This document shows, in pieces, positions 1 through 64,000 of a DNA stretch of 64,000 nt; position 1 is the first letter of the stretch, and each line of letters opens with the position of its first letter. The notes beneath the pieces are model-generated. The model did no database searches. It was not told where the DNA came from and saw nothing but the letters and a program-made list of their open reading frames with translations. Source of the stretch: Desulfosporosinus youngiae DSM 17734 (GTDB lineage Bacteria > Bacillota > Desulfitobacteriia > Desulfitobacteriales > Desulfitobacteriaceae); the NCBI RefSeq assembly GCF_000244895.1, contig NZ_CM001441.1, forward strand, positions 2,376,226-2,440,225, given 5' to 3'. The translations under genes were made by a program, and so were the position numbers.

Positions 1-1
1 T

Positions 2-949
2 GATATTCTTGGTAAGCATAAGCAGATAAAAATCGAAGTGGCAAGTAACCCGGAATTCTTAGCCCAAGGCACAGCGGTACGTGATACTTTAGAGGCGCCG
101 AGAATTATCATTGGTACAAACAGTAAAACAGCCGAGGAAACCTTGAAGAAGATTTATGAACCGTTTGGCCTGCCTATTGTATCTGTGTCAAGAAGGTCTG
201 CAGAGATGGTTAAGTATGCTTCCAATGACTTCCTGGCTTTAAAAATATCTTATATGAACGATATCGCTAACCTTTGTGAATTAGTGGGGGCAGATATTCA
301 GGACGTGTCTGTGGGTATGGGATTTGATAGCAGAATAGGTAGTAAGTTCTTAAATGCTGGTATTGGTTATGGTGGCAGCTGCTTTCCTAAGGATACGAAA
401 GCCCTGGAATATTTGGCAAAGCAAAATGGTTACGAACTAAGGACTGTTAAGGCTGCGATTGATGTGAATAAAGACCAGAAAATAGTTTTATATAAGAAGG
501 CACGTAAGAGACTCATTACATTTAATGGCTTAAAAGTAGCAGTGCTTGGGTTGGCATTTAAACCGGGAACCGATGATCTGAGAGAGGCTCCATCGTTAGA
601 AAATGTACCTTTGTTGTTAGAGCAGGGGGCAGATGTCTATGCGTATGATCCTGTCGGGGTAGATAATTTTAAAAAGAGATTTCCTGAGACTATGACAGAG
701 AGTTTAGGGAGGCATGGGAAAGGCAGTATTAGATATGTGGAGAGCCCTGAAGAAGCACTAGAAGGCGCTAACGTATGCTTTATCTTTACTGAATGGGGTG
801 AAGTCAAAGATGTGAAACCGGAAGAATATGTGAGACTAATGCGCACACCACTGGTTTACGATGGAAGGAATATTTATTGTGTGGAAGATATGAAGAAAGT
901 AGGCGTGGAATATTACTCTATTGGCAGGAAGCAATCTGTCACTCGATAG
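2..949 (+). CDS. UDP-glucose 6-dehydrogenase, C-terminal part (5' end outside window)
   Basis: Oxidises UDP-glucose to UDP-glucuronate with two NAD+, supplying precursor for acidic surface polysaccharide; cytoplasmic. The frame is open from base 2, so the gene begins upstream and its N-terminal Rossmann part is missing; about 315 of the usual ~440 residues are here. The catalytic cysteine lies in GIGYGGSCFPKD, the helical dimerisation domain follows (ASNDFLALKISYMNDIANL region), and the C-terminal UDP-binding domain contains VLGLAFKPGTDDLREAPS. A GDP-mannose dehydrogenase of the same family is less likely because the next gene is a UDP-sugar epimerase of the glucuronate type. Family assignment is seen in sequence; substrate is inferred from family and neighbour. 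Confidence 0.9.
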   Translation, partial: DILGKHKQIKIEVASNPEFLAQGTAVRDTLEAPRIIIGTNSKTAEETLKKIYEPFGLPIVSVSRRSAEMVKYASNDFLALKISYMNDIANLCELVGADIQDVSVGMGFDSRIGSKFLNAGIGYGGSCFPKDTKALEYLAKQNGYELRTVKAAIDVNKDQKIVLYKKARKRLITFNGLKVAVLGLAFKPGTDDLREAPSLENVPLLLEQGADVYAYDPVGVDNFKKRFPETMTESLGRHGKGSIRYVESPEEALEGANVCFIFTEWGEVKDVKPEEYVRLMRTPLVYDGRNIYCVEDMKKVGVEYYSIGRKQSVTR

Positions 950-1001
950 ATAGATTAATCATAGAGTATTTTCATTCTTAAGTAAAAGGAGACCAATTAA
1001 T

Positions 1002-2048
1002 ATGATTGAAGGATATCGAGAGTTAGACTTCAGTAAAACCTATTTAATTACCGGGGGCGCAGGGTTCATTGGATTTTTCCTGTCTAAGAGACTATTGGAG
1101 CAAGGATGTAGAGTCGTTGGATTGGATAATATGAACAACTACTATGATGTGAATTTAAAGGAGAGCAGGCTGAAGAAGTTGGAAGGATATGCCCGCTATA
1201 CCTTCATTAAAAGGGACATTTCTGACAAGGACAATGTTAAGCAGGTCTTTAAGGAGTACAAGCCAAATATCATCGTGAATCTGGCAGCTCAGGCTGGAGT
1301 GCGTTACAGTATTGAGAATCCTGATTCTTATATTCAGAGCAATATCATCGGATTTTATAATATTTTGGAGGCCTGTCGGCATAACCAAGTAGATCACTTA
1401 GTCTATGCGTCCTCCAGTTCCGTCTACGGTGCCAATATAAATGTGCCGTTCTCAACGGAAGACCAGGTTGACAATCCCGTTTCTCTTTATGCGGCCACTA
1501 AGAAATCAAATGAGTTAATGGCCCATACCTATAGTCAGTTGTACGACATACCTTGCACGGGCTTAAGATTCTTCACGGTTTATGGCCCAATGGGGCGACC
1601 GGATATGGCTTATTTTGGTTTCGCTGAGAAGATTTTTAACGGCGAGGCCATCAGCGTGTTTAACTATGGGGACTGTTATAGAGACTTTACCTATATTGAC
1701 GATATTGTAGAATCTGTGGCGCGGATATTGTGCAATCCACCGGTTAAGAGAGTGGAAAAGGATAGTATCTTAAACGGTATACAGTATGCAGTCTATAATA
1801 TCGGCAACAATCAGCCTGAGAAGTTGATGGATTATATCGCTGCATTAGAAAAAGCTTTAAGCAAGGCAGTCGGGAGAGAGATTGTTGCAAAGAAAGAGTT
1901 CCTTCCCATGCAGCTGGGCGATGTCAAGGTCACTTATAGCAACAGTTCGCCTTTAGAGAGAGATTTTGATTTCAAACCTAGCACGAGCATAGAAGAAGGG
2001 TTACAGAAGTTCGCTGATTGGTATGTTGATTACTACAGAGTAAGTTGA
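1002..2048 (+). CDS. UDP-glucuronate 4-epimerase-like NAD-dependent epimerase
   Basis: Extended short-chain dehydrogenase/epimerase of 348 residues, likely interconverting UDP-glucuronate and UDP-galacturonate. The NAD-binding motif TGGAGFIGFFLSKRL is near residue 18. The catalytic Tyr/Lys lie in YAATKKSNE with the SSSSVYG serine stretch before it, and the sequence NNYYDVNLKESRL after the first beta unit is typical of UDP-glucuronate epimerases. It starts 52 bases after the UDP-glucose dehydrogenase stop with an AAAGGAGA ribosome binding site, so the two form a UDP-glucose to UDP-glucuronate to UDP-galacturonate route. Exact sugar specificity is inferred. Confidence 0.88.
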   Translation: MIEGYRELDFSKTYLITGGAGFIGFFLSKRLLEQGCRVVGLDNMNNYYDVNLKESRLKKLEGYARYTFIKRDISDKDNVKQVFKEYKPNIIVNLAAQAGVRYSIENPDSYIQSNIIGFYNILEACRHNQVDHLVYASSSSVYGANINVPFSTEDQVDNPVSLYAATKKSNELMAHTYSQLYDIPCTGLRFFTVYGPMGRPDMAYFGFAEKIFNGEAISVFNYGDCYRDFTYIDDIVESVARILCNPPVKRVEKDSILNGIQYAVYNIGNNQPEKLMDYIAALEKALSKAVGREIVAKKEFLPMQLGDVKVTYSNSSPLERDFDFKPSTSIEEGLQKFADWYVDYYRVS

Positions 2049-2145
2049 ATATAGATCGTTATAGACTCCCTGTTCATGAGTAAGTCAAGGCGAAAACAAT
2101 AGACTCAGCAACAGTGGATACAAATACAGGAAGGATAGTTTTCGC

Positions 2146-3357
2146 ATGTCATATAGTAATATAGTCCCCAAAATATCTACGGAACTGTTGTTTATGCTCA
2201 ATTGTCTTAAATACGTACAAGCGGAAGAAGAACAGATGCACACGTTGGATCAAAGTCTGAATTGGGATTCTTTTTTACAATTGGCGATGAACCATAGAGT
2301 ATTGCCTTTGGTATACAAAAAATTGAGCAATCCTAATAGCCCGGAGGTTCCTGAATATGTAATGAAAGCATTGCAGCAGGAGTGCAGAAACAACGCACTG
2401 AGAGCTGTTGGAATGGCTGGTGAAATGATCAGAGTTATTAGGATTATGGAAGAGAACGGAATTCGGCCGCTGATTTTAAAAGGTGCACCGCTCGCTTTAA
2501 AACTATATCAAGACATTGCCTTAAGGCCGTCAGTAGATATAGATATTATGGTTAAGCCTCTAGATTTCACAAAGGCCGAGAAACTCATGGATATGCTAGG
2601 GTATAAAAGGTTAAAGCCTGGTTCCTCGATGATTCAGACTCAACGGCAGAAAGAAAAATACTATAATAAATTTCAGCATTTCTCGTATTTCCATTTTGAA
2701 CGGGCTATTTGTGTAGAACTCCACTGGAGAACTTACAATTTTGGCGTGAAAGGTATTCCTACCGCATCCGGTCTAAAGACTCAAACCATAGATTTTGGAG
2801 GATGTTTTGTAAGTACTATGGCTGATGAGGAGTGGTTAATGTATCTAATGGTACATGGGTGTAATCATATGTGGTCTCGATTGCGATGGTTGATTGATAT
2901 AAAGAAATTTATGCAAATGACTATTGATTGGGATAGATTAATGTTATTAGCGGATAGTAATGAATTAAAAGTCATAGTGCACCTGACTCTAATTTTAGTA
3001 AATGAGCTTTTGGCTGTACCCATTCCTGGTCCTTTGTCTCAAGATGTGGCTAAGGATCGAAAAGCATGGAAACTGGCGCAGATCGTAATAGATGAATTAC
3101 GTGATAACCCAGATGAAGTATCTTATTCTAGATCTTCATATTTAAAAAAGTTAGTATTTAAGCAACCTCAATATTATGTAAGTTTGCGTACGGGTTGGAA
3201 AAGGAAACTATTATATATATTTACCTATATCTCTGCCAAGATTCATCCTGGAGAGAAGGATCTCCAACTGTTCCCGCTTCCAAGTAATTTAAATTGGTTC
3301 TATTACTTAATAAGACCATTTAATTGGGTATGGAGACGTTTCTTTATTATAAAATGA
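2146..3357 (+). CDS. Nucleotidyltransferase family protein (NTP_transf_5 type)
   Basis: A 403-residue protein of the uncharacterised nucleotidyltransferase family (PF14907-like). The diagnostic part is LILKGAPLALKLYQD followed by RPSVDIDIMVKP, where the paired acidic residues of the DxD metal site sit; a second conserved stretch is ELHWRTYNFG. No membrane segment. Proteins of this family are recurrent members of lasso-peptide and other PqqD-containing RiPP clusters, and here the gene lies upstream of such a cluster, so a role in modifying the peptide is possible. It also sits among polysaccharide genes, so a sugar-related role cannot be excluded. The substrate is unknown. Confidence 0.75.
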   Translation: MSYSNIVPKISTELLFMLNCLKYVQAEEEQMHTLDQSLNWDSFLQLAMNHRVLPLVYKKLSNPNSPEVPEYVMKALQQECRNNALRAVGMAGEMIRVIRIMEENGIRPLILKGAPLALKLYQDIALRPSVDIDIMVKPLDFTKAEKLMDMLGYKRLKPGSSMIQTQRQKEKYYNKFQHFSYFHFERAICVELHWRTYNFGVKGIPTASGLKTQTIDFGGCFVSTMADEEWLMYLMVHGCNHMWSRLRWLIDIKKFMQMTIDWDRLMLLADSNELKVIVHLTLILVNELLAVPIPGPLSQDVAKDRKAWKLAQIVIDELRDNPDEVSYSRSSYLKKLVFKQPQYYVSLRTGWKRKLLYIFTYISAKIHPGEKDLQLFPLPSNLNWFYYLIRPFNWVWRRFFIIK

Positions 3358-3457
3358 TAGTATGGAATACAGTTACATATTTCGTCGATATGTGTACGAA
3401 AAAAGCTACTACAACATTGAACACAAGATTAAAATACAGCAGGAAAGGAAGAATGAA

Positions 3458-4123
3458 GTGGAAATTAGGCGATTGTTTTATTCTCTAATTCGTAAGTGGT
3501 GGTTAATCGTACTTTTAGCGGTACTAGGCGGTGGAATAAGCTATTTGAGTGAGCACTATACGGAGCCAGTATATCAGGCGGAAACAAAATTATATATATC
3601 GAATAGGGCAGAAGCAAATGGAAAGGCATTGAATTCTTCGGAAATAGCACTTCGGCAGGAACTGGTACGTCAGTATTATGACATTATTTATAGCAGATCG
3701 ATGACTTCAGCGGTATCGCAGGCGGTTAAGGAGTATAACCTTTCAGAAAATGAAATCTTATCTATGGTCAATATAGCTAGCAAAGAAGATACTAATATTT
3801 TCACAATTAGTGCCAGGGGGCCTGATCCAACTATTGTTGCTGCTGTAGCAAATGCAACGGGACGTGAATTTATAACTCAGCTTAATCAACTCTCCAACAG
3901 CGATAATGTTGGAATTCTGGATGCAGCGCTGGTCCCAAGTAATCCAGTCAATAGTATGGGAAGGCAAAAGGTCCTTTTGGGAATATTGCTAGGGTTAACG
4001 GTTGCTTTAGGTATTATATATAGTATTGAATACTATGACACAACAGTACGTTCGGCAGAAGACATCGTAAAAGGTCTGAATCTTCGCGTGATTGGAATCA
4101 TTCCCGAACATGATATCCGATAA
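3458..4123 (+). CDS. Wzz/YveK-type polysaccharide chain-length determinant (tyrosine kinase modulator)
   Basis: Membrane adaptor of capsule/exopolysaccharide export that partners the cytoplasmic tyrosine autokinase encoded next. With a GTG start at 3458 the protein is 221 residues: a short cytoplasmic N-terminus (MEIRRLFYSLIRKWW), a first membrane helix, an extracytoplasmic Wzz domain (YQAETKLYIS) and a second helix near residues 170-195 preceded by the proline motif (VPSNPVNSMG). The open frame extends to an ATG at 3362, but AGGAAAGGA lies 8 bases before GTG 3458 and the extension looks unlike the family. Ends 15 bases before the kinase gene; split Wzz/kinase is the Gram-positive arrangement. 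Confidence 0.8.
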   Translation: MEIRRLFYSLIRKWWLIVLLAVLGGGISYLSEHYTEPVYQAETKLYISNRAEANGKALNSSEIALRQELVRQYYDIIYSRSMTSAVSQAVKEYNLSENEILSMVNIASKEDTNIFTISARGPDPTIVAAVANATGREFITQLNQLSNSDNVGILDAALVPSNPVNSMGRQKVLLGILLGLTVALGIIYSIEYYDTTVRSAEDIVKGLNLRVIGIIPEHDIR

Positions 4124-4138
4124 GGGAGGGCAATAGGA

Positions 4139-4885
4139 ATGCAGATGAAATTATTTAATTTGTATGATCACGAAAATCAAGTTGTTCAAGAGGCCTATGC
4201 AATGCTTACTGCGAACATATACGTTGGCAATAATAAAAATATGTTCAAGACCTTTGCTCTGACAAGTTGCAATCCAAATGAGGGGAAAACGTCCCTTGCT
4301 ATTAGCCTGTCAATTACTATGGCGCACTTAGGTTGGCAAGTACTCCTTATAGATGCCGATATGCGTAAGACTGCTGCAAAGAGGTTGAATGAAGGATCAC
4401 AATTGGGTCTGGCTGATTATCTGGAGGGAAAAATTGAACTTGATCAGGCACTAAGTGAGACTAATATTCCACGCTTTACCTATTGTGCTTGCGGGAATGA
4501 CCATCATAACCCAGTAGGGCTTTTATGCTCTGTCCGGTTCGAAGAGCTAGTGAGTAAAGTGAGAAATGACTATGATATCGTGCTTTTCGATACCCCAGCG
4601 CTAGCTAGCGTTGGGGATGGAGGCATTGTTGCCTCAAAAGTTGATGCGACTCTATTGACTGTGAAGATGGGTTTAACTACGCTGACAAGTCTAAAGCGCG
4701 TTAAGGAACAGCTTGAGGGGTTAAATGCCAATATTTTAGGAGTTGTATTAAATAAAGTCAAGAAGCGTGACTATAAACGGTACTTTGGATCTTACAACTA
4801 TTTCTTCGCTTCCAAACGATTTTTCAATAATAAAAAAGTTAAGAATACTAATTTCCCCGTGGATGTGCACACATCTCAAATGTAG
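4139..4885 (+). CDS. CpsD/YwqD-type bacterial tyrosine autokinase
   Basis: BY-kinase of 248 residues that autophosphorylates a C-terminal tyrosine cluster and controls polysaccharide polymerisation or export with its Wzz partner. Walker A is SCNPNEGKTSLA, Walker A' is LLIDADMRK and Walker B is IVLFDTPA. The Tyr-rich tail is RDYKRYFGSYNYFF. The protein ends with an unusual stretch after the tyrosine cluster (VDVHTSQM). It follows the Wzz-like gene closely, as expected for the split Gram-positive system. What is known is the family mechanism; the identity of the polymer is not visible here. Confidence 0.85.
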   Translation: MQMKLFNLYDHENQVVQEAYAMLTANIYVGNNKNMFKTFALTSCNPNEGKTSLAISLSITMAHLGWQVLLIDADMRKTAAKRLNEGSQLGLADYLEGKIELDQALSETNIPRFTYCACGNDHHNPVGLLCSVRFEELVSKVRNDYDIVLFDTPALASVGDGGIVASKVDATLLTVKMGLTTLTSLKRVKEQLEGLNANILGVVLNKVKKRDYKRYFGSYNYFFASKRFFNNKKVKNTNFPVDVHTSQM

Positions 4886-4925
4886 CGAAGTTTTAATAAA
4901 TCAAGCATTTCACAGTAAAGGTTTG

Positions 4926-5405
4926 GTGCATTTGGAGATATATATTAGTCAATTTAAAAAAAAGATTAAGATAAACCTCTTGCTAACTATTGCGTTTTTT
5001 TTGATGGGGATTGTACGTTTAGCAGTTTTAATTATTCCATTTCGTTTTATTAGTCGAAGTATTGGCGAAAGAATGGCGGAATCCCCTATAGAGGTGAATT
5101 ATTCTACTTATATGAAAGCGGCAAAAGTAGGTTGGGCAGTCAGTAAGATAAGTCAATTCACGCCGTGGGAGAGTAAGTGTTTAGTACAATCAATTACAGC
5201 CCAAATTTTACTTAGACTAATCAAAATACCCTATACTCTATATTTAGGGTTAGCTAAAGACGAGTCGAATAAATTAGTTGCTCATGCATGGTTAAGATGT
5301 GGTGGATTAATCTTAACAGGAGCTAGAGAAAAAGACAGGTTTGTTGCTGTTGCTAAATTTTCGAAATTTAGTAAAGAGGATGATAAAGGAAAGGTAAAGT
5401 ATTGA
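4926..5405 (+). CDS. Lasso peptide biosynthesis B2 protein (transglutaminase-like leader peptidase)
   Basis: Cysteine protease that removes the leader of the lasso precursor, acting with the B1 leader-binding protein and the C cyclase. The catalytic Cys is in WESKCLVQSITAQ and the His in LVAHAWLRCGG, with the remaining acidic residue expected after the His; this is the PF13471 pattern. The frame is open back to 4767 inside the tyrosine-kinase gene, but that extension is unlikely coding: AAAGG at 4917-4921 precedes GTG 4926 and TTG 4932, giving about 157 residues, the usual B2 size. A hydrophobic stretch near the N-terminus may contact the membrane. Its stop overlaps the next gene's start by 4 bases, so the two are translationally coupled. 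Confidence 0.85.
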   Translation: MHLEIYISQFKKKIKINLLLTIAFFLMGIVRLAVLIIPFRFISRSIGERMAESPIEVNYSTYMKAAKVGWAVSKISQFTPWESKCLVQSITAQILLRLIKIPYTLYLGLAKDESNKLVAHAWLRCGGLILTGAREKDRFVAVAKFSKFSKEDDKGKVKY

Positions 5406-6340
5406 TGAGCAAACTTTACGAAAAGGCGAGAAGAAAATACAGGGCGTTTGGGCTAAGTGTTATTTCTGATTTTGTATTAGATGATTTTTTACCAGGTGAA
5501 GAAGCGGCAGAGATTGAAATAGTCAGGGGAAAGGTTCCTGATGAAATTAGGGAACCATTGAAAAAAAACGACTTCTTTCAACTATCTAAAAGAGAATTCT
5601 TATTGAAGATTGACGGTGTCGCTAAATTCCTTGTATCCGAGGGCAAACGTATTGTTATTGAACCTTGTCCGGAAGCGGATAATTTAAAGCTGAATAGTTA
5701 TATTTATGGAACCTGTTTTGAAGTTTTGCTTATACAGCGTGGCATGCTGGCTCTACATGGGAGCGCAGTGGTTATTGATGGTAAATGTATCATTATCTCA
5801 GGTGTATCCGGTGCCGGTAAATCCACTCTTGCTTTGGCTTTAAGAGAAATGGGTTATCCCTTTTTAACAGATGATGTTGCTTTTTTGTCACTATCGGATG
5901 ACGATACAATTTGGGTTTGTCCAGGCTTTCCTGTTCATAAACTTCGTAGAGATAGTGTAGAAACTATTGGAATTAATATGCAATCAATTTCTCAGATATA
6001 TTTGAATAATCAAGATAAATGTGTAATGAGAGTTAAATATGGTTATCAGAAAGCGCCGGTACAGCTGTTTGCGCTTTTGGAACTGAGGTCTGAAACATGT
6101 AATCAGGTCAGTATGACAAGGCTTGATGGAATGCAGAAATTGTCAGTCTTATTTAATCATACTTTTCGTGGGAGTTTTCTTAGCTTATTAAGTATGGAAG
6201 TTGCTAATTTCAGAAAGCATGTTTCTATAGCAGGAAAAATATATGTATATCGAGTGATAAGACCTAAAAATACATTTACCCTTGAGAAACAGATCAAATT
6301 AATATTACAAGAACTAAAAGAATTAACTAACGTGAAGTAA
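5402..6340 (+). CDS. HPr-kinase-like kinase of a lasso peptide cluster (PadeK/ThcoK type)
   Basis: A 312-residue protein with the C-terminal HPr kinase/phosphorylase fold: P-loop GVSGAGKSTLALAL near residue 137, followed by TDDVAFLS (Walker B-like region with paired Asp) and VCPGFPVHKLR. The true HPrK signature for HPr recognition is not obvious. In paeninodin-type clusters, homologues phosphorylate the side chain of the C-terminal Ser of the precursor. The precursor at 8661-8819 ends in Gly-Ser, fitting that role. It overlaps the B2 gene by 4 bases and precedes the B1 gene. Kinase family is seen; the substrate is inferred from family and context. Confidence 0.85.
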   Translation: MMSKLYEKARRKYRAFGLSVISDFVLDDFLPGEEAAEIEIVRGKVPDEIREPLKKNDFFQLSKREFLLKIDGVAKFLVSEGKRIVIEPCPEADNLKLNSYIYGTCFEVLLIQRGMLALHGSAVVIDGKCIIISGVSGAGKSTLALALREMGYPFLTDDVAFLSLSDDDTIWVCPGFPVHKLRRDSVETIGINMQSISQIYLNNQDKCVMRVKYGYQKAPVQLFALLELRSETCNQVSMTRLDGMQKLSVLFNHTFRGSFLSLLSMEVANFRKHVSIAGKIYVYRVIRPKNTFTLEKQIKLILQELKELTNVK

Positions 6341-6379
6341 TCTTCGTACTAGTTATAAGTTAAGGAAGGATGAGTATAT

Positions 6380-6700
6380 ATGCCATTCAATAATAACAAT
6401 TGTTTACTTAATGCTGTCGTCAAAAGAATTAATGATATCCCTTCTGCTGTCATAGATGATGAAATCGTCATGATGCATATTGAAAAGGGTAAATACTACG
6501 GCTTAGATCCTGTCGGTAGCCGTATATGGGGTTTGATGGAAAATCCCCAAATAGTAAGTTCTATAGTTAAGACATTGCTTGAGGAATATGACGTGGATAC
6601 AATGACTTGTGAACAACAAGTCCTTGAGTTTATTAATAAGCTCAAGGATGAAGAGTTAATCGTTATCACGGATCTAAATGAGGGCTGCAGATTATTATGA
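6380..6700 (+). CDS. Lasso peptide B1 protein (PqqD-like RiPP recognition element)
   Basis: A 106-residue PqqD-family protein that binds the leader peptide and presents the precursor to the B2 protease. It has the typical winged-helix arrangement: N-terminal beta strands with AVIDDEIVMMHIEKGKYYGLDPVGSRIWGLM, then helices ending in EFINKLKDEELI. The Y-Y-G-L-D-P-V-G-S-R-I-W run is characteristic of discrete B1/PqqD proteins. It has an AAGGAAGGATG ribosome binding site at about 6363-6372 and its stop overlaps the start of the cyclase gene by 4 bases. Confidence 0.88.
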   Translation: MPFNNNNCLLNAVVKRINDIPSAVIDDEIVMMHIEKGKYYGLDPVGSRIWGLMENPQIVSSIVKTLLEEYDVDTMTCEQQVLEFINKLKDEELIVITDLNEGCRLL

Positions 6701-8646
6701 GTGCTATTTGTGGATTTTTCCAGATGAATGATAAACCCGTTTCCGGTGAAATCGGTTCGGCCATGATGGAAAAACTGGCTAAATATCATGCTGACTACTC
6801 CGATGGTTTCTATGGAAAAGAATTTTTCTTCGGTTGTTTATTTCAGGTAATAACCCCTGAATCAAAGTTAGAAAAACTGCCCTATCATGATTATGAGGCA
6901 GGGTTGATTATTACGGCGGATGCAATTATTGATAACCGCTCAGAGCTTATGGATGTTTTTGGTATCCATTCCACCGATAGGGCGAGGGTAACTGATAGCC
7001 AGTTGGTATTATTGGCTTATAAGAAATGGGGCAATAAATGTCCTTGTTATTTAATAGGAGATTATGCCTTTGTGATATTTGATCAAAATAAGCAGGAGCT
7101 ATTTTGTGCCAGAGATCACGTAGGGAAAAGAACGTTTTACTTTACAATGAATTCTGACATGTTTGCTTTTTGCACATTAATGAAGCCGCTATTTGTGATT
7201 CCCGGAGTTGAGAAGAAGCTAAATGATTTATGGATTGCCGACTTTTTGGCGTTGAATTCTGTTGTCCACGAAATTGATTCTAACCATACAGTTTACCGGG
7301 ATATTCAGCAGTTGCCACCGGCACATTCAATGACGGTTAACCGAGATGGAACCAAAAAACTAAAATATTGGGACCCTCTTAAGTCACCAATAATCAAATT
7401 TAGAACCGATGCAGAATATGATCATGCTTTTCAGGATGTATTTTTTGAAGCAGTACACTGTCGTACACGCAGTATTGGATCAGTTGGAGTATCATTAAGC
7501 GGGGGGCTAGACTCAGGCTCTGTGGCATGTGTTGCGGCAAGAAAGCTTGAAGAAAAAGGTAAGGATCTCCAGGCTTTCAGTGCCCTGCCGATGAAGGGGT
7601 ATAAAGAATGGCTGCCTGTCCACTTAATTTCAGATGAAAGTCCCTATATTGAGGCAATCAAAGATCAATATTCTAATATAAAGGTGACGTACTGTCGTTC
7701 AGAAGGAAGAAATTCGTATACAGACATTGATAAATACCTGGAATTATTAGAACAGCCTTATAAAATTGTCGAAAACTTGTTTTGGATGGATTGCATTACC
7801 GAAATGGCTGCCCGAAAAAATTGCAAGGTACTACTGGACGGGCAGTTTGGCAACGGAACAATTTCGTATGGAAATTTCAATATCCAAGCATATTCGTTAT
7901 TAAGGCAAATGAGACTTATTTCATTAGTTAAAGAGATTACGGATTACTGTAGACTTCATAGAATTAGTCGGAAAAAGTTTTGTAAGTCTTTATTCATTAA
8001 TTTTTTGCCGGCTATGTTACGTAAGCATATTCTAAAGACGAGCAGTAATAATGTAGAGAAGGAGTTCTCTCTAATTAACCCTGCCTTATCGTCGTATTAT
8101 AATATAAGTGAACGTATAGAAAAAAAAGGTTACAGTTTAGATAATATGAGAAATTATACTTTATCGGAACTACGAAAATTTGCTATGGAGTCAACTGCAT
8201 TTACTCATATTGCTACTATAGAAACTAAAATGTCTCTTGTTCATGGAATAGTTAAAAGAGATCCGACTAGGGATAAAAGAGTAATAGACTTCTGTTGTCG
8301 AATCCCAGGAGAACAATTTGTAAAACAGGGACAGGAAAGACGTTTAATACGCAGGGCAATGGAAGGTATTTTACCCGATAAAGTAAGATTGAATACTACA
8401 GTTAGAGGGCTTCAGAGTGCTGACTGGCTTCAAAGAATCACTCCTAATTGGGATGTAATAAAACAAGATATCGAAGATGTTATACAGAATGAAACTATTC
8501 AGCCCTATATAGATACGGCAGAAGTTGAAAGGGTAATAAATAAAAATAAAGTCCTGATAGACAATGAAACAAGGGACATAGATATTCGAATGCTTTTAGT
8601 TTGCTTGATTTTCGGGGTATTTATGAATAATGAGGCTTTCCCATGA
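6697..8646 (+). CDS. Lasso cyclase (C protein, asparagine-synthetase-like)
   Basis: ATP-dependent macrolactam synthetase of 649 residues that adenylates the ring Asp/Glu side chain and joins it to the alpha-amine of core residue 1. The N-terminal half is a glutamine-amidotransferase-like domain starting MSAICGFF, where Cys is not at position 2, so glutaminase activity is probably lost as in other lasso cyclases. The synthetase half has the PP-loop SLSGGLDSGSVACVAAR near residue 270 and the later ELRKFAMES helix. It overlaps the B1 gene by 4 bases and is followed 15 bases later by the precursor gene. Confidence 0.92.
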   Translation: MSAICGFFQMNDKPVSGEIGSAMMEKLAKYHADYSDGFYGKEFFFGCLFQVITPESKLEKLPYHDYEAGLIITADAIIDNRSELMDVFGIHSTDRARVTDSQLVLLAYKKWGNKCPCYLIGDYAFVIFDQNKQELFCARDHVGKRTFYFTMNSDMFAFCTLMKPLFVIPGVEKKLNDLWIADFLALNSVVHEIDSNHTVYRDIQQLPPAHSMTVNRDGTKKLKYWDPLKSPIIKFRTDAEYDHAFQDVFFEAVHCRTRSIGSVGVSLSGGLDSGSVACVAARKLEEKGKDLQAFSALPMKGYKEWLPVHLISDESPYIEAIKDQYSNIKVTYCRSEGRNSYTDIDKYLELLEQPYKIVENLFWMDCITEMAARKNCKVLLDGQFGNGTISYGNFNIQAYSLLRQMRLISLVKEITDYCRLHRISRKKFCKSLFINFLPAMLRKHILKTSSNNVEKEFSLINPALSSYYNISERIEKKGYSLDNMRNYTLSELRKFAMESTAFTHIATIETKMSLVHGIVKRDPTRDKRVIDFCCRIPGEQFVKQGQERRLIRRAMEGILPDKVRLNTTVRGLQSADWLQRITPNWDVIKQDIEDVIQNETIQPYIDTAEVERVINKNKVLIDNETRDIDIRMLLVCLIFGVFMNNEAFP

Positions 8647-8660
8647 AGGGAGGTGAAAAA

Positions 8661-8819
8661 ATGGATGATCAGGTAAAAAAACGGTGGAATGAACCTCAAT
8701 TATTAGATCTAAATCTAGATAAGACTAACTTTGTCTGGCAAGGTTCAGGGGTTGACGGTCTATGGATTAGTGCAGTAAATCCGCCTAGTCCACCACCACC
8801 TAATGTTTTTGGTAGTTAA
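8661..8819 (+). CDS. Lasso peptide precursor (A), 52 aa, paeninodin-like
   Basis: Small gene with an ideal GGGAGGTG site at 8648-8655. The leader has the lasso recognition pattern: KKRW, then Pro at residue 12 and Leu at 14 and 15, and Thr22, which should be the -2 residue. Cutting after Asn23 gives a 29-residue core beginning FVWQGSGVD, with Asp as residue 9, so a nine-member Phe1-Asp9 macrolactam is predicted. The tail is long and proline-rich (NPPSPPPPN) and ends FGS; the terminal Ser is the expected target of the kinase at 5402-6340. Phe at core position 1 is unusual; Gly, Ala, Cys or Ser is common. The precursor lies after the cyclase rather than first in the operon. Recognition rests on position, leader motif and spacing, not on homology search. 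Confidence 0.85.
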   Translation: MDDQVKKRWNEPQLLDLNLDKTNFVWQGSGVDGLWISAVNPPSPPPPNVFGS

Positions 8820-8857
8820 ACCTGTGAGAAAGTAATCAAAAAAAATAAGAGACATTT

Positions 8858-8897
8858 TACTACTAGGTTTAATTTTTATAACTAGTAGTATTTTTTT
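8858..8897 (+). terminator. Rho-independent terminator after the lasso precursor gene
   Basis: Arms TACTACTAG (8858-8866) and CTAGTAGTA (8882-8890) with a 15-base AT-rich loop, followed by seven T. It overlaps the stop codon of the convergent exporter gene. The T run is on the plus side, so it mainly ends the lasso operon; on the other strand a T-rich run occurs about 13 bases beyond the stem. Confidence 0.75.
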
Positions 8898-10569
8898 CTT
8901 CATATAAGGTACCTTCCGAGAGGCGGATGATACGATCGCATTTATCAAATACAGATTGACGATGCGTAATAGCAATACAAGTCCTTGGTGGGGTTAGCCT
9001 TCGGATGTTCTCAAAAATAGTACATTCTGTTTCTATATCTAAGGATGAGGTTGCCTCATCCAATAGTAAAATTGATGATTGTCTTAATAATGCCCGGGCA
9101 ATGGAAAGACGTTGCGATTGGCCCTCAGATAGGCCTACACCATGCTCACCTATTAAAGTATTCATGCCATCAGGGAAATTTTTAATAAACTGCCAGGCGC
9201 AGGCTGTCTTTGCTGCAACTATTAATTCATTGTCTGATGCTGAAGGGTTTCCAATACGTAAGTTTTCAGCAATGCTACTTGAGAATAATGTATTTCCTTG
9301 TGGAACGTAAGAGAAATGTTTTTTTGTATTATCGGATACTAATACTTTACCGTAGTTCTTATGAAGTAAATAGATGGCTCCATTCAGTGGGGGGAGAAGC
9401 CCCAGCAGCATTCGAACGAGTGTCGTTTTTCCTTCACCGGAGGGCCCAATTAAAGCAACAATTTCACCAGGATGAATGGTTAATGAGATATCAGAAAGAA
9501 TCATGTTACGATTATCATAGGCAAATGAAGTGTGGTCTATGAATAGGCCCATAGGTTCGTTAATGGTCGATAGTACAGAATCATTCGATTTTTCCAACTG
9601 TAATTCTTCAAATTCCATTAAACGTTCCGCTGAAGCAATTGTAGAAACAACTTGAGGCAAACTACGAGCCAGACCTTCAAATGGGCCTTGTACTTGACCC
9701 ACAAGCTGCAAAAAGGCCGTAAAAGTGCCAAAGCTGGAAATACCTCGAGAAAGATTGATTGCGCCTAACACGAATGCCATAAAGAATCCAAGCCGATATC
9801 CCAGTCCTATAACTAAGCTAGTTGCAATTCCATACTTTGCACGCTTCATTGTTAAATCTAATTTGGTTTTCTGTAACTCCTTGATACGCTGTAAGTTCCA
9901 CTTGCTAATCTCAAAAATCTTAATAATTAGGGAATTTTGAATCGATTCATGGATATATGAACGATAACGGCTTTCTGAGGACTGAATAGCATGTTGCATT
10001 TTTTTAAGTCTCCGACCAACAAGCCAACCAAGACAAACTGAAATTGGGCCTAAAATAAAAGCGAAAATTGCCATTGTTTTATCATAATATAAAAGTGTTA
10101 AAAATGCCGCAATTAATTGAACGCTGAGAGATATTAAACTTGGAAGCAGAGTCACGATTCCATTAACAATAATAGAGACATCACTAGTTAAGCGGGTTAA
10201 TACATCACCGCTGTGGTATTTATTTAAGCTATTCCATTTAATCTTATATAATAAACTAAGAAATTCTTTTTGTATATCATTGTTTAATTTCTCTCTTAGA
10301 TAAGTGGACTTTATATTAACTAAGGAAGAAAGAAGTACTTGCATAAGTATCAAGAGGGCAAAAACTACGATGTAGATGCCTGCTTGTCGGATATCCTTCT
10401 GAACCGAAAAATCAATTATGTGTTTTGTACTAATTGCTGTGGCAACGGTAGCTAATGGAATAAAGGAATTCAATAAAATAATCATTAGAAGAGAGTTCCT
10501 ATATTGTCTAATGTATTTTGCAAGCCAAAAATATGCATTTAAATTAATTAATTTTCCTTGTTTAAGCAT
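8869..10569 (-). CDS. Lasso peptide exporter (D), ABC transporter with fused membrane and ATPase domains
   Basis: A 566-residue half-transporter: about six membrane helices in residues 25-310, then the nucleotide-binding domain. Walker A is ALIGPSGEGKTTLVRM, the signature is VGLSEGQSQRLSIARALL, Walker B is SSILLLDEATSSLD, and the switch His is in CIAITHRQS. No N-terminal C39 peptidase domain, fitting export of a peptide already cut by B2. Such D proteins export the mature lasso peptide and give self-immunity. It is on the opposite strand, convergent with the precursor gene and separated from it by 49 bases, so it must have its own promoter in 10570-10700; that is unlike the usual co-directional A-B-C-D layout. 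Confidence 0.85.
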   Translation of the reverse strand: MLKQGKLINLNAYFWLAKYIRQYRNSLLMIILLNSFIPLATVATAISTKHIIDFSVQKDIRQAGIYIVVFALLILMQVLLSSLVNIKSTYLREKLNNDIQKEFLSLLYKIKWNSLNKYHSGDVLTRLTSDVSIIVNGIVTLLPSLISLSVQLIAAFLTLLYYDKTMAIFAFILGPISVCLGWLVGRRLKKMQHAIQSSESRYRSYIHESIQNSLIIKIFEISKWNLQRIKELQKTKLDLTMKRAKYGIATSLVIGLGYRLGFFMAFVLGAINLSRGISSFGTFTAFLQLVGQVQGPFEGLARSLPQVVSTIASAERLMEFEELQLEKSNDSVLSTINEPMGLFIDHTSFAYDNRNMILSDISLTIHPGEIVALIGPSGEGKTTLVRMLLGLLPPLNGAIYLLHKNYGKVLVSDNTKKHFSYVPQGNTLFSSSIAENLRIGNPSASDNELIVAAKTACAWQFIKNFPDGMNTLIGEHGVGLSEGQSQRLSIARALLRQSSILLLDEATSSLDIETECTIFENIRRLTPPRTCIAITHRQSVFDKCDRIIRLSEGTLYEEKNTTSYKN

Positions 10570-10854
10570 ATATTCGATTCCCCTACATCTTAATTACCTC
10601 AGGTAAAAGGCCTTTCCTGTTTATATATATCAAATATAACACAGATTGCCATATTCTATCAGCATTAATTTTTTAATTATTATATTTGTTTTTTGAGGAG
10701 AAGGATAACTGATTTTCTAAGTAACATTAGTAGTGAGATGAGTTACATAAGTCCATGGATTGGTATATTGGCTATTGTATAGTGCGTAGTAGCACTTACG
10801 GGAGTAGAAGAAGTACTCCTATTGGGTATAAAGGGTAGACCTTAGAGTGAAGAA

Positions 10855-10983
10855 ATGACATGGAAAATAGAAGATAATAACAATAGATACATTGTTGATA
10901 CAAAATATCCTGTCTTTAGTCATAGTTCTTTAGATAACCCCTTAGTTATGAGTAATTCATTTCATGTTAAGCGGGGGAGATGA
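10855..10983 (+). CDS. Possible 42-residue small protein, unrecognised
   Basis: ATG at 10855 to TGA at 10981-10983. The translation is hydrophilic (begins MTWKIEDNNNRYIV) and contains TKYPVFSHSS. There is only a weak purine-rich site (GAGTGAAG) before it. Its final codons cover the strong GGGGGAG site of the next gene, so if translated the two would be coupled. No family recognised; it could be chance. The rest of 10570-10979 shows only AT-rich sequence that must include the exporter promoter on the minus strand. Confidence 0.3.
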   Translation: MTWKIEDNNNRYIVDTKYPVFSHSSLDNPLVMSNSFHVKRGR

Positions 10984-10988
10984 TAGCA

Positions 10989-11348
10989 ATGCTGACTAAG
11001 TCCCAAATCATCCTACAAATTAATGAGGTGTTTTCGGACTTCGTTCACGACTATCCGATGTGTGAAGAATATCGTGAGGAAATCCTTGATATAACTGCGT
11101 ATAGAGTGTTGAAGAGTCAAAAAACCATTGATAACTATGTACTTGCTCCGCAAGTTAGAGTCGACATTATAGTGGAGCTTACAAAGCTTGCCATGTTAAT
11201 TCAAGGGTATCGAAATTATAACGTGATTCCAAGAAAGTCAGAAAAAAGATCTTACCAACGATATTTTACGTATGATAAAACCGGAAAAGTAATCTTCACA
11301 GCTATCACAGATCCAAACTGTAAGATGAACACTGATATTAGCGGATAA
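10989..11348 (+). CDS. Hypothetical protein, 119 aa
   Basis: ATG 10989 is preferred over ATG 10980 because GGGGGAG at 10973-10979 is 9 bases before it. The N-terminal half (ILQINEVFSDFVHDYPMCEEYREEILDITAYRVL) faintly resembles the ComFB late-competence family, where a short helix is followed by a Pro/Cys turn and an acidic helix, but the paired cysteines of that family are absent. The C-terminal half is basic with YQRYFTYDKTGKVIF. No signal peptide or membrane helix. It precedes the galU-like gene on the same strand. Function unknown. Confidence 0.6.
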   Translation: MLTKSQIILQINEVFSDFVHDYPMCEEYREEILDITAYRVLKSQKTIDNYVLAPQVRVDIIVELTKLAMLIQGYRNYNVIPRKSEKRSYQRYFTYDKTGKVIFTAITDPNCKMNTDISG

Positions 11349-11438
11349 GAACTAAAATCTATTATTGAAGTTGCTAATTAATACATGCTTACATAAATGC
11401 TAAAGTCGTCTAGTCATTTTTAAAGGGGAGCGAAAGTG

Positions 11439-12320
11439 ATGCGTAAAATTCGAAAAGCAATAATTCCGGCAGCGGGACTGGGGACCCGTTTTTTGCCAGC
11501 AACAAAGGCCCAACCAAAAGAGATGTTGCCTATTGTGGATAAGCCGACGATACAATATATTGTGGAAGAGGCTATTGAAGCTGGAATTAAAGATATTATT
11601 ATAGTAACAGGACGGAATAAGCGAGCCATAGAAGATCACTTTGATCGCTCTATGGAGCTTGAGGGCTTTTTAGAGAAGAAGTCAAAAGAGGATCTGTTAG
11701 ATTTGGTTCAAGGTATCGCTCAAATGGCGGATATTTATTATGTTCGGCAAAAAGAAGCGTTAGGATTGGGACATGCAATTTATAGTGCTCGAAAGTTTAT
11801 TGGTAATGAGCCCTTTGCAGTCCTTTTAGGGGATGATGTTATTTATTCTGAAGTGCCTGTATTACGTCAAATGATAGAACAATATGAGCGCTATGGTGCA
11901 AGCATAGTAGGGGTTCAAGAGGTCCCAATACAGGATACGTCCAAATATGGGATCGTGGATGGTGAGAAGTTTGCAGATCGGCTTTACCGGTCTAAGAATA
12001 TGGTAGAGAAGCCTCGTCCGGAAGAAGCCCCAGAAACTCATTTAGCCATCATGGGAAGATATATTTTGAATCCGGAAATTTTTAATATTTTAAGCGACCT
12101 TCCGGTTGGTAAGGGTGGGGAGATTCAGCTCACGGATGGGATTAAGGAGCTTGGACGGTATCAGGATATCCATGCTTATGAATTCGAAGGGCGCAGGTAT
12201 GACGTTGGGGACAAGTTAGGCTTTGTGGAAGCTACGATCGAATATTCCTTGCGTCGGGGAGATCTTTCAGATGATCTTATGGTTTTCTTGCGAAAGCTGG
12301 TTCAGAAAGCAGAGACTTAA
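11439..12320 (+). CDS. galU: UTP-glucose-1-phosphate uridylyltransferase
   Basis: Makes UDP-glucose from UTP and glucose 1-phosphate, the substrate of the UDP-glucose dehydrogenase at the start of the window. The 293-residue protein begins with the nucleotidyltransferase signature [24 protein letters not shown] and contains [23 protein letters not shown] and the late [15 protein letters not shown], all typical of bacterial GalU. ATG 11439 sits 8 bases after AAAGGGGAG; a GTG three bases earlier is also possible. It is separated from the other sugar genes by the lasso cluster, which suggests insertion of that cluster into a polysaccharide locus. Confidence 0.93.
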
Positions 12321-12389
12321 AGGGTCAGACCCCCACACAATGCCACCTGACATCAACTAATCAACTTATTGTGAGTTCAGTATGTACGA

Positions 12390-12415
12390 AGACCGATCGC
12401 GTGATCGGTCTTTTG
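12390..12415 (+). terminator. Terminator-like hairpin downstream of galU
   Basis: Perfect arms AGACCGATC and GATCGGTCT around a GCGT loop, then TTTT. About 70 bases after the galU stop. A GGGTCAGACCCC motif lies between them at about 12322. The remainder of 12416-12718 shows no gene I can support. Confidence 0.65.
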
Positions 12416-12718
12416 GTCTGATCATTCAGGTAGTTACTGAGAAACGCGATCGTGTGTTGCAGTCAGAGTGTGCTATGAATCTTGTTAGTAGTGTGAAGCC
12501 GGCTGCCGCACGTGGTTAACTTGGGGGATATATCCGCTCCGGATTAATATGCCAGCCGGGTAAAAGCTGCCAGCAACGAATTGATGACGGGCATATCTCA
12601 TGACCTTGAATCTTATAAGTTTACAAGCAAAAAGGATGATAACAGAGTTAGAAAGTGGTATAATATCCCGTTGATGAAGAAATTTATGTTCATGAAGGTA
12701 GTTTTCGGAGGTTTGAAC

Positions 12719-13606
12719 ATGGAAATCAGACATTTGGAGTATTTTGTTGAAGTGGCACGTCAGAAGAGTTTCAGTAAAGCTGCGGAAAAATGTCACGTTA
12801 CTCAATCAACCATCAGTAAATTGATCAAAGATCTGGAAGTGGAACTGGGCACTTCGCTGTTTAACCGGACATCTAAATACGTGCAATTGACGGATACAGG
12901 GGCTATATTTCTTGATCAGGCTTTAGAGATCGTAACCATGTTCGAAAATTTAATTAATGAATTTCAAAACCGAATTAAGCTTGAACAAGGAAAAATTTCC
13001 ATTGGCTTGCTGCCCATTACCGGAACCACCCTTTTTGCCGAATTGCTGGGAGAATTTAAAAAGAAGTACCCGCAAATAGAAATTAGCCTTTCTGAGCACG
13101 GATCGAAAAAAGTTATCATGGATATTTTAGACGGAACCTTAGATGCCGGAGTAGTCTGCAGTGTGCCGGACAGTCAGTATTTTGACTCTTTTGCTTTTGC
13201 CGAAGATCCCTTATATGTTATCGTTTCCGCCCAGAATCCAATCAGCAAATCAGCATCCATCGATCTCAAGTCATTGGCAGATGAACCTTTCGTTTTATAC
13301 TCCAGCGAATTCAGCCTGCATGACGAGATCATCGGCAAATGTAAAAATGAAGGCTTTTCACCCAACATTATTTTTGAGACGTCCCAGTTTGAGCTGATGA
13401 CCCAGATGGTTGCCGCTGATTTAGGAATCGCTTTTCTGCCGGGGGCCGCTTGCCGGGAACTGGACCCGCGGCGTTTTGCGGTTATACCGGTGACCAACCC
13501 GCAGATTATTCACCAGATGTTCATCATCTGGAAACGAGGTCGTTCAATGTCCCATGCGGCTAATTTATGGTTGCAGTTTGCCGCCAGGTTCTTTGCCAAA
13601 AATTGA
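12719..13606 (+). CDS. LysR-family transcriptional regulator (CidR/YwbI-like)
   Basis: A 295-residue LysR regulator. The N-terminal winged helix is MEIRHLEYFVEVARQKSFSKAAEKCHVTQSTISKLIKDLE, followed by a linker helix and a periplasmic-binding-protein-like effector domain (GKISIGLLPI, GVVCSVPDSQ). The frame extends upstream, but ATG 12719 follows CGGAGG by 7 bases and gives the canonical LysR N-terminus. It lies directly upstream of and co-directional with a cidA/cidB-like pair, the arrangement of CidR, so it probably activates those genes in response to a small carboxylate or carbon overflow signal. Confidence 0.85.
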   Translation: MEIRHLEYFVEVARQKSFSKAAEKCHVTQSTISKLIKDLEVELGTSLFNRTSKYVQLTDTGAIFLDQALEIVTMFENLINEFQNRIKLEQGKISIGLLPITGTTLFAELLGEFKKKYPQIEISLSEHGSKKVIMDILDGTLDAGVVCSVPDSQYFDSFAFAEDPLYVIVSAQNPISKSASIDLKSLADEPFVLYSSEFSLHDEIIGKCKNEGFSPNIIFETSQFELMTQMVAADLGIAFLPGAACRELDPRRFAVIPVTNPQIIHQMFIIWKRGRSMSHAANLWLQFAARFFAKN

Positions 13607-13636
13607 TCTGCCATGGGGGAAAATAAATACAGTTTA

Positions 13637-13676
13637 AAGGCTTTTACCTATCTTTAGGAAGGAAAAGTCTTTTTTA
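13637..13676 (+). terminator. Terminator of the LysR gene
   Basis: Arms AAGGCTTTT and AAAAGTCTT (one G-U pair) with a purine-rich loop, followed by a run of T. It separates the regulator from the cidA/cidB-like genes, which are therefore transcribed separately. Confidence 0.65.
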
Positions 13677-13714
13677 TTTTGTTCTGAATAATAGTGCGAA
13701 CTTAGGAGTGGAAC

Positions 13715-13752
13715 TATCTATTGAATCGATAGATAAGATGACAACTATCTAT
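13715..13752 (+). promoter_or_regulatory. Candidate LysR operator upstream of cidA-like gene
   Basis: TATCTAT and ATAGATA form an inverted repeat with a 7-base spacer (13715-13735), and a third copy TATCTAT follows at 13746-13752. The dyad plus extra half-site, 60-100 bases before the cidA-like start, is what a LysR activator would use. Binding by the neighbouring regulator is inferred. Confidence 0.5.
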
Positions 13753-13812
13753 TTTACTAATAAAAAGAATGGCTATATAATCGAGCATAGAAAGAGAAGG
13801 AGATGAGAGCTC

Positions 13813-14187
13813 ATGACTCAGGGGTTGCGTTTTATCGTGCAGATTGCTTTGCTTTGGGTAATCTATCAATTGGGAAATTGGGTAGCGGAAAAAAGCCATC
13901 TTCCCATTCCGGGAAATGTTCTGGGAATGATTATCCTATTTTTGTTATTGCTGGCGGGAATTATTCGGATCGAATGGATTGAAAAAGGAGCAGATTTTCT
14001 GCTTAAACATCTTGCTTTTTTCTTTATTCCCATTGCCGTAGGATTAATGCAATGGATTGGTCTATTCCAATTAAGCGGAGTCCAGCTTTTAGTGTCAATT
14101 ATTCTTGGCACAGCAGTATGTGTTATGGTTATGAACTCAGTGACCACCTTGCTGGTCCGGTTTCGTTCACCTAAAGGAGGAGTTTAA
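13813..14187 (+). CDS. CidA/LrgA-family holin-like membrane protein
   Basis: A 124-residue integral membrane protein with four hydrophobic helices and the family signature HLPIPGNVLGMIILFLLL after the first helix, then FFFIPIAVGLMQW. In staphylococci and bacilli such proteins work with CidB/LrgB in controlling murein hydrolase activity, cell lysis and export of pyruvate or other small acids. An AAGGAGATGAG site precedes the ATG. The next gene starts at the base after its stop, forming a two-gene operon. Confidence 0.88.
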   Translation: MTQGLRFIVQIALLWVIYQLGNWVAEKSHLPIPGNVLGMIILFLLLLAGIIRIEWIEKGADFLLKHLAFFFIPIAVGLMQWIGLFQLSGVQLLVSIILGTAVCVMVMNSVTTLLVRFRSPKGGV

Positions 14188-14880
14188 ATGAACCTGTTAT
14201 ATGTATTGATGATGATGGCAATTACAGTAGGCGCCTATGCCTTTAGCCGTTTTTTAAATAAGCGTTATCCGAGTCCATGGGTCAATGTGGTCTTCCTGAG
14301 TACCGCCTTAATCATCGCCGTTTTTTGGATTTCCGGCGTCACGGTGAGCCAGTACCAGGAGACCAAGACTATTTTGACTTACCTTCTGGGGCCGGCCACA
14401 GTGGCTTTGGCCGTCCCGCTCTACCGGAACCGGGAGATATTAAGAAAAAATATCCTTCCGGTGGTGGGTGGGATCGTGGTAGGAACCACGGTTAATATCG
14501 TCACGACGGTTTTAGTGGCTGAATGGTTAGGGTTGGATAAGCTCATAGTGACCTCCTTAGTGCCTAAATCGGTGACTGTGCCCATTGCTGTCAGCGTTTC
14601 CGGCATCTTAAACGGTGATCCAACCCTCACTTCTGTTTTCGTCATTGCTACCGGTATCATCGGGTCCTTTCTGACCCCCGTCTTATTAAATCTGTTCAAA
14701 GTGACCAATCCCCTGGTGCGCGGATTAGCCTATGGAACAACTGCCCATGGCCAGGGTACGGCATCGGCCTTGGCTGAGGGAACACTTCAGGGCTCCATGT
14801 CAGGGGTGGCCATGGGAATTGCCGCAATTTATATGTCCGTCGCTGCTCCGTTTTTAGTTCATCATTTATTAAGTCTATAA
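14188..14880 (+). CDS. CidB/LrgB-family membrane protein
   Basis: A 230-residue polytopic membrane protein, partner of the CidA/LrgA-like protein just upstream. Family stretches include TYLLGPATVALAVPLYRNR, LVPKSVTVPIAVSVS (the conserved PKSVTxPIA motif) and GLAYGTTAHGQGTASAL. Start ATG follows AAAGGAGG. Length and motif order match full-length LrgB. The likely role is in a holin/antiholin or pyruvate-type transport system; direction of action cannot be told from sequence. The gap 14881-14970 holds only a GGGGTCTGAC motif. Confidence 0.88.
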   Translation: MNLLYVLMMMAITVGAYAFSRFLNKRYPSPWVNVVFLSTALIIAVFWISGVTVSQYQETKTILTYLLGPATVALAVPLYRNREILRKNILPVVGGIVVGTTVNIVTTVLVAEWLGLDKLIVTSLVPKSVTVPIAVSVSGILNGDPTLTSVFVIATGIIGSFLTPVLLNLFKVTNPLVRGLAYGTTAHGQGTASALAEGTLQGSMSGVAMGIAAIYMSVAAPFLVHHLLSL

Positions 14881-14970
14881 GAGGATGGGGTCTGACTGAC
14901 CGGAAGTCCCGGGAAACGAAATGGCCCAGGAGGAGCTGAGGCTTGTGGTGCGGCTGGAAGACCCTTATCT

Positions 14971-16212
14971 TTAAATCCCCATGAGCATATTCGTAAGATC
15001 TTTAACTAACTTCCCTTGGTCGTCACAGATCTTTACTCTGACCATATCCTCTTCTAACGTGAAATAAAGAATATATTTGCTTCTGGGATCACCATTAACT
15101 AAAGGACCTGTGGGATCGGGTATACTTTTTCTGGCAATGCTAACCGGCCCAAAGAGATTTTCTGCTTCGAGGATAACTTTAGGTTCTTGTTCATAATTAC
15201 AGATAATTAACTTACCCCTATGACCCTCATCATAACTGGTATGGACTAAGCTATAATCTTCATTGTAGGTCGTTGAGGACAGAGCAGGCACCGCACCCAG
15301 AGGATCAGTGTTGAACGGAATGGTATTCAATTTAAGTATGTCATGATAATCAGATCTATTTCTTCTGACCATAAAAATATCCAGGGTTTGATTATCAGAA
15401 GACTTAGAAGGGTCATCACTAAACTTCATACCTATAAAGCCGTATCCATCCTCAATAGCTTGTGCCTGAACAACCTGGTTGATCAGCGGTTTATTATTGG
15501 GGGTTAAGGGCAGACCGGCAAAATTCATGGAGTAGAGGTCAATCCCGTCTCTGGTAAGTGAGGTATAGGTAAGGGTATGGTCCAGGTTGTTGGCATTGAT
15601 TATTTGATAGGGTTTTCGTAAGAAGGTCATATCCCGGTTGGGTGGGTTATTTGTTTCAAAAAAAGGAAAGGCCGGTTGCTCAAGATTCTTTACATATAGT
15701 AAATTATCATTGGCTTTAGAGTAATAGAGGTTACCTTTGAAATCCAGACTATTAGCTTCGTCAAAACCATTGATAGGTATGAATTCCTGTTGGGTATGTA
15801 AATTCCGGTCAGCATCCCTGGTAAGCGTTGTTTTGAAAATCCCTTCAATATAAGCGGTAATTATACTGTTACCTGAGAAGGGGGTATTGGATAAAATAAC
15901 CTTATCAAGGTATTGGTGAGTCGGAAATTCTGCTAAGAGTGTACTCTCACCGGTAACAACATCCAAATAGGTTAAATAAGAGTAGTTAAGATTACCCTTG
16001 AGATTGGTCGCTAAAACTAAGACAGCGTTTTCAGCTAAGATGAAATTATCCAGCCAAACAATAGCTTTAATTTGGCCGAACTTGGGAGATGTCAATTCCA
16101 GAAAGGGTTCCCGAAAGCTGGGTTTAGGAAGCGCTTTGTTGGCAGAAATTTGAGTTATAACAGTCGCCAATAATACGACAAGTGTCAATAAGAACATCAA
16201 GTATTTCTTCAT
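14971..16212 (-). CDS. Secreted protein of unknown function, probable beta-propeller
   Basis: 413 residues with a clear N-terminal signal segment (MKKYLMFLLTLVVLLATVIT then an Ala/Asn cleavage area, no lipobox Cys). The rest has repeated short beta-rich stretches such as SYLTYLDVVTGES, NLYYSKANDNLLYV, DHTLTYTSLTRDGIDLYSMNFAG and KYILYFTLEEDMV, resembling TolB/WD-type propeller blades. No catalytic motif recognised. It is divergently transcribed from the membrane protein gene at 16290. Secretion is well supported; fold is a guess from the pattern. Confidence 0.65.
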   Translation of the reverse strand: MKKYLMFLLTLVVLLATVITQISANKALPKPSFREPFLELTSPKFGQIKAIVWLDNFILAENAVLVLATNLKGNLNYSYLTYLDVVTGESTLLAEFPTHQYLDKVILSNTPFSGNSIITAYIEGIFKTTLTRDADRNLHTQQEFIPINGFDEANSLDFKGNLYYSKANDNLLYVKNLEQPAFPFFETNNPPNRDMTFLRKPYQIINANNLDHTLTYTSLTRDGIDLYSMNFAGLPLTPNNKPLINQVVQAQAIEDGYGFIGMKFSDDPSKSSDNQTLDIFMVRRNRSDYHDILKLNTIPFNTDPLGAVPALSSTTYNEDYSLVHTSYDEGHRGKLIICNYEQEPKVILEAENLFGPVSIARKSIPDPTGPLVNGDPRSKYILYFTLEEDMVRVKICDDQGKLVKDLTNMLMGI

Positions 16213-16289
16213 CCGTTAGCCGATATCCCCCTCCATAATATGGTATAATAATTAATTATATCACAAATCAGGTATGAAGGAGCAGGGTC
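16213..16289. promoter_or_regulatory. Divergent promoter region
   Basis: The 77 bases between two divergent genes contain overlapping TATAAT-like boxes on both strands (GGTATAATAATTAATTATAT around 16242-16261) and a ribosome binding site for each gene. Exact start points cannot be fixed by eye. Confidence 0.4.
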
Positions 16290-17093
16290 ATGGCTATCAC
16301 TGAGTGGTTAATGGAACAGTTTAAAGCTATTCATAAGGTTATATGGATCATTTTGCTGCCCATAATTTTAGATATTGGTGAACTTAGTCTTTTTGAAAGA
16401 ATTTTCAAGACTGAATACGAGCCGATCTCCAAACTATTCAACTTAAAGATAGGGTTTATTTCAGCCCCGCCGAGTATCAGGTATATCCTGGAAGATTTTC
16501 CGTCTCTGATCTTTCAATATAATTCAAGCGCTTTTCGCGGAGTTATAAATCAAATCAACCTGACCAACATGTTACTTCTTTTATCCGTTCTTCTTGTCAC
16601 AAGTTTTTTGGGCAGTGGTTATTTATCCGTTATCAGCCAAGCAGGGCATAAAAGGGTAACGTTCAAAGACTTTCTCAGAGATGGCAATAAAGTATGGTTT
16701 AAGTTTTTTAGCCTTACTCTCTTAGGGGTTATCCCCATTCTCTTGGTCTTAATCAAAAAGGAATTAGGTTATGCTTATTTAAGTTTAATATATCTGCCTT
16801 TGGTTTACGTGAAGTACTCAATCGTGGTAGATGAAGTAAGTCTAATCGATAATTTTAAACTTGGAATTAGCTTCTTATTTAATAACCTAGGCTTAACCAT
16901 CAAGATGGCCTTTTCCTTTGGTGTTTCCTTTTCCCTTGTGGGGATAGGTATTTACCCTTTAGCAGCCATGGGCTTTCAGGGTATTGTCCTGGGAGCAATT
17001 ATCACGGCTTATTTCGGAGCAGTTATTAATAAAGCCGTGCTGGAGATCTATCGGGAGATATCCGAAAAACAACGTGAGAATTTCATTCAATAA
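16290..17093 (+). CDS. Integral membrane protein of unknown function
   Basis: 267 residues with about five to six hydrophobic helices: residues 17-30, 95-115, 140-155, 158-172, 195-220 and 225-245. A long polar stretch between the first and second helices (residues 40-85) is probably outside or at the membrane surface. The pattern is reminiscent of small bacterial membrane proteins annotated as DUF975/glycerophosphoryl-diester membrane-domain types, but I do not recognise a specific motif. Good AAGGAGCAGG ribosome binding site before the ATG. Divergent to the secreted protein gene. Confidence 0.6.
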   Translation: MAITEWLMEQFKAIHKVIWIILLPIILDIGELSLFERIFKTEYEPISKLFNLKIGFISAPPSIRYILEDFPSLIFQYNSSAFRGVINQINLTNMLLLLSVLLVTSFLGSGYLSVISQAGHKRVTFKDFLRDGNKVWFKFFSLTLLGVIPILLVLIKKELGYAYLSLIYLPLVYVKYSIVVDEVSLIDNFKLGISFLFNNLGLTIKMAFSFGVSFSLVGIGIYPLAAMGFQGIVLGAIITAYFGAVINKAVLEIYREISEKQRENFIQ

Positions 17094-17160
17094 CATAAAA
17101 CAGTTTATATGCTATTATTTATAAAGAAACTATCTGAAGTTCGACGGCTGAAGACAGTGA

Positions 17161-17204
17161 AGAGGGCGTTTTGTTGAGCGTATGACCAACAAAAGCGCCC
17201 TCTC
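17161..17204. terminator. Strong hairpin between convergent genes
   Basis: AGAGGGCG-TTTTGTTG on the left pairs with CAACAAAAGCGCCCTCT on the right with a single bulged base and a 10-base loop. No long T run follows on either strand. It sits between two converging genes and probably terminates or stabilises both transcripts. Confidence 0.5.
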
Positions 17205-17258
17205 TGTCTCAATTCAACTTAATTGCTATGCACTACATTAAACCATCAGATATAATTC

Positions 17259-18236
17259 TTAAGGTCCTTTATCAACTGTAATGTTGCTATTTTCCTGCAC
17301 GAACTTTTCTATGGCCGCTCTTTCCGCTAATTCAGCATCCAGGGCTGTGTTGCCGGTCGCCCCCCCCGAATAGGGTTGATTATGGGGGATCTCAATAACA
17401 TGAACGGTGGGATTGGCAATACTCTCGATATATGCTGGAGATGCCCAGTATTGACCATTATATTGAACAACATTTCCTGCAGCCATAGCGTTTTGTAATA
17501 TAGATAAATCACCAGGATTATATGGAGCCCATCCGTTTGCCTTAGGATTAAAAGCCTGAGACTTAGCGGGAGCAGGCTTTGGGGTTGAAGGAGTGGTCTC
17601 GGCGGCTGCAGGTTGAGGGGCTGGACTAGCAGCAGGTATGTCGGCTTTGGCGTCTTGGGCTGCAACTGGGTCTGGATAAGTGGATGTCTTAATAACGGAT
17701 CCGGTTGAGTTGTCAATAATATTTGTCTTGATCGTGATTTTACCTGGCTCAACACCGTTAAAGCTTTGGTACATCAGGCCTGAGAACGTAAAACCTATTA
17801 AGCCAATTTGGCTCCACTCGGTAAACTGAGCTGGATCTACTTTTACATTTATTTCAGTGTAATCCTTATTGAATTCGATCTGCTTAAATATCGTTTTATT
17901 TTCCTCAGCTGCTAAAAATTCTGTTGTAATATCATTTATGGATTTGGCCAGATCGTCCATCATTTCGCGGTGCTGTGTTTTGCTCATAACATAGGTAATA
18001 GTTCCATCACTGTTTTGAACGACATCATGAACGCCTTTATCAAGAGCTTCTTTCCTAATTGTTTCGAAATCTTTTCCTTTAAAAAGCGAAGCGGGAAGAT
18101 TCACTTTTACATCGAACAGTTCCTTTTCGACGACTTGTTTCTCCTCAGGTTGCCCAGCTGCAGAATTGGTTTTAGAGCACCCTAATAGAGATGATGCAAT
18201 GAATATGGTCAGGACAAATATTAATATTTTTTTCAT
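17259..18236 (-). CDS. Lipoprotein of unknown function
   Basis: 325 residues beginning with a lipoprotein signal peptide ending in the lipobox LLGC at residues 17-20, so it should be anchored outside the membrane. The middle (LFDVKVNLPASLFKGKDFE to about residue 180) looks like a folded alpha/beta domain. A low-complexity Pro/Ala linker (APQPAAAETTPSTPKPAPAK) follows. The C-terminus has NAMAAGNVVQYNGQYWASPAYIESI. No enzyme motif. Good ribosome binding site (AGGAGGTCC) just before the ATG. Convergent with the membrane protein gene on its 3' side. Confidence 0.65.
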   Translation of the reverse strand: MKKILIFVLTIFIASSLLGCSKTNSAAGQPEEKQVVEKELFDVKVNLPASLFKGKDFETIRKEALDKGVHDVVQNSDGTITYVMSKTQHREMMDDLAKSINDITTEFLAAEENKTIFKQIEFNKDYTEINVKVDPAQFTEWSQIGLIGFTFSGLMYQSFNGVEPGKITIKTNIIDNSTGSVIKTSTYPDPVAAQDAKADIPAASPAPQPAAAETTPSTPKPAPAKSQAFNPKANGWAPYNPGDLSILQNAMAAGNVVQYNGQYWASPAYIESIANPTVHVIEIPHNQPYSGGATGNTALDAELAERAAIEKFVQENSNITVDKGP

Positions 18237-18343
18237 ATGGACCTCCTTAATAGCTTTTTAAGTTATGTTCAATAGGAATTAGTTTCTTCCTTCTTTTCGA
18301 CAAATGATTGTGTTTTTCGGGAATGGCACCTTTGATCATAAGC

Positions 18344-18381
18344 AGAAATAACCGCCCCTGGCTAGGATTGCGGTTATTTCT
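18344..18381. terminator. Bidirectional terminator-like hairpin
   Basis: Perfect 12-base arms AGAAATAACCGC and GCGGTTATTTCT separated by 14 bases, in the 230-base gap between the lipoprotein gene and the DUF2922 gene. A second imperfect hairpin at about 18426-18452 (CTGGCGTGC with GCACGTCAG) is followed by TTTTTT on the plus strand. Confidence 0.5.
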
Positions 18382-18466
18382 TATAACGTCTAATTCGGGC
18401 TAACCCTTTGTTTAGACAATCGGCTGGGCTGGCGTGCTTGCAGCACGTCAGTCCTTTTTTCTCCAC

Positions 18467-18706
18467 CTAAGCTTGCGGCGGGTCGTATAAGTCGTTGATC
18501 GTGGTTCCAACAACCTTAATATCCCGCTTTCCAATCAGTTCGCCGCTAGGCGTAAGGAATACATTCTTCTGAATGATCGTGTCCATAACGGCTTCGGCTT
18601 CAGCCTTATCCAGGTTTTCCTTCGGATCGGGGATGGTGATGGCAAACGTTTTGCCGCCGGCAGTTGTAAACGTTAACCTTACCACTTTATTTGTTGTTAC
18701 AGCCAT
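18467..18706 (-). CDS. DUF2922 domain protein, 79 aa
   Basis: Small protein matching the DUF2922 pattern: VRLTFTTAGGKTFAITIPDPKENLDKAEAEAVMDTIIQKNVF, where the DP(K)xxL and MDxIIxxNVF parts are characteristic. Function unknown; it is a common Firmicute gene often paired with DUF1659. It has an AGGAGGTG site 4 bases before ATG and follows the DUF1659 gene by 35 bases on the same strand, so the two are probably one transcript. Confidence 0.85.
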   Translation of the reverse strand: MAVTTNKVVRLTFTTAGGKTFAITIPDPKENLDKAEAEAVMDTIIQKNVFLTPSGELIGKRDIKVVGTTINDLYDPPQA

Positions 18707-18741
18707 AGTGCACCTCCTTTTTTTATAAATTTTTCGAAGGG

Positions 18742-18966
18742 TTACTCATCGAGTAGCTCAAAATTTTTCCTCAGGATCACGTTCGTTATCGGATGCTGTC
18801 CCAGACTGAGTAAAGCTGCCGCCACATCATAAACATCCTGATCGGAGGCGTCAGCCTTCAGGTAATTCACGCTTTTCTGTTTGAGTTCCGGGCTGCCTGT
18901 GGGCGTGGTCCCGGTCTGGTATTTTACAATCAGCGTTGAATTTAAAGACGTTGTACTTACTGCCAT
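18742..18966 (-). CDS. DUF1659 domain protein, 74 aa
   Basis: Small protein with the DUF1659 pattern: MAVSTTSLNSTLIVKYQTG, KSVNYLKADASDQDVYDVAAALLSL and a C-terminal VILRKNFEL. ATG 18966 is chosen over the in-frame GTG nine bases upstream because AAAGGA is 10 bases before it. First gene of the DUF1659-DUF2922 pair. Function unknown. Confidence 0.82.
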   Translation of the reverse strand: MAVSTTSLNSTLIVKYQTGTTPTGSPELKQKSVNYLKADASDQDVYDVAAALLSLGQHPITNVILRKNFELLDE

Positions 18967-19150
18967 CGTCCTCACATCCTTTCCTACCTATTGACCGGCC
19001 GCTTTGAAATCAGCCTGTCCGTTCATTTTATGATCTTGTCCGTCCGAGGGTTACAGTCTGCGGCCGACCTATAAAAAAGTAAGGTTTGTCACACGCATAA
19101 GCCTCGCCCCATATTCTGTGAATAAAGTAACAGAAAGGGCAGATAACCTT

Positions 19151-20047
19151 ATGAAGGATTTGATGACAGATCGCACGCCGCTTGTGATCGCGGCTGAAAT
19201 AAACACGATTAGACACCAGACCGGGAAGATCCTCCTTGCCGGTGCCATTGAGATTGGCCGTCGCCTGAAGGAGGCTAAGGATTTGATTCCCTATGGAGAA
19301 TGGGGCAAGTGGTTGAAAGAATCGGTCAGTTACTCTCAGCGAACGGCCGATAGGCTAATGCAGGTTTGTGAAGAGTACGGGACGAAACTGCTTGCTTCCC
19401 CTGACAGTGATGGCTTGTCAGATTCGTCACCGGTGACGAATCTGACCTATACCCAGGCACTCATTCTCTTGGGAATCCCGGAAGAGGAGCGGGAAGAGTT
19501 TATTGCCGAGCACGATGTTGAGAGCATGACCAGAGTGGAATTGCAACAGGCTGTCAAGGACAGAGACCAGGCTATTCAGGAGAAAAAAGACCTCGAAAAT
19601 GACCTGATCTTAAAAAGCAGCAAACTTGCCCAATTAGCCACTCAGACCCAAAGCCTGGAGCAACAGGTGAACGACTATAAGTTGAAATACTCCGCCGAGC
19701 AGGAAAAAGTCACCTTAAAGCAAAGGGAGCTGGAGGCGGCCAAAAAAGAGGTCCCGTCCGCCAGAAGAATTGCCGAACTGGAGAAAAAGCTCAAAACCGT
19801 GGAAACCAAATCCTCTCTTATGACCGCCGAAGCACAATTCAGCATTCACCGCGATAACATGATTAAAGCCTACGATGAGCTGCTGAAAATGCTCACTGCA
19901 TTAGACAGAACGGATCCGGAGGCGAAGGAAAAATACAGGGAGACGGCGAGTATGATTGTTGAAAACATGGCGAAGAGGCTAAAAGTATGGCCCCCCGTTA
20001 TCAGGACAAATTTGTCGATTAATACGACTCAGTCCGAGAGGGGTTAA
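19151..20047 (+). CDS. DUF3102 domain protein with coiled coil
   Basis: About 298 residues. The N-terminal domain (INTIRHQTGKILLAGAIEIGRRLKEAKDLIPYGEWGKWLKE, then YSQRTADRLMQV) is the DUF3102 signature, found in phage- and plasmid-like DNA-associated proteins that resemble small DNA-binding modules. Residues about 135-235 form a long coiled coil rich in Gln, Lys and Glu. The first possible start is GTG 19118; ATG 19151 and ATG 19163 (AAGGA 4 bases upstream) are more likely. The gene stands alone between oppositely oriented neighbours and may be a remnant of a mobile element. Biological role unknown. Confidence 0.75.
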   Translation: MKDLMTDRTPLVIAAEINTIRHQTGKILLAGAIEIGRRLKEAKDLIPYGEWGKWLKESVSYSQRTADRLMQVCEEYGTKLLASPDSDGLSDSSPVTNLTYTQALILLGIPEEEREEFIAEHDVESMTRVELQQAVKDRDQAIQEKKDLENDLILKSSKLAQLATQTQSLEQQVNDYKLKYSAEQEKVTLKQRELEAAKKEVPSARRIAELEKKLKTVETKSSLMTAEAQFSIHRDNMIKAYDELLKMLTALDRTDPEAKEKYRETASMIVENMAKRLKVWPPVIRTNLSINTTQSERG

Positions 20048-20057
20048 AATTCAGCAG

Positions 20058-20281
20058 CTACCTTGTCATGACCTCATGTATCTGCTCAATATACTTGAAT
20101 GTAATATCCAGTTCTATACGGAAATATTGAAAGACGGTTTGGTCGGACTTGAGCGGTGCACTGTCTTGGGAGAGATATCCGATGTCAGCTCGTGAGCCAA
20201 GGCGTATTTCACCGTGATCCAGGTTTTCCTGATCTAAGATTAATTTTATAAATGTCAGGCGGTCTTTGGCGTACCAGGCTA
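20058..20281 (-). pseudogene. Remnant of an ABC-F type ATP-binding protein gene
   Basis: The minus strand reads, without a start codon, a segment containing LTFIKLILDQENLDHGEIRL then GSRADIGYLSQDSAPL and ending at TAG (20058-20060). This is the region just after Walker A of the second ATPase domain of ABC-F proteins (usual form LLKLILGE..LDSGEIRLGS..IGYLPQ). The Walker A and everything upstream are gone; the 5' side runs into a terminator hairpin. This explains most of the 300-base gap between the DUF3102 and Uma2 genes. Confidence 0.7.
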
Positions 20282-20295
20282 AAGGGGCTTAATGC

Positions 20296-20331
20296 AAAAG
20301 GCTGAAGCAAAAAATATGCTTCCAGCCTTTT
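20296..20331. terminator. Bidirectional terminator
   Basis: AAAAGGCTGAAGCA pairs with TGCTTCCAGCCTTTT with one bulge, giving A-run and T-run flanks on both strands. It lies just downstream of the Uma2 gene on the minus strand. Confidence 0.7.
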
Positions 20332-20344
20332 GACAGTCTTCGTT

Positions 20345-20863
20345 CTAGTCAAATATGTTGCGTAAGTCAATTGCCAAGTCATTCAATATCCCATCGTTTA
20401 TTGTTTCGTCTTTCCCATACACTGCTGGTTCAGTAAATACATTCTCGGAAAATTTATAAACTTCCACAATCTTATTCAATGGATCAACTATCCAGTATTC
20501 ACGAACTCCTGACAACCGATAGCGTCTTAATTTGACTCGTTTGTCTTTTAACGCTGTTGACGGACTCAAGACCTCAACCACAAGGTCTGGAACACCGACA
20601 CAGCCTTTCGGGTGTATCTTCGAATGATCGCATATCACCGTTATATCAGGTTCAACATAGTTATCATTCTCATCATCCAACCATACACCAAAAGGTGCTG
20701 GAAAGGCCCTGCACTGTTTACCCTTCAGATAAGTATAAAACTCACCATATAAATTTCCGACAATAGCTTGGTGTTGAGATGAAGGAGGCGGCGTCATATC
20801 GTAAATTACACTATCAATACGTTCCCAACGTTCAAATCCGAATTCCAATGGTTTTTCTTCCAA
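20345..20863 (-). CDS. Uma2-family (DUF820) putative endonuclease
   Basis: Uma2/DUF820 proteins have a PD-(D/E)XK nuclease-like fold; function in cells is unknown. Recognised by HQAIVGNLYGEFYTYL, the acidic VEPDITVICDHSK and PDLVVEVLSPSTALKDKRVKLRRYRLSGVREYWIVDP, which hold the D-ExK-type residues. A TTG start at 20863 is preferred, 8 bases after AAGGGGGGTG, giving 172 residues starting with EEKPLEFG; the frame is open to 20971, but the extra residues do not resemble the family. Isolated gene. The gap 20972-21145 contains a short coding-like scrap (plus strand, LLRWLEAVSEFKAY) that I cannot assign. Confidence 0.78.
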   Translation of the reverse strand: MEEKPLEFGFERWERIDSVIYDMTPPPSSQHQAIVGNLYGEFYTYLKGKQCRAFPAPFGVWLDDENDNYVEPDITVICDHSKIHPKGCVGVPDLVVEVLSPSTALKDKRVKLRRYRLSGVREYWIVDPLNKIVEVYKFSENVFTEPAVYGKDETINDGILNDLAIDLRNIFD

Positions 20864-21145
20864 ATAAAGCACCCCCCTTGTAAAATTATACCATGGTTCA
20901 TTAGGTTTTAAAAGGCGGGGTCCACCAGTATCCCCAAGGGGGATATGCTCAGCCATGGGAATGTGATGCATAATCCGGCCATTTCCGCAGCGTGATCATG
21001 TCGCCCAAGGCTTTTTGCGGAAAATCTTCTCCGCTGGCTGGAGGCGGTCAGCGAATTTAAAGCTTATACCACCGCCGGTCCCAATTCCGCCTAGGCCTTG
21101 TGCGCGAAGAGTTTGCCGGCGGCGGGGGAGAGAGCTGAACTTTAT

Positions 21146-21847
21146 TTAACCAAGATAGGCTTTGAGAATCTCTTCGCTGGAGCCGATCTCTTTTCCGGTA
21201 CCCTCCATAATAATCTTACCTATCTCCAGAACATAAGCCCGGTTGGAGATTTCCAGGGCCATAGCCGCCATTTGTTCAACAAGCAAAATCGTGATGCCTT
21301 CGGCGCAGAGCTTTTTCAACAGATCAAAAATACCCTGGACAATGATGGGAGCCAGACCCAGGGAGGGCTCATCCAGAATCAAGAGCTTGGGTGTGGTAAT
21401 CAGGGCCCGGGCTATAGCGAGCATCTGCTGCTCACCACCGCTTAAGGTTCCGCCTGACTGATGTTTCCTGTCACTTAAGATAGGAAACAGCTCATACATC
21501 TCTTGAATACGTTTATAGACTAGTTTTTTATCGCGCTCTGCATATCCGCCCAGCAGCAGGTTTTCATAAACGGTATGTTCGGGGAAGATCTGCCTGCCTT
21601 CCGGCACAAGCCGCACACCCAAACGGACAAGAGCATCGGATGATTTTTTCGTAATATCTTCACCGTCAAAGATGATCCTGCCTGATGTGCTGCGTACCAG
21701 GCCAACAATGGTTTTAAGAATGGTACTTTTACCGGCGCCGTTGCTGCCGATAATTGTAACAATTTCCCCTTTATTCACCTGAAAAGACACATCATGAATC
21801 GCTTGAACCTTACCATAAAATACATTCAAATTCTCTACATTAAGCAT
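21146..21847 (-). CDS. livF: Branched-chain amino acid-type ABC transporter ATPase (LivF)
   Basis: 233-residue ATPase of a HAAT-family importer. Walker A is TIIGSNGAGKSTILKT, the signature is SGGEQQMLAIARAL, Walker B is KLLILDEPSLGLAP, and the LivF-typical VRLGVRLVPEGRQIFPEHTVYENLLLG is present. Start ATG 21847 gives MLNVENLNVFYG; the longer frame reads into the upstream gene. Its start overlaps the end of the LivM-LivG gene by 8 bases, so it is the last gene of the operon running leftward from 25996. The substrate is an amino acid or similar carboxylate; the adjacent catabolic genes make something other than leucine plausible. Confidence 0.9.
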   Translation of the reverse strand: MLNVENLNVFYGKVQAIHDVSFQVNKGEIVTIIGSNGAGKSTILKTIVGLVRSTSGRIIFDGEDITKKSSDALVRLGVRLVPEGRQIFPEHTVYENLLLGGYAERDKKLVYKRIQEMYELFPILSDRKHQSGGTLSGGEQQMLAIARALITTPKLLILDEPSLGLAPIIVQGIFDLLKKLCAEGITILLVEQMAAMALEISNRAYVLEIGKIIMEGTGKEIGSSEEILKAYLG

Positions 21848-23666
21848 ATTCCGCCACCGCCGTTCCCAGGTAAGCTTCACGTACAGCACTATTTTCCTGA
21901 ATTTCCTTAGGATTGCCCTCCGCGATTTTCTTGCCGTATTCAAGAACGATGATTCTGTCCGATATATCCATGACCAACTTCATGTGGTGTTCAATCAGAA
22001 GGATTGTGATACCCGAATTACGGATACGCTTGATCAAGTTGGCAAAGTAGTTGATCTCCGTTTCATTGAGCCCTGCGCAGGGTTCGTCCAGAAGTAAGAG
22101 CTTGGGTTCCATGGATAAGGCCCTGGCCAGGTCCAGAAGTTTCTGCTGCCCGTAAGAAAGACTGGCAGCCTCTTCGTTGGCCTTGTCCAACAATCCTATG
22201 GTATCCAGGTATGCGAGGGCTCTTTCCTTGTTTAACCTTTCCTGCCTGCGCATCTTAGGCGTGCGCAATAATGTGCCGAATATGCCGTATTGAAAAGCCA
22301 GGTGCTTGCCAACCAGCACATTTTCCAGAACCGTCATCCTGCCGAATAAGCGAACATGCTGAAACGTTCTGGATATCCCCATACCGGAAATTATATAGGG
22401 CTCAATGGAATTCAATTTCCGGTCGCGAAAAATTACTTCGCCGGTACTGGCCCGGTCCATCCCGGTTATCAGATTAATGGTAGTACTTTTGCCGGCCCCG
22501 TTGGGTCCTATTAAAGAATAAATGGCACCTCTTTCAATTTGAAAACTGAGGTCTGAAACGGCGGCAAGACCACCAAAATATTTCGTTAAATTTTTAAGGT
22601 CCAGGATATATTCAGATTTATCAGGGGTGTTATCTTCATCAAGATTGTAGTTATCCAAATCAAAATGCTTTTTAACTTCATTAGCATCGGGAATTTTCTC
22701 ATTGCCATAGGCCATAACGAATTTTTTAAGTTTGCCGATGATACCATCAGGCATGGTAATCGTGATAACGATCAGCAATAAACCATAGAAAAACAGCTTG
22801 ATATCGGGTGAGGCGCTAAAAAATTCAGGCAGCACCGTAATAATCACAGTCCCGACGATGGGTCCGGCCAAGGTACCGGCTCCCCCAATAACCACAACCA
22901 GCAAAATATAGACAGTATAGTTAAAACCAAAGGTATCAGGGCTTATATAGCCGCTGTAGCCTGCATATAAAGCTCCGGCAGTACCTGCATAGATGCCGCT
23001 GATTAAAATAGCGATAACCATAAATAATCTTACATTGACCCCGGCACCGGTAGCCGCTATGGCATCATTTTTAATGGAGCGGAAGGCACGTCCCAGGTAG
23101 CTTTTGGAAATACCCCACTGGACAATCAGACCTATTAACATCAAAGCTAAGATTAAGTAATATTGTCCCAGCCAAGTTAACGGCTCCCCAAAAAAGGAGA
23201 TGCCTTGATTATACATTCCGGCGGGACCGCCTGTCACAGTGTTCCATTCCACCAGAATTTCCTGAACTATGACGATCAGGCCAAGACTGATCAGGGCCAG
23301 ATAGTGGCCGGAAACCCGGAAAGCCGGTATGGATACGAATAAACTTACAAAACATGCCACAAGTATTCCAAATAATAATCCGACAATAAAGGGCATATCA
23401 AACCTGGTCATCATCACAGCAGCGCCATAGGCGCCGGCGGCATACATGGCGGCTGAAGCAAAATGAACAAGTCCGCAGTAACCGGAAGAGATATTGTAAC
23501 CAATGCTTATAATGATGGTAATAAACATGACAATCACATACCTGGCATAATACTGGCCGGCAAACATGGGGAAAGCAACTGCCAGAACCAGGATCAGGGC
23601 ATAGAGGAGATAAGAGAGGTTCTTATAATTTAACGGCTGCGGCTTTTTTGCGGAGCTTAATTCCAC
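21840..23666 (-). CDS. Fused LivM permease and LivG ATPase
   Basis: 608 residues combining two usual subunits. Residues 1-300 are a LivM-type permease with about eight membrane helices (GYCGLVHFASAAMYAAGAYGA; VNVRLFMVIAILISGIYAGTAGALYAG). Residues 345-605 are a LivG-type ATPase: Walker A GPNGAGKSTTINL, signature LSYGQQKLLDLARAL, Walker B LLLLDEPCAGLN. An acidic linker (FDLDNYNLDEDNTPDKSEY) joins them. No stop or frameshift at the junction, so this looks like a true fusion. The GTG start lies inside livH (44-base overlap) with GGGAGG 9 bases upstream. Confidence 0.9.
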   Translation of the reverse strand: MELSSAKKPQPLNYKNLSYLLYALILVLAVAFPMFAGQYYARYVIVMFITIIISIGYNISSGYCGLVHFASAAMYAAGAYGAAVMMTRFDMPFIVGLLFGILVACFVSLFVSIPAFRVSGHYLALISLGLIVIVQEILVEWNTVTGGPAGMYNQGISFFGEPLTWLGQYYLILALMLIGLIVQWGISKSYLGRAFRSIKNDAIAATGAGVNVRLFMVIAILISGIYAGTAGALYAGYSGYISPDTFGFNYTVYILLVVVIGGAGTLAGPIVGTVIITVLPEFFSASPDIKLFFYGLLLIVITITMPDGIIGKLKKFVMAYGNEKIPDANEVKKHFDLDNYNLDEDNTPDKSEYILDLKNLTKYFGGLAAVSDLSFQIERGAIYSLIGPNGAGKSTTINLITGMDRASTGEVIFRDRKLNSIEPYIISGMGISRTFQHVRLFGRMTVLENVLVGKHLAFQYGIFGTLLRTPKMRRQERLNKERALAYLDTIGLLDKANEEAASLSYGQQKLLDLARALSMEPKLLLLDEPCAGLNETEINYFANLIKRIRNSGITILLIEHHMKLVMDISDRIIVLEYGKKIAEGNPKEIQENSAVREAYLGTAVAEYA

Positions 23667-24507
23667 TTAAGACACCTCCCGGCATTAACAGAATAATTAA
23701 GATCATGATGACAAAGGAAACTGCATCCTTTAACCCTAAGGGAATATATCTTGACAAGAGTGCTTCTAAAATCCCTAAACTCCAGCCGCCCACAAAGGCT
23801 CCTTTGGTATTGCCCAATCCTCCAATAAGTGCTGCGGCAAATCCCTTCAGTCCCACAGTCATGGTCATGGTATAACTGACAAAGGTTATGGGTGCCATGA
23901 GAATACCGCAGACAGCAGCGACTCCGCCGGCAAAACCAAAACAGAGCACGATAATAACCTCACTCTTAATGCCCATAATCTTAGCTGAGTCGGGAAGGGA
24001 TGAAACTGCCCGGATGGCATTGCCCAAGGTTGTCTTTTTAATCATGGCCTGGTAGGAAATAGCGATCACTAAGGTTATGACAACCATGGCAATCTCGTGG
24101 AGCAGGATTCTATGGCCCAGCAAGGTGATCTCAATTCCTCCAAAAAGATAGGGGAAAGGCTGAGGCTCCGACCCGAAGATAACCCGTGCCAGATTGTCAA
24201 GGATGATGCTTGCCCCCAGCAGGGTGGTTATCCAACCAATATTGACATGGAGATTACCGAGAATTTTGACACAAGTTTCATATAAAATGATGTTCACTGC
24301 TGCGGTAATGACAATAGAAAGCAAGATTGCCAACCAAAGGGGAAGTCCGATCATATTAACAAGCCAAAACCCGATGATGGCTCCTGTCATAACAACAGAT
24401 CCGTTGGCGAAGTTAATAATTCCGGTTGTTGAGTATACTATCCCGATCGCCAGAGCCATCAGAGCATAAATGCTCCCTGTTGTCAGTCCAAATAATATAT
24501 CCTGCAT
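23623..24507 (-). CDS. livH: Branched-chain amino acid-type ABC permease (LivH)
   Basis: 294-residue permease with about eight membrane helices, starting MQDILFGLTTGSIYALMALAIGIVYSTTGIINFANGSV, the conserved LivH start (the N-F-A-x-G motif). The cytoplasmic EAA-like loop is GNAIRAVSSLPDSAKIMGI. AAGGAGATAATT precedes the ATG. It overlaps the LivM-LivG gene by 44 bases. It is separated from the binding-protein gene upstream by 259 bases of repeat-like sequence, which is unusual inside such operons. Confidence 0.9.
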   Translation of the reverse strand: MQDILFGLTTGSIYALMALAIGIVYSTTGIINFANGSVVMTGAIIGFWLVNMIGLPLWLAILLSIVITAAVNIILYETCVKILGNLHVNIGWITTLLGASIILDNLARVIFGSEPQPFPYLFGGIEITLLGHRILLHEIAMVVITLVIAISYQAMIKKTTLGNAIRAVSSLPDSAKIMGIKSEVIIVLCFGFAGGVAAVCGILMAPITFVSYTMTMTVGLKGFAAALIGGLGNTKGAFVGGWSLGILEALLSRYIPLGLKDAVSFVIMILIILLMPGGVLSGIKLRKKAAAVKL

Positions 24508-24766
24508 ATAATTATCTCCTTCAAAAAAGTATACTCAAGGTGACGCGCACCGCAGGTGTCTTCTTGCTGGTGCTGCGCCAGGGGAATGAGCGGCTGCCTT
24601 GGGAAAAGACTCAGCCGAATCCCCCTGTCCTCCCAAATTGGCCCGCGCGGGCCAATTTGGGACAACCAGAGAACCCGAACGTACTCAATGACATTTAACG
24701 ACTCTGAAAAATGACTCGCAAGCAGGGCAGTTGACCCGAGAGACCCCATTTTCATCCTCTGCTTAC
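24508..24766. repeat. Repeat-like spacer with 30-base perfect palindrome between the binding-protein and permease genes
   Basis: Positions 24632-24661 read CCCAAATTGGCCCGC followed by its exact reverse complement, a perfect palindrome. Positions 24717-24760 (CGCAAGCAGGGCAG followed by CCATTTTCATCCTCT) match the two ends of the dispersed repeat at 42588-42803 with its middle missing. A palindrome here could fold in the mRNA and protect the upstream binding-protein message. No gene is visible. Confidence 0.6.
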
Positions 24767-25996
24767 TTATTTATCCAAACGATAGGCCAACTCTCCCATG
24801 AATTTATCCGTGGAGATTTCCAGCTGAACAATTTCGTCCACATTCACTCCATCGTGGTTCGTTTTAGAAAAGGCGTAATTATTGGCATAGTACCCTTTAA
24901 ATTGATCTCCGGACTCCAAAGCTTCCTTAACCTTATCACTATCCACGGACTGGGCTTTTTCTATGGCAGCTTTAAGGAGCATCACAGCATCATACCCGGT
25001 GGCAATGGTTGAAGGGTTGATGTCTCTCTTGCCCGGTCCGTAGGGCCCATACTCGGCAACAATTTTCTCGTATAACTTCTGACGGGTATCATCAAATTTG
25101 GCATCGGAACGAGGGGGTGCCCAGGCAGCGATTCCTATGGTGCTGCACTTGGTTGCTCCGGGTCCGGCAAGTTCCTGGAAGTTTGGCAATGAAATGCCGG
25201 TATAACCAAGTATCTCCAAATTGTCAATATAATTCACACGTTCAAGGGCCTTCACGATCTTGGCACCATCTGCTCCCAGTGTCCAGAACAAGGCGCAGTC
25301 TGCGCCCGAATCTTTAATTTTTTGAGCGACAGGGGTCATATCCGTAGCATTGGGTGTATAGGATACCTCCGCTACACTTTGTTTACCTGCTTCCGTCAAA
25401 TACTTTTTCATATCGGCCAGACCTCCTGCACCCAGGGCCGAGGTATCCTGAACCAATGCTATCTTTTGGTAGCCTTTGGCCAGGGCAAGCTTTACCAGGG
25501 CTTCAGCCTGCATATTATTAGGAAGCATTATCCGGAAAGTATAGGGATATTGATTAGCGTCAATAAGGGCCGAAGCGGTTGCGATATTGAGGATTTGAAC
25601 TTTCTTATTTTGATTAATAAATGCCTCTGTTGCGGCAACACTTGTAGAATTAGAGGGACCGATTATAAAGTCTGCATGTTCTTTTAATAGTTCCTCTTCA
25701 ATGTAAGACTTGGCTTTCGTGGGATCAGCCTCGTCGTCCCTATATACTGCCCGCACGGTCATGCCCATAATGCCGCCGTTAGCGTTGATTTCTTTAATGG
25801 CCAGTTCCATGCCGTTTTTTGTACCATTTCCCAAGGTAGCTGAAGGCCCGGACATAGCGCCTACTGCGCCGATAACAATTTCTTTTTTGCTTTCCTGTTT
25901 ACTTTCCTGGGCAGCGGGTTTGTTGCATGCGGTTAATAACAGGGCCAAACCAGCGGTTAATATGAAAGAGCAAACCAGCCAATTACGTTTTTTCAC
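24767..25996 (-). CDS. ABC transporter substrate-binding lipoprotein (LivJ/LivK family)
   Basis: 409-residue Leu/Ile/Val-binding-protein-family lipoprotein. The signal peptide ends with lipobox LLTAC at about residues 20-24, followed by a Lys/Glu/Gln-rich linker and the mature start IVIGAVGAMSGPSATLGNGTKNGMELAIKEINA, the typical type-I periplasmic-binding fold. GTG 25996 is preferred to the ATG at 26020, since TTGGAGGAT lies 7 bases before it. It is the first gene of the leftward transporter operon and has its own sigma-54 promoter. The ligand cannot be read from sequence; neighbours suggest an amino or hydroxy acid that feeds the BKACE pathway. Confidence 0.9.
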   Translation of the reverse strand: MKKRNWLVCSFILTAGLALLLTACNKPAAQESKQESKKEIVIGAVGAMSGPSATLGNGTKNGMELAIKEINANGGIMGMTVRAVYRDDEADPTKAKSYIEEELLKEHADFIIGPSNSTSVAATEAFINQNKKVQILNIATASALIDANQYPYTFRIMLPNNMQAEALVKLALAKGYQKIALVQDTSALGAGGLADMKKYLTEAGKQSVAEVSYTPNATDMTPVAQKIKDSGADCALFWTLGADGAKIVKALERVNYIDNLEILGYTGISLPNFQELAGPGATKCSTIGIAAWAPPRSDAKFDDTRQKLYEKIVAEYGPYGPGKRDINPSTIATGYDAVMLLKAAIEKAQSVDSDKVKEALESGDQFKGYYANNYAFSKTNHDGVNVDEIVQLEISTDKFMGELAYRLDK

Positions 25997-26173
25997 GTTA
26001 TCATCCTCCAATATCTCCATTTTAGTCGGATAAAAATAATTCTCTGAGCTTTTGACCTAAAAAGAGCAATTCACCTCCCTACAACTAAAATGTGATCTGT
26101 TGTTTCTCGTTAATAGTTCCCACACAAAACTCCATTTTTCCGGGGATGGGTTTCTGTACAGAACCATATTACT

Positions 26174-26187
26174 GCAAGAAATGTGCC
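26174..26187 (-). promoter_or_regulatory. Sigma-54 (-24/-12) promoter of the liv-type operon
   Basis: Minus strand TTGGCACATTTCTTGCAG: GG at 26187-26186 and GC at 26175-26174 with exactly 10 bases between. About 180 bases before the GTG start of the binding-protein gene. Confidence 0.75.
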
Positions 26188-26250
26188 AATAATCTGACTT
26201 TTCAATCATTTAACTTTGTGATTCAGGTCTAAAGGTAAGGTTAGATTACT

Positions 26251-27270
26251 TCACTTCAAGTGAAAATATTGCAGATTATCCATACTGAGCGGGAACGTCC
26301 CTGCCTCAATGCCTCTGACGACTTTTACAACTGTATCATTGAAGGGCGTAGGAATACCTACTTTCTTGCCTTCGGCACTGATATAGCCGTTTATCATGCC
26401 TATTTCTGTCAATTTGCCCTTTTCCAGGTCCTGCAGCATACTGGCTTTGGCCGGCCGCAGATTATTCAGGATATCATAGAACATCAGCTGTGACCTCTGG
26501 AACTCTTCTTCTGTACCAATGCTTCCCAAAAGAGTCATGTCCTTACCGCCTAAGTGAGGCATCTCATAACCCAAGGCTTGGCAGACTGCAACCCCCTCAT
26601 GGGCGATATAGCTGAGACAAGCACTGGCCTTGGGATTATCAATAAGATCTCCAAAAACACAGCCCAGGGCTGCCGACATTCCGCTCCAGCAGCTGTTAAA
26701 CATTACTTTCAGCCAGCGAGCCCCCATCAGATTGCTCGTAATGCTGACCGGCCCCATTTTTTCCAGGGTGCCTGCTACCATCCGGATACGGTTCCCGATA
26801 ACACCATCCAGCTCACCTATTTCAAATAAGGTATCCAGTTTGGTAACGTCCGAAGTTAACTCAGAAACACCGGGCTCAATAAAGGTTGCCCCCCAAAGAA
26901 GTGTTCCTCCCACAGTTCTCTCTTTGCCGATGATCCTGGCCACGCTTGGTTCAGGAACTCCATTTTGCAGGGTACATACTGTACTATCCGCCTTCAGAAA
27001 GGGCAGCAGATGATTCAGGACTTCCTCATTAGCCGTCTGCTTGGTAAGCAGAAACACCAGATCATAGCAGCCTTCCATCTGGTCGGGGGTGATAGCCTTG
27101 ACCGGCACGGTAAAATTTGCACAGCGGATTAGTCTGGCACCCTTTTCATTAAGTGCTTTGACGTGATCCGTGTAGGCGTCGATTAAATGAATTTCCAACC
27201 CGCTTTTGGTTAGATAGGCCCCCAGGATCATACCCATTGCCCCGCAGCCCAGGATCGCAGTTCTCATCAT
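26251..27270 (-). CDS. Ketopantoate reductase (PanE/ApbA)-family dehydrogenase
   Basis: 339-residue NAD(P)-dependent hydroxy-acid dehydrogenase. The Rossmann motif is AILGCGAMGMILGAYL at the N-terminus; FLLTKQTAN and LQNGVPEPSVA correspond to the family's KxxQ-like and QNG motifs, and the C-terminal helical domain follows (SITSNLMGARWLKVMFNSC with the conserved Lys/Asn). Such paralogues outside pantothenate operons oxidise or reduce various hydroxy/keto acids. It lies 22 bases after the BKACE gene on the same strand behind a sigma-54 promoter, so it most likely makes the beta-keto acid substrate for that enzyme rather than pantoate. Substrate is inferred. Confidence 0.8.
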   Translation of the reverse strand: MMRTAILGCGAMGMILGAYLTKSGLEIHLIDAYTDHVKALNEKGARLIRCANFTVPVKAITPDQMEGCYDLVFLLTKQTANEEVLNHLLPFLKADSTVCTLQNGVPEPSVARIIGKERTVGGTLLWGATFIEPGVSELTSDVTKLDTLFEIGELDGVIGNRIRMVAGTLEKMGPVSITSNLMGARWLKVMFNSCWSGMSAALGCVFGDLIDNPKASACLSYIAHEGVAVCQALGYEMPHLGGKDMTLLGSIGTEEEFQRSQLMFYDILNNLRPAKASMLQDLEKGKLTEIGMINGYISAEGKKVGIPTPFNDTVVKVVRGIEAGTFPLSMDNLQYFHLK

Positions 27271-27292
27271 TTATTCCTCTCTTTCAAATGTC

Positions 27293-28135
27293 TCAGCGCA
27301 CCAGAGGCTTGATGCCCAAAATTTCCCGGGCCTCGGCAGGAGCAGCAATGTCTTTGCCAAACTCCTTAACCACCCTTACGGCCCGCTCCACCAGCATAAC
27401 ATTGGAAGCTTTGACGCCCTTGGCGTACATCACATTGTCCTCCAGGCCGACCCGGATAGCGTTTGCGCCCAGGGCCAGGGCAGCATACATGATGGGCATA
27501 TGGTCCTTTCCGATCCCAAAGGCAGACCACTTGCTGCCCTCCGGCAAATGGCGGACCAAATGCTGCAGGTTTTCGACGCTGGCCTCCATACCGCCCAGAA
27601 CGCCCAGTACCAGCTGGCAGTACAGCGGAGCTTTGAGGACCCCCTGCTTGACATAATGCTTGGCGTTGCCCAGCATCCCCATATCAAAAATCTCCACCTC
27701 GGGTTTTACATCATAGTCTTGATAGCACTTGCCCAGCTCTACCAGGAAATCGGGGCTATTATCGAAGACAAAAGAGCAGCCCCAGTTCATGGATCCCGCA
27801 TCGTAGGAACCCATCTCGATGGCCGGGATAGTTTGGAAATGAGCCATTCTTTCCCCGGGTTTTGGATTCATTGCCCCGGAGGAGGTGCAGCAGATCACCA
27901 CATCGCAGTCCTCATGAGCACGCAGCAACTCCACAGTCTTTTGGAAACGAGCCGTTTCCATAGAACCGTTGCCCTTATCGTCCCGCATATGCAAATGCAC
28001 TATAGCCGCACCGGCCTTCCAGCAGTTATAGGCGTCTTCCGCGATTTGCTCCGGAGTCAGGGGAATATTTTCATTAATCTCCTTGGGGGTAACTGCGCCG
28101 GTTAGGGCCGCTGTCAGGATAATCTTGTCAGGCAT
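27293..28135 (-). CDS. Beta-keto acid cleavage enzyme (BKACE, 3-keto-5-aminohexanoate cleavage family)
   Basis: 280-residue DUF849/BKACE enzyme. Family chemistry: beta-keto acid plus acetyl-CoA gives acetoacetate plus the CoA ester of the rest. Zinc ligands are expected in AAIVHLHMRDDKG (two His) with Glu in IRVGLEDNVMYAKG; the start IILTAALTGAVTPKE and SGAMNPKPGERM are typical. Substrate selectivity in this family is set by a few pocket residues and cannot be assigned by eye; lysine fermentation is not supported because the other genes of that pathway are absent. First gene of a two-gene unit with the PanE-like dehydrogenase. The two-subunit CoA-transferase at 30103-31408 could handle the acetoacetate. 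Confidence 0.88.
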   Translation of the reverse strand: MPDKIILTAALTGAVTPKEINENIPLTPEQIAEDAYNCWKAGAAIVHLHMRDDKGNGSMETARFQKTVELLRAHEDCDVVICCTSSGAMNPKPGERMAHFQTIPAIEMGSYDAGSMNWGCSFVFDNSPDFLVELGKCYQDYDVKPEVEIFDMGMLGNAKHYVKQGVLKAPLYCQLVLGVLGGMEASVENLQHLVRHLPEGSKWSAFGIGKDHMPIMYAALALGANAIRVGLEDNVMYAKGVKASNVMLVERAVRVVKEFGKDIAAPAEAREILGIKPLVR

Positions 28136-28174
28136 GAGTTCTCTTCCTTTCTATTTTCCTGGTTATTAATAAAA

Positions 28175-28188
28175 GCAATATTGGTGCC
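28175..28188 (-). promoter_or_regulatory. Sigma-54 (-24/-12) promoter of the BKACE operon
   Basis: Minus strand TTGGCACCAATATTGCTT: GG at 28188-28187, GC at 28176-28175, 10-base spacing. About 40 bases before the BKACE start codon. Confidence 0.78.
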
Positions 28189-28344
28189 AACTTAATTGTG
28201 GTTTAAGCATCTTAAACCTTGATACTATGCAGGGGAGGATTGAAACAGGTGAACTCTGCCGGTTTCTGCCTATTCCAGACTGAGGGGCAATCTGATTGAA
28301 CAGGGAAGAGCTCTTTCCAAGTTGGACAGGTTATCCTCCGAGAG

Positions 28345-28403
28345 TTCTGCGATATTGCAGAATTTTGCAACATTGCAGAATATTCTCGCAATGTTGCAAA
28401 ATT
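28345..28403. promoter_or_regulatory. Three tandem operator/enhancer sites
   Basis: TTCTGCGATATTGCAGAA (28345-28362), TTTTGCAACATTGCAGAA (28363-28380) and an inverted version TTCTCGCAATGTTGCAAAA (28383-28401). The last two form a near-perfect 43-base palindrome at 28361-28403. They lie 157-215 bases upstream of the leftward sigma-54 promoter, the usual enhancer distance, and about 50-110 bases before the activator's start codon, where they could also allow autoregulation. Confidence 0.65.
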
Positions 28404-28453
28404 CTGTTATACTTAAAGTGTCTACAGACGTGTACTAGAGGAGGTAATATTGC

Positions 28454-29869
28454 ATGGAACACGAGGGCTCATTTTACGCTGAAATTCTGGATAACATTAA
28501 TATTGGCATCTTTGTGCTGGATGCAGAAGGCAACTACCTCTATTTTAACGACGCCTATTGTAAGATGAATTATAAACCGCCGTCATTTTATAAAAATACT
28601 TCGGTTCCTAAAATGAAAGAACTTGGCATCATTACAAGCGGGGCCTGGGAAAAAGTCATGCGGGAAAAGCGTCAGGCTACGGTACAGCTCACCGTCACAG
28701 ATGAAGATAATGACAATTCCTATCAAGTATTTGTCTCCGGTACGCCCTCTTTCACCGGCGACGGCAGCATCAATCATGTCATTTGTCTGGCGGAATCCGT
28801 TGAAAAACTGAACATTCGTATCCAGACCGGCATATTGAACAAGTGCTTCGGCACGAATTCCACCATGCCCAAACTCCCAAAAAGTATTGACATCATTGCC
28901 GAAAGCCCCGGCATGAAGCTGCTTTTGAGCCAGCTTTCCATCGTGGCCAAAACCGATGCCGCAGTCCTGATCATCGGTCCCACCGGTTCCGGCAAGGAGG
29001 TGGTGGCGGAATATATCCATCGGATGAGTGCCCGCGGCAACGGCCCCTTTATCGTGGTGAATTGCGCCGCCATACCGGAAAATCTCTTGGAATCGGAGCT
29101 CTTCGGCTATGAAAAAGGTTCCTTCACCGGTGCCTCCTCCCTGGGAAAAAGGGGCCTCATCGAGATGGCGGACGGCGGAACTCTGTTTCTGGACGAAATC
29201 AACTCCATACCTCTCAGCCTGCAGGCAAAATTGCTGCGCGTTCTGGAAACACGGCAGGTTAAACGGGTCGGTTCTCTGGCGTCCAAAGCCATTGATTTCC
29301 GCCTTCTGACCGCATCCAACGAGGAACTGGAAGCGCTAATCAGGGAGAAGCGGTTTCGTTCAGACTTGTTCTATCGCATCAGCGTTGTACCCGTCCGTAT
29401 CCTGCCCCTTCTGGAGCGAAAGGAGGACATCATCCCGCTGGCCCTGTACTTTCTTCAGCATTTCTGTAAAAAGTATTCTTGTATGAAGGTGCTCTCGGAA
29501 CAGGTCATGGATTTCATGCTTTCTTATGATTGGCCCGGTAATGTCCGCGAACTGCGCAATTTCATCGAACGTCTCATCGCCACCTCACCGGAAAGCGATT
29601 TGCTGGTTGAAGGCATTCCCGCCGGCCTTTTGCAGACAGCAACGCAAAGGGAGCAGAATCCGGTTCGTCCCTTGCTGTCTCCCGTGGCTGAAAATACGAC
29701 CTCAAGCATTGATGAGAGCCAATTTTCCTATCAGTCCTACATGAACCAGTGCGAGGAGCAGTTGCTGCGCAATGCTTTCGCGCACTTCAAAACTCCCGCC
29801 AAAGTGGCGGAAATCTTAAAACTGGACCTGTCCAATGTCTATCGAAAAAAGAAAAAGTATAATATCTGA
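28454..29869 (+). CDS. Sigma-54-dependent activator with PAS sensor domain
   Basis: 471 residues: N-terminal PAS domain ([27 protein letters not shown]), AAA+ domain and C-terminal Fis-type helix-turn-helix ([23 protein letters not shown]). Walker A is [16 protein letters not shown] and Walker B is [13 protein letters not shown]. The sigma-54-contacting loop is GSFTGA instead of the usual GAFTGA, a variation known in working activators. It is divergent to the BKACE operon and next to three tandem dyads, so it most likely controls the three nearby -24/-12 promoters (26174, 28175, 29957). AGGAGGT lies before the ATG. Confidence 0.9.
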
Positions 29870-29907
29870 TTTGCCGTGTCAGGCAGACAATAAAATAAAA
29901 TGCTTTT

Positions 29908-29951
29908 AGCAGCCTTAGTTCGAATTTCCATGGGACTGAGGCTGTTGTTTT
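29908..29951 (+). terminator. Terminator of the PAS activator gene
   Basis: AGCAGCCTTAGT pairs imperfectly with ACTGAGGCTGTT and is followed by a T-rich run. It lies immediately upstream of the next -24/-12 promoter. Confidence 0.6.
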
Positions 29952-29956
29952 TATTT

Positions 29957-29970
29957 GGCATACTTATTGC
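29957..29970 (+). promoter_or_regulatory. Sigma-54 (-24/-12) promoter of the CoA-transferase genes
   Basis: TTTGGCATACTTATTGCAAT: GG at 29957-29958 and GC at 29969-29970 with 10-base spacing. About 130 bases before the first CoA-transferase gene. Confidence 0.78.
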
Positions 29971-30102
29971 AATAGCATGTGACGCAAAAGACTGGGGAAG
30001 AGCCCCTGGACTTGCATTTGGCAAACCGGGATTTCTGCAATGAACAGCGCAGTGGAGTTTCAAGCTAAGAACTTCTATATTTTTAGGAAAGGTTGATTGA
30101 GG

Positions 30103-30777
30103 ATGGCACAATTAGTGACACTTGAAGAAGCAATTGGCAAGATTCGGAATGGAATGACTATCATGGTCGGAGGATTTCTCGGGTGTGGAGTCCCGGACCA
30201 ACTTCTGGAAGCTGTTTGTCATAAGGAAGCCAGGGAGTTAACTATCATAGCCAATGACACAGGTATTCTCGGGGATGCAATGTCCCAGCTCATAATCAAG
30301 CGCTGTGCGAGTAAAGTTGTCGCAACCCATATAGGAACCAACAAAGAGACCGGGAGGCAAATGACCGCGGGTGAACTTGAGGTAAAGCTCGTGCCCCAAG
30401 GAACGTTAATCGAGCAAATTCGGGCGGCAGGATCAGGTTTAGGAGGAATCTTAACCCCAACGGGGATCGGAACGGTTATCGAAAAAGGTAAGCAAAAACT
30501 TGTTGTAAACAGCACTGAATATCTACTTGAACTCCCCATCCGTGCTGATATAGCCTTATTAAATGCCTATAAAGGAGATAAGACCGGAAACCTGGTCTAT
30601 CGCCGTTCAGCCCGTAACTTTAATCCCATCATTGCCATGGCAGCGGATATTATTATTGCCCAAGTGGATCATATCGTTGAGGATGGAGAGATCGATCCGG
30701 ATGAAGTCATGACTCCCGGTATCTTTGTCGATTATTTGGTTCAGAAACAACCGAGGGAGGTTCCTAACGTTGGATAA
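30103..30777 (+). CDS. 3-oxoacid CoA-transferase subunit A (AtoD/ScoA-like)
   Basis: 224-residue alpha subunit of a family I CoA-transferase that moves CoA between acids such as acetoacetate, butyrate and acetate. The CoA-binding glycine loop is MVGGFLGCGVPDQLLEA; GTNKETGRQM and LTPTGIGTVIEKGK are also typical. ATG 30103 is preferred; TTG 30097 is possible. It overlaps the subunit B gene by 8 bases. With BKACE nearby, the likely job is to reactivate acetoacetate to acetoacetyl-CoA. Confidence 0.9.
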   Translation: MAQLVTLEEAIGKIRNGMTIMVGGFLGCGVPDQLLEAVCHKEARELTIIANDTGILGDAMSQLIIKRCASKVVATHIGTNKETGRQMTAGELEVKLVPQGTLIEQIRAAGSGLGGILTPTGIGTVIEKGKQKLVVNSTEYLLELPIRADIALLNAYKGDKTGNLVYRRSARNFNPIIAMAADIIIAQVDHIVEDGEIDPDEVMTPGIFVDYLVQKQPREVPNVG

Positions 30778-31408
30778 GGAAGCAAGAATGGATTGGTTAG
30801 TTAGACGAGTGGCCCAAGAATTCAAAACCGGGGATGTGGTCAATTTAGGAATCGGAATTCCGACGAAGGTTGCCGGGGCATTACCGGAAGGAATAAAGAT
30901 AATCCTTCAATCTGAAAACGGTTATTTGGGAGGCGGTCCGGCACCGGAAAAGGGAAAAGAAGATCCCAATACGGTAAATGCCGGAGGGCAATATACGACG
31001 ATCTTGCCAGGCGGCTGCAGCTTTGATAGTGCCACATCCTTTGCCATCATCCGTGGCGGGCATGTAGATGTCACAGTGCTGGGGGCCCTGCAAGTGGATG
31101 AAGAGGGGAATTTGGCCAATTGGATGATACCGGGCAAATTAGTTGCGGGAATGGGTGGGGCAATGGACTTAGTGGTTGGAGCACAACGGGTTATCGTTGC
31201 CATGGAGCATACCGCCAAAAATGGCAGTTTCAAAATCCTGAAAAAGTGCACCTTGCCTTTGACAGCAGTCAAACAAGTCAATCTGATCGTTACTGATATG
31301 GGAGTTATCGAAGTAACTCCCATAGGTTTGATCCTTAAAGAGCTGGCCCCTGGCTTAACCTTCGAGGAAGTTCAAGCCAGTACGGAAGCCTCTTTGAGCA
31401 TTCGGTGA
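30770..31408 (+). CDS. 3-oxoacid CoA-transferase subunit B (AtoA/ScoB-like)
   Basis: 212-residue beta subunit carrying the catalytic glutamate in the motif LQSENGYLGGGPAP. Other family stretches are GDVVNLGIGIPTKVAG, IRGGHVDVTVLGALQVDEEGNLANW and GMGGAMDLV. The frame is open from 30725, but TTG 30770 (LDKEARMDWLVRRVAQEF) follows GAGGGAGG by 9 bases and overlaps the subunit A stop, which fits coupling. End of the short operon; a terminator lies about 110 bases beyond. Confidence 0.9.
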   Translation: MDKEARMDWLVRRVAQEFKTGDVVNLGIGIPTKVAGALPEGIKIILQSENGYLGGGPAPEKGKEDPNTVNAGGQYTTILPGGCSFDSATSFAIIRGGHVDVTVLGALQVDEEGNLANWMIPGKLVAGMGGAMDLVVGAQRVIVAMEHTAKNGSFKILKKCTLPLTAVKQVNLIVTDMGVIEVTPIGLILKELAPGLTFEEVQASTEASLSIR

Positions 31409-31517
31409 TTTACAAACAAAGGGATAGTGACAAAATAAATGAATAGCTATGAATTTCCAAAGAACACCATTCAACAGTTTGGACAATGAAATGAAAAGCC
31501 AGTTCCTCTAAATAAGA

Positions 31518-31553
31518 CAAGATGAAAGAAGTTTTTTCCTTTCATCTTGTTTT
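31518..31553 (+). terminator. Terminator of the CoA-transferase operon
   Basis: Perfect 11-base arms CAAGATGAAAG (31518-31528) and CTTTCATCTTG (31539-31549) followed by TTTTG. Confidence 0.75.
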
Positions 31554-31649
31554 GCTTAGGGTTTTTTATTTTAAGGTGACCTGTAGCAACTCTATTTCAA
31601 CTAGTGTGATTAGTTCAATAAATTAGATATTGGAGAAGCTTAATTTAAA

Positions 31650-31689
31650 GCTAACGATTCAAATTTGGATCGTTAGCTTCAAATTTGAA
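31650..31689. promoter_or_regulatory. Enhancer-type palindromes upstream of a sigma-54 promoter
   Basis: A 28-base near-perfect palindrome at 31650-31677 (arms GCTAACGAT, centre TTCAAATTTGG) is followed directly by a second TTCAAATTTGAA at 31678-31689. They sit about 120-160 bases before the -24/-12 element at 31811. The same core recurs at 39675 and 40167-40196 in front of another sigma-54 promoter. Confidence 0.65.
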
Positions 31690-31810
31690 TCGTTATGTGG
31701 ATGAAAGATTCAACCAAATCTCTTTTTGGCGAATTCCAGACTATCAAGATGCCGCATAAAGACTCAGTTTGAAGGCATAAGGCCAATTATGTTTGACTTT
31801 TTTTGTTCAT

Positions 31811-31824
31811 GGCACGATTATTGC
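31811..31824 (+). promoter_or_regulatory. Sigma-54 (-24/-12) promoter of the monooxygenase-SDR-CaiB unit
   Basis: CATGGCACGATTATTGCAAT: GG at 31811-31812, GC at 31823-31824, 10-base spacing. The flanking sequence resembles that of the promoter at 40320. Confidence 0.78.
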
Positions 31825-32161
31825 AATCATAGCATATGACGGTTTATTCCGAACATTTAGTCAATTTAAAGTTTGATTAAGCTTTAGTATAGACTTTGCC
31901 TAAGATAATAATGAAGTTCTTTAGGCGGTCCTGCCAAGAACTTGAACCAGACTAAATAGTTTCCAGTGAGTTTATCCATTGCTTTTTGCTGAGTTCGGCC
32001 TTGGCAGGTACTTTAGAAACTGTGTTCTTTTTACGGGTCGCGGGCGACCATACACAGACTTGTTTGTGACTGATGCCAAGAAGGAAGGAGGGGAATGAAG
32101 GATTTTGAGAATTAAGTGCTTTGATTATGATTATTAGATTGTAAAAGAGAGGGGATATTTT
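31825..32161 (+). other. Long untranslated leader with inverted repeat
   Basis: About 330 bases between the sigma-54 promoter and the first start codon without a supported gene. CCTGCCAAG (31929 on) and CTTGGCAGG (32003 on) could pair across about 65 bases. Related CTTGGCA/TGCCAAG sequences recur at 39750-39800. No known riboswitch recognised. Confidence 0.4.
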
Positions 32162-32452
32162 ATGATAACAATTTTAGCTTTTATGAAAGCTCTACCTGGC
32201 AAGGAAAACGAGTTAGCTGAAGTATGTGCCCTACTGGCAAATGAGGTGAAGGTTAACGAAAAAGGTAACTTTATGTACAAAGTTCACGTTGCTGCTGCTG
32301 ACCCCTCTGAATTTATTCTTGTAGAGAAATATGAGGACGAGCAGGCTTTAGAGATTCACCGGAATACAGCCTATTTAAAAGAAGCTAAGGTTAAGTTCCA
32401 AACTCTACTTGCTGTTCCACTCCAATTAAAATTCTTAAATGAACTTGAGTAA
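32162..32452 (+). CDS. Antibiotic biosynthesis monooxygenase (ABM)-domain protein, 96 aa
   Basis: Small ferredoxin-like alpha/beta barrel of the ABM/YgiN type: ITILAFMKALPGKENELAEVCALL, then FMYKVHVAAADPSEFILVEKYEDEQALEIHRNT. Members include quinol monooxygenases, but many act as cofactor-free oxygenases or have no known activity. AGAGAGGGG ribosome binding site before the ATG. First gene after the sigma-54 promoter at 31811, followed by an SDR gene 51 bases later. In an anaerobe an oxygenase reaction is doubtful, so the true role is open. Confidence 0.75.
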   Translation: MITILAFMKALPGKENELAEVCALLANEVKVNEKGNFMYKVHVAAADPSEFILVEKYEDEQALEIHRNTAYLKEAKVKFQTLLAVPLQLKFLNELE

Positions 32453-32503
32453 CTATTGATGTTATTTTTTATGAAAAAATGCTTATTTATGGAGGGATGT
32501 TAG

Positions 32504-33283
32504 GTGAGGCGCAATCGAGAACTCTTTGATTTAACCGGACAAGTGGCTATTGTAACTGGCGGAGCTTCAGGTATTGGTGTTCAAATGGCATATGCTCTGG
32601 GGGAAGCGGGTGCAAATCTGGTTATTGCAGCAAGAAAGATCGAAAGGTGTATGGAGGCTGCAGTCAAAATGGAAGACGATCTTGGGGTGAAAGTATTACC
32701 AGCCAGAGTAGACGTAAGTATACCTGAAGAAATTGACGATTTATATGATTTAGTAATGAAAGAATATGGTCGTGTAGATATCCTAATCAATAATTCTGGA
32801 GCTTCATGGGGCGCACCTTCTCTGGAATTTCCCCTTGATGGATGGAGAAAAGTAATCAACACCAATCTTACCGGTTCGTGGCTCATGGCTCAGAAGGCAG
32901 GTCAAATAATGGCAAAACAAAAGTATGGAAGAGTTATTAACTTGGCTTCTCTGGCGGCGTTCGTTGGCGCACCTGCTGAAATTATGGATGCAGTACCTTA
33001 CCAAGCGAGTAAAGCAGCTATTGCTGGTTTAACCAAGGATTTGGCAGTAAAGTGGGCAGAGCATAACATTACAGTAAATGCCTTAGCACCAGGTTGGTTT
33101 CCAAGTAGAATGACTAATGGAACGTTAGACAAGAGTGGAGAACTAATGTTAAAGAATATCCCTGTGCGACGTTTTGGCTCCGATGATGAACTAAAAGCAG
33201 CTACCTTATTTCTGGCTTCGCCTGGTGCCAGTTATGTTACTGGCGTCATCTTAAGTGTCGATGGTGGATGGGTTGCTCAATAA
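32504..33283 (+). CDS. Short-chain dehydrogenase/reductase (module A)
   Basis: 259-residue classical SDR. Cofactor motif TGGASGIG near residue 18, ILINNSGAS, and catalytic Ser/Tyr/Lys region with YQASKAA; VTGVILSVDGGWVAQ closes the protein. GTG start follows GGAGGGATG. It resembles gluconate-5-dehydrogenase-like SDRs but the substrate is not readable. It is a close paralogue of the SDR at 47636-48415: both start with R(H/R)xRELxDLTGQVAIVTGG and share DAVPY before the active-site Ser/Lys. Likely oxidises a hydroxyl in the degraded compound. Confidence 0.88.
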   Translation: MRRNRELFDLTGQVAIVTGGASGIGVQMAYALGEAGANLVIAARKIERCMEAAVKMEDDLGVKVLPARVDVSIPEEIDDLYDLVMKEYGRVDILINNSGASWGAPSLEFPLDGWRKVINTNLTGSWLMAQKAGQIMAKQKYGRVINLASLAAFVGAPAEIMDAVPYQASKAAIAGLTKDLAVKWAEHNITVNALAPGWFPSRMTNGTLDKSGELMLKNIPVRRFGSDDELKAATLFLASPGASYVTGVILSVDGGWVAQ

Positions 33284-33308
33284 GGATTATATATTTGGGA
33301 TGAAGAAG

Positions 33309-33414
33309 ATGAACTTTAAGAAAAGAAACGATGATATTGTCTGCGTTAGCGCAGTTAGAACACCTTATGGCCGCTTCGACACAGGGTACAGGAGCGATCA
33401 TCTGGGTTAAATAG
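33309..33414 (+). pseudogene. Thiolase gene remnant, both ends kept, middle deleted
   Basis: ATG 33309 opens MNFKKRNDDIVCVSAVRTPY then GRF, almost identical to the start of the thiolase at 61697 (MSFKKSNDDIVCVSAVRTPF). Directly after GRF the frame shifts and the sequence reads TQGTGAIIWVK then TAG, the last residues of the same thiolase (TQGAGAIIWVE). About 1.2 kb between is missing. The 34-codon frame that results is not a meaningful protein. Confidence 0.85.
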
Positions 33415-33427
33415 GGGGAAGAAAAGA

Positions 33428-34654
33428 TTGAATAAGCAGATAAAAATTCTTGAAGGTATGAAGGTTGTGGATCTAACAAGAATTTTAACGGGACCATATT
33501 GTACTCAAGTTCTTGCTGATATGGGAGCACAAATCGACAAGATAGAAGATATAGGGCCAAATGCCAATGAAAGAAGTTGGCCGCCTTATGCTCCGGGGAC
33601 TGAGGAAAGCACTTATTTTTTGGGAATTAATAGAGGCAAAAAAAGCATCGAGTTAAATCTGAAAGAACAGAAAGCTAAGGAAATCGTTCATAAATTAGTT
33701 GCTGAGGCAGATATAGTTGTTGAGAACTTCGCCCCCGGTGTTGCGGGCAAATTAGGTGTTGGATATGAAACCATTAAAAGCTTAAAGTCCGATATTATTT
33801 ATCTTTCTATATCATCCTTTGGACAAACGGGCCCCTTAAGCAAATTGCCAGGTTATGATATGTTAGCCCAGGCTATGGGTGGATTACTGAGTATTACAGG
33901 ACTTCCGGATACACCCATAAGGGTGGGGTCTTCTATGGGAGACATAATTGCAGGACTCTATGGTGTGATCAGTATTCTCGGAGCTTTGAACTATAGAAAT
34001 AAAACTGGCGAAGGGCAGCATATTGATATAGCTCTAGTTGATTGTATATTTACTTGCCTGGAGAATTTTGTACCGGCGTATACCATATGTAATCAGCTTC
34101 CTCAGAGACGTGGCAGCAGGCATCCAGATGGAGGCCCGTATGATGTATATACTTGTAAGGATGGATATGTCTGCATTGTAGCTTCTAATGAAAAGCTATG
34201 GGGAAATATGTGTAAAATCATGGGTTGTTCCGAACTGGCTACTGACCCTAAGTTTAACAGCAATCAAGCGCGTATTGCGAATATTGAAGAAATGACTGAT
34301 ATCATAAATCAATGGATGAAAGATTATACCGTTGCGCAGGTCATTAAAGCGTTCCGTGAGGGTCGTGTACCCGTCGCTCCAATCTTGGAAATACCTCAGA
34401 TTGTAGAAAGTGAGAATACTAAATTTCGGGAAATGTTAATTGAATATGACCATACAACAGCCGGAACAATCAAAGTTCCGGGAAATCCCATGAAATTTGG
34501 GGCTTATAATGCCAAAGCAGAGTCGCCACCACCTTTTAAGGGCCAGCATAATATCGAAATACTCACTCGATTAGGCTTAGATTCCCAAACAATTGAGGAT
34601 ATGATTGAGTCCGGTATTGTTGGAAATGGGCATATTGTAAGAGCAAAGAAGTAA
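33428..34654 (+). CDS. CaiB/BaiF family III CoA-transferase
   Basis: 408-residue family III CoA-transferase that exchanges CoA between acids through an aspartyl-CoA intermediate. Typical parts are GMKVVDLTRILTGPYCTQVLADMGAQ, YFLGINRGKKSIELNLK, and GEGQHIDIALVDC, where the catalytic Asp region lies. TTG start at 33428 follows AGGGGGAAG. The gene is downstream of the SDR and the thiolase remnant, so it probably activates the acid imported by the MFS carrier that follows. Close relatives act on carnitine, bile acids, formate/oxalate or benzylsuccinate; which applies cannot be seen. Confidence 0.88.
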   Translation: MNKQIKILEGMKVVDLTRILTGPYCTQVLADMGAQIDKIEDIGPNANERSWPPYAPGTEESTYFLGINRGKKSIELNLKEQKAKEIVHKLVAEADIVVENFAPGVAGKLGVGYETIKSLKSDIIYLSISSFGQTGPLSKLPGYDMLAQAMGGLLSITGLPDTPIRVGSSMGDIIAGLYGVISILGALNYRNKTGEGQHIDIALVDCIFTCLENFVPAYTICNQLPQRRGSRHPDGGPYDVYTCKDGYVCIVASNEKLWGNMCKIMGCSELATDPKFNSNQARIANIEEMTDIINQWMKDYTVAQVIKAFREGRVPVAPILEIPQIVESENTKFREMLIEYDHTTAGTIKVPGNPMKFGAYNAKAESPPPFKGQHNIEILTRLGLDSQTIEDMIESGIVGNGHIVRAKK

Positions 34655-34697
34655 TCTTAGAGACCTCAGAGCCTGTTGCTCACGCTTCATTTTTGAA

Positions 34698-34729
34698 ATC
34701 TCCATTCTGAGGCTTGATGGAGATATTTT
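34698..34729 (+). terminator. Terminator-like hairpin after the CaiB gene
   Basis: ATCTCCAT pairs with ATGGAGAT around an 11-base loop, followed by ATTTTC. Just before it ACGCTTCATTTTTGAAATC resembles the TTCAAATTTGAA enhancer element. The gap 34730-35001 has no supported gene. Confidence 0.5.
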
Positions 34730-35001
34730 CAAACTAGACCTTATCATATTATCAGAATTATGTTCAGAATATTATGAATATTAGCTGCTTACCACCGATA
34801 TTTGCTTAGAAATTGCAAATTTAATGGATAAGCATAGCAGACAGACAAAACAGGAAGGAGGGTTCTCCAAATGTAATAAGGGAAGGTACCATTGAAATTA
34901 TATTATAGGTGCTTTAGGGAGGTTCAAAGGAAGGATGAGAAACAAGTTCGTCTGTATGAAAGATTCTTACGTTAATATTAAAGAATTTGGGGGGGAATCA
35001 A

Positions 35002-36291
35002 ATGAATAATCAACGTGTCACGCCCATACCGGATAGGAATGCGCCACTGAATGGGTCAATGATCGTAATATGGATTTTTGCTTGGCTTGCTTTAGTGTTG
35101 GATGTAATGGATTGGCAGTTAGTTTCAGTTTCGGCTAAGGCTATTAGTACTGAATTCAACATACCGGCATCAATGATGGGGTTTGTTTTGGGAGCGCCAT
35201 TGCTAGGAGCAGGCCTGGGTGGCCTTATCTCTGGAGTTTTATCTGATAAGTTAGGAAGAGTACGTGTTATGTTCTGGTGCCTGATCTGGTACTCGTTATT
35301 TACCATAGCATTTGCATATGCTAATAGTATTGAAATGATGTTGGCCCTTAGATTTTTAGTTGGTATTGGTTTAGGAGCACAGTGGGGAGTTGGGAATACT
35401 CTGGTTGCAGAATGCCTTCCTTCAAGAATGAGAATTATGTGTTCAGCTGTAATACAGACTGGTTTTGCCTTTGGACCGATGCTGGCGGCTTTTCTAGCGA
35501 AAACCGTCATGCCTACTTATGGATGGAGGTCCCTATTTTGGTTTGGCGCTATCGGAATAGTTGTAGCTATAGCGGCCAAAATCTTCATTGCTGAACCTGA
35601 AGCATGGGTGCGCTCAAAAGAACATGCAACAGCAAGTGGGCTTAAGATGGGTAGTTTAAAGAGACTCTTTAGCACAGAAATATACGATTTTACTGGAACA
35701 ACCATTAGAAGAAATACCATTGGAGCTTTCTTTCTAGTTGTCTTTTCGTTATTGGCTTACTGGAGTGCCATGAGTTGGATTCCTAGTTGGTTAGCAACTG
35801 ATAAGCATATGGATATTGTTAAATCTATGAATTATATGATGTTTCTAAACATTGGAGGTGTCCTAGGGTATGTATTATTTGCATTCATAGCTGATCGCTG
35901 GGGAAGAAAGAAGCCTGCGTATGTAGCACTGTCAGCTTCCTTTATTGCTGTATTGATCTTTGTAAGGATTGGGGATAATAACACTTTGCTAATGTTTGCC
36001 CCTGTTTATGCATTTATTACTTATCCCATATTTGGATTATTTGGCGGATATATGGCTGAATTATTCCCTACTGATATCAGGGGTACGGGCGTAAACACAA
36101 TATACAACCTCGCCCGAATGATGAGTTTCTGGGGACCCGCGATGTTGGGTGCGATTGCTGCATTAACGTCTTTTTCCTTTGCCATCGGGGCGAGTGCATT
36201 CTTGTATCTATGCGCGATTGTACCGCTCATATTCTTGCCTGAGACCATTAAAAAGGCAGTAAGCAGAACTGGCACTGCAATTGACGTGTAA
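35002..36291 (+). CDS. MFS transporter, AAHS-like carboxylate/H+ symporter (module A)
   Basis: 429-residue carrier with 12 predicted membrane helices. Family signatures are DVMDWQLVSVSA in helix 1, the loop motif GVLSDKLGRVRVMFW between helices 2 and 3, and LVGIGLGAQWGVGNTLVAE in helix 4. ATG 35002 follows GGGGGGAA; the frame upstream is not needed. AAHS carriers import aromatic or other hydroxylated acids. It is paralogous to the carrier at 49526. The sigma-54 promoter at 31811 may read through to it, or it may have an unseen own promoter. Confidence 0.85.
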   Translation: MNNQRVTPIPDRNAPLNGSMIVIWIFAWLALVLDVMDWQLVSVSAKAISTEFNIPASMMGFVLGAPLLGAGLGGLISGVLSDKLGRVRVMFWCLIWYSLFTIAFAYANSIEMMLALRFLVGIGLGAQWGVGNTLVAECLPSRMRIMCSAVIQTGFAFGPMLAAFLAKTVMPTYGWRSLFWFGAIGIVVAIAAKIFIAEPEAWVRSKEHATASGLKMGSLKRLFSTEIYDFTGTTIRRNTIGAFFLVVFSLLAYWSAMSWIPSWLATDKHMDIVKSMNYMMFLNIGGVLGYVLFAFIADRWGRKKPAYVALSASFIAVLIFVRIGDNNTLLMFAPVYAFITYPIFGLFGGYMAELFPTDIRGTGVNTIYNLARMMSFWGPAMLGAIAALTSFSFAIGASAFLYLCAIVPLIFLPETIKKAVSRTGTAIDV

Positions 36292-36316
36292 AACAACAAT
36301 TAATACTATTACTACA

Positions 36317-36354
36317 CATGCGGCAGAGGATAGGCTTATATGCGCTGTCGCATG
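36317..36354 (+). terminator. Terminator-like hairpin after the MFS gene
   Basis: CATGCGGCAG pairs with CTGTCGCATG with one mismatch; flanking CTAC and GTAG may extend the stem, and a T-rich stretch follows. Confidence 0.5.
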
Positions 36355-36483
36355 CTTATTTGTAGTTTTAGTATTAAGTAAAGCAATTATAAAGATATAA
36401 TGAGACTATACAAACAACTCAATGCTTACCCGTATTAAAAGTCTGAGGAATAGTACTGAATTAGTGATTAGGAGTGAAACACA

Positions 36484-36630
36484 ATGTGAAAGAGAAAGAT
36501 AAAAATAGTTATTAAAACGGCTACGTTTTTAATTCCTTCGATTATTATTTTTTTAGGGGTAACCGTATGGTATATTAAAGAATTCCTTTCAATTGATTCG
36601 CAAACTAATATTATCGATAAAATTGGTTGA
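36484..36630 (+). pseudogene. Possible broken small membrane peptide gene (stop as second codon)
   Basis: AGGAGTG precedes ATG 36484, but the next codon is TGA. The same frame then runs 46 codons, with IVIKTATFLIPSIIIFLGVT as a membrane segment, to TGA 36628. The pattern looks like a small membrane peptide inactivated at codon 2, or translated from an unseen start. Otherwise 36300-36732 holds only AT-rich sequence. Confidence 0.3.
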
Positions 36631-36732
36631 CATACCTAATGATATCTTTATTTCTGCAATATGTAATTTACGTAAATGCTAAAAAACAGATATCGGATTA
36701 GAGCATAGGTTATGGTGAAATGAGGTATTCAA

Positions 36733-37275
36733 ATGGTTAATTGGTGGATAATCGGTGGGATAGCAATAATTGTTATAGGGTGGACATGGTACCGAGGAAA
36801 TAATATGATCAAGTCTCGGGAAAGTCTTATATGTGAAATCACCAGGGTAGGAAACATTAACGCTAAAGATATCTATTATTTATCATATCATGGCGGTGTA
36901 CCTGCGATACCCAAACCCCAGAAGTTGAATATTGCCATAGCTAACCAATACATCCTGTTATTCAATGACAAGGGAGATAATGAGAAAATATATTTTAGAA
37001 GTTTTCGTAAGATTGATAAACTTACCACAAGAAAAGGGCCGAATTTAAAGGGTAAAAGTATTGTATTATGGGGACCATTTGTAGGGCTGTTTTTACAGGT
37101 AAAGTTAAGGTACTTCATTATTATTGAGTATCTTGATTCCAATAATCAAAATAATAATATTCTATTTGAATGTGACCTCAAAGGTCATAAAGATCTATAT
37201 GACAAGATTTATGGGTATTACAATAAAGCAAAAAACGAACCCAATCCGCGAATAGGTGCTTGGGCAACGTGGTAG
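36733..37275 (+). CDS. Hypothetical membrane-anchored protein, 180 aa
   Basis: One N-terminal membrane helix (WWIIGGIAIIVIGWTWYRG) and a predicted cytoplasmic beta-rich domain: SLICEITRVG, NIAIANQYILLFND, IYFRSFRKIDKL, YFIIIEYLDSN. The alternating strands followed by a final helix (HKDLYDKIYGYYNKAKN) resemble a pleckstrin-homology-like bacterial domain, but I cannot assign a family. GAGGT lies 6 bases before ATG. Alone between two hairpins, so monocistronic. Confidence 0.6.
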   Translation: MVNWWIIGGIAIIVIGWTWYRGNNMIKSRESLICEITRVGNINAKDIYYLSYHGGVPAIPKPQKLNIAIANQYILLFNDKGDNEKIYFRSFRKIDKLTTRKGPNLKGKSIVLWGPFVGLFLQVKLRYFIIIEYLDSNNQNNNILFECDLKGHKDLYDKIYGYYNKAKNEPNPRIGAWATW

Positions 37276-37316
37276 ATATTCTTATTATTGGATTTGAGGT
37301 TATAATATTTTTTAAT

Positions 37317-37356
37317 AAACTATTTTGGCTGCCTGAAATAGGCAGCCAAATAGTTT
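37317..37356. terminator. Hairpin after the hypothetical membrane-anchored protein gene
   Basis: Perfect 17-base arms, left AAACTATTTTGGCTGCC, loop TGAAATA, then the exact reverse complement. The A/T-rich outer parts allow termination on either strand. Confidence 0.6.
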
Positions 37357-37533
37357 ATTGGACTTAAAAGTGCCATCCATTTGACACGATTGAGATCTTA
37401 GATTTACTTACCAAAATATTCACCAACTTCAGTAGGTGCGTCATTTAATATATGGTACAATTTAAGCAAGTTCGGTTGGGGTTCAACCATACATAAAGAA
37501 ACGATGGAAACATGAGTTTAATGGGGTGATAAG

Positions 37534-39586
37534 ATGATCGATAAATTGATAAAAACTGATCCATTACCTGTCACACTCGAAACAAAGGTTGAATCTGTCT
37601 TGGGTTTATACTTGGACATGGGGCTGCTAAGAATACCTGTTGTAGATAATACAAGAAAATTTTGCGGTGTAATTAGACTCAACAAAGATATTTTGTTTAA
37701 AATACTAAATAATGGCGGCAAGGCGAAGGAATACCTGGATTCAAAGTATTCTACTATATATTTGAATGATTCAATTGAAAGTATAGATTGGAAAAAAGAA
37801 ACCTATCTCCCTGTTATAGCTGCTGACGGTATGTATCAAGGGTATGTTGTTGAAGAAGATGCAACCAACTTTATCCATAATTATCAGAAGATTCTGCTAA
37901 AAACTATTAGAGATCAAGACATCACCGGGATTGTCGCCATTGATCAGAGCAACCGCATTACGTTTGTAAATCGTACTGCAGAGAAATTGTATGGGTTAAA
38001 CAATATAAAAGGAAAATTGATCACTGAAGTTAACCCTCAGACGATGCTTCATAATATCATCAAATCCGGAAATTCGTTGTTCTCAATAACTATGAAATTA
38101 CCCAATGGTACACAAGTTTTGGCTGATTTTCATCCGCTTTATGAAAATGATGAGGTTATTGGCGCTATAGCATTCTTTAATAGTATCGATGAAATCGATG
38201 AAGTGCTTAAGAAATCTCATCAAGTCATGGAAATTGCCCTTAATTCATCTTACGACGGTATATGGATTACAGATAATAATGGAAAAGCCATCTATATCAA
38301 TGATGCTATTGAACGCATTACCGGCTTAAGAAAAAATGAATGCATCGGAAGATATTCGCAAGATCTTGAGAGGGAAGGGATTCTTAGCGAGTCGGTTGCT
38401 ATGAAAGTAATGAAGGAAAAGGATATCGTTACAATATTACAAGCAACTCCATCCGGGAAAAAAACTCTCGTGACGGGTACTCCAATCTATAGTGAGAATC
38501 ATGAAATATCATTTGTTGTTGTTAATAACAGAGACATTACTGAATTGACGGCTTTAAGGGAGAATTACCAAAAATCTCAAATTTTAAAGGCAGAGCTTGA
38601 AAATTTAAAGACAAAATTAAAACGTTATGAAGAGAAAGAGATAATAACTAAAAGCAAACAAATGAGAAAAATACTTGACTTGGTGGAAAAAATTGCGCCC
38701 TTAGACTCTACAGTGTTGATTAATGGTGAATCAGGAGTTGGAAAAGAAGTCATCGCCAAACTATTACATAATTTAAGTCCCAGATCGAAAAATGGAAGAT
38801 ATGTTTCCATTAATTGCGGAGCCATACCTAGCACTCTTCTTGAATCGGAATTATTTGGCTACGAAAAAGGTGCTTTCACTGGCGCGATCAAAGAAGGCAA
38901 ACTGGGACTAATGGAACAAGCGCATAATGGGACACTCTTGCTTGATGAAATAGGAGAATTGCCTATGGATATGCAAGTAAAACTCTTGCGGGTTCTTCAA
39001 GAACGCAAGATAGTGCGATTGGGAGGAACAAATGAGAAAGAATTGGACTTGCGAATTATTGCTTGTACAAATCGGGATCTACATGAAATGACTCAGCAGC
39101 ATCTTTTTCGTGAGGACTTATTTTACCGACTCAATATTGTTCCTATAACGATACCTCCTCTCAGAGAAAGGACCGAGGATATTTCGGGACTTTTACTATA
39201 CTATCTGGATATTTTTAATAAAAAATTTAAGACTGCTAAGTATTTTTTCTCCAGCGGTCATGGATCTGTTTGGCAAGTATTTGTGGCCTGGTAATGTAAG
39301 ACAACTTATCAATATTGTAGAAAGATTGGTGATTACTTCACAGGGTGATTTAATTGGATTAACCGATTTGCCAACCGAGTTTTTGGGATCTGTTTATAGA
39401 CAAGAAACATTTGAGGAAATTATCGTGGATGACTGTAAAACTCTGAAGCAAATGGTGGGAGAATTCGAAAGCAAAATTGTCGAAAACGCTATGAAGCAAT
39501 ATGGTACTTCTCGAAAGGCTGCCTCAGTATTAGGAATAAGTCAAGCATCTGTTTTGCGCAGAATCAAGAAAAATCATCAGGAATAA
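37534..39586 (+). pseudogene. Sigma-54-dependent activator with CBS and PAS domains, split by a frameshift
   Basis: Residues 1-130 resemble paired CBS modules (TDPLPVTLETKVESVLGLYL; LLRIPVVDN), followed by two PAS domains (ITGIVAIDQSNRITFVNRTA and YDGIWITDNNGKAIYINDAI), an AAA+ domain with Walker A INGESGVGKEVIA, the loop GAFTGA and Walker B GTLLLDEIGELP, then a Fis-type helix-turn-helix (TSRKAASVLGISQASVLRRI). The frame breaks at a run of six T (39243-39248): with one T fewer, YFSPAVMDLFGKYLWPGNVR reads straight through. As given, the first frame stops at 39292-39294 without the DNA-binding end. It could be a real mutation, slippage-tolerant expression or a sequencing error. Likely regulator of the neighbouring sigma-54 promoters. 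Confidence 0.85.
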
Positions 39587-39658
39587 TCCTAAACTGGTCA
39601 GTGAGCTTGCTGTATCTGAGGGTCAGGAAATTTACGGTGACGATACGCTTCTGATCGC

Positions 39659-39795
39659 AGATATTCCCCTACGCTTCAAATTTGAATCGAAAGCATCAAA
39701 GGCATCAAATGTGCCATGTTTGGGGATGAAAACGTCAATCAGATGATTGTTCTTGGCAGGTTCCGCAACTTCAAGTACTATGCCAAGACTAGTGC
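39659..39795 (+). repeat. Diverged copy of promoter-upstream region (pair with 40178-40285)
   Basis: ACGCTTCAAATTTGAATCG at 39672 and AACGTCAATCAGATGATTGT further on recur at 40183 and 40210 with changes, spaced differently. The copy includes one TTCAAATTTGAA site (39675-39686). No gene is visible in 39587-39820. Confidence 0.6.
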
Positions 39796-39820
39796 CTTCC
39801 GGCAATGTGTTGAAGAAAGG

Positions 39821-39994
39821 TTAGTGAATAAATATAGCATAATAATAGCCGAAACTAATAACTGCTAATATCCAAATAACTGTCACACCTGATTTAACGA
39901 CTCTATCATGACGCTTAAGACATTCAGGGCAAAGCCCAGAGTCATATATTTCTTTTCCACAACTACTACATGTATAAACTGTTTCAGTATCCAA
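39821..39994 (-). CDS. Small zinc-ribbon membrane protein, about 57 aa
   Basis: Reads TVYTCSSCGKEIYDSGLCPECLKRH, a four-cysteine zinc ribbon of the CxxC...CxxC type, followed by a single C-terminal membrane helix (VTVIWILAVISFGYYYAIF). TTG 39994 is preferred because GGGAGGTGGG lies just upstream; longer starts up to 40048 are possible. Function unknown. It lies antisense in the spacer between a regulator and an MFS gene. Confidence 0.6.
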   Translation of the reverse strand: MDTETVYTCSSCGKEIYDSGLCPECLKRHDRVVKSGVTVIWILAVISFGYYYAIFIH

Positions 39995-40094
39995 TAGTCC
40001 CACCTCCCCTGAATCTCGAAGATCCCTCCTTTCTAAATCAAGCAGCAAAATTTATGCCAAAAGACGTATTAGTAAAGCATCAAATTTTAATGTG

Positions 40095-40140
40095 AAATTC
40101 CCCCCGATTTTCAATAGTCGAAAATCGGGGGGAATTTTTT
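40095..40140 (+). terminator. Strong rho-independent terminator
   Basis: AAATTCCCCCCGATTTTC and its exact reverse complement around a 7-base loop, then a T run. It insulates the sigma-54 promoter region that follows from upstream transcription. Confidence 0.8.
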
Positions 40141-40166
40141 TGTGCAACTCTATTCTTAGTCAACGC

Positions 40167-40196
40167 TTCATATTTGAATCGTACGCTTCAAATTTG
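40167..40196. promoter_or_regulatory. Enhancer-type palindromes upstream of a sigma-54 promoter
   Basis: ACGCTTCATATTTGAATCGT followed directly by ACGCTTCAAATTTG, two adjacent copies of the element also seen at 31650-31689 and 39675. They end 124 bases before the -24 GG at 40320. Confidence 0.65.
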
Positions 40197-40319
40197 CTTT
40201 GCTTTGGGGAGGAAACGTCAATCAGATGATCATTCTTGGTGGGGTCTGCAACATCACGAACCTTGTCAGAGCTGGCGTCTGAAGACAGAGGCCATTAATG
40301 TTGATATTTTCTAATACAT

Positions 40320-40333
40320 GGCATGACTATTGC
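40320..40333 (+). promoter_or_regulatory. Sigma-54 (-24/-12) promoter of the MFS-SDR module B
   Basis: CATGGCATGACTATTGCAAT: GG at 40320-40321 and GC at 40332-40333, 10-base spacing. Flanks (AGGCCATTAATGTT before it) resemble those of the 31811 promoter. Confidence 0.78.
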
Positions 40334-40445
40334 AATAACTTTACTATATTCAGAACATTAAATAAATTTAAATATTTAAGGGGGTGAAAGGTGCCAAACG
40401 GGAATACCTTTCGGTGAAATCTGAATATCTAAAGGAGGAATTAGT

Positions 40446-41750
40446 TTGGGTACAAAATTGGATTTAAACGTTGAAATAATGAAACCAGCTGGAAATAAAC
40501 GTTATTTTGCAGTATTTATGGTTGCCTTGATGGTTGGAATAAACTACTTGGATCGAGTGAATTTTAGTGTCGCTACTCCAACAATTATGCAAGAATTTGG
40601 ACTGGATGCCGGGCAAATGGGAATTTTAATGTCTGCTTTCTTTTGGTCATATACCCTCACAATGTTGCCCATCGGTGGTATTCTAAATAAATTCGGTCCC
40701 AAACACGCGATAACAGGGGCAGCAGCCGGGTGGGGCTTAGTGACCATGCTTACAGGTTTGGCATCTAGTTTTACACATTTTTTTTGGGTTCGTATCTTAT
40801 TAGGAGTAACAGAAGCACCCGGCTTTCCCGCTAGTGCACGTGTGGTTTCAGTATGGACTCCGATAAAAGAAAGGACTTTTTGCTCAGCATGTTTTGATTG
40901 CTGTGCCAGAGTAGGCTCTGCGTTTGCACCTCCTTTGGTTGCTTGGTTAATCCTGAGTTATGGTTGGAGAGCATCATTTGTAATTACCGGCGCAATCGCG
41001 GTAGTGTATGCATTTTTTTGGCATTTTACCTATCATGAACCGGATGCACATCCAACTATTACCAAGGAGGAACTAGCTTATATTAGGCAGGATGAGATCG
41101 TTACTTCAGAAGGCGCTGTCGAAAGTAAACCCATTCCTATGTTGAAGTTATTCTTATATCCGACGGTTCTAAAGATTTCAATCGCTTATGCTCTGTATTT
41201 ATACGTTTGGACTACCTTTAATTCCTGGATGCCGGCTTATTTAATGCAAGCAAGGGGATTAAATCTGAAACAAATGGGTTTCGCAGCAATGGTCCCTTAT
41301 ATTGTAGCAGTTGTTTGCGAATTATTGGGTGGTGTAGTATTTGACAAATGGAAAGCAAAAGGAGCTACTGTAACCCAGTTGAGAAGAACAGGTATGGGTC
41401 TGGCAATGCTGGGTTCCGCGGTATTCATTTGGCTGACGATGCTGGCTTCTACAGCAACAGGAGCTATCATGTACCTCAGTCTCTTTATGGGAATCTTTGC
41501 ATTCGGAGCTTCAAATGTTTGGGCTATTCCTGGGGATATTGCACCCTACGGACAAGCAGGCGGCGTAGGGGGCGTATACAACTTCGTAGGTAATTTCGGA
41601 GCATTATTTTCTCCAATGGTGACAGGTTTTTTCATTGCATCCAAATATGGTTACAATGGTGGATTTACAGTATGTTGTATATTAGCCGTAATTGGAGCAG
41701 TGCTCTTTATGATCAGTGACTATACTCGTTTATCGCCTAAATTGGCATAA
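40446..41750 (+). CDS. MFS transporter, anion:cation symporter (ACS)-like (module B)
   Basis: 434-residue carrier with 12 predicted helices. The start RYFAVFMVALMVGINYLDRV (helix 1 with the NYxDR motif) and the helix 4 stretch GVTEAPGFPASARVVSVW are typical of the ACS family that imports sugar acids and similar organic anions. TTG start 6 bases after AAAGGAGG. It is not closely similar to the two AAHS-like carriers in the window, so module B uses a different carrier class. Followed by an SDR gene 28 bases later in one unit. Confidence 0.87.
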   Translation: MGTKLDLNVEIMKPAGNKRYFAVFMVALMVGINYLDRVNFSVATPTIMQEFGLDAGQMGILMSAFFWSYTLTMLPIGGILNKFGPKHAITGAAAGWGLVTMLTGLASSFTHFFWVRILLGVTEAPGFPASARVVSVWTPIKERTFCSACFDCCARVGSAFAPPLVAWLILSYGWRASFVITGAIAVVYAFFWHFTYHEPDAHPTITKEELAYIRQDEIVTSEGAVESKPIPMLKLFLYPTVLKISIAYALYLYVWTTFNSWMPAYLMQARGLNLKQMGFAAMVPYIVAVVCELLGGVVFDKWKAKGATVTQLRRTGMGLAMLGSAVFIWLTMLASTATGAIMYLSLFMGIFAFGASNVWAIPGDIAPYGQAGGVGGVYNFVGNFGALFSPMVTGFFIASKYGYNGGFTVCCILAVIGAVLFMISDYTRLSPKLA

Positions 41751-41778
41751 GATGAGCTTGGAAAAGAGGAGGTACAAT

Positions 41779-42540
41779 ATGGATCTAAGTATTAGGCTGG
41801 ATGGAAAAATAGCTATAGTAACTGGCTCGGCAATGGGAGTAGGCCAAGGAATAGCACAAGGATTAGCTTCTGTAGGAGCACATGTTATTATCGCTGATAT
41901 CGCCGAAGAAGCTGCTCAGAAGACTGCCGGCGAAATTGTTGATAAGGGCGGTAAGGCTGAAAGTTACCGACTGGATACAACCGATAGCGCTCAATTTAAC
42001 ACCCTAGTTGAATATTTAATGAAGCAATACGGAAGGATAGACATTCTCGTAAACAATGCGGGAATTAACAAACGGAATCTGTGCATTAATATGCCCGAAG
42101 AAGACTTCAAAAAGATTATTAATATCAACCTAACTGGTGTTTGGATAGGTTGTAAGGCTGTAGCACCAGCAATGATTGCTCAAAAAAGTGGTAAGATTGT
42201 TAACACTTGTTCGGTTATGGGCTATGCTTCATTGCCTGAACTCTCAGCCTATTCAGCTTCTAAGGGAGGGGTACTGCAATTAACCAGGAACCTAGCCTTA
42301 GAATTGGTAGATCATAATATTCAGGTAAATGCCGTAGCGCCAGCTTATATAACTACAGAAATGACGCTTAAGCTTAAAGCTAATGCAGTAATATATGAAG
42401 ACCTGATCAGAAGAACCCCGATGAAGAGATTTGGGACACTTGAGGAGGTTGCGGGGCCAGTTGTCTTCTTGTGTTCAGATTTATCAAACTATATGACAGG
42501 GCATACGATGCCTGTGGATGGCGGTTGGTTGTGTTGGTAG
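41779..42540 (+). CDS. Short-chain dehydrogenase/reductase (module B)
   Basis: 253-residue SDR: TGSAMGVGQGIAQGLA cofactor motif, ILVNNAGINKR, catalytic YSASKGG, C-terminal TGHTMPVDGGWLCW. ATG 41779 follows AGAGGAGGT; the frame extends into the MFS gene but is not needed. Close paralogue of the SDR at 48435-49196 (shared TGxAMGxGxGIAxGLAS, IxINLTGxWxGCxAVAP, GHTMxVDGGW). Likely acts on a hydroxy acid imported by the carrier. Last gene of the unit. Confidence 0.88.
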   Translation: MDLSIRLDGKIAIVTGSAMGVGQGIAQGLASVGAHVIIADIAEEAAQKTAGEIVDKGGKAESYRLDTTDSAQFNTLVEYLMKQYGRIDILVNNAGINKRNLCINMPEEDFKKIININLTGVWIGCKAVAPAMIAQKSGKIVNTCSVMGYASLPELSAYSASKGGVLQLTRNLALELVDHNIQVNAVAPAYITTEMTLKLKANAVIYEDLIRRTPMKRFGTLEEVAGPVVFLCSDLSNYMTGHTMPVDGGWLCW

Positions 42541-42587
42541 CTGCTCTGAAAAAAGACCCTAAAGACATGCCGAAGAATTCCCAGACC

Positions 42588-42803
42588 CGCAAGCAGGGCA
42601 GCTTCGTCCACAGAAGCGAACCCATTGCATGGAGAGGCGGTAAAAGCCCACAAGACGGTGCGGGGATACGGAGCCACGGGTTCACATCAGGTATTACCCT
42701 GAGGTTTGGCGGAGTCCCGCACCGGCGAGTGGGCGAGCCTCGGAATGCTGCGGTGAGCGGATGTGGCGAAGCTGCCCGACCCGAGCACTCCCTTTTCATC
42801 CTC
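42588..42803 (+). repeat. GC-rich dispersed repeat, copy 1
   Basis: About 200 bases much richer in GC than surroundings, nearly the same as 55272-55461 in the opposite direction (shared GAAGCGAACCCAT, GGTATTACCCTGAGGTTTGG, GGCGAGTGGGCGAGCCTCGG). It follows the SDR stop by about 50 bases. A reading frame is open through it but is best explained as chance in GC-rich sequence. The family, if any, is unknown to me. Confidence 0.8.
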
Positions 42804-42889
42804 TGATGGTGCCGCGACATCGGCATGGGCGACTACTCTATGAATTCTCTAGTTCTCAGGTATTTCCAGAATTTCAAAAAAAGTCAATT

Positions 42890-42927
42890 TTCCTTGGAGA
42901 AATTTTAATAATAATCTCTCCAAGGAA
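42890..42927. other. Hairpin in the spacer before the third SDR
   Basis: TTCCTTGGAGA and TCTCCAAGGAA around a 16-base AT-rich loop. No clear T run on the plus strand. The rest of 42810-43126 shows no gene and no -24/-12 element. Confidence 0.45.
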
Positions 42928-43126
42928 ATACTATCTTATCCTTTGGTTATTGGGGATATTACCCTCTTCTAATAGTTGCTCAAAGAGATTATACCTAGGG
43001 ATTAATTGAGCGCATCACCTTAGTGAAGTTATAGATACTAATAAATGCAATTTGTATTGCAGAGTATTAGAGCCAATCGAACGAATTCTGCTCATCATGG
43101 AAATTAATTGTCAAGGAGCGATACAC

Positions 43127-43873
43127 ATGAACTTCGAAGGGAAAACTGTATTTATTACTGGTGCCGCTTCTGGTATAGGTAAAGGAACAGCACAGTCCTT
43201 TATGGATAAAGGAGCTAAGGTAGCTGCTATTGATATTAATCAGGCGGGTCTCGCAGCCTTCGCCGCTGATAATGTTGACAAAGTTGATAGACTACTAACC
43301 ATCCCCACAAACATTGTGAATACTCAAGAAGTTGATGAGGCAGTAGATGCGGTCATGAAGTGGTCAGGCCAAATTGATATCCTTATCAATTCAGCAGGAT
43401 TGTATGTGCAAGAAATGTTAACTGAAATGAGCGATGAACTCTGGGACAGAACTATAAAGGTTAATTTGTACGGATCATTTAACTGCACCAGAGCAGTGGC
43501 ACGTGAGATGAAGAAGAAAAAATACGGAAAGATAATAAATATGGGCTCTATTGCCGGAGAACGAGGATCAATTGCCAACAGCCACTATACGACAACTAAA
43601 AGAGGAATTGAAGGCTTTAGCCGTAGTGTAGCATTAGAACTGGCACCCTATAATATTACCGTTAATTGCATCGCACCTGGAATAATAATGACTCCCATAT
43701 TCAGTGCGGAAATTCTACAAGAACGCGGTGACGCTTGGTTGAAAACCATTCCACTCGGACGCTTTGGACAACCTAAAGATGTTGCAAATGGAATTATGTT
43801 CCTGTGTTCCGAATATGCGGATTTCATAACCGGATTTACTCTCGATATAAACGGCGGTATGTATCTGCGCTAA
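43127..43873 (+). CDS. Short-chain dehydrogenase/reductase, separate unit
   Basis: 248-residue SDR: TGAASGIGKGTAQSF, LINSAGLYV (NSAG instead of NNAG), catalytic YTTTKRG, end TGFTLDINGGMYLR. ATG 43127 follows AAGGAGCG by about 8 bases; longer frames are not needed. It is less similar to the other SDRs of the window than they are to each other. No sigma-54 promoter is visible upstream; it may use a sigma-70-type promoter in 42930-43120. Substrate unknown. Confidence 0.87.
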   Translation: MNFEGKTVFITGAASGIGKGTAQSFMDKGAKVAAIDINQAGLAAFAADNVDKVDRLLTIPTNIVNTQEVDEAVDAVMKWSGQIDILINSAGLYVQEMLTEMSDELWDRTIKVNLYGSFNCTRAVAREMKKKKYGKIINMGSIAGERGSIANSHYTTTKRGIEGFSRSVALELAPYNITVNCIAPGIIMTPIFSAEILQERGDAWLKTIPLGRFGQPKDVANGIMFLCSEYADFITGFTLDINGGMYLR

Positions 43874-43876
43874 ATG

Positions 43877-43913
43877 TCTGATACTACGAAAACTTCTGCA
43901 ACAGGGATTGAAG
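43877..43913 (+). repeat. 37-base exact copy of part of the chemoreceptor-like gene
   Basis: Begins TCTGATACTACGAAAACTTC and is the same, base for base, as 47015-47051 inside the gene at 46397-47224. It lies four bases after the SDR stop and has no start or frame of its own. Confidence 0.85.
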
Positions 43914-43924
43914 TAGAAAGCAAA

Positions 43925-43966
43925 AGCCCAAAGTAATCAACGCTCAAGTGGACTACTTTGGGTTTT
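43925..43966 (+). terminator. Terminator of the SDR unit
   Basis: CCCAAAGTA pairs with TACTTTGGG, followed by TTTT. Confidence 0.7.
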
Positions 43967-44079
43967 ATCCTCTGGGAGGGATGGTTTAAGTCTGACTTTC
44001 GCAAGATTATAGTTGTTCGCCCAATGGTTGTAGCATAATAGGACACGATTAAACATTTGTCCCATGGTTATTTGTGAAG

Positions 44080-46038
44080 TTATTTTATATTGTATTTAGA
44101 CATTTTCCTATATAAACAACTTCTTGAAATGTTTAAAGCCTTTGCCACTTCACTTTTGTTATCTTCAAATTTTGACAAGTAGTTTCTGATAAGTTGTTCT
44201 TCCACATCTTCTTTGGTAGGGGTATTTCTCCACAAGGAAAGATGGCTGCCTGATGATCTCTGGTATATCTCAGGCGGCAGTAAGTCAATAGTTAACGTAT
44301 TATTGCGCGATAAGTTGATTGCGCGTTCAATGACATTACTCAATTCCCGGATATTTCCGGGCCAATCATACTCTAAGAGAATATCAATTAAGTTCGGTTC
44401 AATTTTATCAATCTTCTTTCCAACCCTGGCGGAAATGGTTCTCATAAAATGGTCTGCCAGAATGGGAATATCACCTTTTCTGTTTCGAAGGGATGGAATA
44501 GTAATTGATATTACATTAAGCCTGAAGTATAAGTCATTGCGAAAATTGTGATGTTTGATTTCCTCTAATAAATTTTTATTGGTAGCACTAATCAGGCGTA
44601 TATTAGTCGGAATGCTCAGATGACCGCCTACTCGTGTTATAGTTTTATCCTCTAAAACTCTGAGAAGCGACGTTTGAAGATCGATAGGCATTTCTCCGAT
44701 TTCATCCAGAAATAAAGTACCTTGATCAGCCAATTCGAATTTTCCCGGATGCCCTCCTTTGCGGGCTCCGGTAAAAGCCCCTTCCTCATAGCCAAATAGT
44801 TCACTGGAAATCAGTTCTCTGGGAATAGCCCCACAATTAACGGTAATGAATGTTTCCTTAGTTCGTTTACTGGCATTGTGAATGGCATGGGCAAATAATT
44901 CTTTGCCAACACCGCTTTCACCGAGCAAAAGCACATTTGAATCTGTTTCAGAGGCCATTTTTGCTTGCTCTAACGCTAATTGGAAGGTGCTGCTTTTGCC
45001 AATCAGACTATCAAAGGTTATGGTGGATCTGGGCCTCATGATTTTACTGACGACGCTGTGCAATTCGTGGAACACACAGACGGAACCTATTTTCTGATTA
45101 TTTATTTCATTGACAAGAGGGGTACAGTTGATCATGAATTTCTTTTTGCCTTTTTGAGTTTTGATAAGTACGGATTCTCCATAAATGTGCTTGCAGGAAG
45201 TAATTAGATTTATGAAATATGAATTATTTGGCAGCATACGCTCTATGTCCAGGCCTAAATTCTCTTTAGTATCGATACCTAAAAGATGACCGGCACGTTT
45301 ATTGATATGAATAACTCGTTTATTTTCATCGATGACTATAATACCTTCGGATATTGATTCCATAACAGTTTGTTTTAATGAATTGGCAAGGTTTACTTCA
45401 TTATAGGCTTTTTCAAGAAGAATTTTTCGTTCAATAGCACTTGTGGCAGCAACAACTATTCCCAATGTATGAATATTAACATGCTTGTAAGGACCTGTGA
45501 GATCCAGCACACCAATAATATCTCCGTACTCGTTGTGAATCGGAGCCGCCGAACAAGTTGAAAGAGCCGCACATTTGCAATAATGCTCATACCCATAAAC
45601 TTGAACAGGCTGATCGAGAGCCAGGGCCAGTCCTATTGAATTTGTGCCCATTACCTTTTCAGACCAATTTGAACCTTCGCTGAAATTACTGTAATTTGTA
45701 AAGGCCAGTTCTTCAGTGTCGCCAATTACTTTGAGAAGTGTACCATCTTTGTCACTTAAGGCGACACAAAAACTTGATCCTTTTGTGTAATTGTAGATGT
45801 CTTCCATGGAAGGGGCAGCTAAATTTAATAAGAAATGATTGGAACTAAGCAATTGGTTAAAAGCTTCTTTATGGAGAATATCCGTGTTTGTAGATTTAAA
45901 AGGGTCCACCTTGTATTGTTTACTTCGTTCCCAGGATTGATAAATGTATTTATGAATAGAAATAGCGGGATCAAATTGGCCTTTATTCAATTTCTCCCAG
46001 AGCCGTAACATTTCGAAGCGGTTTGTTTTATTCTGCAA
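44080..46038 (-). CDS. Sigma-54-dependent activator, AcoR-like (GAF-PAS-AAA-HTH)
   Basis: 652 residues from a TTG start at 46038, 7 bases after GGAGG; the frame extends to 46131 but lacks a better site. Order: helical N-terminus (SWERSKQYKVDP, typical of AcoR-like proteins), GAF-like sensor (KVMGTNSIGLALALDQPVQVYGYEHYC), PAS domain (IIVIDENKRVIHINKRAGHLL), AAA+ domain with Walker A LLGESGVGKELFA, loop GAFTGA and Walker [13 protein letters not shown], and a Fis-type helix-turn-helix (KSEVAKALNISRSCLYRKM). AcoR relatives sense substrates of catabolic operons. Candidate regulator of the promoters at 46179 and 47511. A second, internally deleted copy is at 47308. Confidence 0.9.
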   Translation of the reverse strand: MQNKTNRFEMLRLWEKLNKGQFDPAISIHKYIYQSWERSKQYKVDPFKSTNTDILHKEAFNQLLSSNHFLLNLAAPSMEDIYNYTKGSSFCVALSDKDGTLLKVIGDTEELAFTNYSNFSEGSNWSEKVMGTNSIGLALALDQPVQVYGYEHYCKCAALSTCSAAPIHNEYGDIIGVLDLTGPYKHVNIHTLGIVVAATSAIERKILLEKAYNEVNLANSLKQTVMESISEGIIVIDENKRVIHINKRAGHLLGIDTKENLGLDIERMLPNNSYFINLITSCKHIYGESVLIKTQKGKKKFMINCTPLVNEINNQKIGSVCVFHELHSVVSKIMRPRSTITFDSLIGKSSTFQLALEQAKMASETDSNVLLLGESGVGKELFAHAIHNASKRTKETFITVNCGAIPRELISSELFGYEEGAFTGARKGGHPGKFELADQGTLFLDEIGEMPIDLQTSLLRVLEDKTITRVGGHLSIPTNIRLISATNKNLLEEIKHHNFRNDLYFRLNVISITIPSLRNRKGDIPILADHFMRTISARVGKKIDKIEPNLIDILLEYDWPGNIRELSNVIERAINLSRNNTLTIDLLPPEIYQRSSGSHLSLWRNTPTKEDVEEQLIRNYLSKFEDNKSEVAKALNISRSCLYRKMSKYNIK

Positions 46039-46178
46039 AACACTTCCTCCAATCCGACAATTCTGAATAATCTGTGGATTATTGTTATTGTACAATAAAT
46101 CTGAATTTTTCATAAGGCAAGAATCCTTCAATAAACGTTTTTATTGGCCTCTTTAAGTTAAATGTATTAATTAACCTT

Positions 46179-46192
46179 GGCATAAAAATTGC
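46179..46192 (+). promoter_or_regulatory. Sigma-54 (-24/-12) promoter before the chemoreceptor-like gene
   Basis: CTTGGCATAAAAATTGCAAT: GG at 46179-46180, GC at 46191-46192, 10-base spacing. About 205 bases before the next start codon. Flanks are similar to the promoter at 47511. Confidence 0.75.
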
Positions 46193-46220
46193 AATAAATA
46201 AAAGGTATCGGAATATTCCA

Positions 46221-46268
46221 ATGACGGATAAGTATGGACGCAAGAAGATATTGATTTTGTGTGGATTT
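46221..46268 (+). pseudogene. Scrap of an MFS transporter gene
   Basis: Reads MTDKYGRKKILILCGFV, matching the helix 2-3 loop of the carrier at 49526 (MIDKFGRKKMLILC) in protein and largely in DNA. Nothing of the rest of the gene is present. Confidence 0.75.
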
Positions 46269-46270
46269 GT

Positions 46271-46309
46271 TTCAAATGATATGCAATTAATCATTGCATA
46301 TCATTTGAA
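46271..46309. repeat. Perfect 17-base inverted repeat
   Basis: TTCAAATGATATGCAAT, five-base spacer TAATC, then its exact reverse complement. It lies in the leader between the sigma-54 promoter and the chemoreceptor-like gene; TCAAATGA occurs once more at about 46319. Could be an operator or an mRNA hairpin. Confidence 0.6.
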
Positions 46310-46396
46310 GCGCCATTTGTCAAATGATTTTTAGTGCAATTGAAAGAGTGTCAATTAGTGGCGCGGACTATAGAACACGTTTGAGGAGTGTAATCG

Positions 46397-47224
46397 ATGA
46401 AATTGAAAAGCGTACTTGACATAGCAGCGGAGTTACAGAATTGGTTTGAAGAAGATATTTCTATATCGGTTATGGATGACACAGCTTGTCGGGGTTACTT
46501 TCCGCATCCGAGCCTGGATTTTGGAATCAAGACAGGGGATCCCTTGGAAATGTATAAAAACACCGTAAGTTATAAGGCAATCCAAACCCGAAAACGCCAA
46601 ATTGGTTATGTCAATAAAGACCAATCACAATTTGGAGTGCCCTATGTTGCCATATCCTGTCCAATTATGGACGGGGATATATTACAAGGTGCTATGACGA
46701 TTATGCGTTCAACCAAGCAAGTTGATTCGTTAGTTGAAGTTGGGGAAGAAATAATGTCGGCTGTCGAGGAACTTTACGCTTCTTCAGAAGAGCTGTCGGC
46801 CCAAGGTGAAGAACTGGCTGCGACGGCAAGATACATGGAAACTGAGACGGTGAATGTCAACGAGAAATTAAACAATGTAACTGAAATTACGACAACTATT
46901 AAAAGGATTTCCCAACAAAGCAATATCCTGGGCATTAATGCCTCCATTGAAGCTGCCCGCGTAGGGGAGCATGGACGTGGGTTTGCCGTGGTTGCCGAGG
47001 AAGTTCGAAAATTATCTGATACTACGAAAACTTCTGCAACAGGGATTGAAGCAGACATTGACAGAGTTTATAATTCAGTCTCATTACTCATCGAATCTGT
47101 CAATCAATTAGCTCTTGTAAGTGAGAACCAGTCCCAAGGGGTACTGGAATTGACGAAAGCGTTAAGCCATATCGCCACTATGGCAGAAGAGTTGGTGACT
47201 ATGGGTAAGCGTAATAGAACTTAA
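46397..47224 (+). CDS. Soluble methyl-accepting chemotaxis-type protein
   Basis: 275 residues without membrane helices. N-terminal sensor part of about 115 residues (ISISVMDDTACRGYFPHPS; VAISCPIMDGDILQGAMTIM), then a short signalling domain with the hairpin motif ISQQSNILGINASIEAARVGEHGRGFAVVAEEVRKLS. It resembles small cytoplasmic receptors of the YfmS kind. It is located behind a sigma-54 promoter between an activator gene and a catabolic operon, so it may link substrate sensing to motility. A 37-base copy of part of it lies at 43877. Confidence 0.85.
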   Translation: MKLKSVLDIAAELQNWFEEDISISVMDDTACRGYFPHPSLDFGIKTGDPLEMYKNTVSYKAIQTRKRQIGYVNKDQSQFGVPYVAISCPIMDGDILQGAMTIMRSTKQVDSLVEVGEEIMSAVEELYASSEELSAQGEELAATARYMETETVNVNEKLNNVTEITTTIKRISQQSNILGINASIEAARVGEHGRGFAVVAEEVRKLSDTTKTSATGIEADIDRVYNSVSLLIESVNQLALVSENQSQGVLELTKALSHIATMAEELVTMGKRNRT

Positions 47225-47307
47225 AATCTTTGGGCTGATGTATTTAACTGAAGCGGGAGCGGCGATGAAGCACTATCATTGTACCAAGATGCTACAATAG
47301 TCTGACC

Positions 47308-47560
47308 TATGGTTGTAGCATAATAGGACACTATTAAACATTGTACCATAATTATTCATGAATCAATTGTATATTGTGTTTTGACATTTTTCTATAATAA
47401 ACAGTTTATGGAAATATTTATAGTTTTTGATGCTTCACTTTTGTTATCTTCAAATTTTAATCACTAGTTTCTGATAAAACTCTTTAAGTGCCTATGTATA
47501 AATTAAATTTGGCATAAGAATTGCAAAAAGTAAAAAGTGTACGAATATTCCGATCAAATT
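47308..47560 (-). pseudogene. Second copy of the AcoR-like regulator locus with the middle deleted
   Basis: 47308-47480 aligns with 44028-44190 (shared ATGGTTGTAGCATAATAGGA, CTTCACTTTTGTTATCTTCA, TAGTTTCTGATAA), the 3' end and downstream of the activator gene. At CTCTTTAAG it switches to sequence similar to 46150-46230, the upstream promoter side. Nearly 2 kb between is missing. No protein is encoded. 47225-47307 contains an inverted repeat TGCTACAA/TTGTAGCA reaching to 47320. Confidence 0.8.
47511..47524 (+). promoter_or_regulatory. Sigma-54 (-24/-12) promoter of the large catabolic operon
   Basis: TTTGGCATAAGAATTGCAAA: GG at 47511-47512, GC at 47523-47524, 10-base spacing. About 110 bases before the first SDR gene. 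It sits within the regulator remnant, so the promoter was carried along by the duplication. Confidence 0.77.
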
Positions 47561-47635
47561 ATCCGGAAAGGAGCGTGATTCAAGTCTGTACAAGTCCATA
47601 GCTTAACTGAAATTACAGAAAGAGGGAGAAGCTAC

Positions 47636-48415
47636 GTGAGACATATCAGGGAATTATTGGACTTAACCGGCCAGGTGGCCATCGTAACTGGAGGAGCAAC
47701 AGGAATCGGCAGGCAAATGGCTTATGCACTGGGAGAAGCGGGTGCTAATTTAGTTATTGCAGCTCGAAATTTAGAGCGTTGCCAGGAGGCTGCCAGCCAG
47801 ATGGCAGAGGAACTGGGAGTGCGTGTGCTGGCCGTTGCCCTGGATTTAAGAAAGACTCAAATGATCGATGATCTATATGATTTGGTCATGAAGGAGTTCG
47901 GCAGAGTTGATATTCTTATTAACAACTCGGGAACGACCTGGGGTGCTCCAACTTTAGAACTTCCGCTAAAAGGATGGAATAAGGTTATTGAAACTAATTT
48001 GACCGGTGCTTGGCTAATGGCCCAAAAAGCCGGCCAGATCATGGCCAAACAGAACTACGGGCGGATTATCAACATAGCTTCCTACTTAGCCTTTGTGGGA
48101 ACCTTCACTGAAATTATGGATGCCGTGCCTTATCCGGTGAGTAAGGCTGCTCTCATAGGTTTAACCAGAGATTTAGCGGTTAAGTGGGCTAAATACAACA
48201 TCACCGTCAATGCCATAGCTCCGGGCTGGTTCCCCTCGCAATTAAGCGACGGAAACAAAGAGCACCATGAAGAAATTTCTCAACACTTAATTCCTATGCA
48301 CCGTTTGGGCAGTGAAGATGAATTGAAGACCGGAGTCTTATTCCTTGCTTCCCCGGGATCAAGTTATTGCACCGGAATTACCCTAAGTATTGACGGGGGA
48401 TTATTGGCTGTTTAA
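47636..48415 (+). CDS. Short-chain dehydrogenase/reductase (module C, first)
   Basis: 259-residue SDR: TGGATGIGRQMAYALGEAG, ILINNSGTTWG, catalytic YPVSKAA, end TGITLSIDGGLLAV. GTG start after AGAGGGAGAAG. Nearly the same length and layout as the SDR at 32504-33283, with long shared stretches (GEAGANLVIAAR, EIMDAVPY, NAxAPGWFPS). The next gene begins 19 bases after its stop. First enzyme gene of the operon behind the sigma-54 promoter at 47511; likely oxidises a hydroxyl of the growth substrate. Confidence 0.9.
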   Translation: MRHIRELLDLTGQVAIVTGGATGIGRQMAYALGEAGANLVIAARNLERCQEAASQMAEELGVRVLAVALDLRKTQMIDDLYDLVMKEFGRVDILINNSGTTWGAPTLELPLKGWNKVIETNLTGAWLMAQKAGQIMAKQNYGRIINIASYLAFVGTFTEIMDAVPYPVSKAALIGLTRDLAVKWAKYNITVNAIAPGWFPSQLSDGNKEHHEEISQHLIPMHRLGSEDELKTGVLFLASPGSSYCTGITLSIDGGLLAV

Positions 48416-48434
48416 TCTAGGAGGCCTTGAGAAA

Positions 48435-49196
48435 ATGAAGTTTGATCTGAGGTTGGACGGTAAGGTAGCCATCGTAACCGGTGGAGCCATGGGCCTGGGG
48501 AAAGGGATTGCCGCCGGACTGGCTTCCCTGGGAGCCGGAGTGGTAATCGCTGATATAAATGAACAAATCGGTCAGCAAACCGCGCAGGAAATTATGGCTG
48601 ACGGCGGCAACGTTCAGTTTAGGGCAGTTGATGTAACCAACGCTGAGCAGTTTCAAGACTTTGTTGAGCAGGTAGTTAAGCAATTTAACCGGATTGATAT
48701 TTTAGTAAATAATGCGGGCGTCGCAGCAAAAAGCCATTGTATAGATATGCAGGTAGCGGACTGGAAACGAATTATTGACATCAATCTCACCGGATCCTGG
48801 CTAGGCTGCAGAGCCGTAGCTCCGGTCATGATCCAACAAAAATCAGGAAAGATCATCAATATGTGTTCCATGTTTGGCTTTACTGCTATGCCGGGATTGT
48901 CTGCCTATGCCGCCAGCAAGGGCGGAGTCAATCAATTGACAAAGGCACTCGCCTTGGAGTTAATCGAACACAACATTAACGTTAATGCTGTAGCACCGGC
49001 CTATATCGCCACAGAACTTACCGCTAATATGAGAAAGGATAAGGAACGCTTTAATGACATAATGGCCAGGACTCCCATAAAGCGGTTAGGAACTATAGAG
49101 GAAATTGTTGGTCCGGTAGTGTTTTTAGCCTCTGATCTGGCCAACTTCATGGTAGGACACACGATGCTGGTTGATGGAGGATGGAATGCCTGGTAA
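48435..49196 (+). CDS. Short-chain dehydrogenase/reductase (module C, second)
   Basis: 253-residue SDR: TGGAMGLGKGIAAGLASLGAG, ILVNNAGVAAK, catalytic YAASKGG, end VGHTMLVDGGWNAW. ATG 48435 follows CTAGGAGG. Paralogue of the SDR at 41779-42540. Thus module C unites the SDR type of module A and the SDR type of module B side by side, followed by an A-type carrier. Two different dehydrogenases in one unit suggest oxidation of two hydroxyls or an epimerisation by oxidation and re-reduction. Confidence 0.9.
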   Translation: MKFDLRLDGKVAIVTGGAMGLGKGIAAGLASLGAGVVIADINEQIGQQTAQEIMADGGNVQFRAVDVTNAEQFQDFVEQVVKQFNRIDILVNNAGVAAKSHCIDMQVADWKRIIDINLTGSWLGCRAVAPVMIQQKSGKIINMCSMFGFTAMPGLSAYAASKGGVNQLTKALALELIEHNINVNAVAPAYIATELTANMRKDKERFNDIMARTPIKRLGTIEEIVGPVVFLASDLANFMVGHTMLVDGGWNAW

Positions 49197-49404
49197 AGCG
49201 TCTTTATGCAGATTAAGAACTCAAAAAAAGAAATAAGGAGGAATGGGTTTAATTTTCTGAAAAGTCGGTATTGTCTGCCGGAGACAGCAGCGGGCTTTGG
49301 CGGGGGAAAGCTTAGGGGTTATGGTCTGTAAATAGAGTTACCTTATCATGTTCTCAGAGAAGAGATACTCTCGTCATGATTTTTAAGGAGGATGAAGGGA
49401 ATCT

Positions 49405-49500
49405 ATGGAAGGATGGAAACAGATACTGATCCTCGCCTTATACCTTGGGCTTTATTTCGTTGTGAAGAAATTTGTGGTGGGGCGATTCAAGAGAGTTTAA
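49405..49500 (+). CDS. Small single-helix membrane peptide, 31 aa
   Basis: ATG 49405 to TAA 49498, with AAGGAGGATGAAGGGA just upstream. It encodes MEGWKQILILALYLGLYFVV then a basic end (KKFVVGRFKRV): one membrane helix followed by positive charges. The stop lies 25 bases before the MFS start, so it would be co-translated with the carrier. Too short to recognise; could be a small transporter-associated subunit. The rest of 49197-49404 holds no gene. Confidence 0.5.
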   Translation: MEGWKQILILALYLGLYFVVKKFVVGRFKRV

Positions 49501-49525
49501 AAAGAACTTTTTGGGAGGAAATGAG

Positions 49526-50785
49526 ATGGCGGAATTATCCTATAACCAAAAAATAATAGCTGATCCTCTTAAGTATAAGTATAAGGCCTTAACCGGTGCC
49601 ATATTGGGTTATATGTTCGATGCTCAAGACTTTATGGTTCTGGCCCTGGTTATTCCTTTGCTGGTAAAAACCTGGGGCATTAGTTTAGCCAGTGCCGGGT
49701 TAATAAGTACAGCGACTATCTTTGGCGCGGCCTTAAGCGGCTATCTTTGGGGACCAATGATCGATAAATTTGGACGCAAGAAGATGCTGATCCTGTGTCT
49801 GGCCTGGTTTGGTATTTTCACCTTCTTGTGTGGATTCGCGACAAATTATACGCAATTAATCTTATTAAGATTTATAGCCGGTATAGGGCTGGGGGGAGAA
49901 TGGGTTATTGGTGCGGCTTTAATCAGTGAATTCTTCCCTCCTGAACAAAGGGCTCGGGCTACTTCGGCAGTGCAGAGCGGCTGGCCCCTGGGCTATGCTC
50001 TGGCTCTTGGCGTAAATGCCTATTTGGTTCCAACCTATGGTTGGCAGATCCTTTTCTTTTCAGGAATTCTTTCTTTGATTGCAGCAGTCTATATCGCTGT
50101 ATTTGTTCCGGAGTCACCAGCCTGGTTAAAAGCCCAAATCAACAAAAGTCAAGGCAAAGAATCTGTCTCCAAAGCGGAGGTTAAGGCGGCAACCTGGACT
50201 GATCTGCTCAAAGGAGCCAACCTGAAAACCACCTTATTGGCTTTCGGACTTTGCGCAAGCTGTCTGGTCTCTTACTGGGGAGCGGGATCGTGGATTCCGG
50301 CCTACCTTTCGGCAGAACGGGGCCTGAATGTAAAAGACATGAGCGGTTATTTGATGATTTTAAATGTGGGGGGCTTTATCGGTTATTATGTTTATGGATA
50401 TTTTGCGGATAAAGTCGGACGTCGGGCAAACTTTATTTTTGGATCACTGGCCTCGGCGGCAGTTATGCTGATCTGGATCAACCTCAGCAGCCCAACAGCT
50501 ATCTTGTGGATGGCAGGGGTATTTGGTTTTATAACCTACGGCTATTGGGGACCACTGGCAGCCTTTGTTTCTGAACAATTTCCCACCAATGTGCGCGGGA
50601 TCGGAACAGCTTTTGCCTATGCCAGCGGCAGAATGATGTCCGCCTTAGCTCCTTTTTTGATGGGTGGCATTGCCAGCAAATACAGCCTGGGTTTTGCCTT
50701 GGGATTAGTATCCGTGATCTATGCGGCAGGTGCAATCTTCGGATACTTTATGAAAGAAACGAAAGATATCATTATAGTTGACTAG
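49526..50785 (+). CDS. MFS transporter, AAHS-like carboxylate/H+ symporter (module C)
   Basis: 419-residue carrier with 12 predicted helices: MFDAQDFMVLALVIPLLV (helix 1 with the acidic D-x-x-D motif), loop GPMIDKFGRKKMLILC, helix 4 FIAGIGLGGEWVIGAALISEFFP, later loop GYFADKVGRRANFIFG. ATG 49526 follows GGGAGGAAATGAG. It is paralogous to the module A carrier at 35002. Its helix 2-3 loop is the part found as a scrap at 46221. Probably imports the carboxylate degraded by the genes that follow. Confidence 0.88.
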   Translation: MAELSYNQKIIADPLKYKYKALTGAILGYMFDAQDFMVLALVIPLLVKTWGISLASAGLISTATIFGAALSGYLWGPMIDKFGRKKMLILCLAWFGIFTFLCGFATNYTQLILLRFIAGIGLGGEWVIGAALISEFFPPEQRARATSAVQSGWPLGYALALGVNAYLVPTYGWQILFFSGILSLIAAVYIAVFVPESPAWLKAQINKSQGKESVSKAEVKAATWTDLLKGANLKTTLLAFGLCASCLVSYWGAGSWIPAYLSAERGLNVKDMSGYLMILNVGGFIGYYVYGYFADKVGRRANFIFGSLASAAVMLIWINLSSPTAILWMAGVFGFITYGYWGPLAAFVSEQFPTNVRGIGTAFAYASGRMMSALAPFLMGGIASKYSLGFALGLVSVIYAAGAIFGYFMKETKDIIIVD

Positions 50786-50921
50786 CTCAGTTCGGTGCTG
50801 CAATTAATTATGACATGGGTTGAGGGCTTGGCCCGGAAGGTCATTCCTTTTGGGCTTAGCCCCATCAGTGTGATATCTGAAAAACTAAAGATTTTCCTTT
50901 AATCGTTTGGAGGTAGACTAT

Positions 50922-51776
50922 ATGGAAATTAAGCAAGTAGGCGTCTTAGGTGCCGGAACTATGGGAGCCGGTATTGCCCAGGTTTTTGCTGAAGCAGGGC
51001 TGAAAGTAATGTTGGTTGACATTGACAGCAATATGCTGCAGGCTGCTTTGGGGAAAATTAAGAAGTCCTGGCAGAAAGCAGTAGAAAAAGGCAAGATCGA
51101 TGATGCTGTCAAGGCTGCCAGGGAAGCCTTGCTTGAATGCAGCGGGGATATGTCCGGGTTTAAGGACTGTGACCTGGTCGTCGAAGCCATCGTCGAAGAA
51201 ATCGGGGTCAAACAAAAGGTCTTTCAGGCCATGGCCGATATTTGCCAGGAACAGGCAATTTTGGCAACCAATACTTCGGCTCTCAGCATCACGGAAATAG
51301 CCGCTGCAACCCAAAGGGCTGACCGCATCCTGGGTATGCATTTTTTCAATCCGGTGACCGTCATGAAACTGGTTGAGGTTATTCCCGGCCTGGAAACCAG
51401 TATGAGTACCACAGAGGCTGTTGTGGAACTGGTCAAGAGAATCGGTAAAGAACCTGTGATTACCAAAGAGGCACCGGGGTTTTTAGTTAACCGCATTCTA
51501 AATCCCTTAGTGAATGAGGCGGCCCTGGTTTACCAGGAGGGTATGGCCAGTGCGGAAGAAATCGACAAGGCGATGAAGCTGGGAGCGGGCCTGCCCATGG
51601 GACCGCTGGCTCTGGCCGACTTAGTGGGTTTAGATGTGGTCCTAAAGGTCACGGAATATTTGTTTAAAGAATTTGGCGAATCAAAATACCGCCCGGCCCT
51701 GGTTCTCAAGCAGAAAGTTCGAGCGGGGCATTTGGGTGTAAAAACCGGCAAAGGGTTCTATGATTACAAGAAGTAA
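50922..51776 (+). CDS. 3-hydroxyacyl-CoA (3-hydroxybutyryl-CoA) dehydrogenase, first copy
   Basis: 284-residue NAD-dependent dehydrogenase of beta-oxidation. Rossmann motif GVLGAGTMGAGIAQVFAEAG, catalytic His in GMHFFNPVTVMKLVEVI, C-terminal domain with GFLVNRILNPLVNEA and GLPMGPLALADLVGLD. ATG 50922 follows TGGAGGTAG. It opens the first set of acyl-CoA genes (dehydrogenase, hydratase, CoA-transferase, thiolase) with spacing of 12 to about 90 bases. A paralogue is at 60039. Length is normal for the single-domain enzyme; chain-length preference is not readable. Confidence 0.93.
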   Translation: MEIKQVGVLGAGTMGAGIAQVFAEAGLKVMLVDIDSNMLQAALGKIKKSWQKAVEKGKIDDAVKAAREALLECSGDMSGFKDCDLVVEAIVEEIGVKQKVFQAMADICQEQAILATNTSALSITEIAAATQRADRILGMHFFNPVTVMKLVEVIPGLETSMSTTEAVVELVKRIGKEPVITKEAPGFLVNRILNPLVNEAALVYQEGMASAEEIDKAMKLGAGLPMGPLALADLVGLDVVLKVTEYLFKEFGESKYRPALVLKQKVRAGHLGVKTGKGFYDYKK

Positions 51777-51788
51777 TGAGGGAAAGTT

Positions 51789-52571
51789 ATGCGTGAATTT
51801 AAAAACTTAATTTATCAAAACGAGGATAACATAGGGATAATAACCTTGAATCGCCCTAAGGTTTTAAATGCCACAAACAGCGAGTTATTAAAGGAATTGG
51901 CGGAACTGCTGGATGAGATTTCAGGAGATGATAAGGTAAGAGCACTAATTCTTACCGGGGGAGAGAAAGTTTTTGTTGCCGGTGGGGATATTCAGTTCAT
52001 GTCTCAGGCAGCACCCCTGGAAATGGAGAAGTTTATTGCCCTGGGACACAAAGTCTATGACAGGATCGCTAATTTCAACAAACCAGTCATTGCCGCCATA
52101 TTCGGAATGGCTCTGGGTGGGGGATGTGAGCTGGCCTTGGCCTGCGATATCCGCATAGCCGCAGATAATGCCAAGTTCGGTCAACCGGAAATTAACCTGG
52201 GTATCATCCCTGGTGCAGGCGGTACTCAGAGGCTTAGCCGGGTCGTCGGCCCAGGGTGGGCCAACTATTTGATTATGACCGGGAGGATTATCAAGGCGGA
52301 TTTAGCCCTGAAGATCGGTCTGGTCACAGAAATCCTTCCTGCCGGGCAACTGATGACCAGGGCCAGGGAATTAGCCTTGGAATTAGCCGCCAAATCCCCC
52401 GTGGCGATGAGATTGGCCAAGAGCTGTATCAATAACGGAGCAAACAGCAGTTTATCCTCAGGCCTGCTCTATGAGCAAAAGGTATGGGCTTTATTGTTTG
52501 CTACTGAGGATCAAAAGGAAGGAATGAATGCCTTCCTGGAAAAAAGAAAACCGGAATTTAAAGGCAAATAA
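51789..52571 (+). CDS. Enoyl-CoA hydratase/isomerase family protein, first copy
   Basis: 260-residue crotonase-fold protein. The oxyanion hole is formed by VFVAGGDIQFM and FGMALGGGCELALACD; the catalytic Glu region is FGQPEINLGIIPGAGGTQRL. It should hydrate 2-enoyl-CoA to 3-hydroxyacyl-CoA for the dehydrogenase encoded 12 bases upstream. Start ATG after AGGGAAAG. Paralogue at 59152. Other crotonase activities (isomerase, dehalogenase) cannot be excluded, but both Glu positions look as in hydratases. Confidence 0.9.
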   Translation: MREFKNLIYQNEDNIGIITLNRPKVLNATNSELLKELAELLDEISGDDKVRALILTGGEKVFVAGGDIQFMSQAAPLEMEKFIALGHKVYDRIANFNKPVIAAIFGMALGGGCELALACDIRIAADNAKFGQPEINLGIIPGAGGTQRLSRVVGPGWANYLIMTGRIIKADLALKIGLVTEILPAGQLMTRARELALELAAKSPVAMRLAKSCINNGANSSLSSGLLYEQKVWALLFATEDQKEGMNAFLEKRKPEFKGK

Positions 52572-52599
52572 GGTTTCTTTAGATTGGAGTGAGGTAAAT

Positions 52600-53946
52600 A
52601 TGAGCTATCTGCAGGAATACCGGAGCAAACTTAGATCAGCCGCAGAGGCGGTAAAGGTCGTCAAGTCGGGAGACACTGTTCACTATGGTGAGTTTGCCAT
52701 GGCTTCTCACGTTTTAGACGAAGCATTGGCCCAGAGAAAGGATGAACTGTATGACGTAGTGATCAGAACCGTATCCAATTTATTTCCCCCGAAAACGGTG
52801 CTGTCAGATCCAGAAAAAGAGCACTTTATCCTGCATGAATCCTTTATGAGCGGGGCGACCCGCAAATTACATGACCAGGATATGGGCTACCACCTGCCGA
52901 TTACCTACCATGAATGCGGCAGTTACTACGGCTTGGGCACCATACCCGTGGACGTTGCTCTGTTAAAGGTAGCACCTATGGATAAACATGGTTACTTTAA
53001 TCTGGGTGTGTCCAATTCAGTAACTCCCAATGTTTTAGCCGTCGCGAAAAAGGTCATTGTGGAAGTGAATACCTCTATACCCAGGTGTTTGGGGGGAGTT
53101 AAAGAGGCTGTCCACATTTCCAAAGTTGATTTCATCGTGGAAGGGGACAATAAGCCGCTGATTGAGATTCCTCCTGCCCGGGTAAGTGAAGCAGACAAGG
53201 CAATTGCCGCCCTGATTATGGAAAAGATTGAAGACGGCGCCTGCCTCCAGTTAGGGATCGGCGGAATGCCCAATACCATTGGCAAACTGATCGCCGAATC
53301 CGATCTCAAGGACATAGGGATCCACACGGAAATGCTGGTGGAATCCATGGTGGATATGTATGAAGCAGGAAAAATCACCGGGGCCAGAAAAACCTTGGAT
53401 CAGGGGAAAATAGTCTATACCTTCGCTATGGGCACCCAGCGGCTTTATGATTTCATGGATGACAACCCTGCTTGTGCCAGTTTTCCCGCTGATTATACCA
53501 ACAATCCCTATATCATTGCCCAAAATGACAAAGTAGTCTCCATTAACAACTCCTTGGAGATCGATCTTTACGGGCAAATCTGTTCGGAATCCTCAGGAAT
53601 CAGGCAGATATCAGGTACTGGGGGGCAATTGGATTTTCATTTCGGAGCCTACAAATCAAAAGGCGGCAAAGGGTTCATCTGTCTGAGTTCAACTACGACC
53701 AATAAGAATGGCGAGCTGATATCCAGAATAAAACCCATTTTAACTCCGGGCGGAATAGCCACAGTTCCCAGAAGTTTAATCAGCTATGTAGTCACCGAGT
53801 ATGGCATAACCAAAATACTCAAAGGGCTCAGTACCTGGGAAAGAGCAGAAGAATTAATTAAGGTAGCCCATCCAGACTTTAGGGATGAACTTATTAAAGA
53901 AGCCCAGAAAAACAAGATCTGGAGAAGGTCCAATAAAATCGTTTAA
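52600..53946 (+). CDS. Acetyl-CoA hydrolase/transferase family (butyryl- or 4-hydroxybutyrate-CoA:acetate CoA-transferase-like)
   Basis: 448-residue family I CoA-transferase of the Cat/AbfT type. The glycine loop is LQLGIGGMPNTIGKLI; the catalytic Glu lies in IGIHTEMLVESMVDMYE; the C-terminal FGAYKSKGGKGFICLSST is typical. ATG 52600 follows GGAGTGAGG; the frame opens earlier within the hydratase gene. It would activate an incoming acid with acetyl-CoA or release acetate or butyrate at the end of the pathway. Together with the CaiB-type and AtoDA-type enzymes this makes three unrelated CoA-transfer systems within 24 kb. Confidence 0.88.
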   Translation: MSYLQEYRSKLRSAAEAVKVVKSGDTVHYGEFAMASHVLDEALAQRKDELYDVVIRTVSNLFPPKTVLSDPEKEHFILHESFMSGATRKLHDQDMGYHLPITYHECGSYYGLGTIPVDVALLKVAPMDKHGYFNLGVSNSVTPNVLAVAKKVIVEVNTSIPRCLGGVKEAVHISKVDFIVEGDNKPLIEIPPARVSEADKAIAALIMEKIEDGACLQLGIGGMPNTIGKLIAESDLKDIGIHTEMLVESMVDMYEAGKITGARKTLDQGKIVYTFAMGTQRLYDFMDDNPACASFPADYTNNPYIIAQNDKVVSINNSLEIDLYGQICSESSGIRQISGTGGQLDFHFGAYKSKGGKGFICLSSTTTNKNGELISRIKPILTPGGIATVPRSLISYVVTEYGITKILKGLSTWERAEELIKVAHPDFRDELIKEAQKNKIWRRSNKIV

Positions 53947-54032
53947 CTATTACTAAAATGATAATCCAAATTCCCTTGACCCAGCAATGTTGGCAAAAAA
54001 GAAGATTGATTGAATTTAGAGGGGGAGTTATT

Positions 54033-55229
54033 TTGAATCGGGAAGTAGTCATTGTCGCGGCAGCTCGTACTGCTATCGGTGATTTCCAGGGAAGCTTAAA
54101 AAAGCTGACAGCCGTTGAGTTAGGCACAATCAGCGGTAAAGGGGCCTTAGAGAAGTTCAAGATTGATCCCGGTGTGATTGATGAAGTGGTTGTAGCTCAT
54201 ACTTTGCAGGGGGGCGCTAAAGGGAACCCCGCTCGTCAGGTTCAGAATAATTGCGGCATCCCTATGGATCAAGGGGCCCACGCCGTAACTGTTAACCAGC
54301 AGTGCGCCTCAGGGATTCGCGCCCTGGAGATAGCCTACCACGATATCCTTCTGGGTAAAAGTGAGGCGGCTTTTGTAGGGGGGATCGAGAGTTTCAGTAA
54401 TGCTCCCTACTACCTATTCAAAGCCAGAGAGGGATACCGGATGTTTCACGGCAACGATGGCCCTTGGGATTCCATGATTTACGACGGTCTGCAATGCGGC
54501 ATCATGGGATATCATATGGGCATTACTGCCGAAAACCTCCAGAAAAAGTATAACATTTCCCGTGAGGAACAGGATGAACTGGCCTTTATCAGCCACACTC
54601 GTGCGGTTCAGGCCACTCAGGCAGGCAAGTTTAAAGAAGAGATTATTCCTATTGAGATCAGCTCCAAAAAGGGAACCAAAATAGTTGATACGGATGAGCA
54701 TCCCCGCGCCGACATAAGTAAGGAATCACTGGCTAGAATGTCGCCTGTTTTTTTAAAGGATGGCACGGTTACGGCGGGAAATGCTTCAGGTCTGAATGAC
54801 GGAGGCGCTGCCCTGATCATCATGACCAAGGAAAAGGCAGCCGAGCTGGGTTTGAAACCTCTAGCCAAGGTAGCAGCTACTGCCAATTATGGGGTTGATG
54901 CCAGCATTATGGGGATCGGTCCGGTTTATGCTATCCCCCGGGCGCTTAAATATGCCGGCTTAACTCAAGAGCAAATTGGATATTACGAAATCAATGAGGC
55001 TTTTGCGGCCCAGTGGCTGGCCTGCAATCGCGAACTGAAGATAGATATGGATATGGTAAACGCTAATGGTTCCGGGATTGGTCTGGGACATCCCACCGGG
55101 TGTACGGGAGTAAGACTGGTCGTGTCGCTGGTTTATGAAATGAGAAGACGTGGGGTTCAGTATGGGTGTGCTTCTTTGTGCTCCGGCGGGGGGCCGGCGG
55201 GAGCAGTGATCGTTGAGTTATGTGATTAG
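54033..55229 (+). CDS. Acetyl-CoA C-acyltransferase (thiolase)
   Basis: 398-residue thiolase. The nucleophilic Cys is in [15 protein letters not shown], the conserved NEAFAAQ is present, the catalytic His is in [13 protein letters not shown] and the second Cys is in [15 protein letters not shown] 54033 ([20 protein letters not shown]) is the probable start, 6-7 bases after GAGGGGGAG; the longer frame is not family-like. It ends the first acyl-CoA gene set. An 890-base repeat-filled gap follows, so a separate promoter for the genes beyond is possible. Confidence 0.92.
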
Positions 55230-55271
55230 AGGCTCACGCCGCCGTGACGCCAGTGGATAAGGGGCCGTATC

Positions 55272-55461
55272 CGGGTCGGGCAGCTTCGCCCACATCCGCT
55301 CGCCCAGCACTCCGAGGCTCGCCCACTCGCCGGTGCGGGACTCCGCCAAACCTCAGGGTAATACCTGATGTGAACCCGTGGCTCCGTGTCCCCGCACTGT
55401 CTTGTGGGCCTTTACCGCCTCTCCATGCGATGGGTTCGCTTCTGTGGACGAAGCTGCCCTG
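55272..55461 (-). repeat. GC-rich dispersed repeat, copy 2
   Basis: Reverse-oriented copy of the element at 42588-42803, about 90 percent alike by eye. It begins about 40 bases after the thiolase stop. A frame through it reads a protein-like string also seen in copy 1 because few bases differ; not taken as a gene. Confidence 0.8.
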
Positions 55462-56121
55462 GCTTTCGGGACTGGGGTTCGCTTGCTGCATGGTTCTGGG
55501 CTTGTTAGGGTAATGTTTTTGGGTTTGTAAAATTTTTCAGGATAGATGCCTATGCTGCTGACGCAGCACCATCAGAAGATGAAAAAGATTCCACGAAGCC
55601 TTACCAGCCTCCCCCTAAAGTTCTGCTTACATTCCCAACAAACTGGCTGAAGGAGCGCTTGTCTGCTAAGCGGATGCGTCAGTGGAGCCGCGCTAAGGCG
55701 AGCGCAGACGGTTCGCGTCCCCGTAGCGCGCCGCAGGTTCACATGCAGAAATACCCAGAGGTTCGGACGCGCTCGCGAACCGTCCAGCGAGCCAGCGGCA
55801 GAACTCGCAGACGCGTGCAGATAAGCGCTCCGCCCCAGAGCCAGACAGTAGAACGACCTCCTTTCTAACCCCAGGAGGCTTTTTTCAGGATAGCCCTTCA
55901 TGCCGCTGAAGCGCACCGGCAGAGGGTGAAAAAGAGAGTGCTCCGGGTCGGGCAGATTCTCCACATCCTGCAAGAAAAGCTAATTCGTGCGAAGACAGTG
56001 TCTTCGTCACCGCAGCATTCCGGGGCTTGCCCAATCGCCGGTGTGGGCGGTGGATACAAGATCAGTGCCAGGAAAAAGGTATTAGTGTAAATATTAACAT
56101 AATAAGAAGGTGTAAGGAAAA
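55462..56121. repeat. Mosaic of GC-rich repeat pieces, no gene
   Basis: 55936-56047 again carries parts of the dispersed repeat in diverged form (GAGTGCTCCGGGTCGGGCAG; GCTTGCCCAATCGCCGGTG). 55640-55870 is another GC-rich block with GCGCTAAGGCGAGCGCAGACG. GCAGCACCATCAGAAGATGA at 55563 matches the complement near 42800. I see no gene, -24/-12 element or terminator in this gap. Confidence 0.55.
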
Positions 56122-57960
56122 ATGGGAGCAAATTTCGCTTATAAAAATACCAGGGATCTGCAGTTCATTTTGCAAGAATGGCTTCCCAGCGAAGAAATCT
56201 TTAATTATGACCAATTCAAAGACTACTATGCCAAGGAAGAGATAGGGTTAATTTTGGATCCCATCCTCAAATTATGCAAACAAGTGGTGGAACCGGTAGC
56301 GGAAGAAGTTATCAAAAATCCGGCTAAGTTTGAGAATGGCAAGGTCATTTCCCCGACCGGGATGGGGGAGCTGTTTAAACGTTTGCAGCAGGAAGGCTGG
56401 GGAACCAGCAACATCAGTGAGGACGAGGACGCCATGGTCCTGCCTCATATTTTGTACGCTATGATCTGGGAGCTGATCGGAGCGGCCAATCCGTCCCTGA
56501 CACCTTATATTGAGCTTACGGATGGATCTGCCAATTTAATTCAGACCTTTGGGGATGAGAAACTTAAAAAGATGTTTTTAGCGAAGATGATGGATGGCAG
56601 CTGGTCCGGGACCATGTGTCTGACTGAGCCCGGTGCCGGGTCGGATGTGGGGGATATCACCTCCAAAGCTTATGCCACCGCTGACCCCGGAATCTTTAAA
56701 ATTAAGGGCAGCAAGATTTTTATTACCGGCGGTGACAATGACTTCACAGAGAATATAATTCATCTGTTTCTGGGCAGGGTGGAAGGAGCCAGACCCGGAA
56801 CTGCTGGGATTTCTCTGTTTATTGTCCCCAAGTACTGGGTTAACGAGGATGGCAGTCTCGAAGATAATGATGTTCAGACCACCGGCATAGAACATAAAAT
56901 GGGCCTGCTGGGCTCTATTACCGCTTCCCTGACCTTCGGTGAAAATAATGGTTGCCGGGGCTGGCTGCTGGGTGTCAATCCTCTGGAGAATGAAGGCAAA
57001 GGAAACGGCATGGCCCAAATGTTCCAAATGATGAATTTAGCCCGTTTGGAAACAGGACTCTCCGCCCTCTCCAGTCTGTGTAATGCCTTTTACAATGCCA
57101 GGGACTATTGCCAGGAAAGAATTCAGGGCCGGCTGGCTGCGGATCCCAAGGGCGACCGGGTGGCGATTATCAGACATGAGGATATCAAAAGAACCCTTCT
57201 CATGGGCAAGGCGCATATGGAGGCCATCCGGGCCATGATGTACAAGACATTTTTTGCGTTTGATGTACGCCATCGTGATCCGGATCCGGAAATCCGCAAA
57301 AAAGCCTCTGAGCTCATTGAGGTGGCTACTCCCCTTTGTAAAGCCTATACCAGTGATGAAGCATGGTGGTTAATCGGGGAAGCCCTGCAGACCTATGGCG
57401 GATATGGTTACATGAACGAATATCCCATCAGCCAGATAGCCAGGGATGTCAAGATCTATTCTATTTGGGAAGGAACGAACTTTATCCAGTCTATGGATCT
57501 GGTGGGACGCAAATGGTCACTGGAGAAAGGGGAGGTCTTTGCCCGGTTTTTACAAAGCATCAGAGAATTCTGCGTCAGCAACCAGAGCAATCAGGACTTC
57601 CGGGGAGAGTTTGAAATTCTCCGTCAGGCCCTTGAGGCCTATGGAGAGATCCAAGCGGCCATGCAAGCATATAAGAGTGAGAACCGGCCGGAAATGATTC
57701 CCCTTTACTCCCGCAGAATCCTGACAGCTACGGCCCAGTTATATGCCGGCAGTCTGATTCTCGACCAGGCTCTCCTGGCCGAAAAAAGGATTAAAGAATT
57801 GGGTCGGGATCATTATGACTATGCTTTCTATGCCGGTAAAGTAGCAGCGGCCAAGTACTATTTGGGTAATGTGGTTCCCAATGTGATGACCATGGCCAAC
57901 ATTATTAAGAATGGTGATACTTCGGCAATCGACATTCCCGTTGAAGCCTTTGATTATTAA
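56122..57960 (+). CDS. Acyl-CoA dehydrogenase, long (612 aa) type
   Basis: FAD-dependent acyl-CoA dehydrogenase with extra N- and C-terminal parts, as in the 590-610-residue subgroup (AcdB/FadE5-like) rather than the usual 380 residues. Core signatures are GTMCLTEPGAGSDVGDI (flavin/substrate loop), GSKIFITGG, LARLETGLSAL and, near residue 420, LQTYGGYGYMNEYPISQIARDVKIYSIWEGTNFIQSMDL, the ACAD C-terminal motif. A C-terminal helical extension follows. ATG after AAGGTGTAAGGA. Starts the second acyl-CoA set. It needs an electron-transfer flavoprotein that is not in the window. Confidence 0.92.
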   Translation: MGANFAYKNTRDLQFILQEWLPSEEIFNYDQFKDYYAKEEIGLILDPILKLCKQVVEPVAEEVIKNPAKFENGKVISPTGMGELFKRLQQEGWGTSNISEDEDAMVLPHILYAMIWELIGAANPSLTPYIELTDGSANLIQTFGDEKLKKMFLAKMMDGSWSGTMCLTEPGAGSDVGDITSKAYATADPGIFKIKGSKIFITGGDNDFTENIIHLFLGRVEGARPGTAGISLFIVPKYWVNEDGSLEDNDVQTTGIEHKMGLLGSITASLTFGENNGCRGWLLGVNPLENEGKGNGMAQMFQMMNLARLETGLSALSSLCNAFYNARDYCQERIQGRLAADPKGDRVAIIRHEDIKRTLLMGKAHMEAIRAMMYKTFFAFDVRHRDPDPEIRKKASELIEVATPLCKAYTSDEAWWLIGEALQTYGGYGYMNEYPISQIARDVKIYSIWEGTNFIQSMDLVGRKWSLEKGEVFARFLQSIREFCVSNQSNQDFRGEFEILRQALEAYGEIQAAMQAYKSENRPEMIPLYSRRILTATAQLYAGSLILDQALLAEKRIKELGRDHYDYAFYAGKVAAAKYYLGNVVPNVMTMANIIKNGDTSAIDIPVEAFDY

Positions 57961-58031
57961 TAATATGGAAAAACCATAATCGGAAAATGACCGTTTAATT
58001 GAGTTGCTAAAGGTAAAAGGGGTGAACAAAG

Positions 58032-59087
58032 ATGGATTATATGAAGGCCGTCGTCTTTCACGGCAATGATGATCTCAGGTTTGAGTCGGTTCCCCGCCCA
58101 CAGATCATTAACCCCGGTGATGCCCTGGTGCGGGTAACGACCTCCACAATCTGTGGTTCGGATATCCATATCAAGCATCACGGCGAAACCATGGGAGTTA
58201 AACCCGGCAATATCATCGGGCATGAATTTGTGGGTATCGTTGAGCAGGTTGGCGGGCAGGTCAGCAACTTCAAGACCGGGGATAGGGTTGCGGTGGCCTG
58301 TGTCTTCAGCTGCGGGGAGTGCTTTTATTGTCAAAAAGGCATTCACTCCCAATGCCCCCAGGGCAGTGTCTTCGGCGGCTCGGGAAAACTCGATAACAGA
58401 GGAGCCCATGCGGAGTATGTGAGAGTTCCTTTCGCCTCCAGGGTCATGCATAAAATACCGGATACTTTGTCTGATGAGGATGTTCTCTTCGTGGGAGATA
58501 TACTGTCCACCGGTTATTACGGGGCCGAGCGCGGTGAAATAAAAGCCGGCGACACAGTTGTGGTGATTGGCTCCGGACCGGTGGGTATGTGTGCCATGAT
58601 CTCTGCCCGTTTGTTTGGAGCTGAGCAGATCATTGCTGTTGATTTGGACAATCACCGCTTAGGTATTGCTTTAAACCAGGGAATAGCTGATAAGGCCATT
58701 AACCCTCAATCAGAAGAGCCCCTTAAAGTCATCAAAGATCTGACGGATAACCGGGGGGCTGATGTGGTCATCGAAGCAGTGGGCAGCAAAACAAGCTTTG
58801 AAGCTGCTTTCCGCTATATACGGCCGGGAGGAACAGTCTCCCTTCTGGGGGTATATACCATGGGGGTGGATTTCCCCATTAATCAACACTGGCGCAGGAA
58901 CCTGTCGGTGAAGATGGGACTGGTAGAGGTTACCCATATGAATTTACTCATTGAGCTGATTAAAGATGGCCAAATAAACACTAACTTTCTCATATCTCAT
59001 GTTTTACCCTTCACTGAAATCATGAAAGGATATGAACTTTTTGAAAACCGGGTGGATAACGCTCTGAAAGTCGTTTTAAAGGGTTAA
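58032..59087 (+). CDS. Zinc-dependent alcohol dehydrogenase (MDR family)
   Basis: 351-residue medium-chain dehydrogenase. Catalytic zinc ligands are Cys in TICGSDIHIKHHG and His-Glu in IIGHEFVGIVEQVGG; structural zinc cysteines are in CVFSCGECFYCQKGIHSQC. The nucleotide motif is VVIGSGPVGMCAMISARLFGAE. Closest in style to Zn-dependent threonine/sorbitol/isopropanol dehydrogenases. ATG follows AAAAGGGGTG. It is embedded among acyl-CoA genes, so it likely oxidises an alcohol or hydroxyl formed during breakdown of the substrate. Specificity unknown. Confidence 0.9.
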   Translation: MDYMKAVVFHGNDDLRFESVPRPQIINPGDALVRVTTSTICGSDIHIKHHGETMGVKPGNIIGHEFVGIVEQVGGQVSNFKTGDRVAVACVFSCGECFYCQKGIHSQCPQGSVFGGSGKLDNRGAHAEYVRVPFASRVMHKIPDTLSDEDVLFVGDILSTGYYGAERGEIKAGDTVVVIGSGPVGMCAMISARLFGAEQIIAVDLDNHRLGIALNQGIADKAINPQSEEPLKVIKDLTDNRGADVVIEAVGSKTSFEAAFRYIRPGGTVSLLGVYTMGVDFPINQHWRRNLSVKMGLVEVTHMNLLIELIKDGQINTNFLISHVLPFTEIMKGYELFENRVDNALKVVLKG

Positions 59088-59151
59088 TACCCGTCCGGTT
59101 CAAGGAGCTGGTCCAGCTCGCCAAGACTATAAAGGAGCAGGTGGTGATGTC

Positions 59152-59943
59152 ATGGAAAATCAGGAATACACGTCCCTTCTCTGTGAGCAGGAGGAAGGCG
59201 TGGCCATTGTAGTAATTAACCGGGCTGAGGTTATGAATGCCCTTAACGGCCAAGTTTTTAATGAACTTGGCAGAATCTTTGCCGAACTGGAGGCAGACGA
59301 TACAGTTCAGGCGGTGATTTTAACCGGCAGCGGTAAAAAAGCCTTTGCTGCCGGGGCAGACATCAGCCAAATGCAGAAGATGACCACTCTTGAAGGGCGT
59401 AAACTGGCCCTGGCTGTCAAAGCAGCCCAGGATAAGATAGCCTCTCTGAGCAAACCGGTGATAGCGGCGGTTAACGGATTTGCTCTGGGTGGCGGCTGCG
59501 AGGTGGCTATGTGCTGTGACTTCCGGATTGCCGCTGAGAATGCCAGGTTCGGTCAACCGGAAATCAACCTGGGTATCATACCCGGCGGCGGAGGAACTCA
59601 GCGTCTGACTAATCTGGTGGGTTTGGCCAGAGCTAAAGATCTGGTCTTAACCGGAAGAATCATTGATGCCCAGGAAGCCCTGAACATAGGCTTGGTCAAC
59701 AAGGTCGTAGCGGCGGAGTTACTGATCAGTGAAGCTAAAAAACTGGCTTATAGTCTCGCTGAGAAGAGCGGCTTTGCCTTGAATATGGCTAAAGTGGCCC
59801 TGAACCAGAGTGTCAGTTTGGATCTTGAAAGCGGGTTGGATTATGAAATCGAGTGTTTCGCGGCTTGCTTCTCAACCTATGATCAAAAAGAAGGCATGGC
59901 TGCCTTTGCGGAAAAAAGGAAACCGAAATTTATGGGCAGATAA
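59152..59943 (+). CDS. Enoyl-CoA hydratase/isomerase family protein, second copy
   Basis: 263-residue crotonase-fold protein: AFAAGADISQMQ and NGFALGGGCEVAMCCD form the oxyanion hole; FGQPEINLGIIPGGGGTQRL holds the catalytic Glu. Very similar in plan to the hydratase at 51789, including the end EGMAAFAEKRKPKF. ATG 59152 has AAAGGAGCAGG about 18 bases upstream and a weaker GTGGTGAT nearer. Followed by the second 3-hydroxyacyl-CoA dehydrogenase. Confidence 0.9.
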   Translation: MENQEYTSLLCEQEEGVAIVVINRAEVMNALNGQVFNELGRIFAELEADDTVQAVILTGSGKKAFAAGADISQMQKMTTLEGRKLALAVKAAQDKIASLSKPVIAAVNGFALGGGCEVAMCCDFRIAAENARFGQPEINLGIIPGGGGTQRLTNLVGLARAKDLVLTGRIIDAQEALNIGLVNKVVAAELLISEAKKLAYSLAEKSGFALNMAKVALNQSVSLDLESGLDYEIECFAACFSTYDQKEGMAAFAEKRKPKFMGR

Positions 59944-60038
59944 ACGTTATGTCCGATAGACCTTTAATAACTTCTAAACAATGATTGAGACTAAAAGACT
60001 CCGGAAAAAAGACGATTGAAAAAGGGGTGTTAAGCAAC

Positions 60039-60884
60039 ATGGAAATTAAAAATGTGGCAGTTATCGGTGCCGGTGCCATGGGCCTAGGGATTGCCCAAGT
60101 GTCGGCTCAGGCGGGTTATCAGGTCAGTTTAAATGATATATCCGAGAATAGCTTGGAAAAGGCCATGAAAGCCATTACCAAGTCGCTGGATAAGAGCGTG
60201 GAAAAGGGTAAGCTGACGGCTGAGTCCAGAGATGAGATTCTGGGCCGGATCAAAACCACCACTGATTTGGCCGGAGCTGTCCGGGATGCCGACCTGGTAG
60301 TTGAGGCAGTTTTTGAAAACCTTGCCCTGAAACAGGATATTTTCAAGAGGATCGATCAAATAGCTCCTCCGCATGCTATTTTTGGCTCCAACACATCCAC
60401 CCTTCCCATCGCGGCCATAGCCGGCGGCACAGGACGGCTGGACAAATTCGTGGGAATCCACTTTATGAATCCGGTTCCCTTGATGAAGGGAGTGGAGTTG
60501 ATTCGCGGCCGTCATACTTCCGACGAAACTCTGCAGATCAGCTTGGATTATGTTAAGTCTTTAGGCAAAGAAACGGCTGTAGCCGCGGACTACGCTGGGT
60601 TTATCGTCAGTCGGATTCTGGACGCCATGCTTAATGAGGCGGTGAAGTGCGTGATGGATGGCAACGATCCTGAGGAAATTGATAAGGCCATGAAGCTCTG
60701 CTGCAATTTCCCCATCGGACCGCTGGCCTTAATTGATCTGGTAGGTGCGGATATAGTCCTTAAGGGCCTGGAAACCATGAAAGGAGACTTCGGGGATAAA
60801 TACACTCCCGCGCCGCTGCTCCAACAGATGGTCAGAGGCGGTGACTTAGGCCGAAAAACGGGCAGAGGTTTCTATAAGTATTAA
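60039..60884 (+). CDS. 3-hydroxyacyl-CoA (3-hydroxybutyryl-CoA) dehydrogenase, second copy
   Basis: 281-residue enzyme: AVIGAGAMGLGIAQVSAQAG, catalytic His in GIHFMNPVPLMKGVELI, GFIVSRILDAMLNEA, FPIGPLALIDLVGADI. ATG 60039 follows AAAGGGGTG; the frame opens 54 bases earlier. It diverges clearly from the copy at 50922, so the two sets probably handle different acyl groups or successive rounds. The next gene starts 28 bases later. Confidence 0.92.
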   Translation: MEIKNVAVIGAGAMGLGIAQVSAQAGYQVSLNDISENSLEKAMKAITKSLDKSVEKGKLTAESRDEILGRIKTTTDLAGAVRDADLVVEAVFENLALKQDIFKRIDQIAPPHAIFGSNTSTLPIAAIAGGTGRLDKFVGIHFMNPVPLMKGVELIRGRHTSDETLQISLDYVKSLGKETAVAADYAGFIVSRILDAMLNEAVKCVMDGNDPEEIDKAMKLCCNFPIGPLALIDLVGADIVLKGLETMKGDFGDKYTPAPLLQQMVRGGDLGRKTGRGFYKY

Positions 60885-60912
60885 AATTGAGAAAATCAAG
60901 GAGGAAAATCGT

Positions 60913-61653
60913 ATGCTCTTAAAAGACAAGGTAGCCATTGTTACCGGTGGGGCAAGAGGAATCGGCAGGGAAACTGCTCTGGTCTTTGCCCGCGCAGGGG
61001 CCAAAGTGGTGGTGGCCGATTTCGATAAGGAAGCGGGAGAAAAAACCGCCGGCGACATTAACACATCGGGCGGCCAAGCCATTTTTAGGCAAGTGGACGT
61101 GACGGACAGGGATAATGTTCAGGCCATGGTCGATGAAACCAAGGAGCGCTTCGGTCAAATCGATATTTTGGTCAACAATGCGGGAATTACCGCCGATGCC
61201 ATGCTGCTTAAAATGACGGAGGCTCAATGGGATAGGGTTATCGGAGTTAACTTAAAGGGTGTCTTTAATTGTACCCAGCTTGTCGTTCCGGCCATGGTTG
61301 AACAGGGAGGGGGAGTTATTCTTAACGCCTCTTCTGTGGTTGGCCTGTATGGCAATATCGGACAGACCAACTATGCCGCGACCAAATCGGGAGTTATCGG
61401 GATGACCAAGTCCTGGGCCAAAGAACTGGGCAGAAAGGGTATACGGGTTAATGCTGTGGCCCCGGGCTTTATTATCTCCGACATGACCGCCAAGGTTCCG
61501 GAGAAGTTACTGGGAGTCATGAAGGAAAAAACAGCGCTGAACCGGCTGGGTGAAGTGCAGGACATAGCTCATACCTACCTGTTCCTGGCCTCGGATTACG
61601 CTTCCTATATAACAGGTCAGGTGCTGGGGGTTGACGGCGGACTGGTAGTCTGA
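60913..61653 (+). CDS. 3-oxoacyl reductase (FabG/PhaB-like SDR)
   Basis: 246-residue SDR: TGGARGIGRETALVFARAG, ILVNNAGITADAMLLKMTEAQWDRVI (the FabG/PhaB hallmark), catalytic YAATKSG, end TGQVLGVDGGLVV. AAGGAGGAAAATC precedes ATG. In a catabolic operon it is more likely an acyl-CoA (acetoacetyl-CoA type) dehydrogenase/reductase than the fatty-acid synthesis enzyme. It is unlike the module A-C SDRs. Confidence 0.9.
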   Translation: MLLKDKVAIVTGGARGIGRETALVFARAGAKVVVADFDKEAGEKTAGDINTSGGQAIFRQVDVTDRDNVQAMVDETKERFGQIDILVNNAGITADAMLLKMTEAQWDRVIGVNLKGVFNCTQLVVPAMVEQGGGVILNASSVVGLYGNIGQTNYAATKSGVIGMTKSWAKELGRKGIRVNAVAPGFIISDMTAKVPEKLLGVMKEKTALNRLGEVQDIAHTYLFLASDYASYITGQVLGVDGGLVV

Positions 61654-61696
61654 CGCGGCGGATGAGCTTTAAAACAAAACCAGGGGAGTGAAGAAG

Positions 61697-63004
61697 ATGA
61701 GTTTTAAGAAAAGTAACGACGACATTGTTTGCGTAAGCGCCGTCCGGACGCCCTTCGGTCGTTTCGGCGGGAGCATGAAAGATCTGGATATTTACGATTT
61801 GGGCGCCATTGCCATGAAGAATGCCATGGAGAAAATCAAGTTGGATCCCAACTTAATTGATGAGGTCTGGTGGGGGAACGGGGACACTACCAACTGTAAA
61901 GACCCCTTTACGCCCGTGGTGGCCCGGCAAACCATGCTCAAGGCCGGAATTTCCCCGGAAACACCGTCCATAACTTTCGACCAGGCTTGCACTTCAGCCT
62001 TGACCACGGTGAAATACGGAGCCAGAAGCATTAAATTAGGTGAGGCTAAAGTGGTCATGACGGGCGGCTCCACTAGTTTCAGCACCGTGCCCTTTTTACT
62101 GCGGGATCTTCGCTGGGAGGGGAAGAAGCACAGCTCCTTTATGGCTGAAGACCCCATCATTCCCTTGGGATACAAAGACTATGCCCCCGTCGCCGTTGAC
62201 TCCGGCAACGTGGCCATCGAATATGGAGTATCACGGGAAGAGCAGGATGAATTAGCCTATAAAAGCCACAAGAACTATGGTGCGGCTTGGGAGCGGGGTT
62301 TCTTTCAAAAGGAAATGACCCCTCTGGAAATAATCAAAACAGATAAAAAGGGCAAGGTTATTTCTAATTTAATGCTGGATAAAGACGAACAATATCGCTC
62401 AGATATTACTCCGGAAGCCCTGGCCAGGTTAAAGCCGATTTTTGGCAATCCCACCTGTACTGCGGGTAACGCCCCGGGAATGAACGACGGTGCTGCCGCC
62501 CAAATTTTCACCACCAGAGAATACGCCGAGGAACTGGGGCTGGAAATAATTTATACCTTAGTATCTGTTGCGGCCATTGCTTTGCAGCCAAGAATCATGC
62601 CTGTCTCCCCCGCCTTCGCCATTAAGAAATGCTTAGATGAAGCAAAGCTGACAATGGATGATCTGAAATATCTGGAGATTAATGAAGCTTTTGCCTGTGT
62701 GCCGCTGGTTTCCTGCAAACTTCTATCCAACGGCAGATTCTTAAGCGGTGATTATAAGGATATGGTTAAAGAGGCATCTGAAAAACCGATTTTGGATAAT
62801 GACGCCCGGAAATATCAGGATTTAAAGAATAAGCTAAATGTTAACGGCAGTGCCATTGCTACCGGTCATCCCAACACTGCAACCGGAGCTCGAATCATGA
62901 TGACGGCAGCCTACAATTTAAGAGAGAATGGCGGAGGTTTTGCGGCCTGTGCTATCTGCGGCGGTTTAACCCAGGGTGCGGGAGCAATAATCTGGGTTGA
63001 ATAA
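61697..63004 (+). CDS. Thiolase family protein with insertion, second thiolase
   Basis: 435-residue thiolase. Nucleophilic Cys in FDQACTSALTTVKYGA, NEAFACVPLVSCKLL, catalytic His in ATGHPNTATGARIMM, second Cys in AICGGLTQGAGAI. It is about 40 residues longer than usual through an insertion after NEAFA (SNGRFLSGDYKDMVKEAS region). ATG 61697 follows GGGGAG by 8 bases. Its first and last residues are the ones kept in the remnant at 33309, so a paralogue once existed in module A. Confidence 0.92.
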   Translation: MSFKKSNDDIVCVSAVRTPFGRFGGSMKDLDIYDLGAIAMKNAMEKIKLDPNLIDEVWWGNGDTTNCKDPFTPVVARQTMLKAGISPETPSITFDQACTSALTTVKYGARSIKLGEAKVVMTGGSTSFSTVPFLLRDLRWEGKKHSSFMAEDPIIPLGYKDYAPVAVDSGNVAIEYGVSREEQDELAYKSHKNYGAAWERGFFQKEMTPLEIIKTDKKGKVISNLMLDKDEQYRSDITPEALARLKPIFGNPTCTAGNAPGMNDGAAAQIFTTREYAEELGLEIIYTLVSVAAIALQPRIMPVSPAFAIKKCLDEAKLTMDDLKYLEINEAFACVPLVSCKLLSNGRFLSGDYKDMVKEASEKPILDNDARKYQDLKNKLNVNGSAIATGHPNTATGARIMMTAAYNLRENGGGFAACAICGGLTQGAGAIIWVE

Positions 63005-63048
63005 AGCCCCCCTGAGCAGGATTATGGCTAGTTTTTGGAGGTGTATTT

Positions 63049-64000
63049 ATGATAAGCTTTGAACTTACCGACGAACAAAAAGAGTTGCAGGCTATGGTTC
63101 GAAAATTTACTAAAAATGAGATTATTCCTGTTGCAGCAGAATACGACCAAAAAAATGAAATGCCGTGGCCCATTATTCAAAAAGGGTTTGAGATTGGCTT
63201 GTGGAATTTTAATCTGCCCCAAAAATACAATGGCTTGGAACTGGACCATGTAACTGAAGCCATCCTCATTGAAGAACTGGCTTACGGATGTTTGGGAATC
63301 AGCGGAGCATGGGACGGAAATACCCTGGCCCTTACGCCAATCCTGATTGCAGGGACGGAAGAACAGCAAGACAGGTGGCTGCCGCAATTTGCCGAAAAAC
63401 CCCTTTTGGGGTCCTTTTGTCTCACCGAACCCGGTGCCGGCTCTGATGCAAAATCCATGGTCACCCGGGCGGAAAAAGTTGGTGACGACTACATTATTAA
63501 CGGTACCAAGTGTTTTATTACCCATGGTGGTATAGCAAGTATGTACACAGTTTTTGCCAAGGTTAAAGGGAGCAAAAAGATCAGCGCCTTTCTGGTATCC
63601 GGTGATAATCCCGGTGTTTCCATGGGAAAGGTGGAAGATAAACTGGGGGACAGGGCTTCCCATATAGCAGAAGTGATTTTCGAAGATGTACGGGTTCCGG
63701 CCAAAGATCTGCTGGGGCAAGAAGGGGATGGCTTTAAAATTGCCATGCAGACCCTGGACCGGACCAGGATGAGTATAGGGGCAGCAGCAGTCGGGGTGGC
63801 GCGCAGGGCCCTGGAAGAGTCCATTGAATACGCTAAGGTTAGAACCCAGTTTGGCAAGCCTATTGGCCAGCACCAAGGAATTGGTTTTATGCTGGCGGAT
63901 ATGGCTACCAAAGTAGAAGCGGCTCGAAGTTTGGTGTTCCTGGCTGCCTCAGAGATAGACGCTAAAAGAATAGACCCTAAATTCGGCGCTATGTGCAAGC
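63049..64000 (+). CDS. Acyl-CoA dehydrogenase, usual length type (3' end outside window)
   Basis: Open from ATG 63049 (GGAGGTG 6 bases before it) to the window edge: 317 residues of an expected ~380. N-terminal FELTDEQKELQAMVRKFTKNEIIP, flavin/substrate loop LGSFCLTEPGAGSDAKSMVT, TKCFITHGG, and DRTRMSIGAAAVGVARRALEESIEYAKVRTQFGKPI, the second ACAD signature. The catalytic Glu near residue 365 is beyond the edge. Last visible gene of the second acyl-CoA set; the operon continues past the window. Confidence 0.93.
   Translation, partial: MISFELTDEQKELQAMVRKFTKNEIIPVAAEYDQKNEMPWPIIQKGFEIGLWNFNLPQKYNGLELDHVTEAILIEELAYGCLGISGAWDGNTLALTPILIAGTEEQQDRWLPQFAEKPLLGSFCLTEPGAGSDAKSMVTRAEKVGDDYIINGTKCFITHGGIASMYTVFAKVKGSKKISAFLVSGDNPGVSMGKVEDKLGDRASHIAEVIFEDVRVPAKDLLGQEGDGFKIAMQTLDRTRMSIGAAAVGVARRALEESIEYAKVRTQFGKPIGQHQGIGFMLADMATKVEAARSLVFLAASEIDAKRIDPKFGAMCK

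Follow-up and report, generated by a model that had tools for sequence, protein, structure and literature searches.

The phosphorylated lasso peptides of Bacillota include paeninodin (AGPGTSTPDAFQPDPDEDVHYDS) and pseudomycoidin. According to a review of the work on these two peptides, a kinase phosphorylates the C-terminal serine of the precursor before maturation, and PsmN, a nucleotidyltransferase homologue, is responsible for an added hexose (PMC9266682). In the literature, B1 is also described as handing the leader to B2, and the cyclase as making the isopeptide bond. The leader numbering W-15/P-12/L-10 of PbaA comes from the PbaB1-PbaA crystal structure, and the same source describes a capsule-locus setting for Bacilli lasso clusters with paeninodin-type genes (PMC13381572).

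In a hand count of a review table with 62 lasso peptides, residue 1 was Gly in 39, Ser in 9, Cys in 7, Ala in 3, Leu in 3 and Trp in 1, with Phe or Tyr in none of the 62; fuscanodin has Trp1, and citrulassin, lagmysin and stlassin have Leu1 (PMC12427821). A 2025 report names experimentally observed first residues 'such as' Gly, Cys, Ser and Ala and describes metanodin with Asn1, a peptide whose precursor was labelled 'other gene' by antiSMASH and whose first residue was inferred from Thr(-2) and supported by mass spectrometry (PMC12670498). For fusilassin, with a native ring of nine residues, ring sizes of 7-10 are described as tolerated (PMC13352647). A natural lasso peptide with Phe1 was not found in the open-licence literature searched on first residues, mostly search listings, and in the two papers listed with the word 'Phe1' it stands for Phe14 and Phe10.

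Here we describe a locus in the window, the stretch of 64,000 nucleotides from Desulfosporosinus youngiae DSM 17734 that was analysed. Judged from its letters, the reading frame at 8661-8819 is very likely a lasso precursor. We consider it probable that it specifies a class II paeninodin-like peptide with a Phe1-Asp9 macrolactam and a phosphorylated Ser29, served by a cyclase lineage outside the mainstream clade.

Gene content and setting of the cluster

We found B1, B2 and cyclase genes with an adjacent precursor gene in the window (Table 1). The cyclase, 649 residues long, lies under the NF033535 cut-off, which cyclases exceeded in none of the 82 genomes of the host's class. Its matches among solved structures were distant asparagine synthetases and a hydroxyamidotransferase, and no residue-1 pocket was readable from those matches. 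In the leader pocket of B1, 10 of the 13 positions compared were identical to the paeninodin-type B1, with G42D, I44V and E75T as the differences. B2, the single match to its family in the genome, has the Cys and His of SKCLVQ...HAWL that were kept in all 10 aligned rows; its true start is probably at about 4.9 kb, because the listed frame overlaps the upstream kinase gene. An HprK-like kinase together with a C-terminal Ser, as expected of the paeninodin type, was present; the kinase matches were below the family cut-offs, and its P-loop was conserved with kinases from related clusters. Transporters 43-52% identical to the ABC transporter were carried by the related clusters L064, L068, L161, L162 and L164.

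A UDP-glucose dehydrogenase gene stands at the start of the window, and the 16 kb upstream of it encode a polysaccharide epimerase, an aminotransferase, a sugar transferase, glycosyltransferases, a Wzy-like protein and a flippase-like protein; these neighbours place the cluster in a locus of the capsule type. Among the lasso genes sit those for a polysaccharide chain-length protein and a tyrosine autokinase (3362-4885), and from this placement co-regulation of capsule and lasso peptide is possible. The probable terminator behind the precursor gene was absent from the output of the consensus scan, and the promoter scan gave 44 against 37.2 in shuffles (s.d. 5.1), a number not clearly higher.

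Table 1. Features of the locus (window positions) and precursors with Asp at position 10 in related stretches (positions in the stretch named)
Feature	Position	Strand	Evidence and remarks
NTP_transf_5 protein	2146..3357	+	PF14907, E 1e-57; as in paeninodin-type clusters
Wzz chain-length protein and tyrosine autokinase	3362..4885	+	Family matches; between the NTP_transf_5 gene and B2
B2, leader peptidase	4767..5405	+	NF033537 above cut-off
HprK-like kinase (K)	5402..6340	+	Hpr_kinase_C and HprK_rel_B matches, both below cut-offs; predicted to phosphorylate the C-terminal Ser
B1, PqqD-type leader-binding protein (RRE)	6380..6700	+	NF033536 above cut-off; matches to PDB 5v1u_A and 9x90_B
Lasso cyclase (C), asparagine-synthetase-like	6697..8646	+	NF033535, E 4.2e-124, 415.5 bits (cut-off 525 bits); Asn_synthase
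Ribosome-binding site GGGAGGTG	8649..8656	+	Before the precursor ATG; from sequence
Lasso precursor gene (A)	8661..8819	+	23-residue leader, 29-residue core; predicted Phe1-Asp9 ring; C-terminal Ser29; register as PbaA
Predicted ring codons FVWQGSGVD	8730..8756	+	Phe1 8730-8732, Asp9 8754-8756; placed by the Thr(-2) register
Hairpin and T run, probable terminator	8858..8890		RNA fold z -3.60, inverted repeat
ABC transporter (D)	8869..10569	-	ABC_membrane and ABC_tran; convergent with the precursor gene
Asp10 precursor, L068	9547-9678	-	
Asp10 precursor, L091	4614-4748		
Asp10 precursor, L161	2632-2778		
Asp10 precursor, L162	1224-1355		

The precursor and its predicted ring

The precursor frame begins with an ATG at 8661, 14 bases after the cyclase stop codon (8644-8646), and runs for 52 codons to a stop that ends at 8819; the 52-residue peptide consists of the leader MDDQVKKRWNEPQLLDLNLDKTN and the core FVWQGSGVDGLWISAVNPPSPPPPNVFGS. 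A 52-codon frame directly behind a lasso cyclase, with a strong ribosome-binding site, was what the sequence-only reading had described, and the letters and the list of reading frames bear this out. The label 'unannotated-size' that it attached to the gene has no precise meaning, and 52 residues are within the size range of the relatives. A longer frame from an in-frame ATG at 8643 (58 residues), which overlaps the cyclase stop and lacks a comparable ribosome-binding site, was rejected, the core being identical and only the N terminus of the leader differing.

The leader (WNEPQLLDLNLDKTN) contains the anchors KKxW..P.L, and W-15, P-12, L-10 and T-2 are in the register of PbaA, the crystallised paeninodin-type leader; a WxxP leader with W-15, P-12 and L-10, as in the paeninodin type, is thus present. 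Thr at leader -2 is accompanied by an acid within core positions 7-9, as expected of a lasso cluster, and this Asp9 is the sole Asp or Glu of the core. The leader pattern, Thr(-2) and an Asp nine residues after the predicted cut had all been read from the letters before, and each was found; the proposed Thr(-2) cut and Phe1-Asp9 ring agree in register with homologous precursors and with the PbaA numbering. The A/G1-G2 start of paeninodin-type cores was absent, the core starting F1-V2, and Val2 in place of the common Gly2 is a second departure that had gone unremarked. Because Asp9 is the only acid, rings of 7, 8 and 10 residues would start at W3, V2 and N-1, respectively; these were rejected, as the Thr(-2) register gave them no support. 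The predicted product comprises the ring and the loop and tail GLWISAVNPPSPPPPNVFGS, 29 residues in total, with a mass of 2989.4763 Da for the unmodified lasso.

The sequence itself shows the genes and their families, the leader register, its conservation and the single acid of the core; from these we infer cleavage, ring closure, threading, phosphorylation and export. B1 would bind the WxxPxL leader and deliver it to B2, which would cut after Asn(-1), behind Thr(-2). The cyclase would adenylate Asp9 and couple it to the Phe1 amino group; the resulting nine-residue ring FVWQGSGVD would have a proline-rich loop and tail of 20 residues threaded through it. The HprK-like kinase would phosphorylate Ser29 ahead of cleavage and ring closure, the NTP_transf_5 protein may attach a sugar (possibly a hexose onto the phosphate), and the ABC transporter would export the product.

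We then considered how often such a frame arises by chance. Among the 562 small frames of the window, 8 had the leader motif and Thr, and the precursor alone had the acid at 9 as well. The full motif (leader motif, Thr(-2), acid at 9 and C-terminal Ser) was found in 122 of the 10,296 small frames from 147 stretches, and apart from the window frame all of these (121) belong to the list of precursor hits; shuffling gave it in 3 of 203,020 small frames. A leader profile of 15 columns (-17 to -3), built from 81 relatives, scored the window precursor at 3.4 bits (E 50), too low to call; this was the top score within its own 12-kb stretch, and 17 frames outside the hit list scored at least as high, of which 4 were real-looking (three in L163 and one in L125) and the rest chance-like. 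The curated model NF033524 (lasso_PadeA_fam) did not match the window precursor at E 1; in the 25-row alignment to which this precursor belongs, 22 rows matched. When the genome was scanned with this model no precursor exceeded the cut-off, the best other match reaching 11 bits (E 3.17), and no small frame with the full motif was found in the 16 kb upstream of the window. Alternative precursors were rejected: neither the window nor the 16 kb before it held one, and across the genome none exceeded the NF033524 cut-off. Since both the leader profile and NF033524 fail on this peptide, its recognition rests jointly on position, ribosome-binding site, leader anchors, Asp9 and Ser29.

Related precursors and the cyclase lineage

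Relatives of the cyclase at E < 1e-170 were found in 5 of the 45 genomes of the host family, its own included, the nearest being 45% identical. At E 1e-60, 10 of the 398 genomes sampled from the phylum had a match, again counting its own, as did 206 of the 344 sampled from one Bacillota family. A plasmid tblastn search returned six cyclases, all of at most 37.6% identity, and a contig scan with the cyclase a single distant Flavobacteriales match, which was not used. Part of the cyclase matches was read as 147 stretches, the window's included. A motif pattern kept 82 of 91 matches, with 3 duplicates and 6 chance frames (lacking Thr(-2) or the acid, or lying on the opposite strand) dropped. Because this filter demanded Thr and acid, the survey was repeated without it, using a leader profile (-17 to -3) built without the window and ignoring position -2 and the core; the 147 stretches gave 144 matches, 132 of them distinct. 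Nine stretches had no profile match: the window, L125, L148, L163, L065, L122, L213, L165 and L166. Precursors with WxxL leaders were spotted by eye in L125, L148 and L163, two looser scans of L065 yielded no precursor, and L165 and L166 are flanks that have no cyclase match.

Thr was at -2, equally far from the leader anchor, in 131 of the 132 distinct matches, L067 being the exception, and the anchor in these 131 relatives was Trp in 114 and Tyr in 17. Homologous clusters cutting elsewhere, which the sequence-only reading had named as evidence against itself, were looked for in this way and did not refute it. Residue 1 was Ala in 66 and Gly in 28 (94 of 131 together), Tyr in 15, Leu in 10, Gln in 5, Glu in 5, His in 1, Asn in 1 and Phe in none; residue 2 was Gly in 121, Ser in 8, Asp in 1, Ala in 1 and Val in none. 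Asp was found at 9 in 113 relatives and at 10 instead in 17; L178 has Asp at 10 and also at 8, and the Asp of L187 is at 8. The C-terminal Ser was present in 129 of the 131, and 71 of 82 related precursors lie no more than 200 bases from the cyclase gene. The window precursor is thus typical at the predicted cut, ring-closing and phosphorylation positions and unique among its relatives at residues 1 and 2. Phe1, called unusual in the sequence-only reading, was absent from all 131 relatives and all 62 published peptides; the accompanying view, which took Gly, Ala, Cys and Ser as the normal residues, was overstated, with Trp1, Leu1 and Asn1 in print and Tyr1 and Leu1 predicted among the relatives. 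Aromatic ring starts, though unusual, are known from Trp1 and predicted in the Tyr1 relatives, and a bulky residue 1, if accepted by the cyclase, would extend the known tolerance.

In a quick tree built from 77 cyclases, that of the window fell in a clade of 9 rows (SH-aLRT 100) apart from the other 68, together with L064 (Ala1), L066 (Gly1), L068 (Leu1, Asp10) and five Tyr1-Asp10 loci. A more careful tree, drawn from a hand-chosen subset of 31 rows, contained a mainstream clade of 19 rows (100/100) that excludes the window, whose place was weak (83/23 with the Asp10 group, 88/55 with a wider group). Membership of the mainstream clade is a mark of the paeninodin type; because the cyclase lies outside it, we assign the product to a divergent paeninodin-like lineage of lasso peptides and do not call it a paeninodin. 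On the 77-row tree, residue 1 changed at least 16 times, 11 of these between Ala or Gly and other residues, and the position of the ring Asp at least 2 times (this tree held L132 and L146 of the second Asp10 group described below). The cyclases of L112 and L118 are 67% identical, though one has a Leu1 and the other an Ala1 substrate. Position 1 is evolutionarily labile, and Phe1 is therefore plausible and less startling.

Eight precursors of the window's cyclase lineage (L068, L091, L093, L094, L095, L129, L161 and L162) have Asp at 10 by the Thr(-2) cut. They would either form natural ten-residue macrolactams (Tyr1/Leu1-Asp10) or be cut one residue later (Gly1-Asp9); the only ten-residue ring of the Asp10 type in the literature search was an engineered one. 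Because these eight carry Asp one residue later, the ring register is less fixed in this lineage than in paeninodin. It is possible, though somewhat less likely than not, that the lineage has relaxed ring-start rules, with a Phe1-Val2 ring here and natural ten-residue Tyr1/Leu1-Asp10 rings in relatives, N-terminal bulk and ring size being freer than in any family of the review table.

Several other arrangements were observed in the stretches. A second Asp10 group (L132, L146, L178, L186, L190, L201, L205, L207 and L215) has Gly2 in none of its members, and six of the nine start ASTxxGPxTD. Tyr1-Gly2...Asp9 precursors (YGKGxxxIDF), with a predicted aromatic start, occur in one Bacillota family (L131, L144, L157, L158, L211, L222, L224 and L225). 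In L163 (3708-7915) two tandem cyclase genes are each followed by their own precursor gene or genes, some with WxxL and not WxxP leaders, and L122 and L125 have two cyclase matches too. L090 (9305-10011) has four near-identical precursor genes in a row behind one cyclase, with the core AGKGWxxIDWVTYDDADLYNPS. A precursor-like frame of a congener, L067 (5586-5714, minus strand), reads NTE-YKGGTGND, its Thr being displaced by one residue away from the Trp anchor; the ring would run from Tyr1 to Asp8 if the Thr rule applies, and from Glu1 to Asp9 if leader length decides.

Alternative readings and comparison with known systems

A cut by B2 one residue later would leave Thr at -3 and give a Val1-Asp8 ring, and the same cut would yield a canonical Gly1-Asp9 in the eight Asp10 precursors of the lineage. 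However, the rule in print is Thr(-2), from which Ile or Val departs only rarely, and the PbaA numbering agrees with it; furthermore, the window has the ordinary Thr-to-Asp spacing of 113 of the 131 relatives, and Val1 is no more canonical than Phe1. We regard the later cut as unlikely. To a like degree we doubt that the core is cut and modified and never efficiently threaded or cyclised, the locus being a relic, an inactive pairing or the source of a linear phosphopeptide. F1 and V2 are indeed outliers, and since the closest cyclase in the 45 family genomes is 45% identical, no near relative shows the same core under selection; yet the enzyme genes have open reading frames that match their families, the B2 and kinase motifs are kept, and Asp9, Thr(-2) and the C-terminal Ser have been retained while the rest of the core diverged.

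The capsule locus, kinase, NTP transferase and RRE are common to clusters for linear polyphosphorylated peptides (LPPs), a family that shares genes with paeninodin clusters (PMC13381572). LPP leaders carry YxxPxVLxHQxIxFETxxS, whereas the window leader has WxxPxL and not the rest, and a cyclase and B2 adjoin the precursor. With the LPP leader motif absent and a cyclase adjacent, LPP membership was rejected, and we judge it very improbable. It is just as hard to believe that 8661-8819 is not a gene and that the real precursor lies elsewhere: the low leader-profile score would fit, but the rarity of the full motif in shuffled frames, the position directly behind the cyclase with its strong ribosome-binding site, and the failure of the NF033524 genome scan to give a candidate above its cut-off, and of the upstream 16 kb to give a small frame with the full motif, all argue against it.

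If the Phe1-Asp9 lasso peptide is made as predicted, Phe would join Gly, Ala, Ser, Cys, Leu, Trp and Asn among the residues shown at position 1 of natural lasso peptides, and an aromatic-rich ring without Gly2 (F1, W3) would come from a natural cyclase, useful for the engineering of lasso libraries. This would extend known tolerance without any new kind of chemistry, and it would point to a cyclase lineage whose ring rules are looser. The locus also shows that a divergent Bacillota precursor can escape the curated model and still be recognised from its leader register and its position.

The window has the B1, B2, C, K, NTP and D families in common with paeninodin and pseudomycoidin, and resembles them in leader register, Thr(-2), the Asp9 ring and a C-terminal Ser for phosphorylation. 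It differs in Phe1-Val2 (Ala1-Gly2 in theirs), a longer proline-rich tail, a transporter on the other strand and a cyclase outside the mainstream clade of the trees, whose rows do not include PadeC and PsmC themselves. Fuscanodin/fusilassin (WYTAEWGLELIFVFPRFI) is similar in its bulky aromatic residue 1 and native nine-residue ring, but has Trp1, a Glu9 acid, Thermobifida fusca as host and a four-gene A/B1/B2/C cluster without a kinase. Metanodin likewise has a precursor missed by antiSMASH and an odd first residue read from Thr(-2), but this is Asn1 and the peptide is gammaproteobacterial. The Leu1 of citrulassin, lagmysin and stlassin is bulky and hydrophobic, as is the start of the window core, although it is leucine and the cores are others. 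The Tyr1 relatives, 8 with Asp9 (for example, L131, L144, L157 and L158) and 7 with Asp10 (for example, L091, L129 and L161), share an aromatic residue 1, the enzyme families and the C-terminal Ser with the window and are, like it, predicted only; they differ in their Tyr-Gly start.
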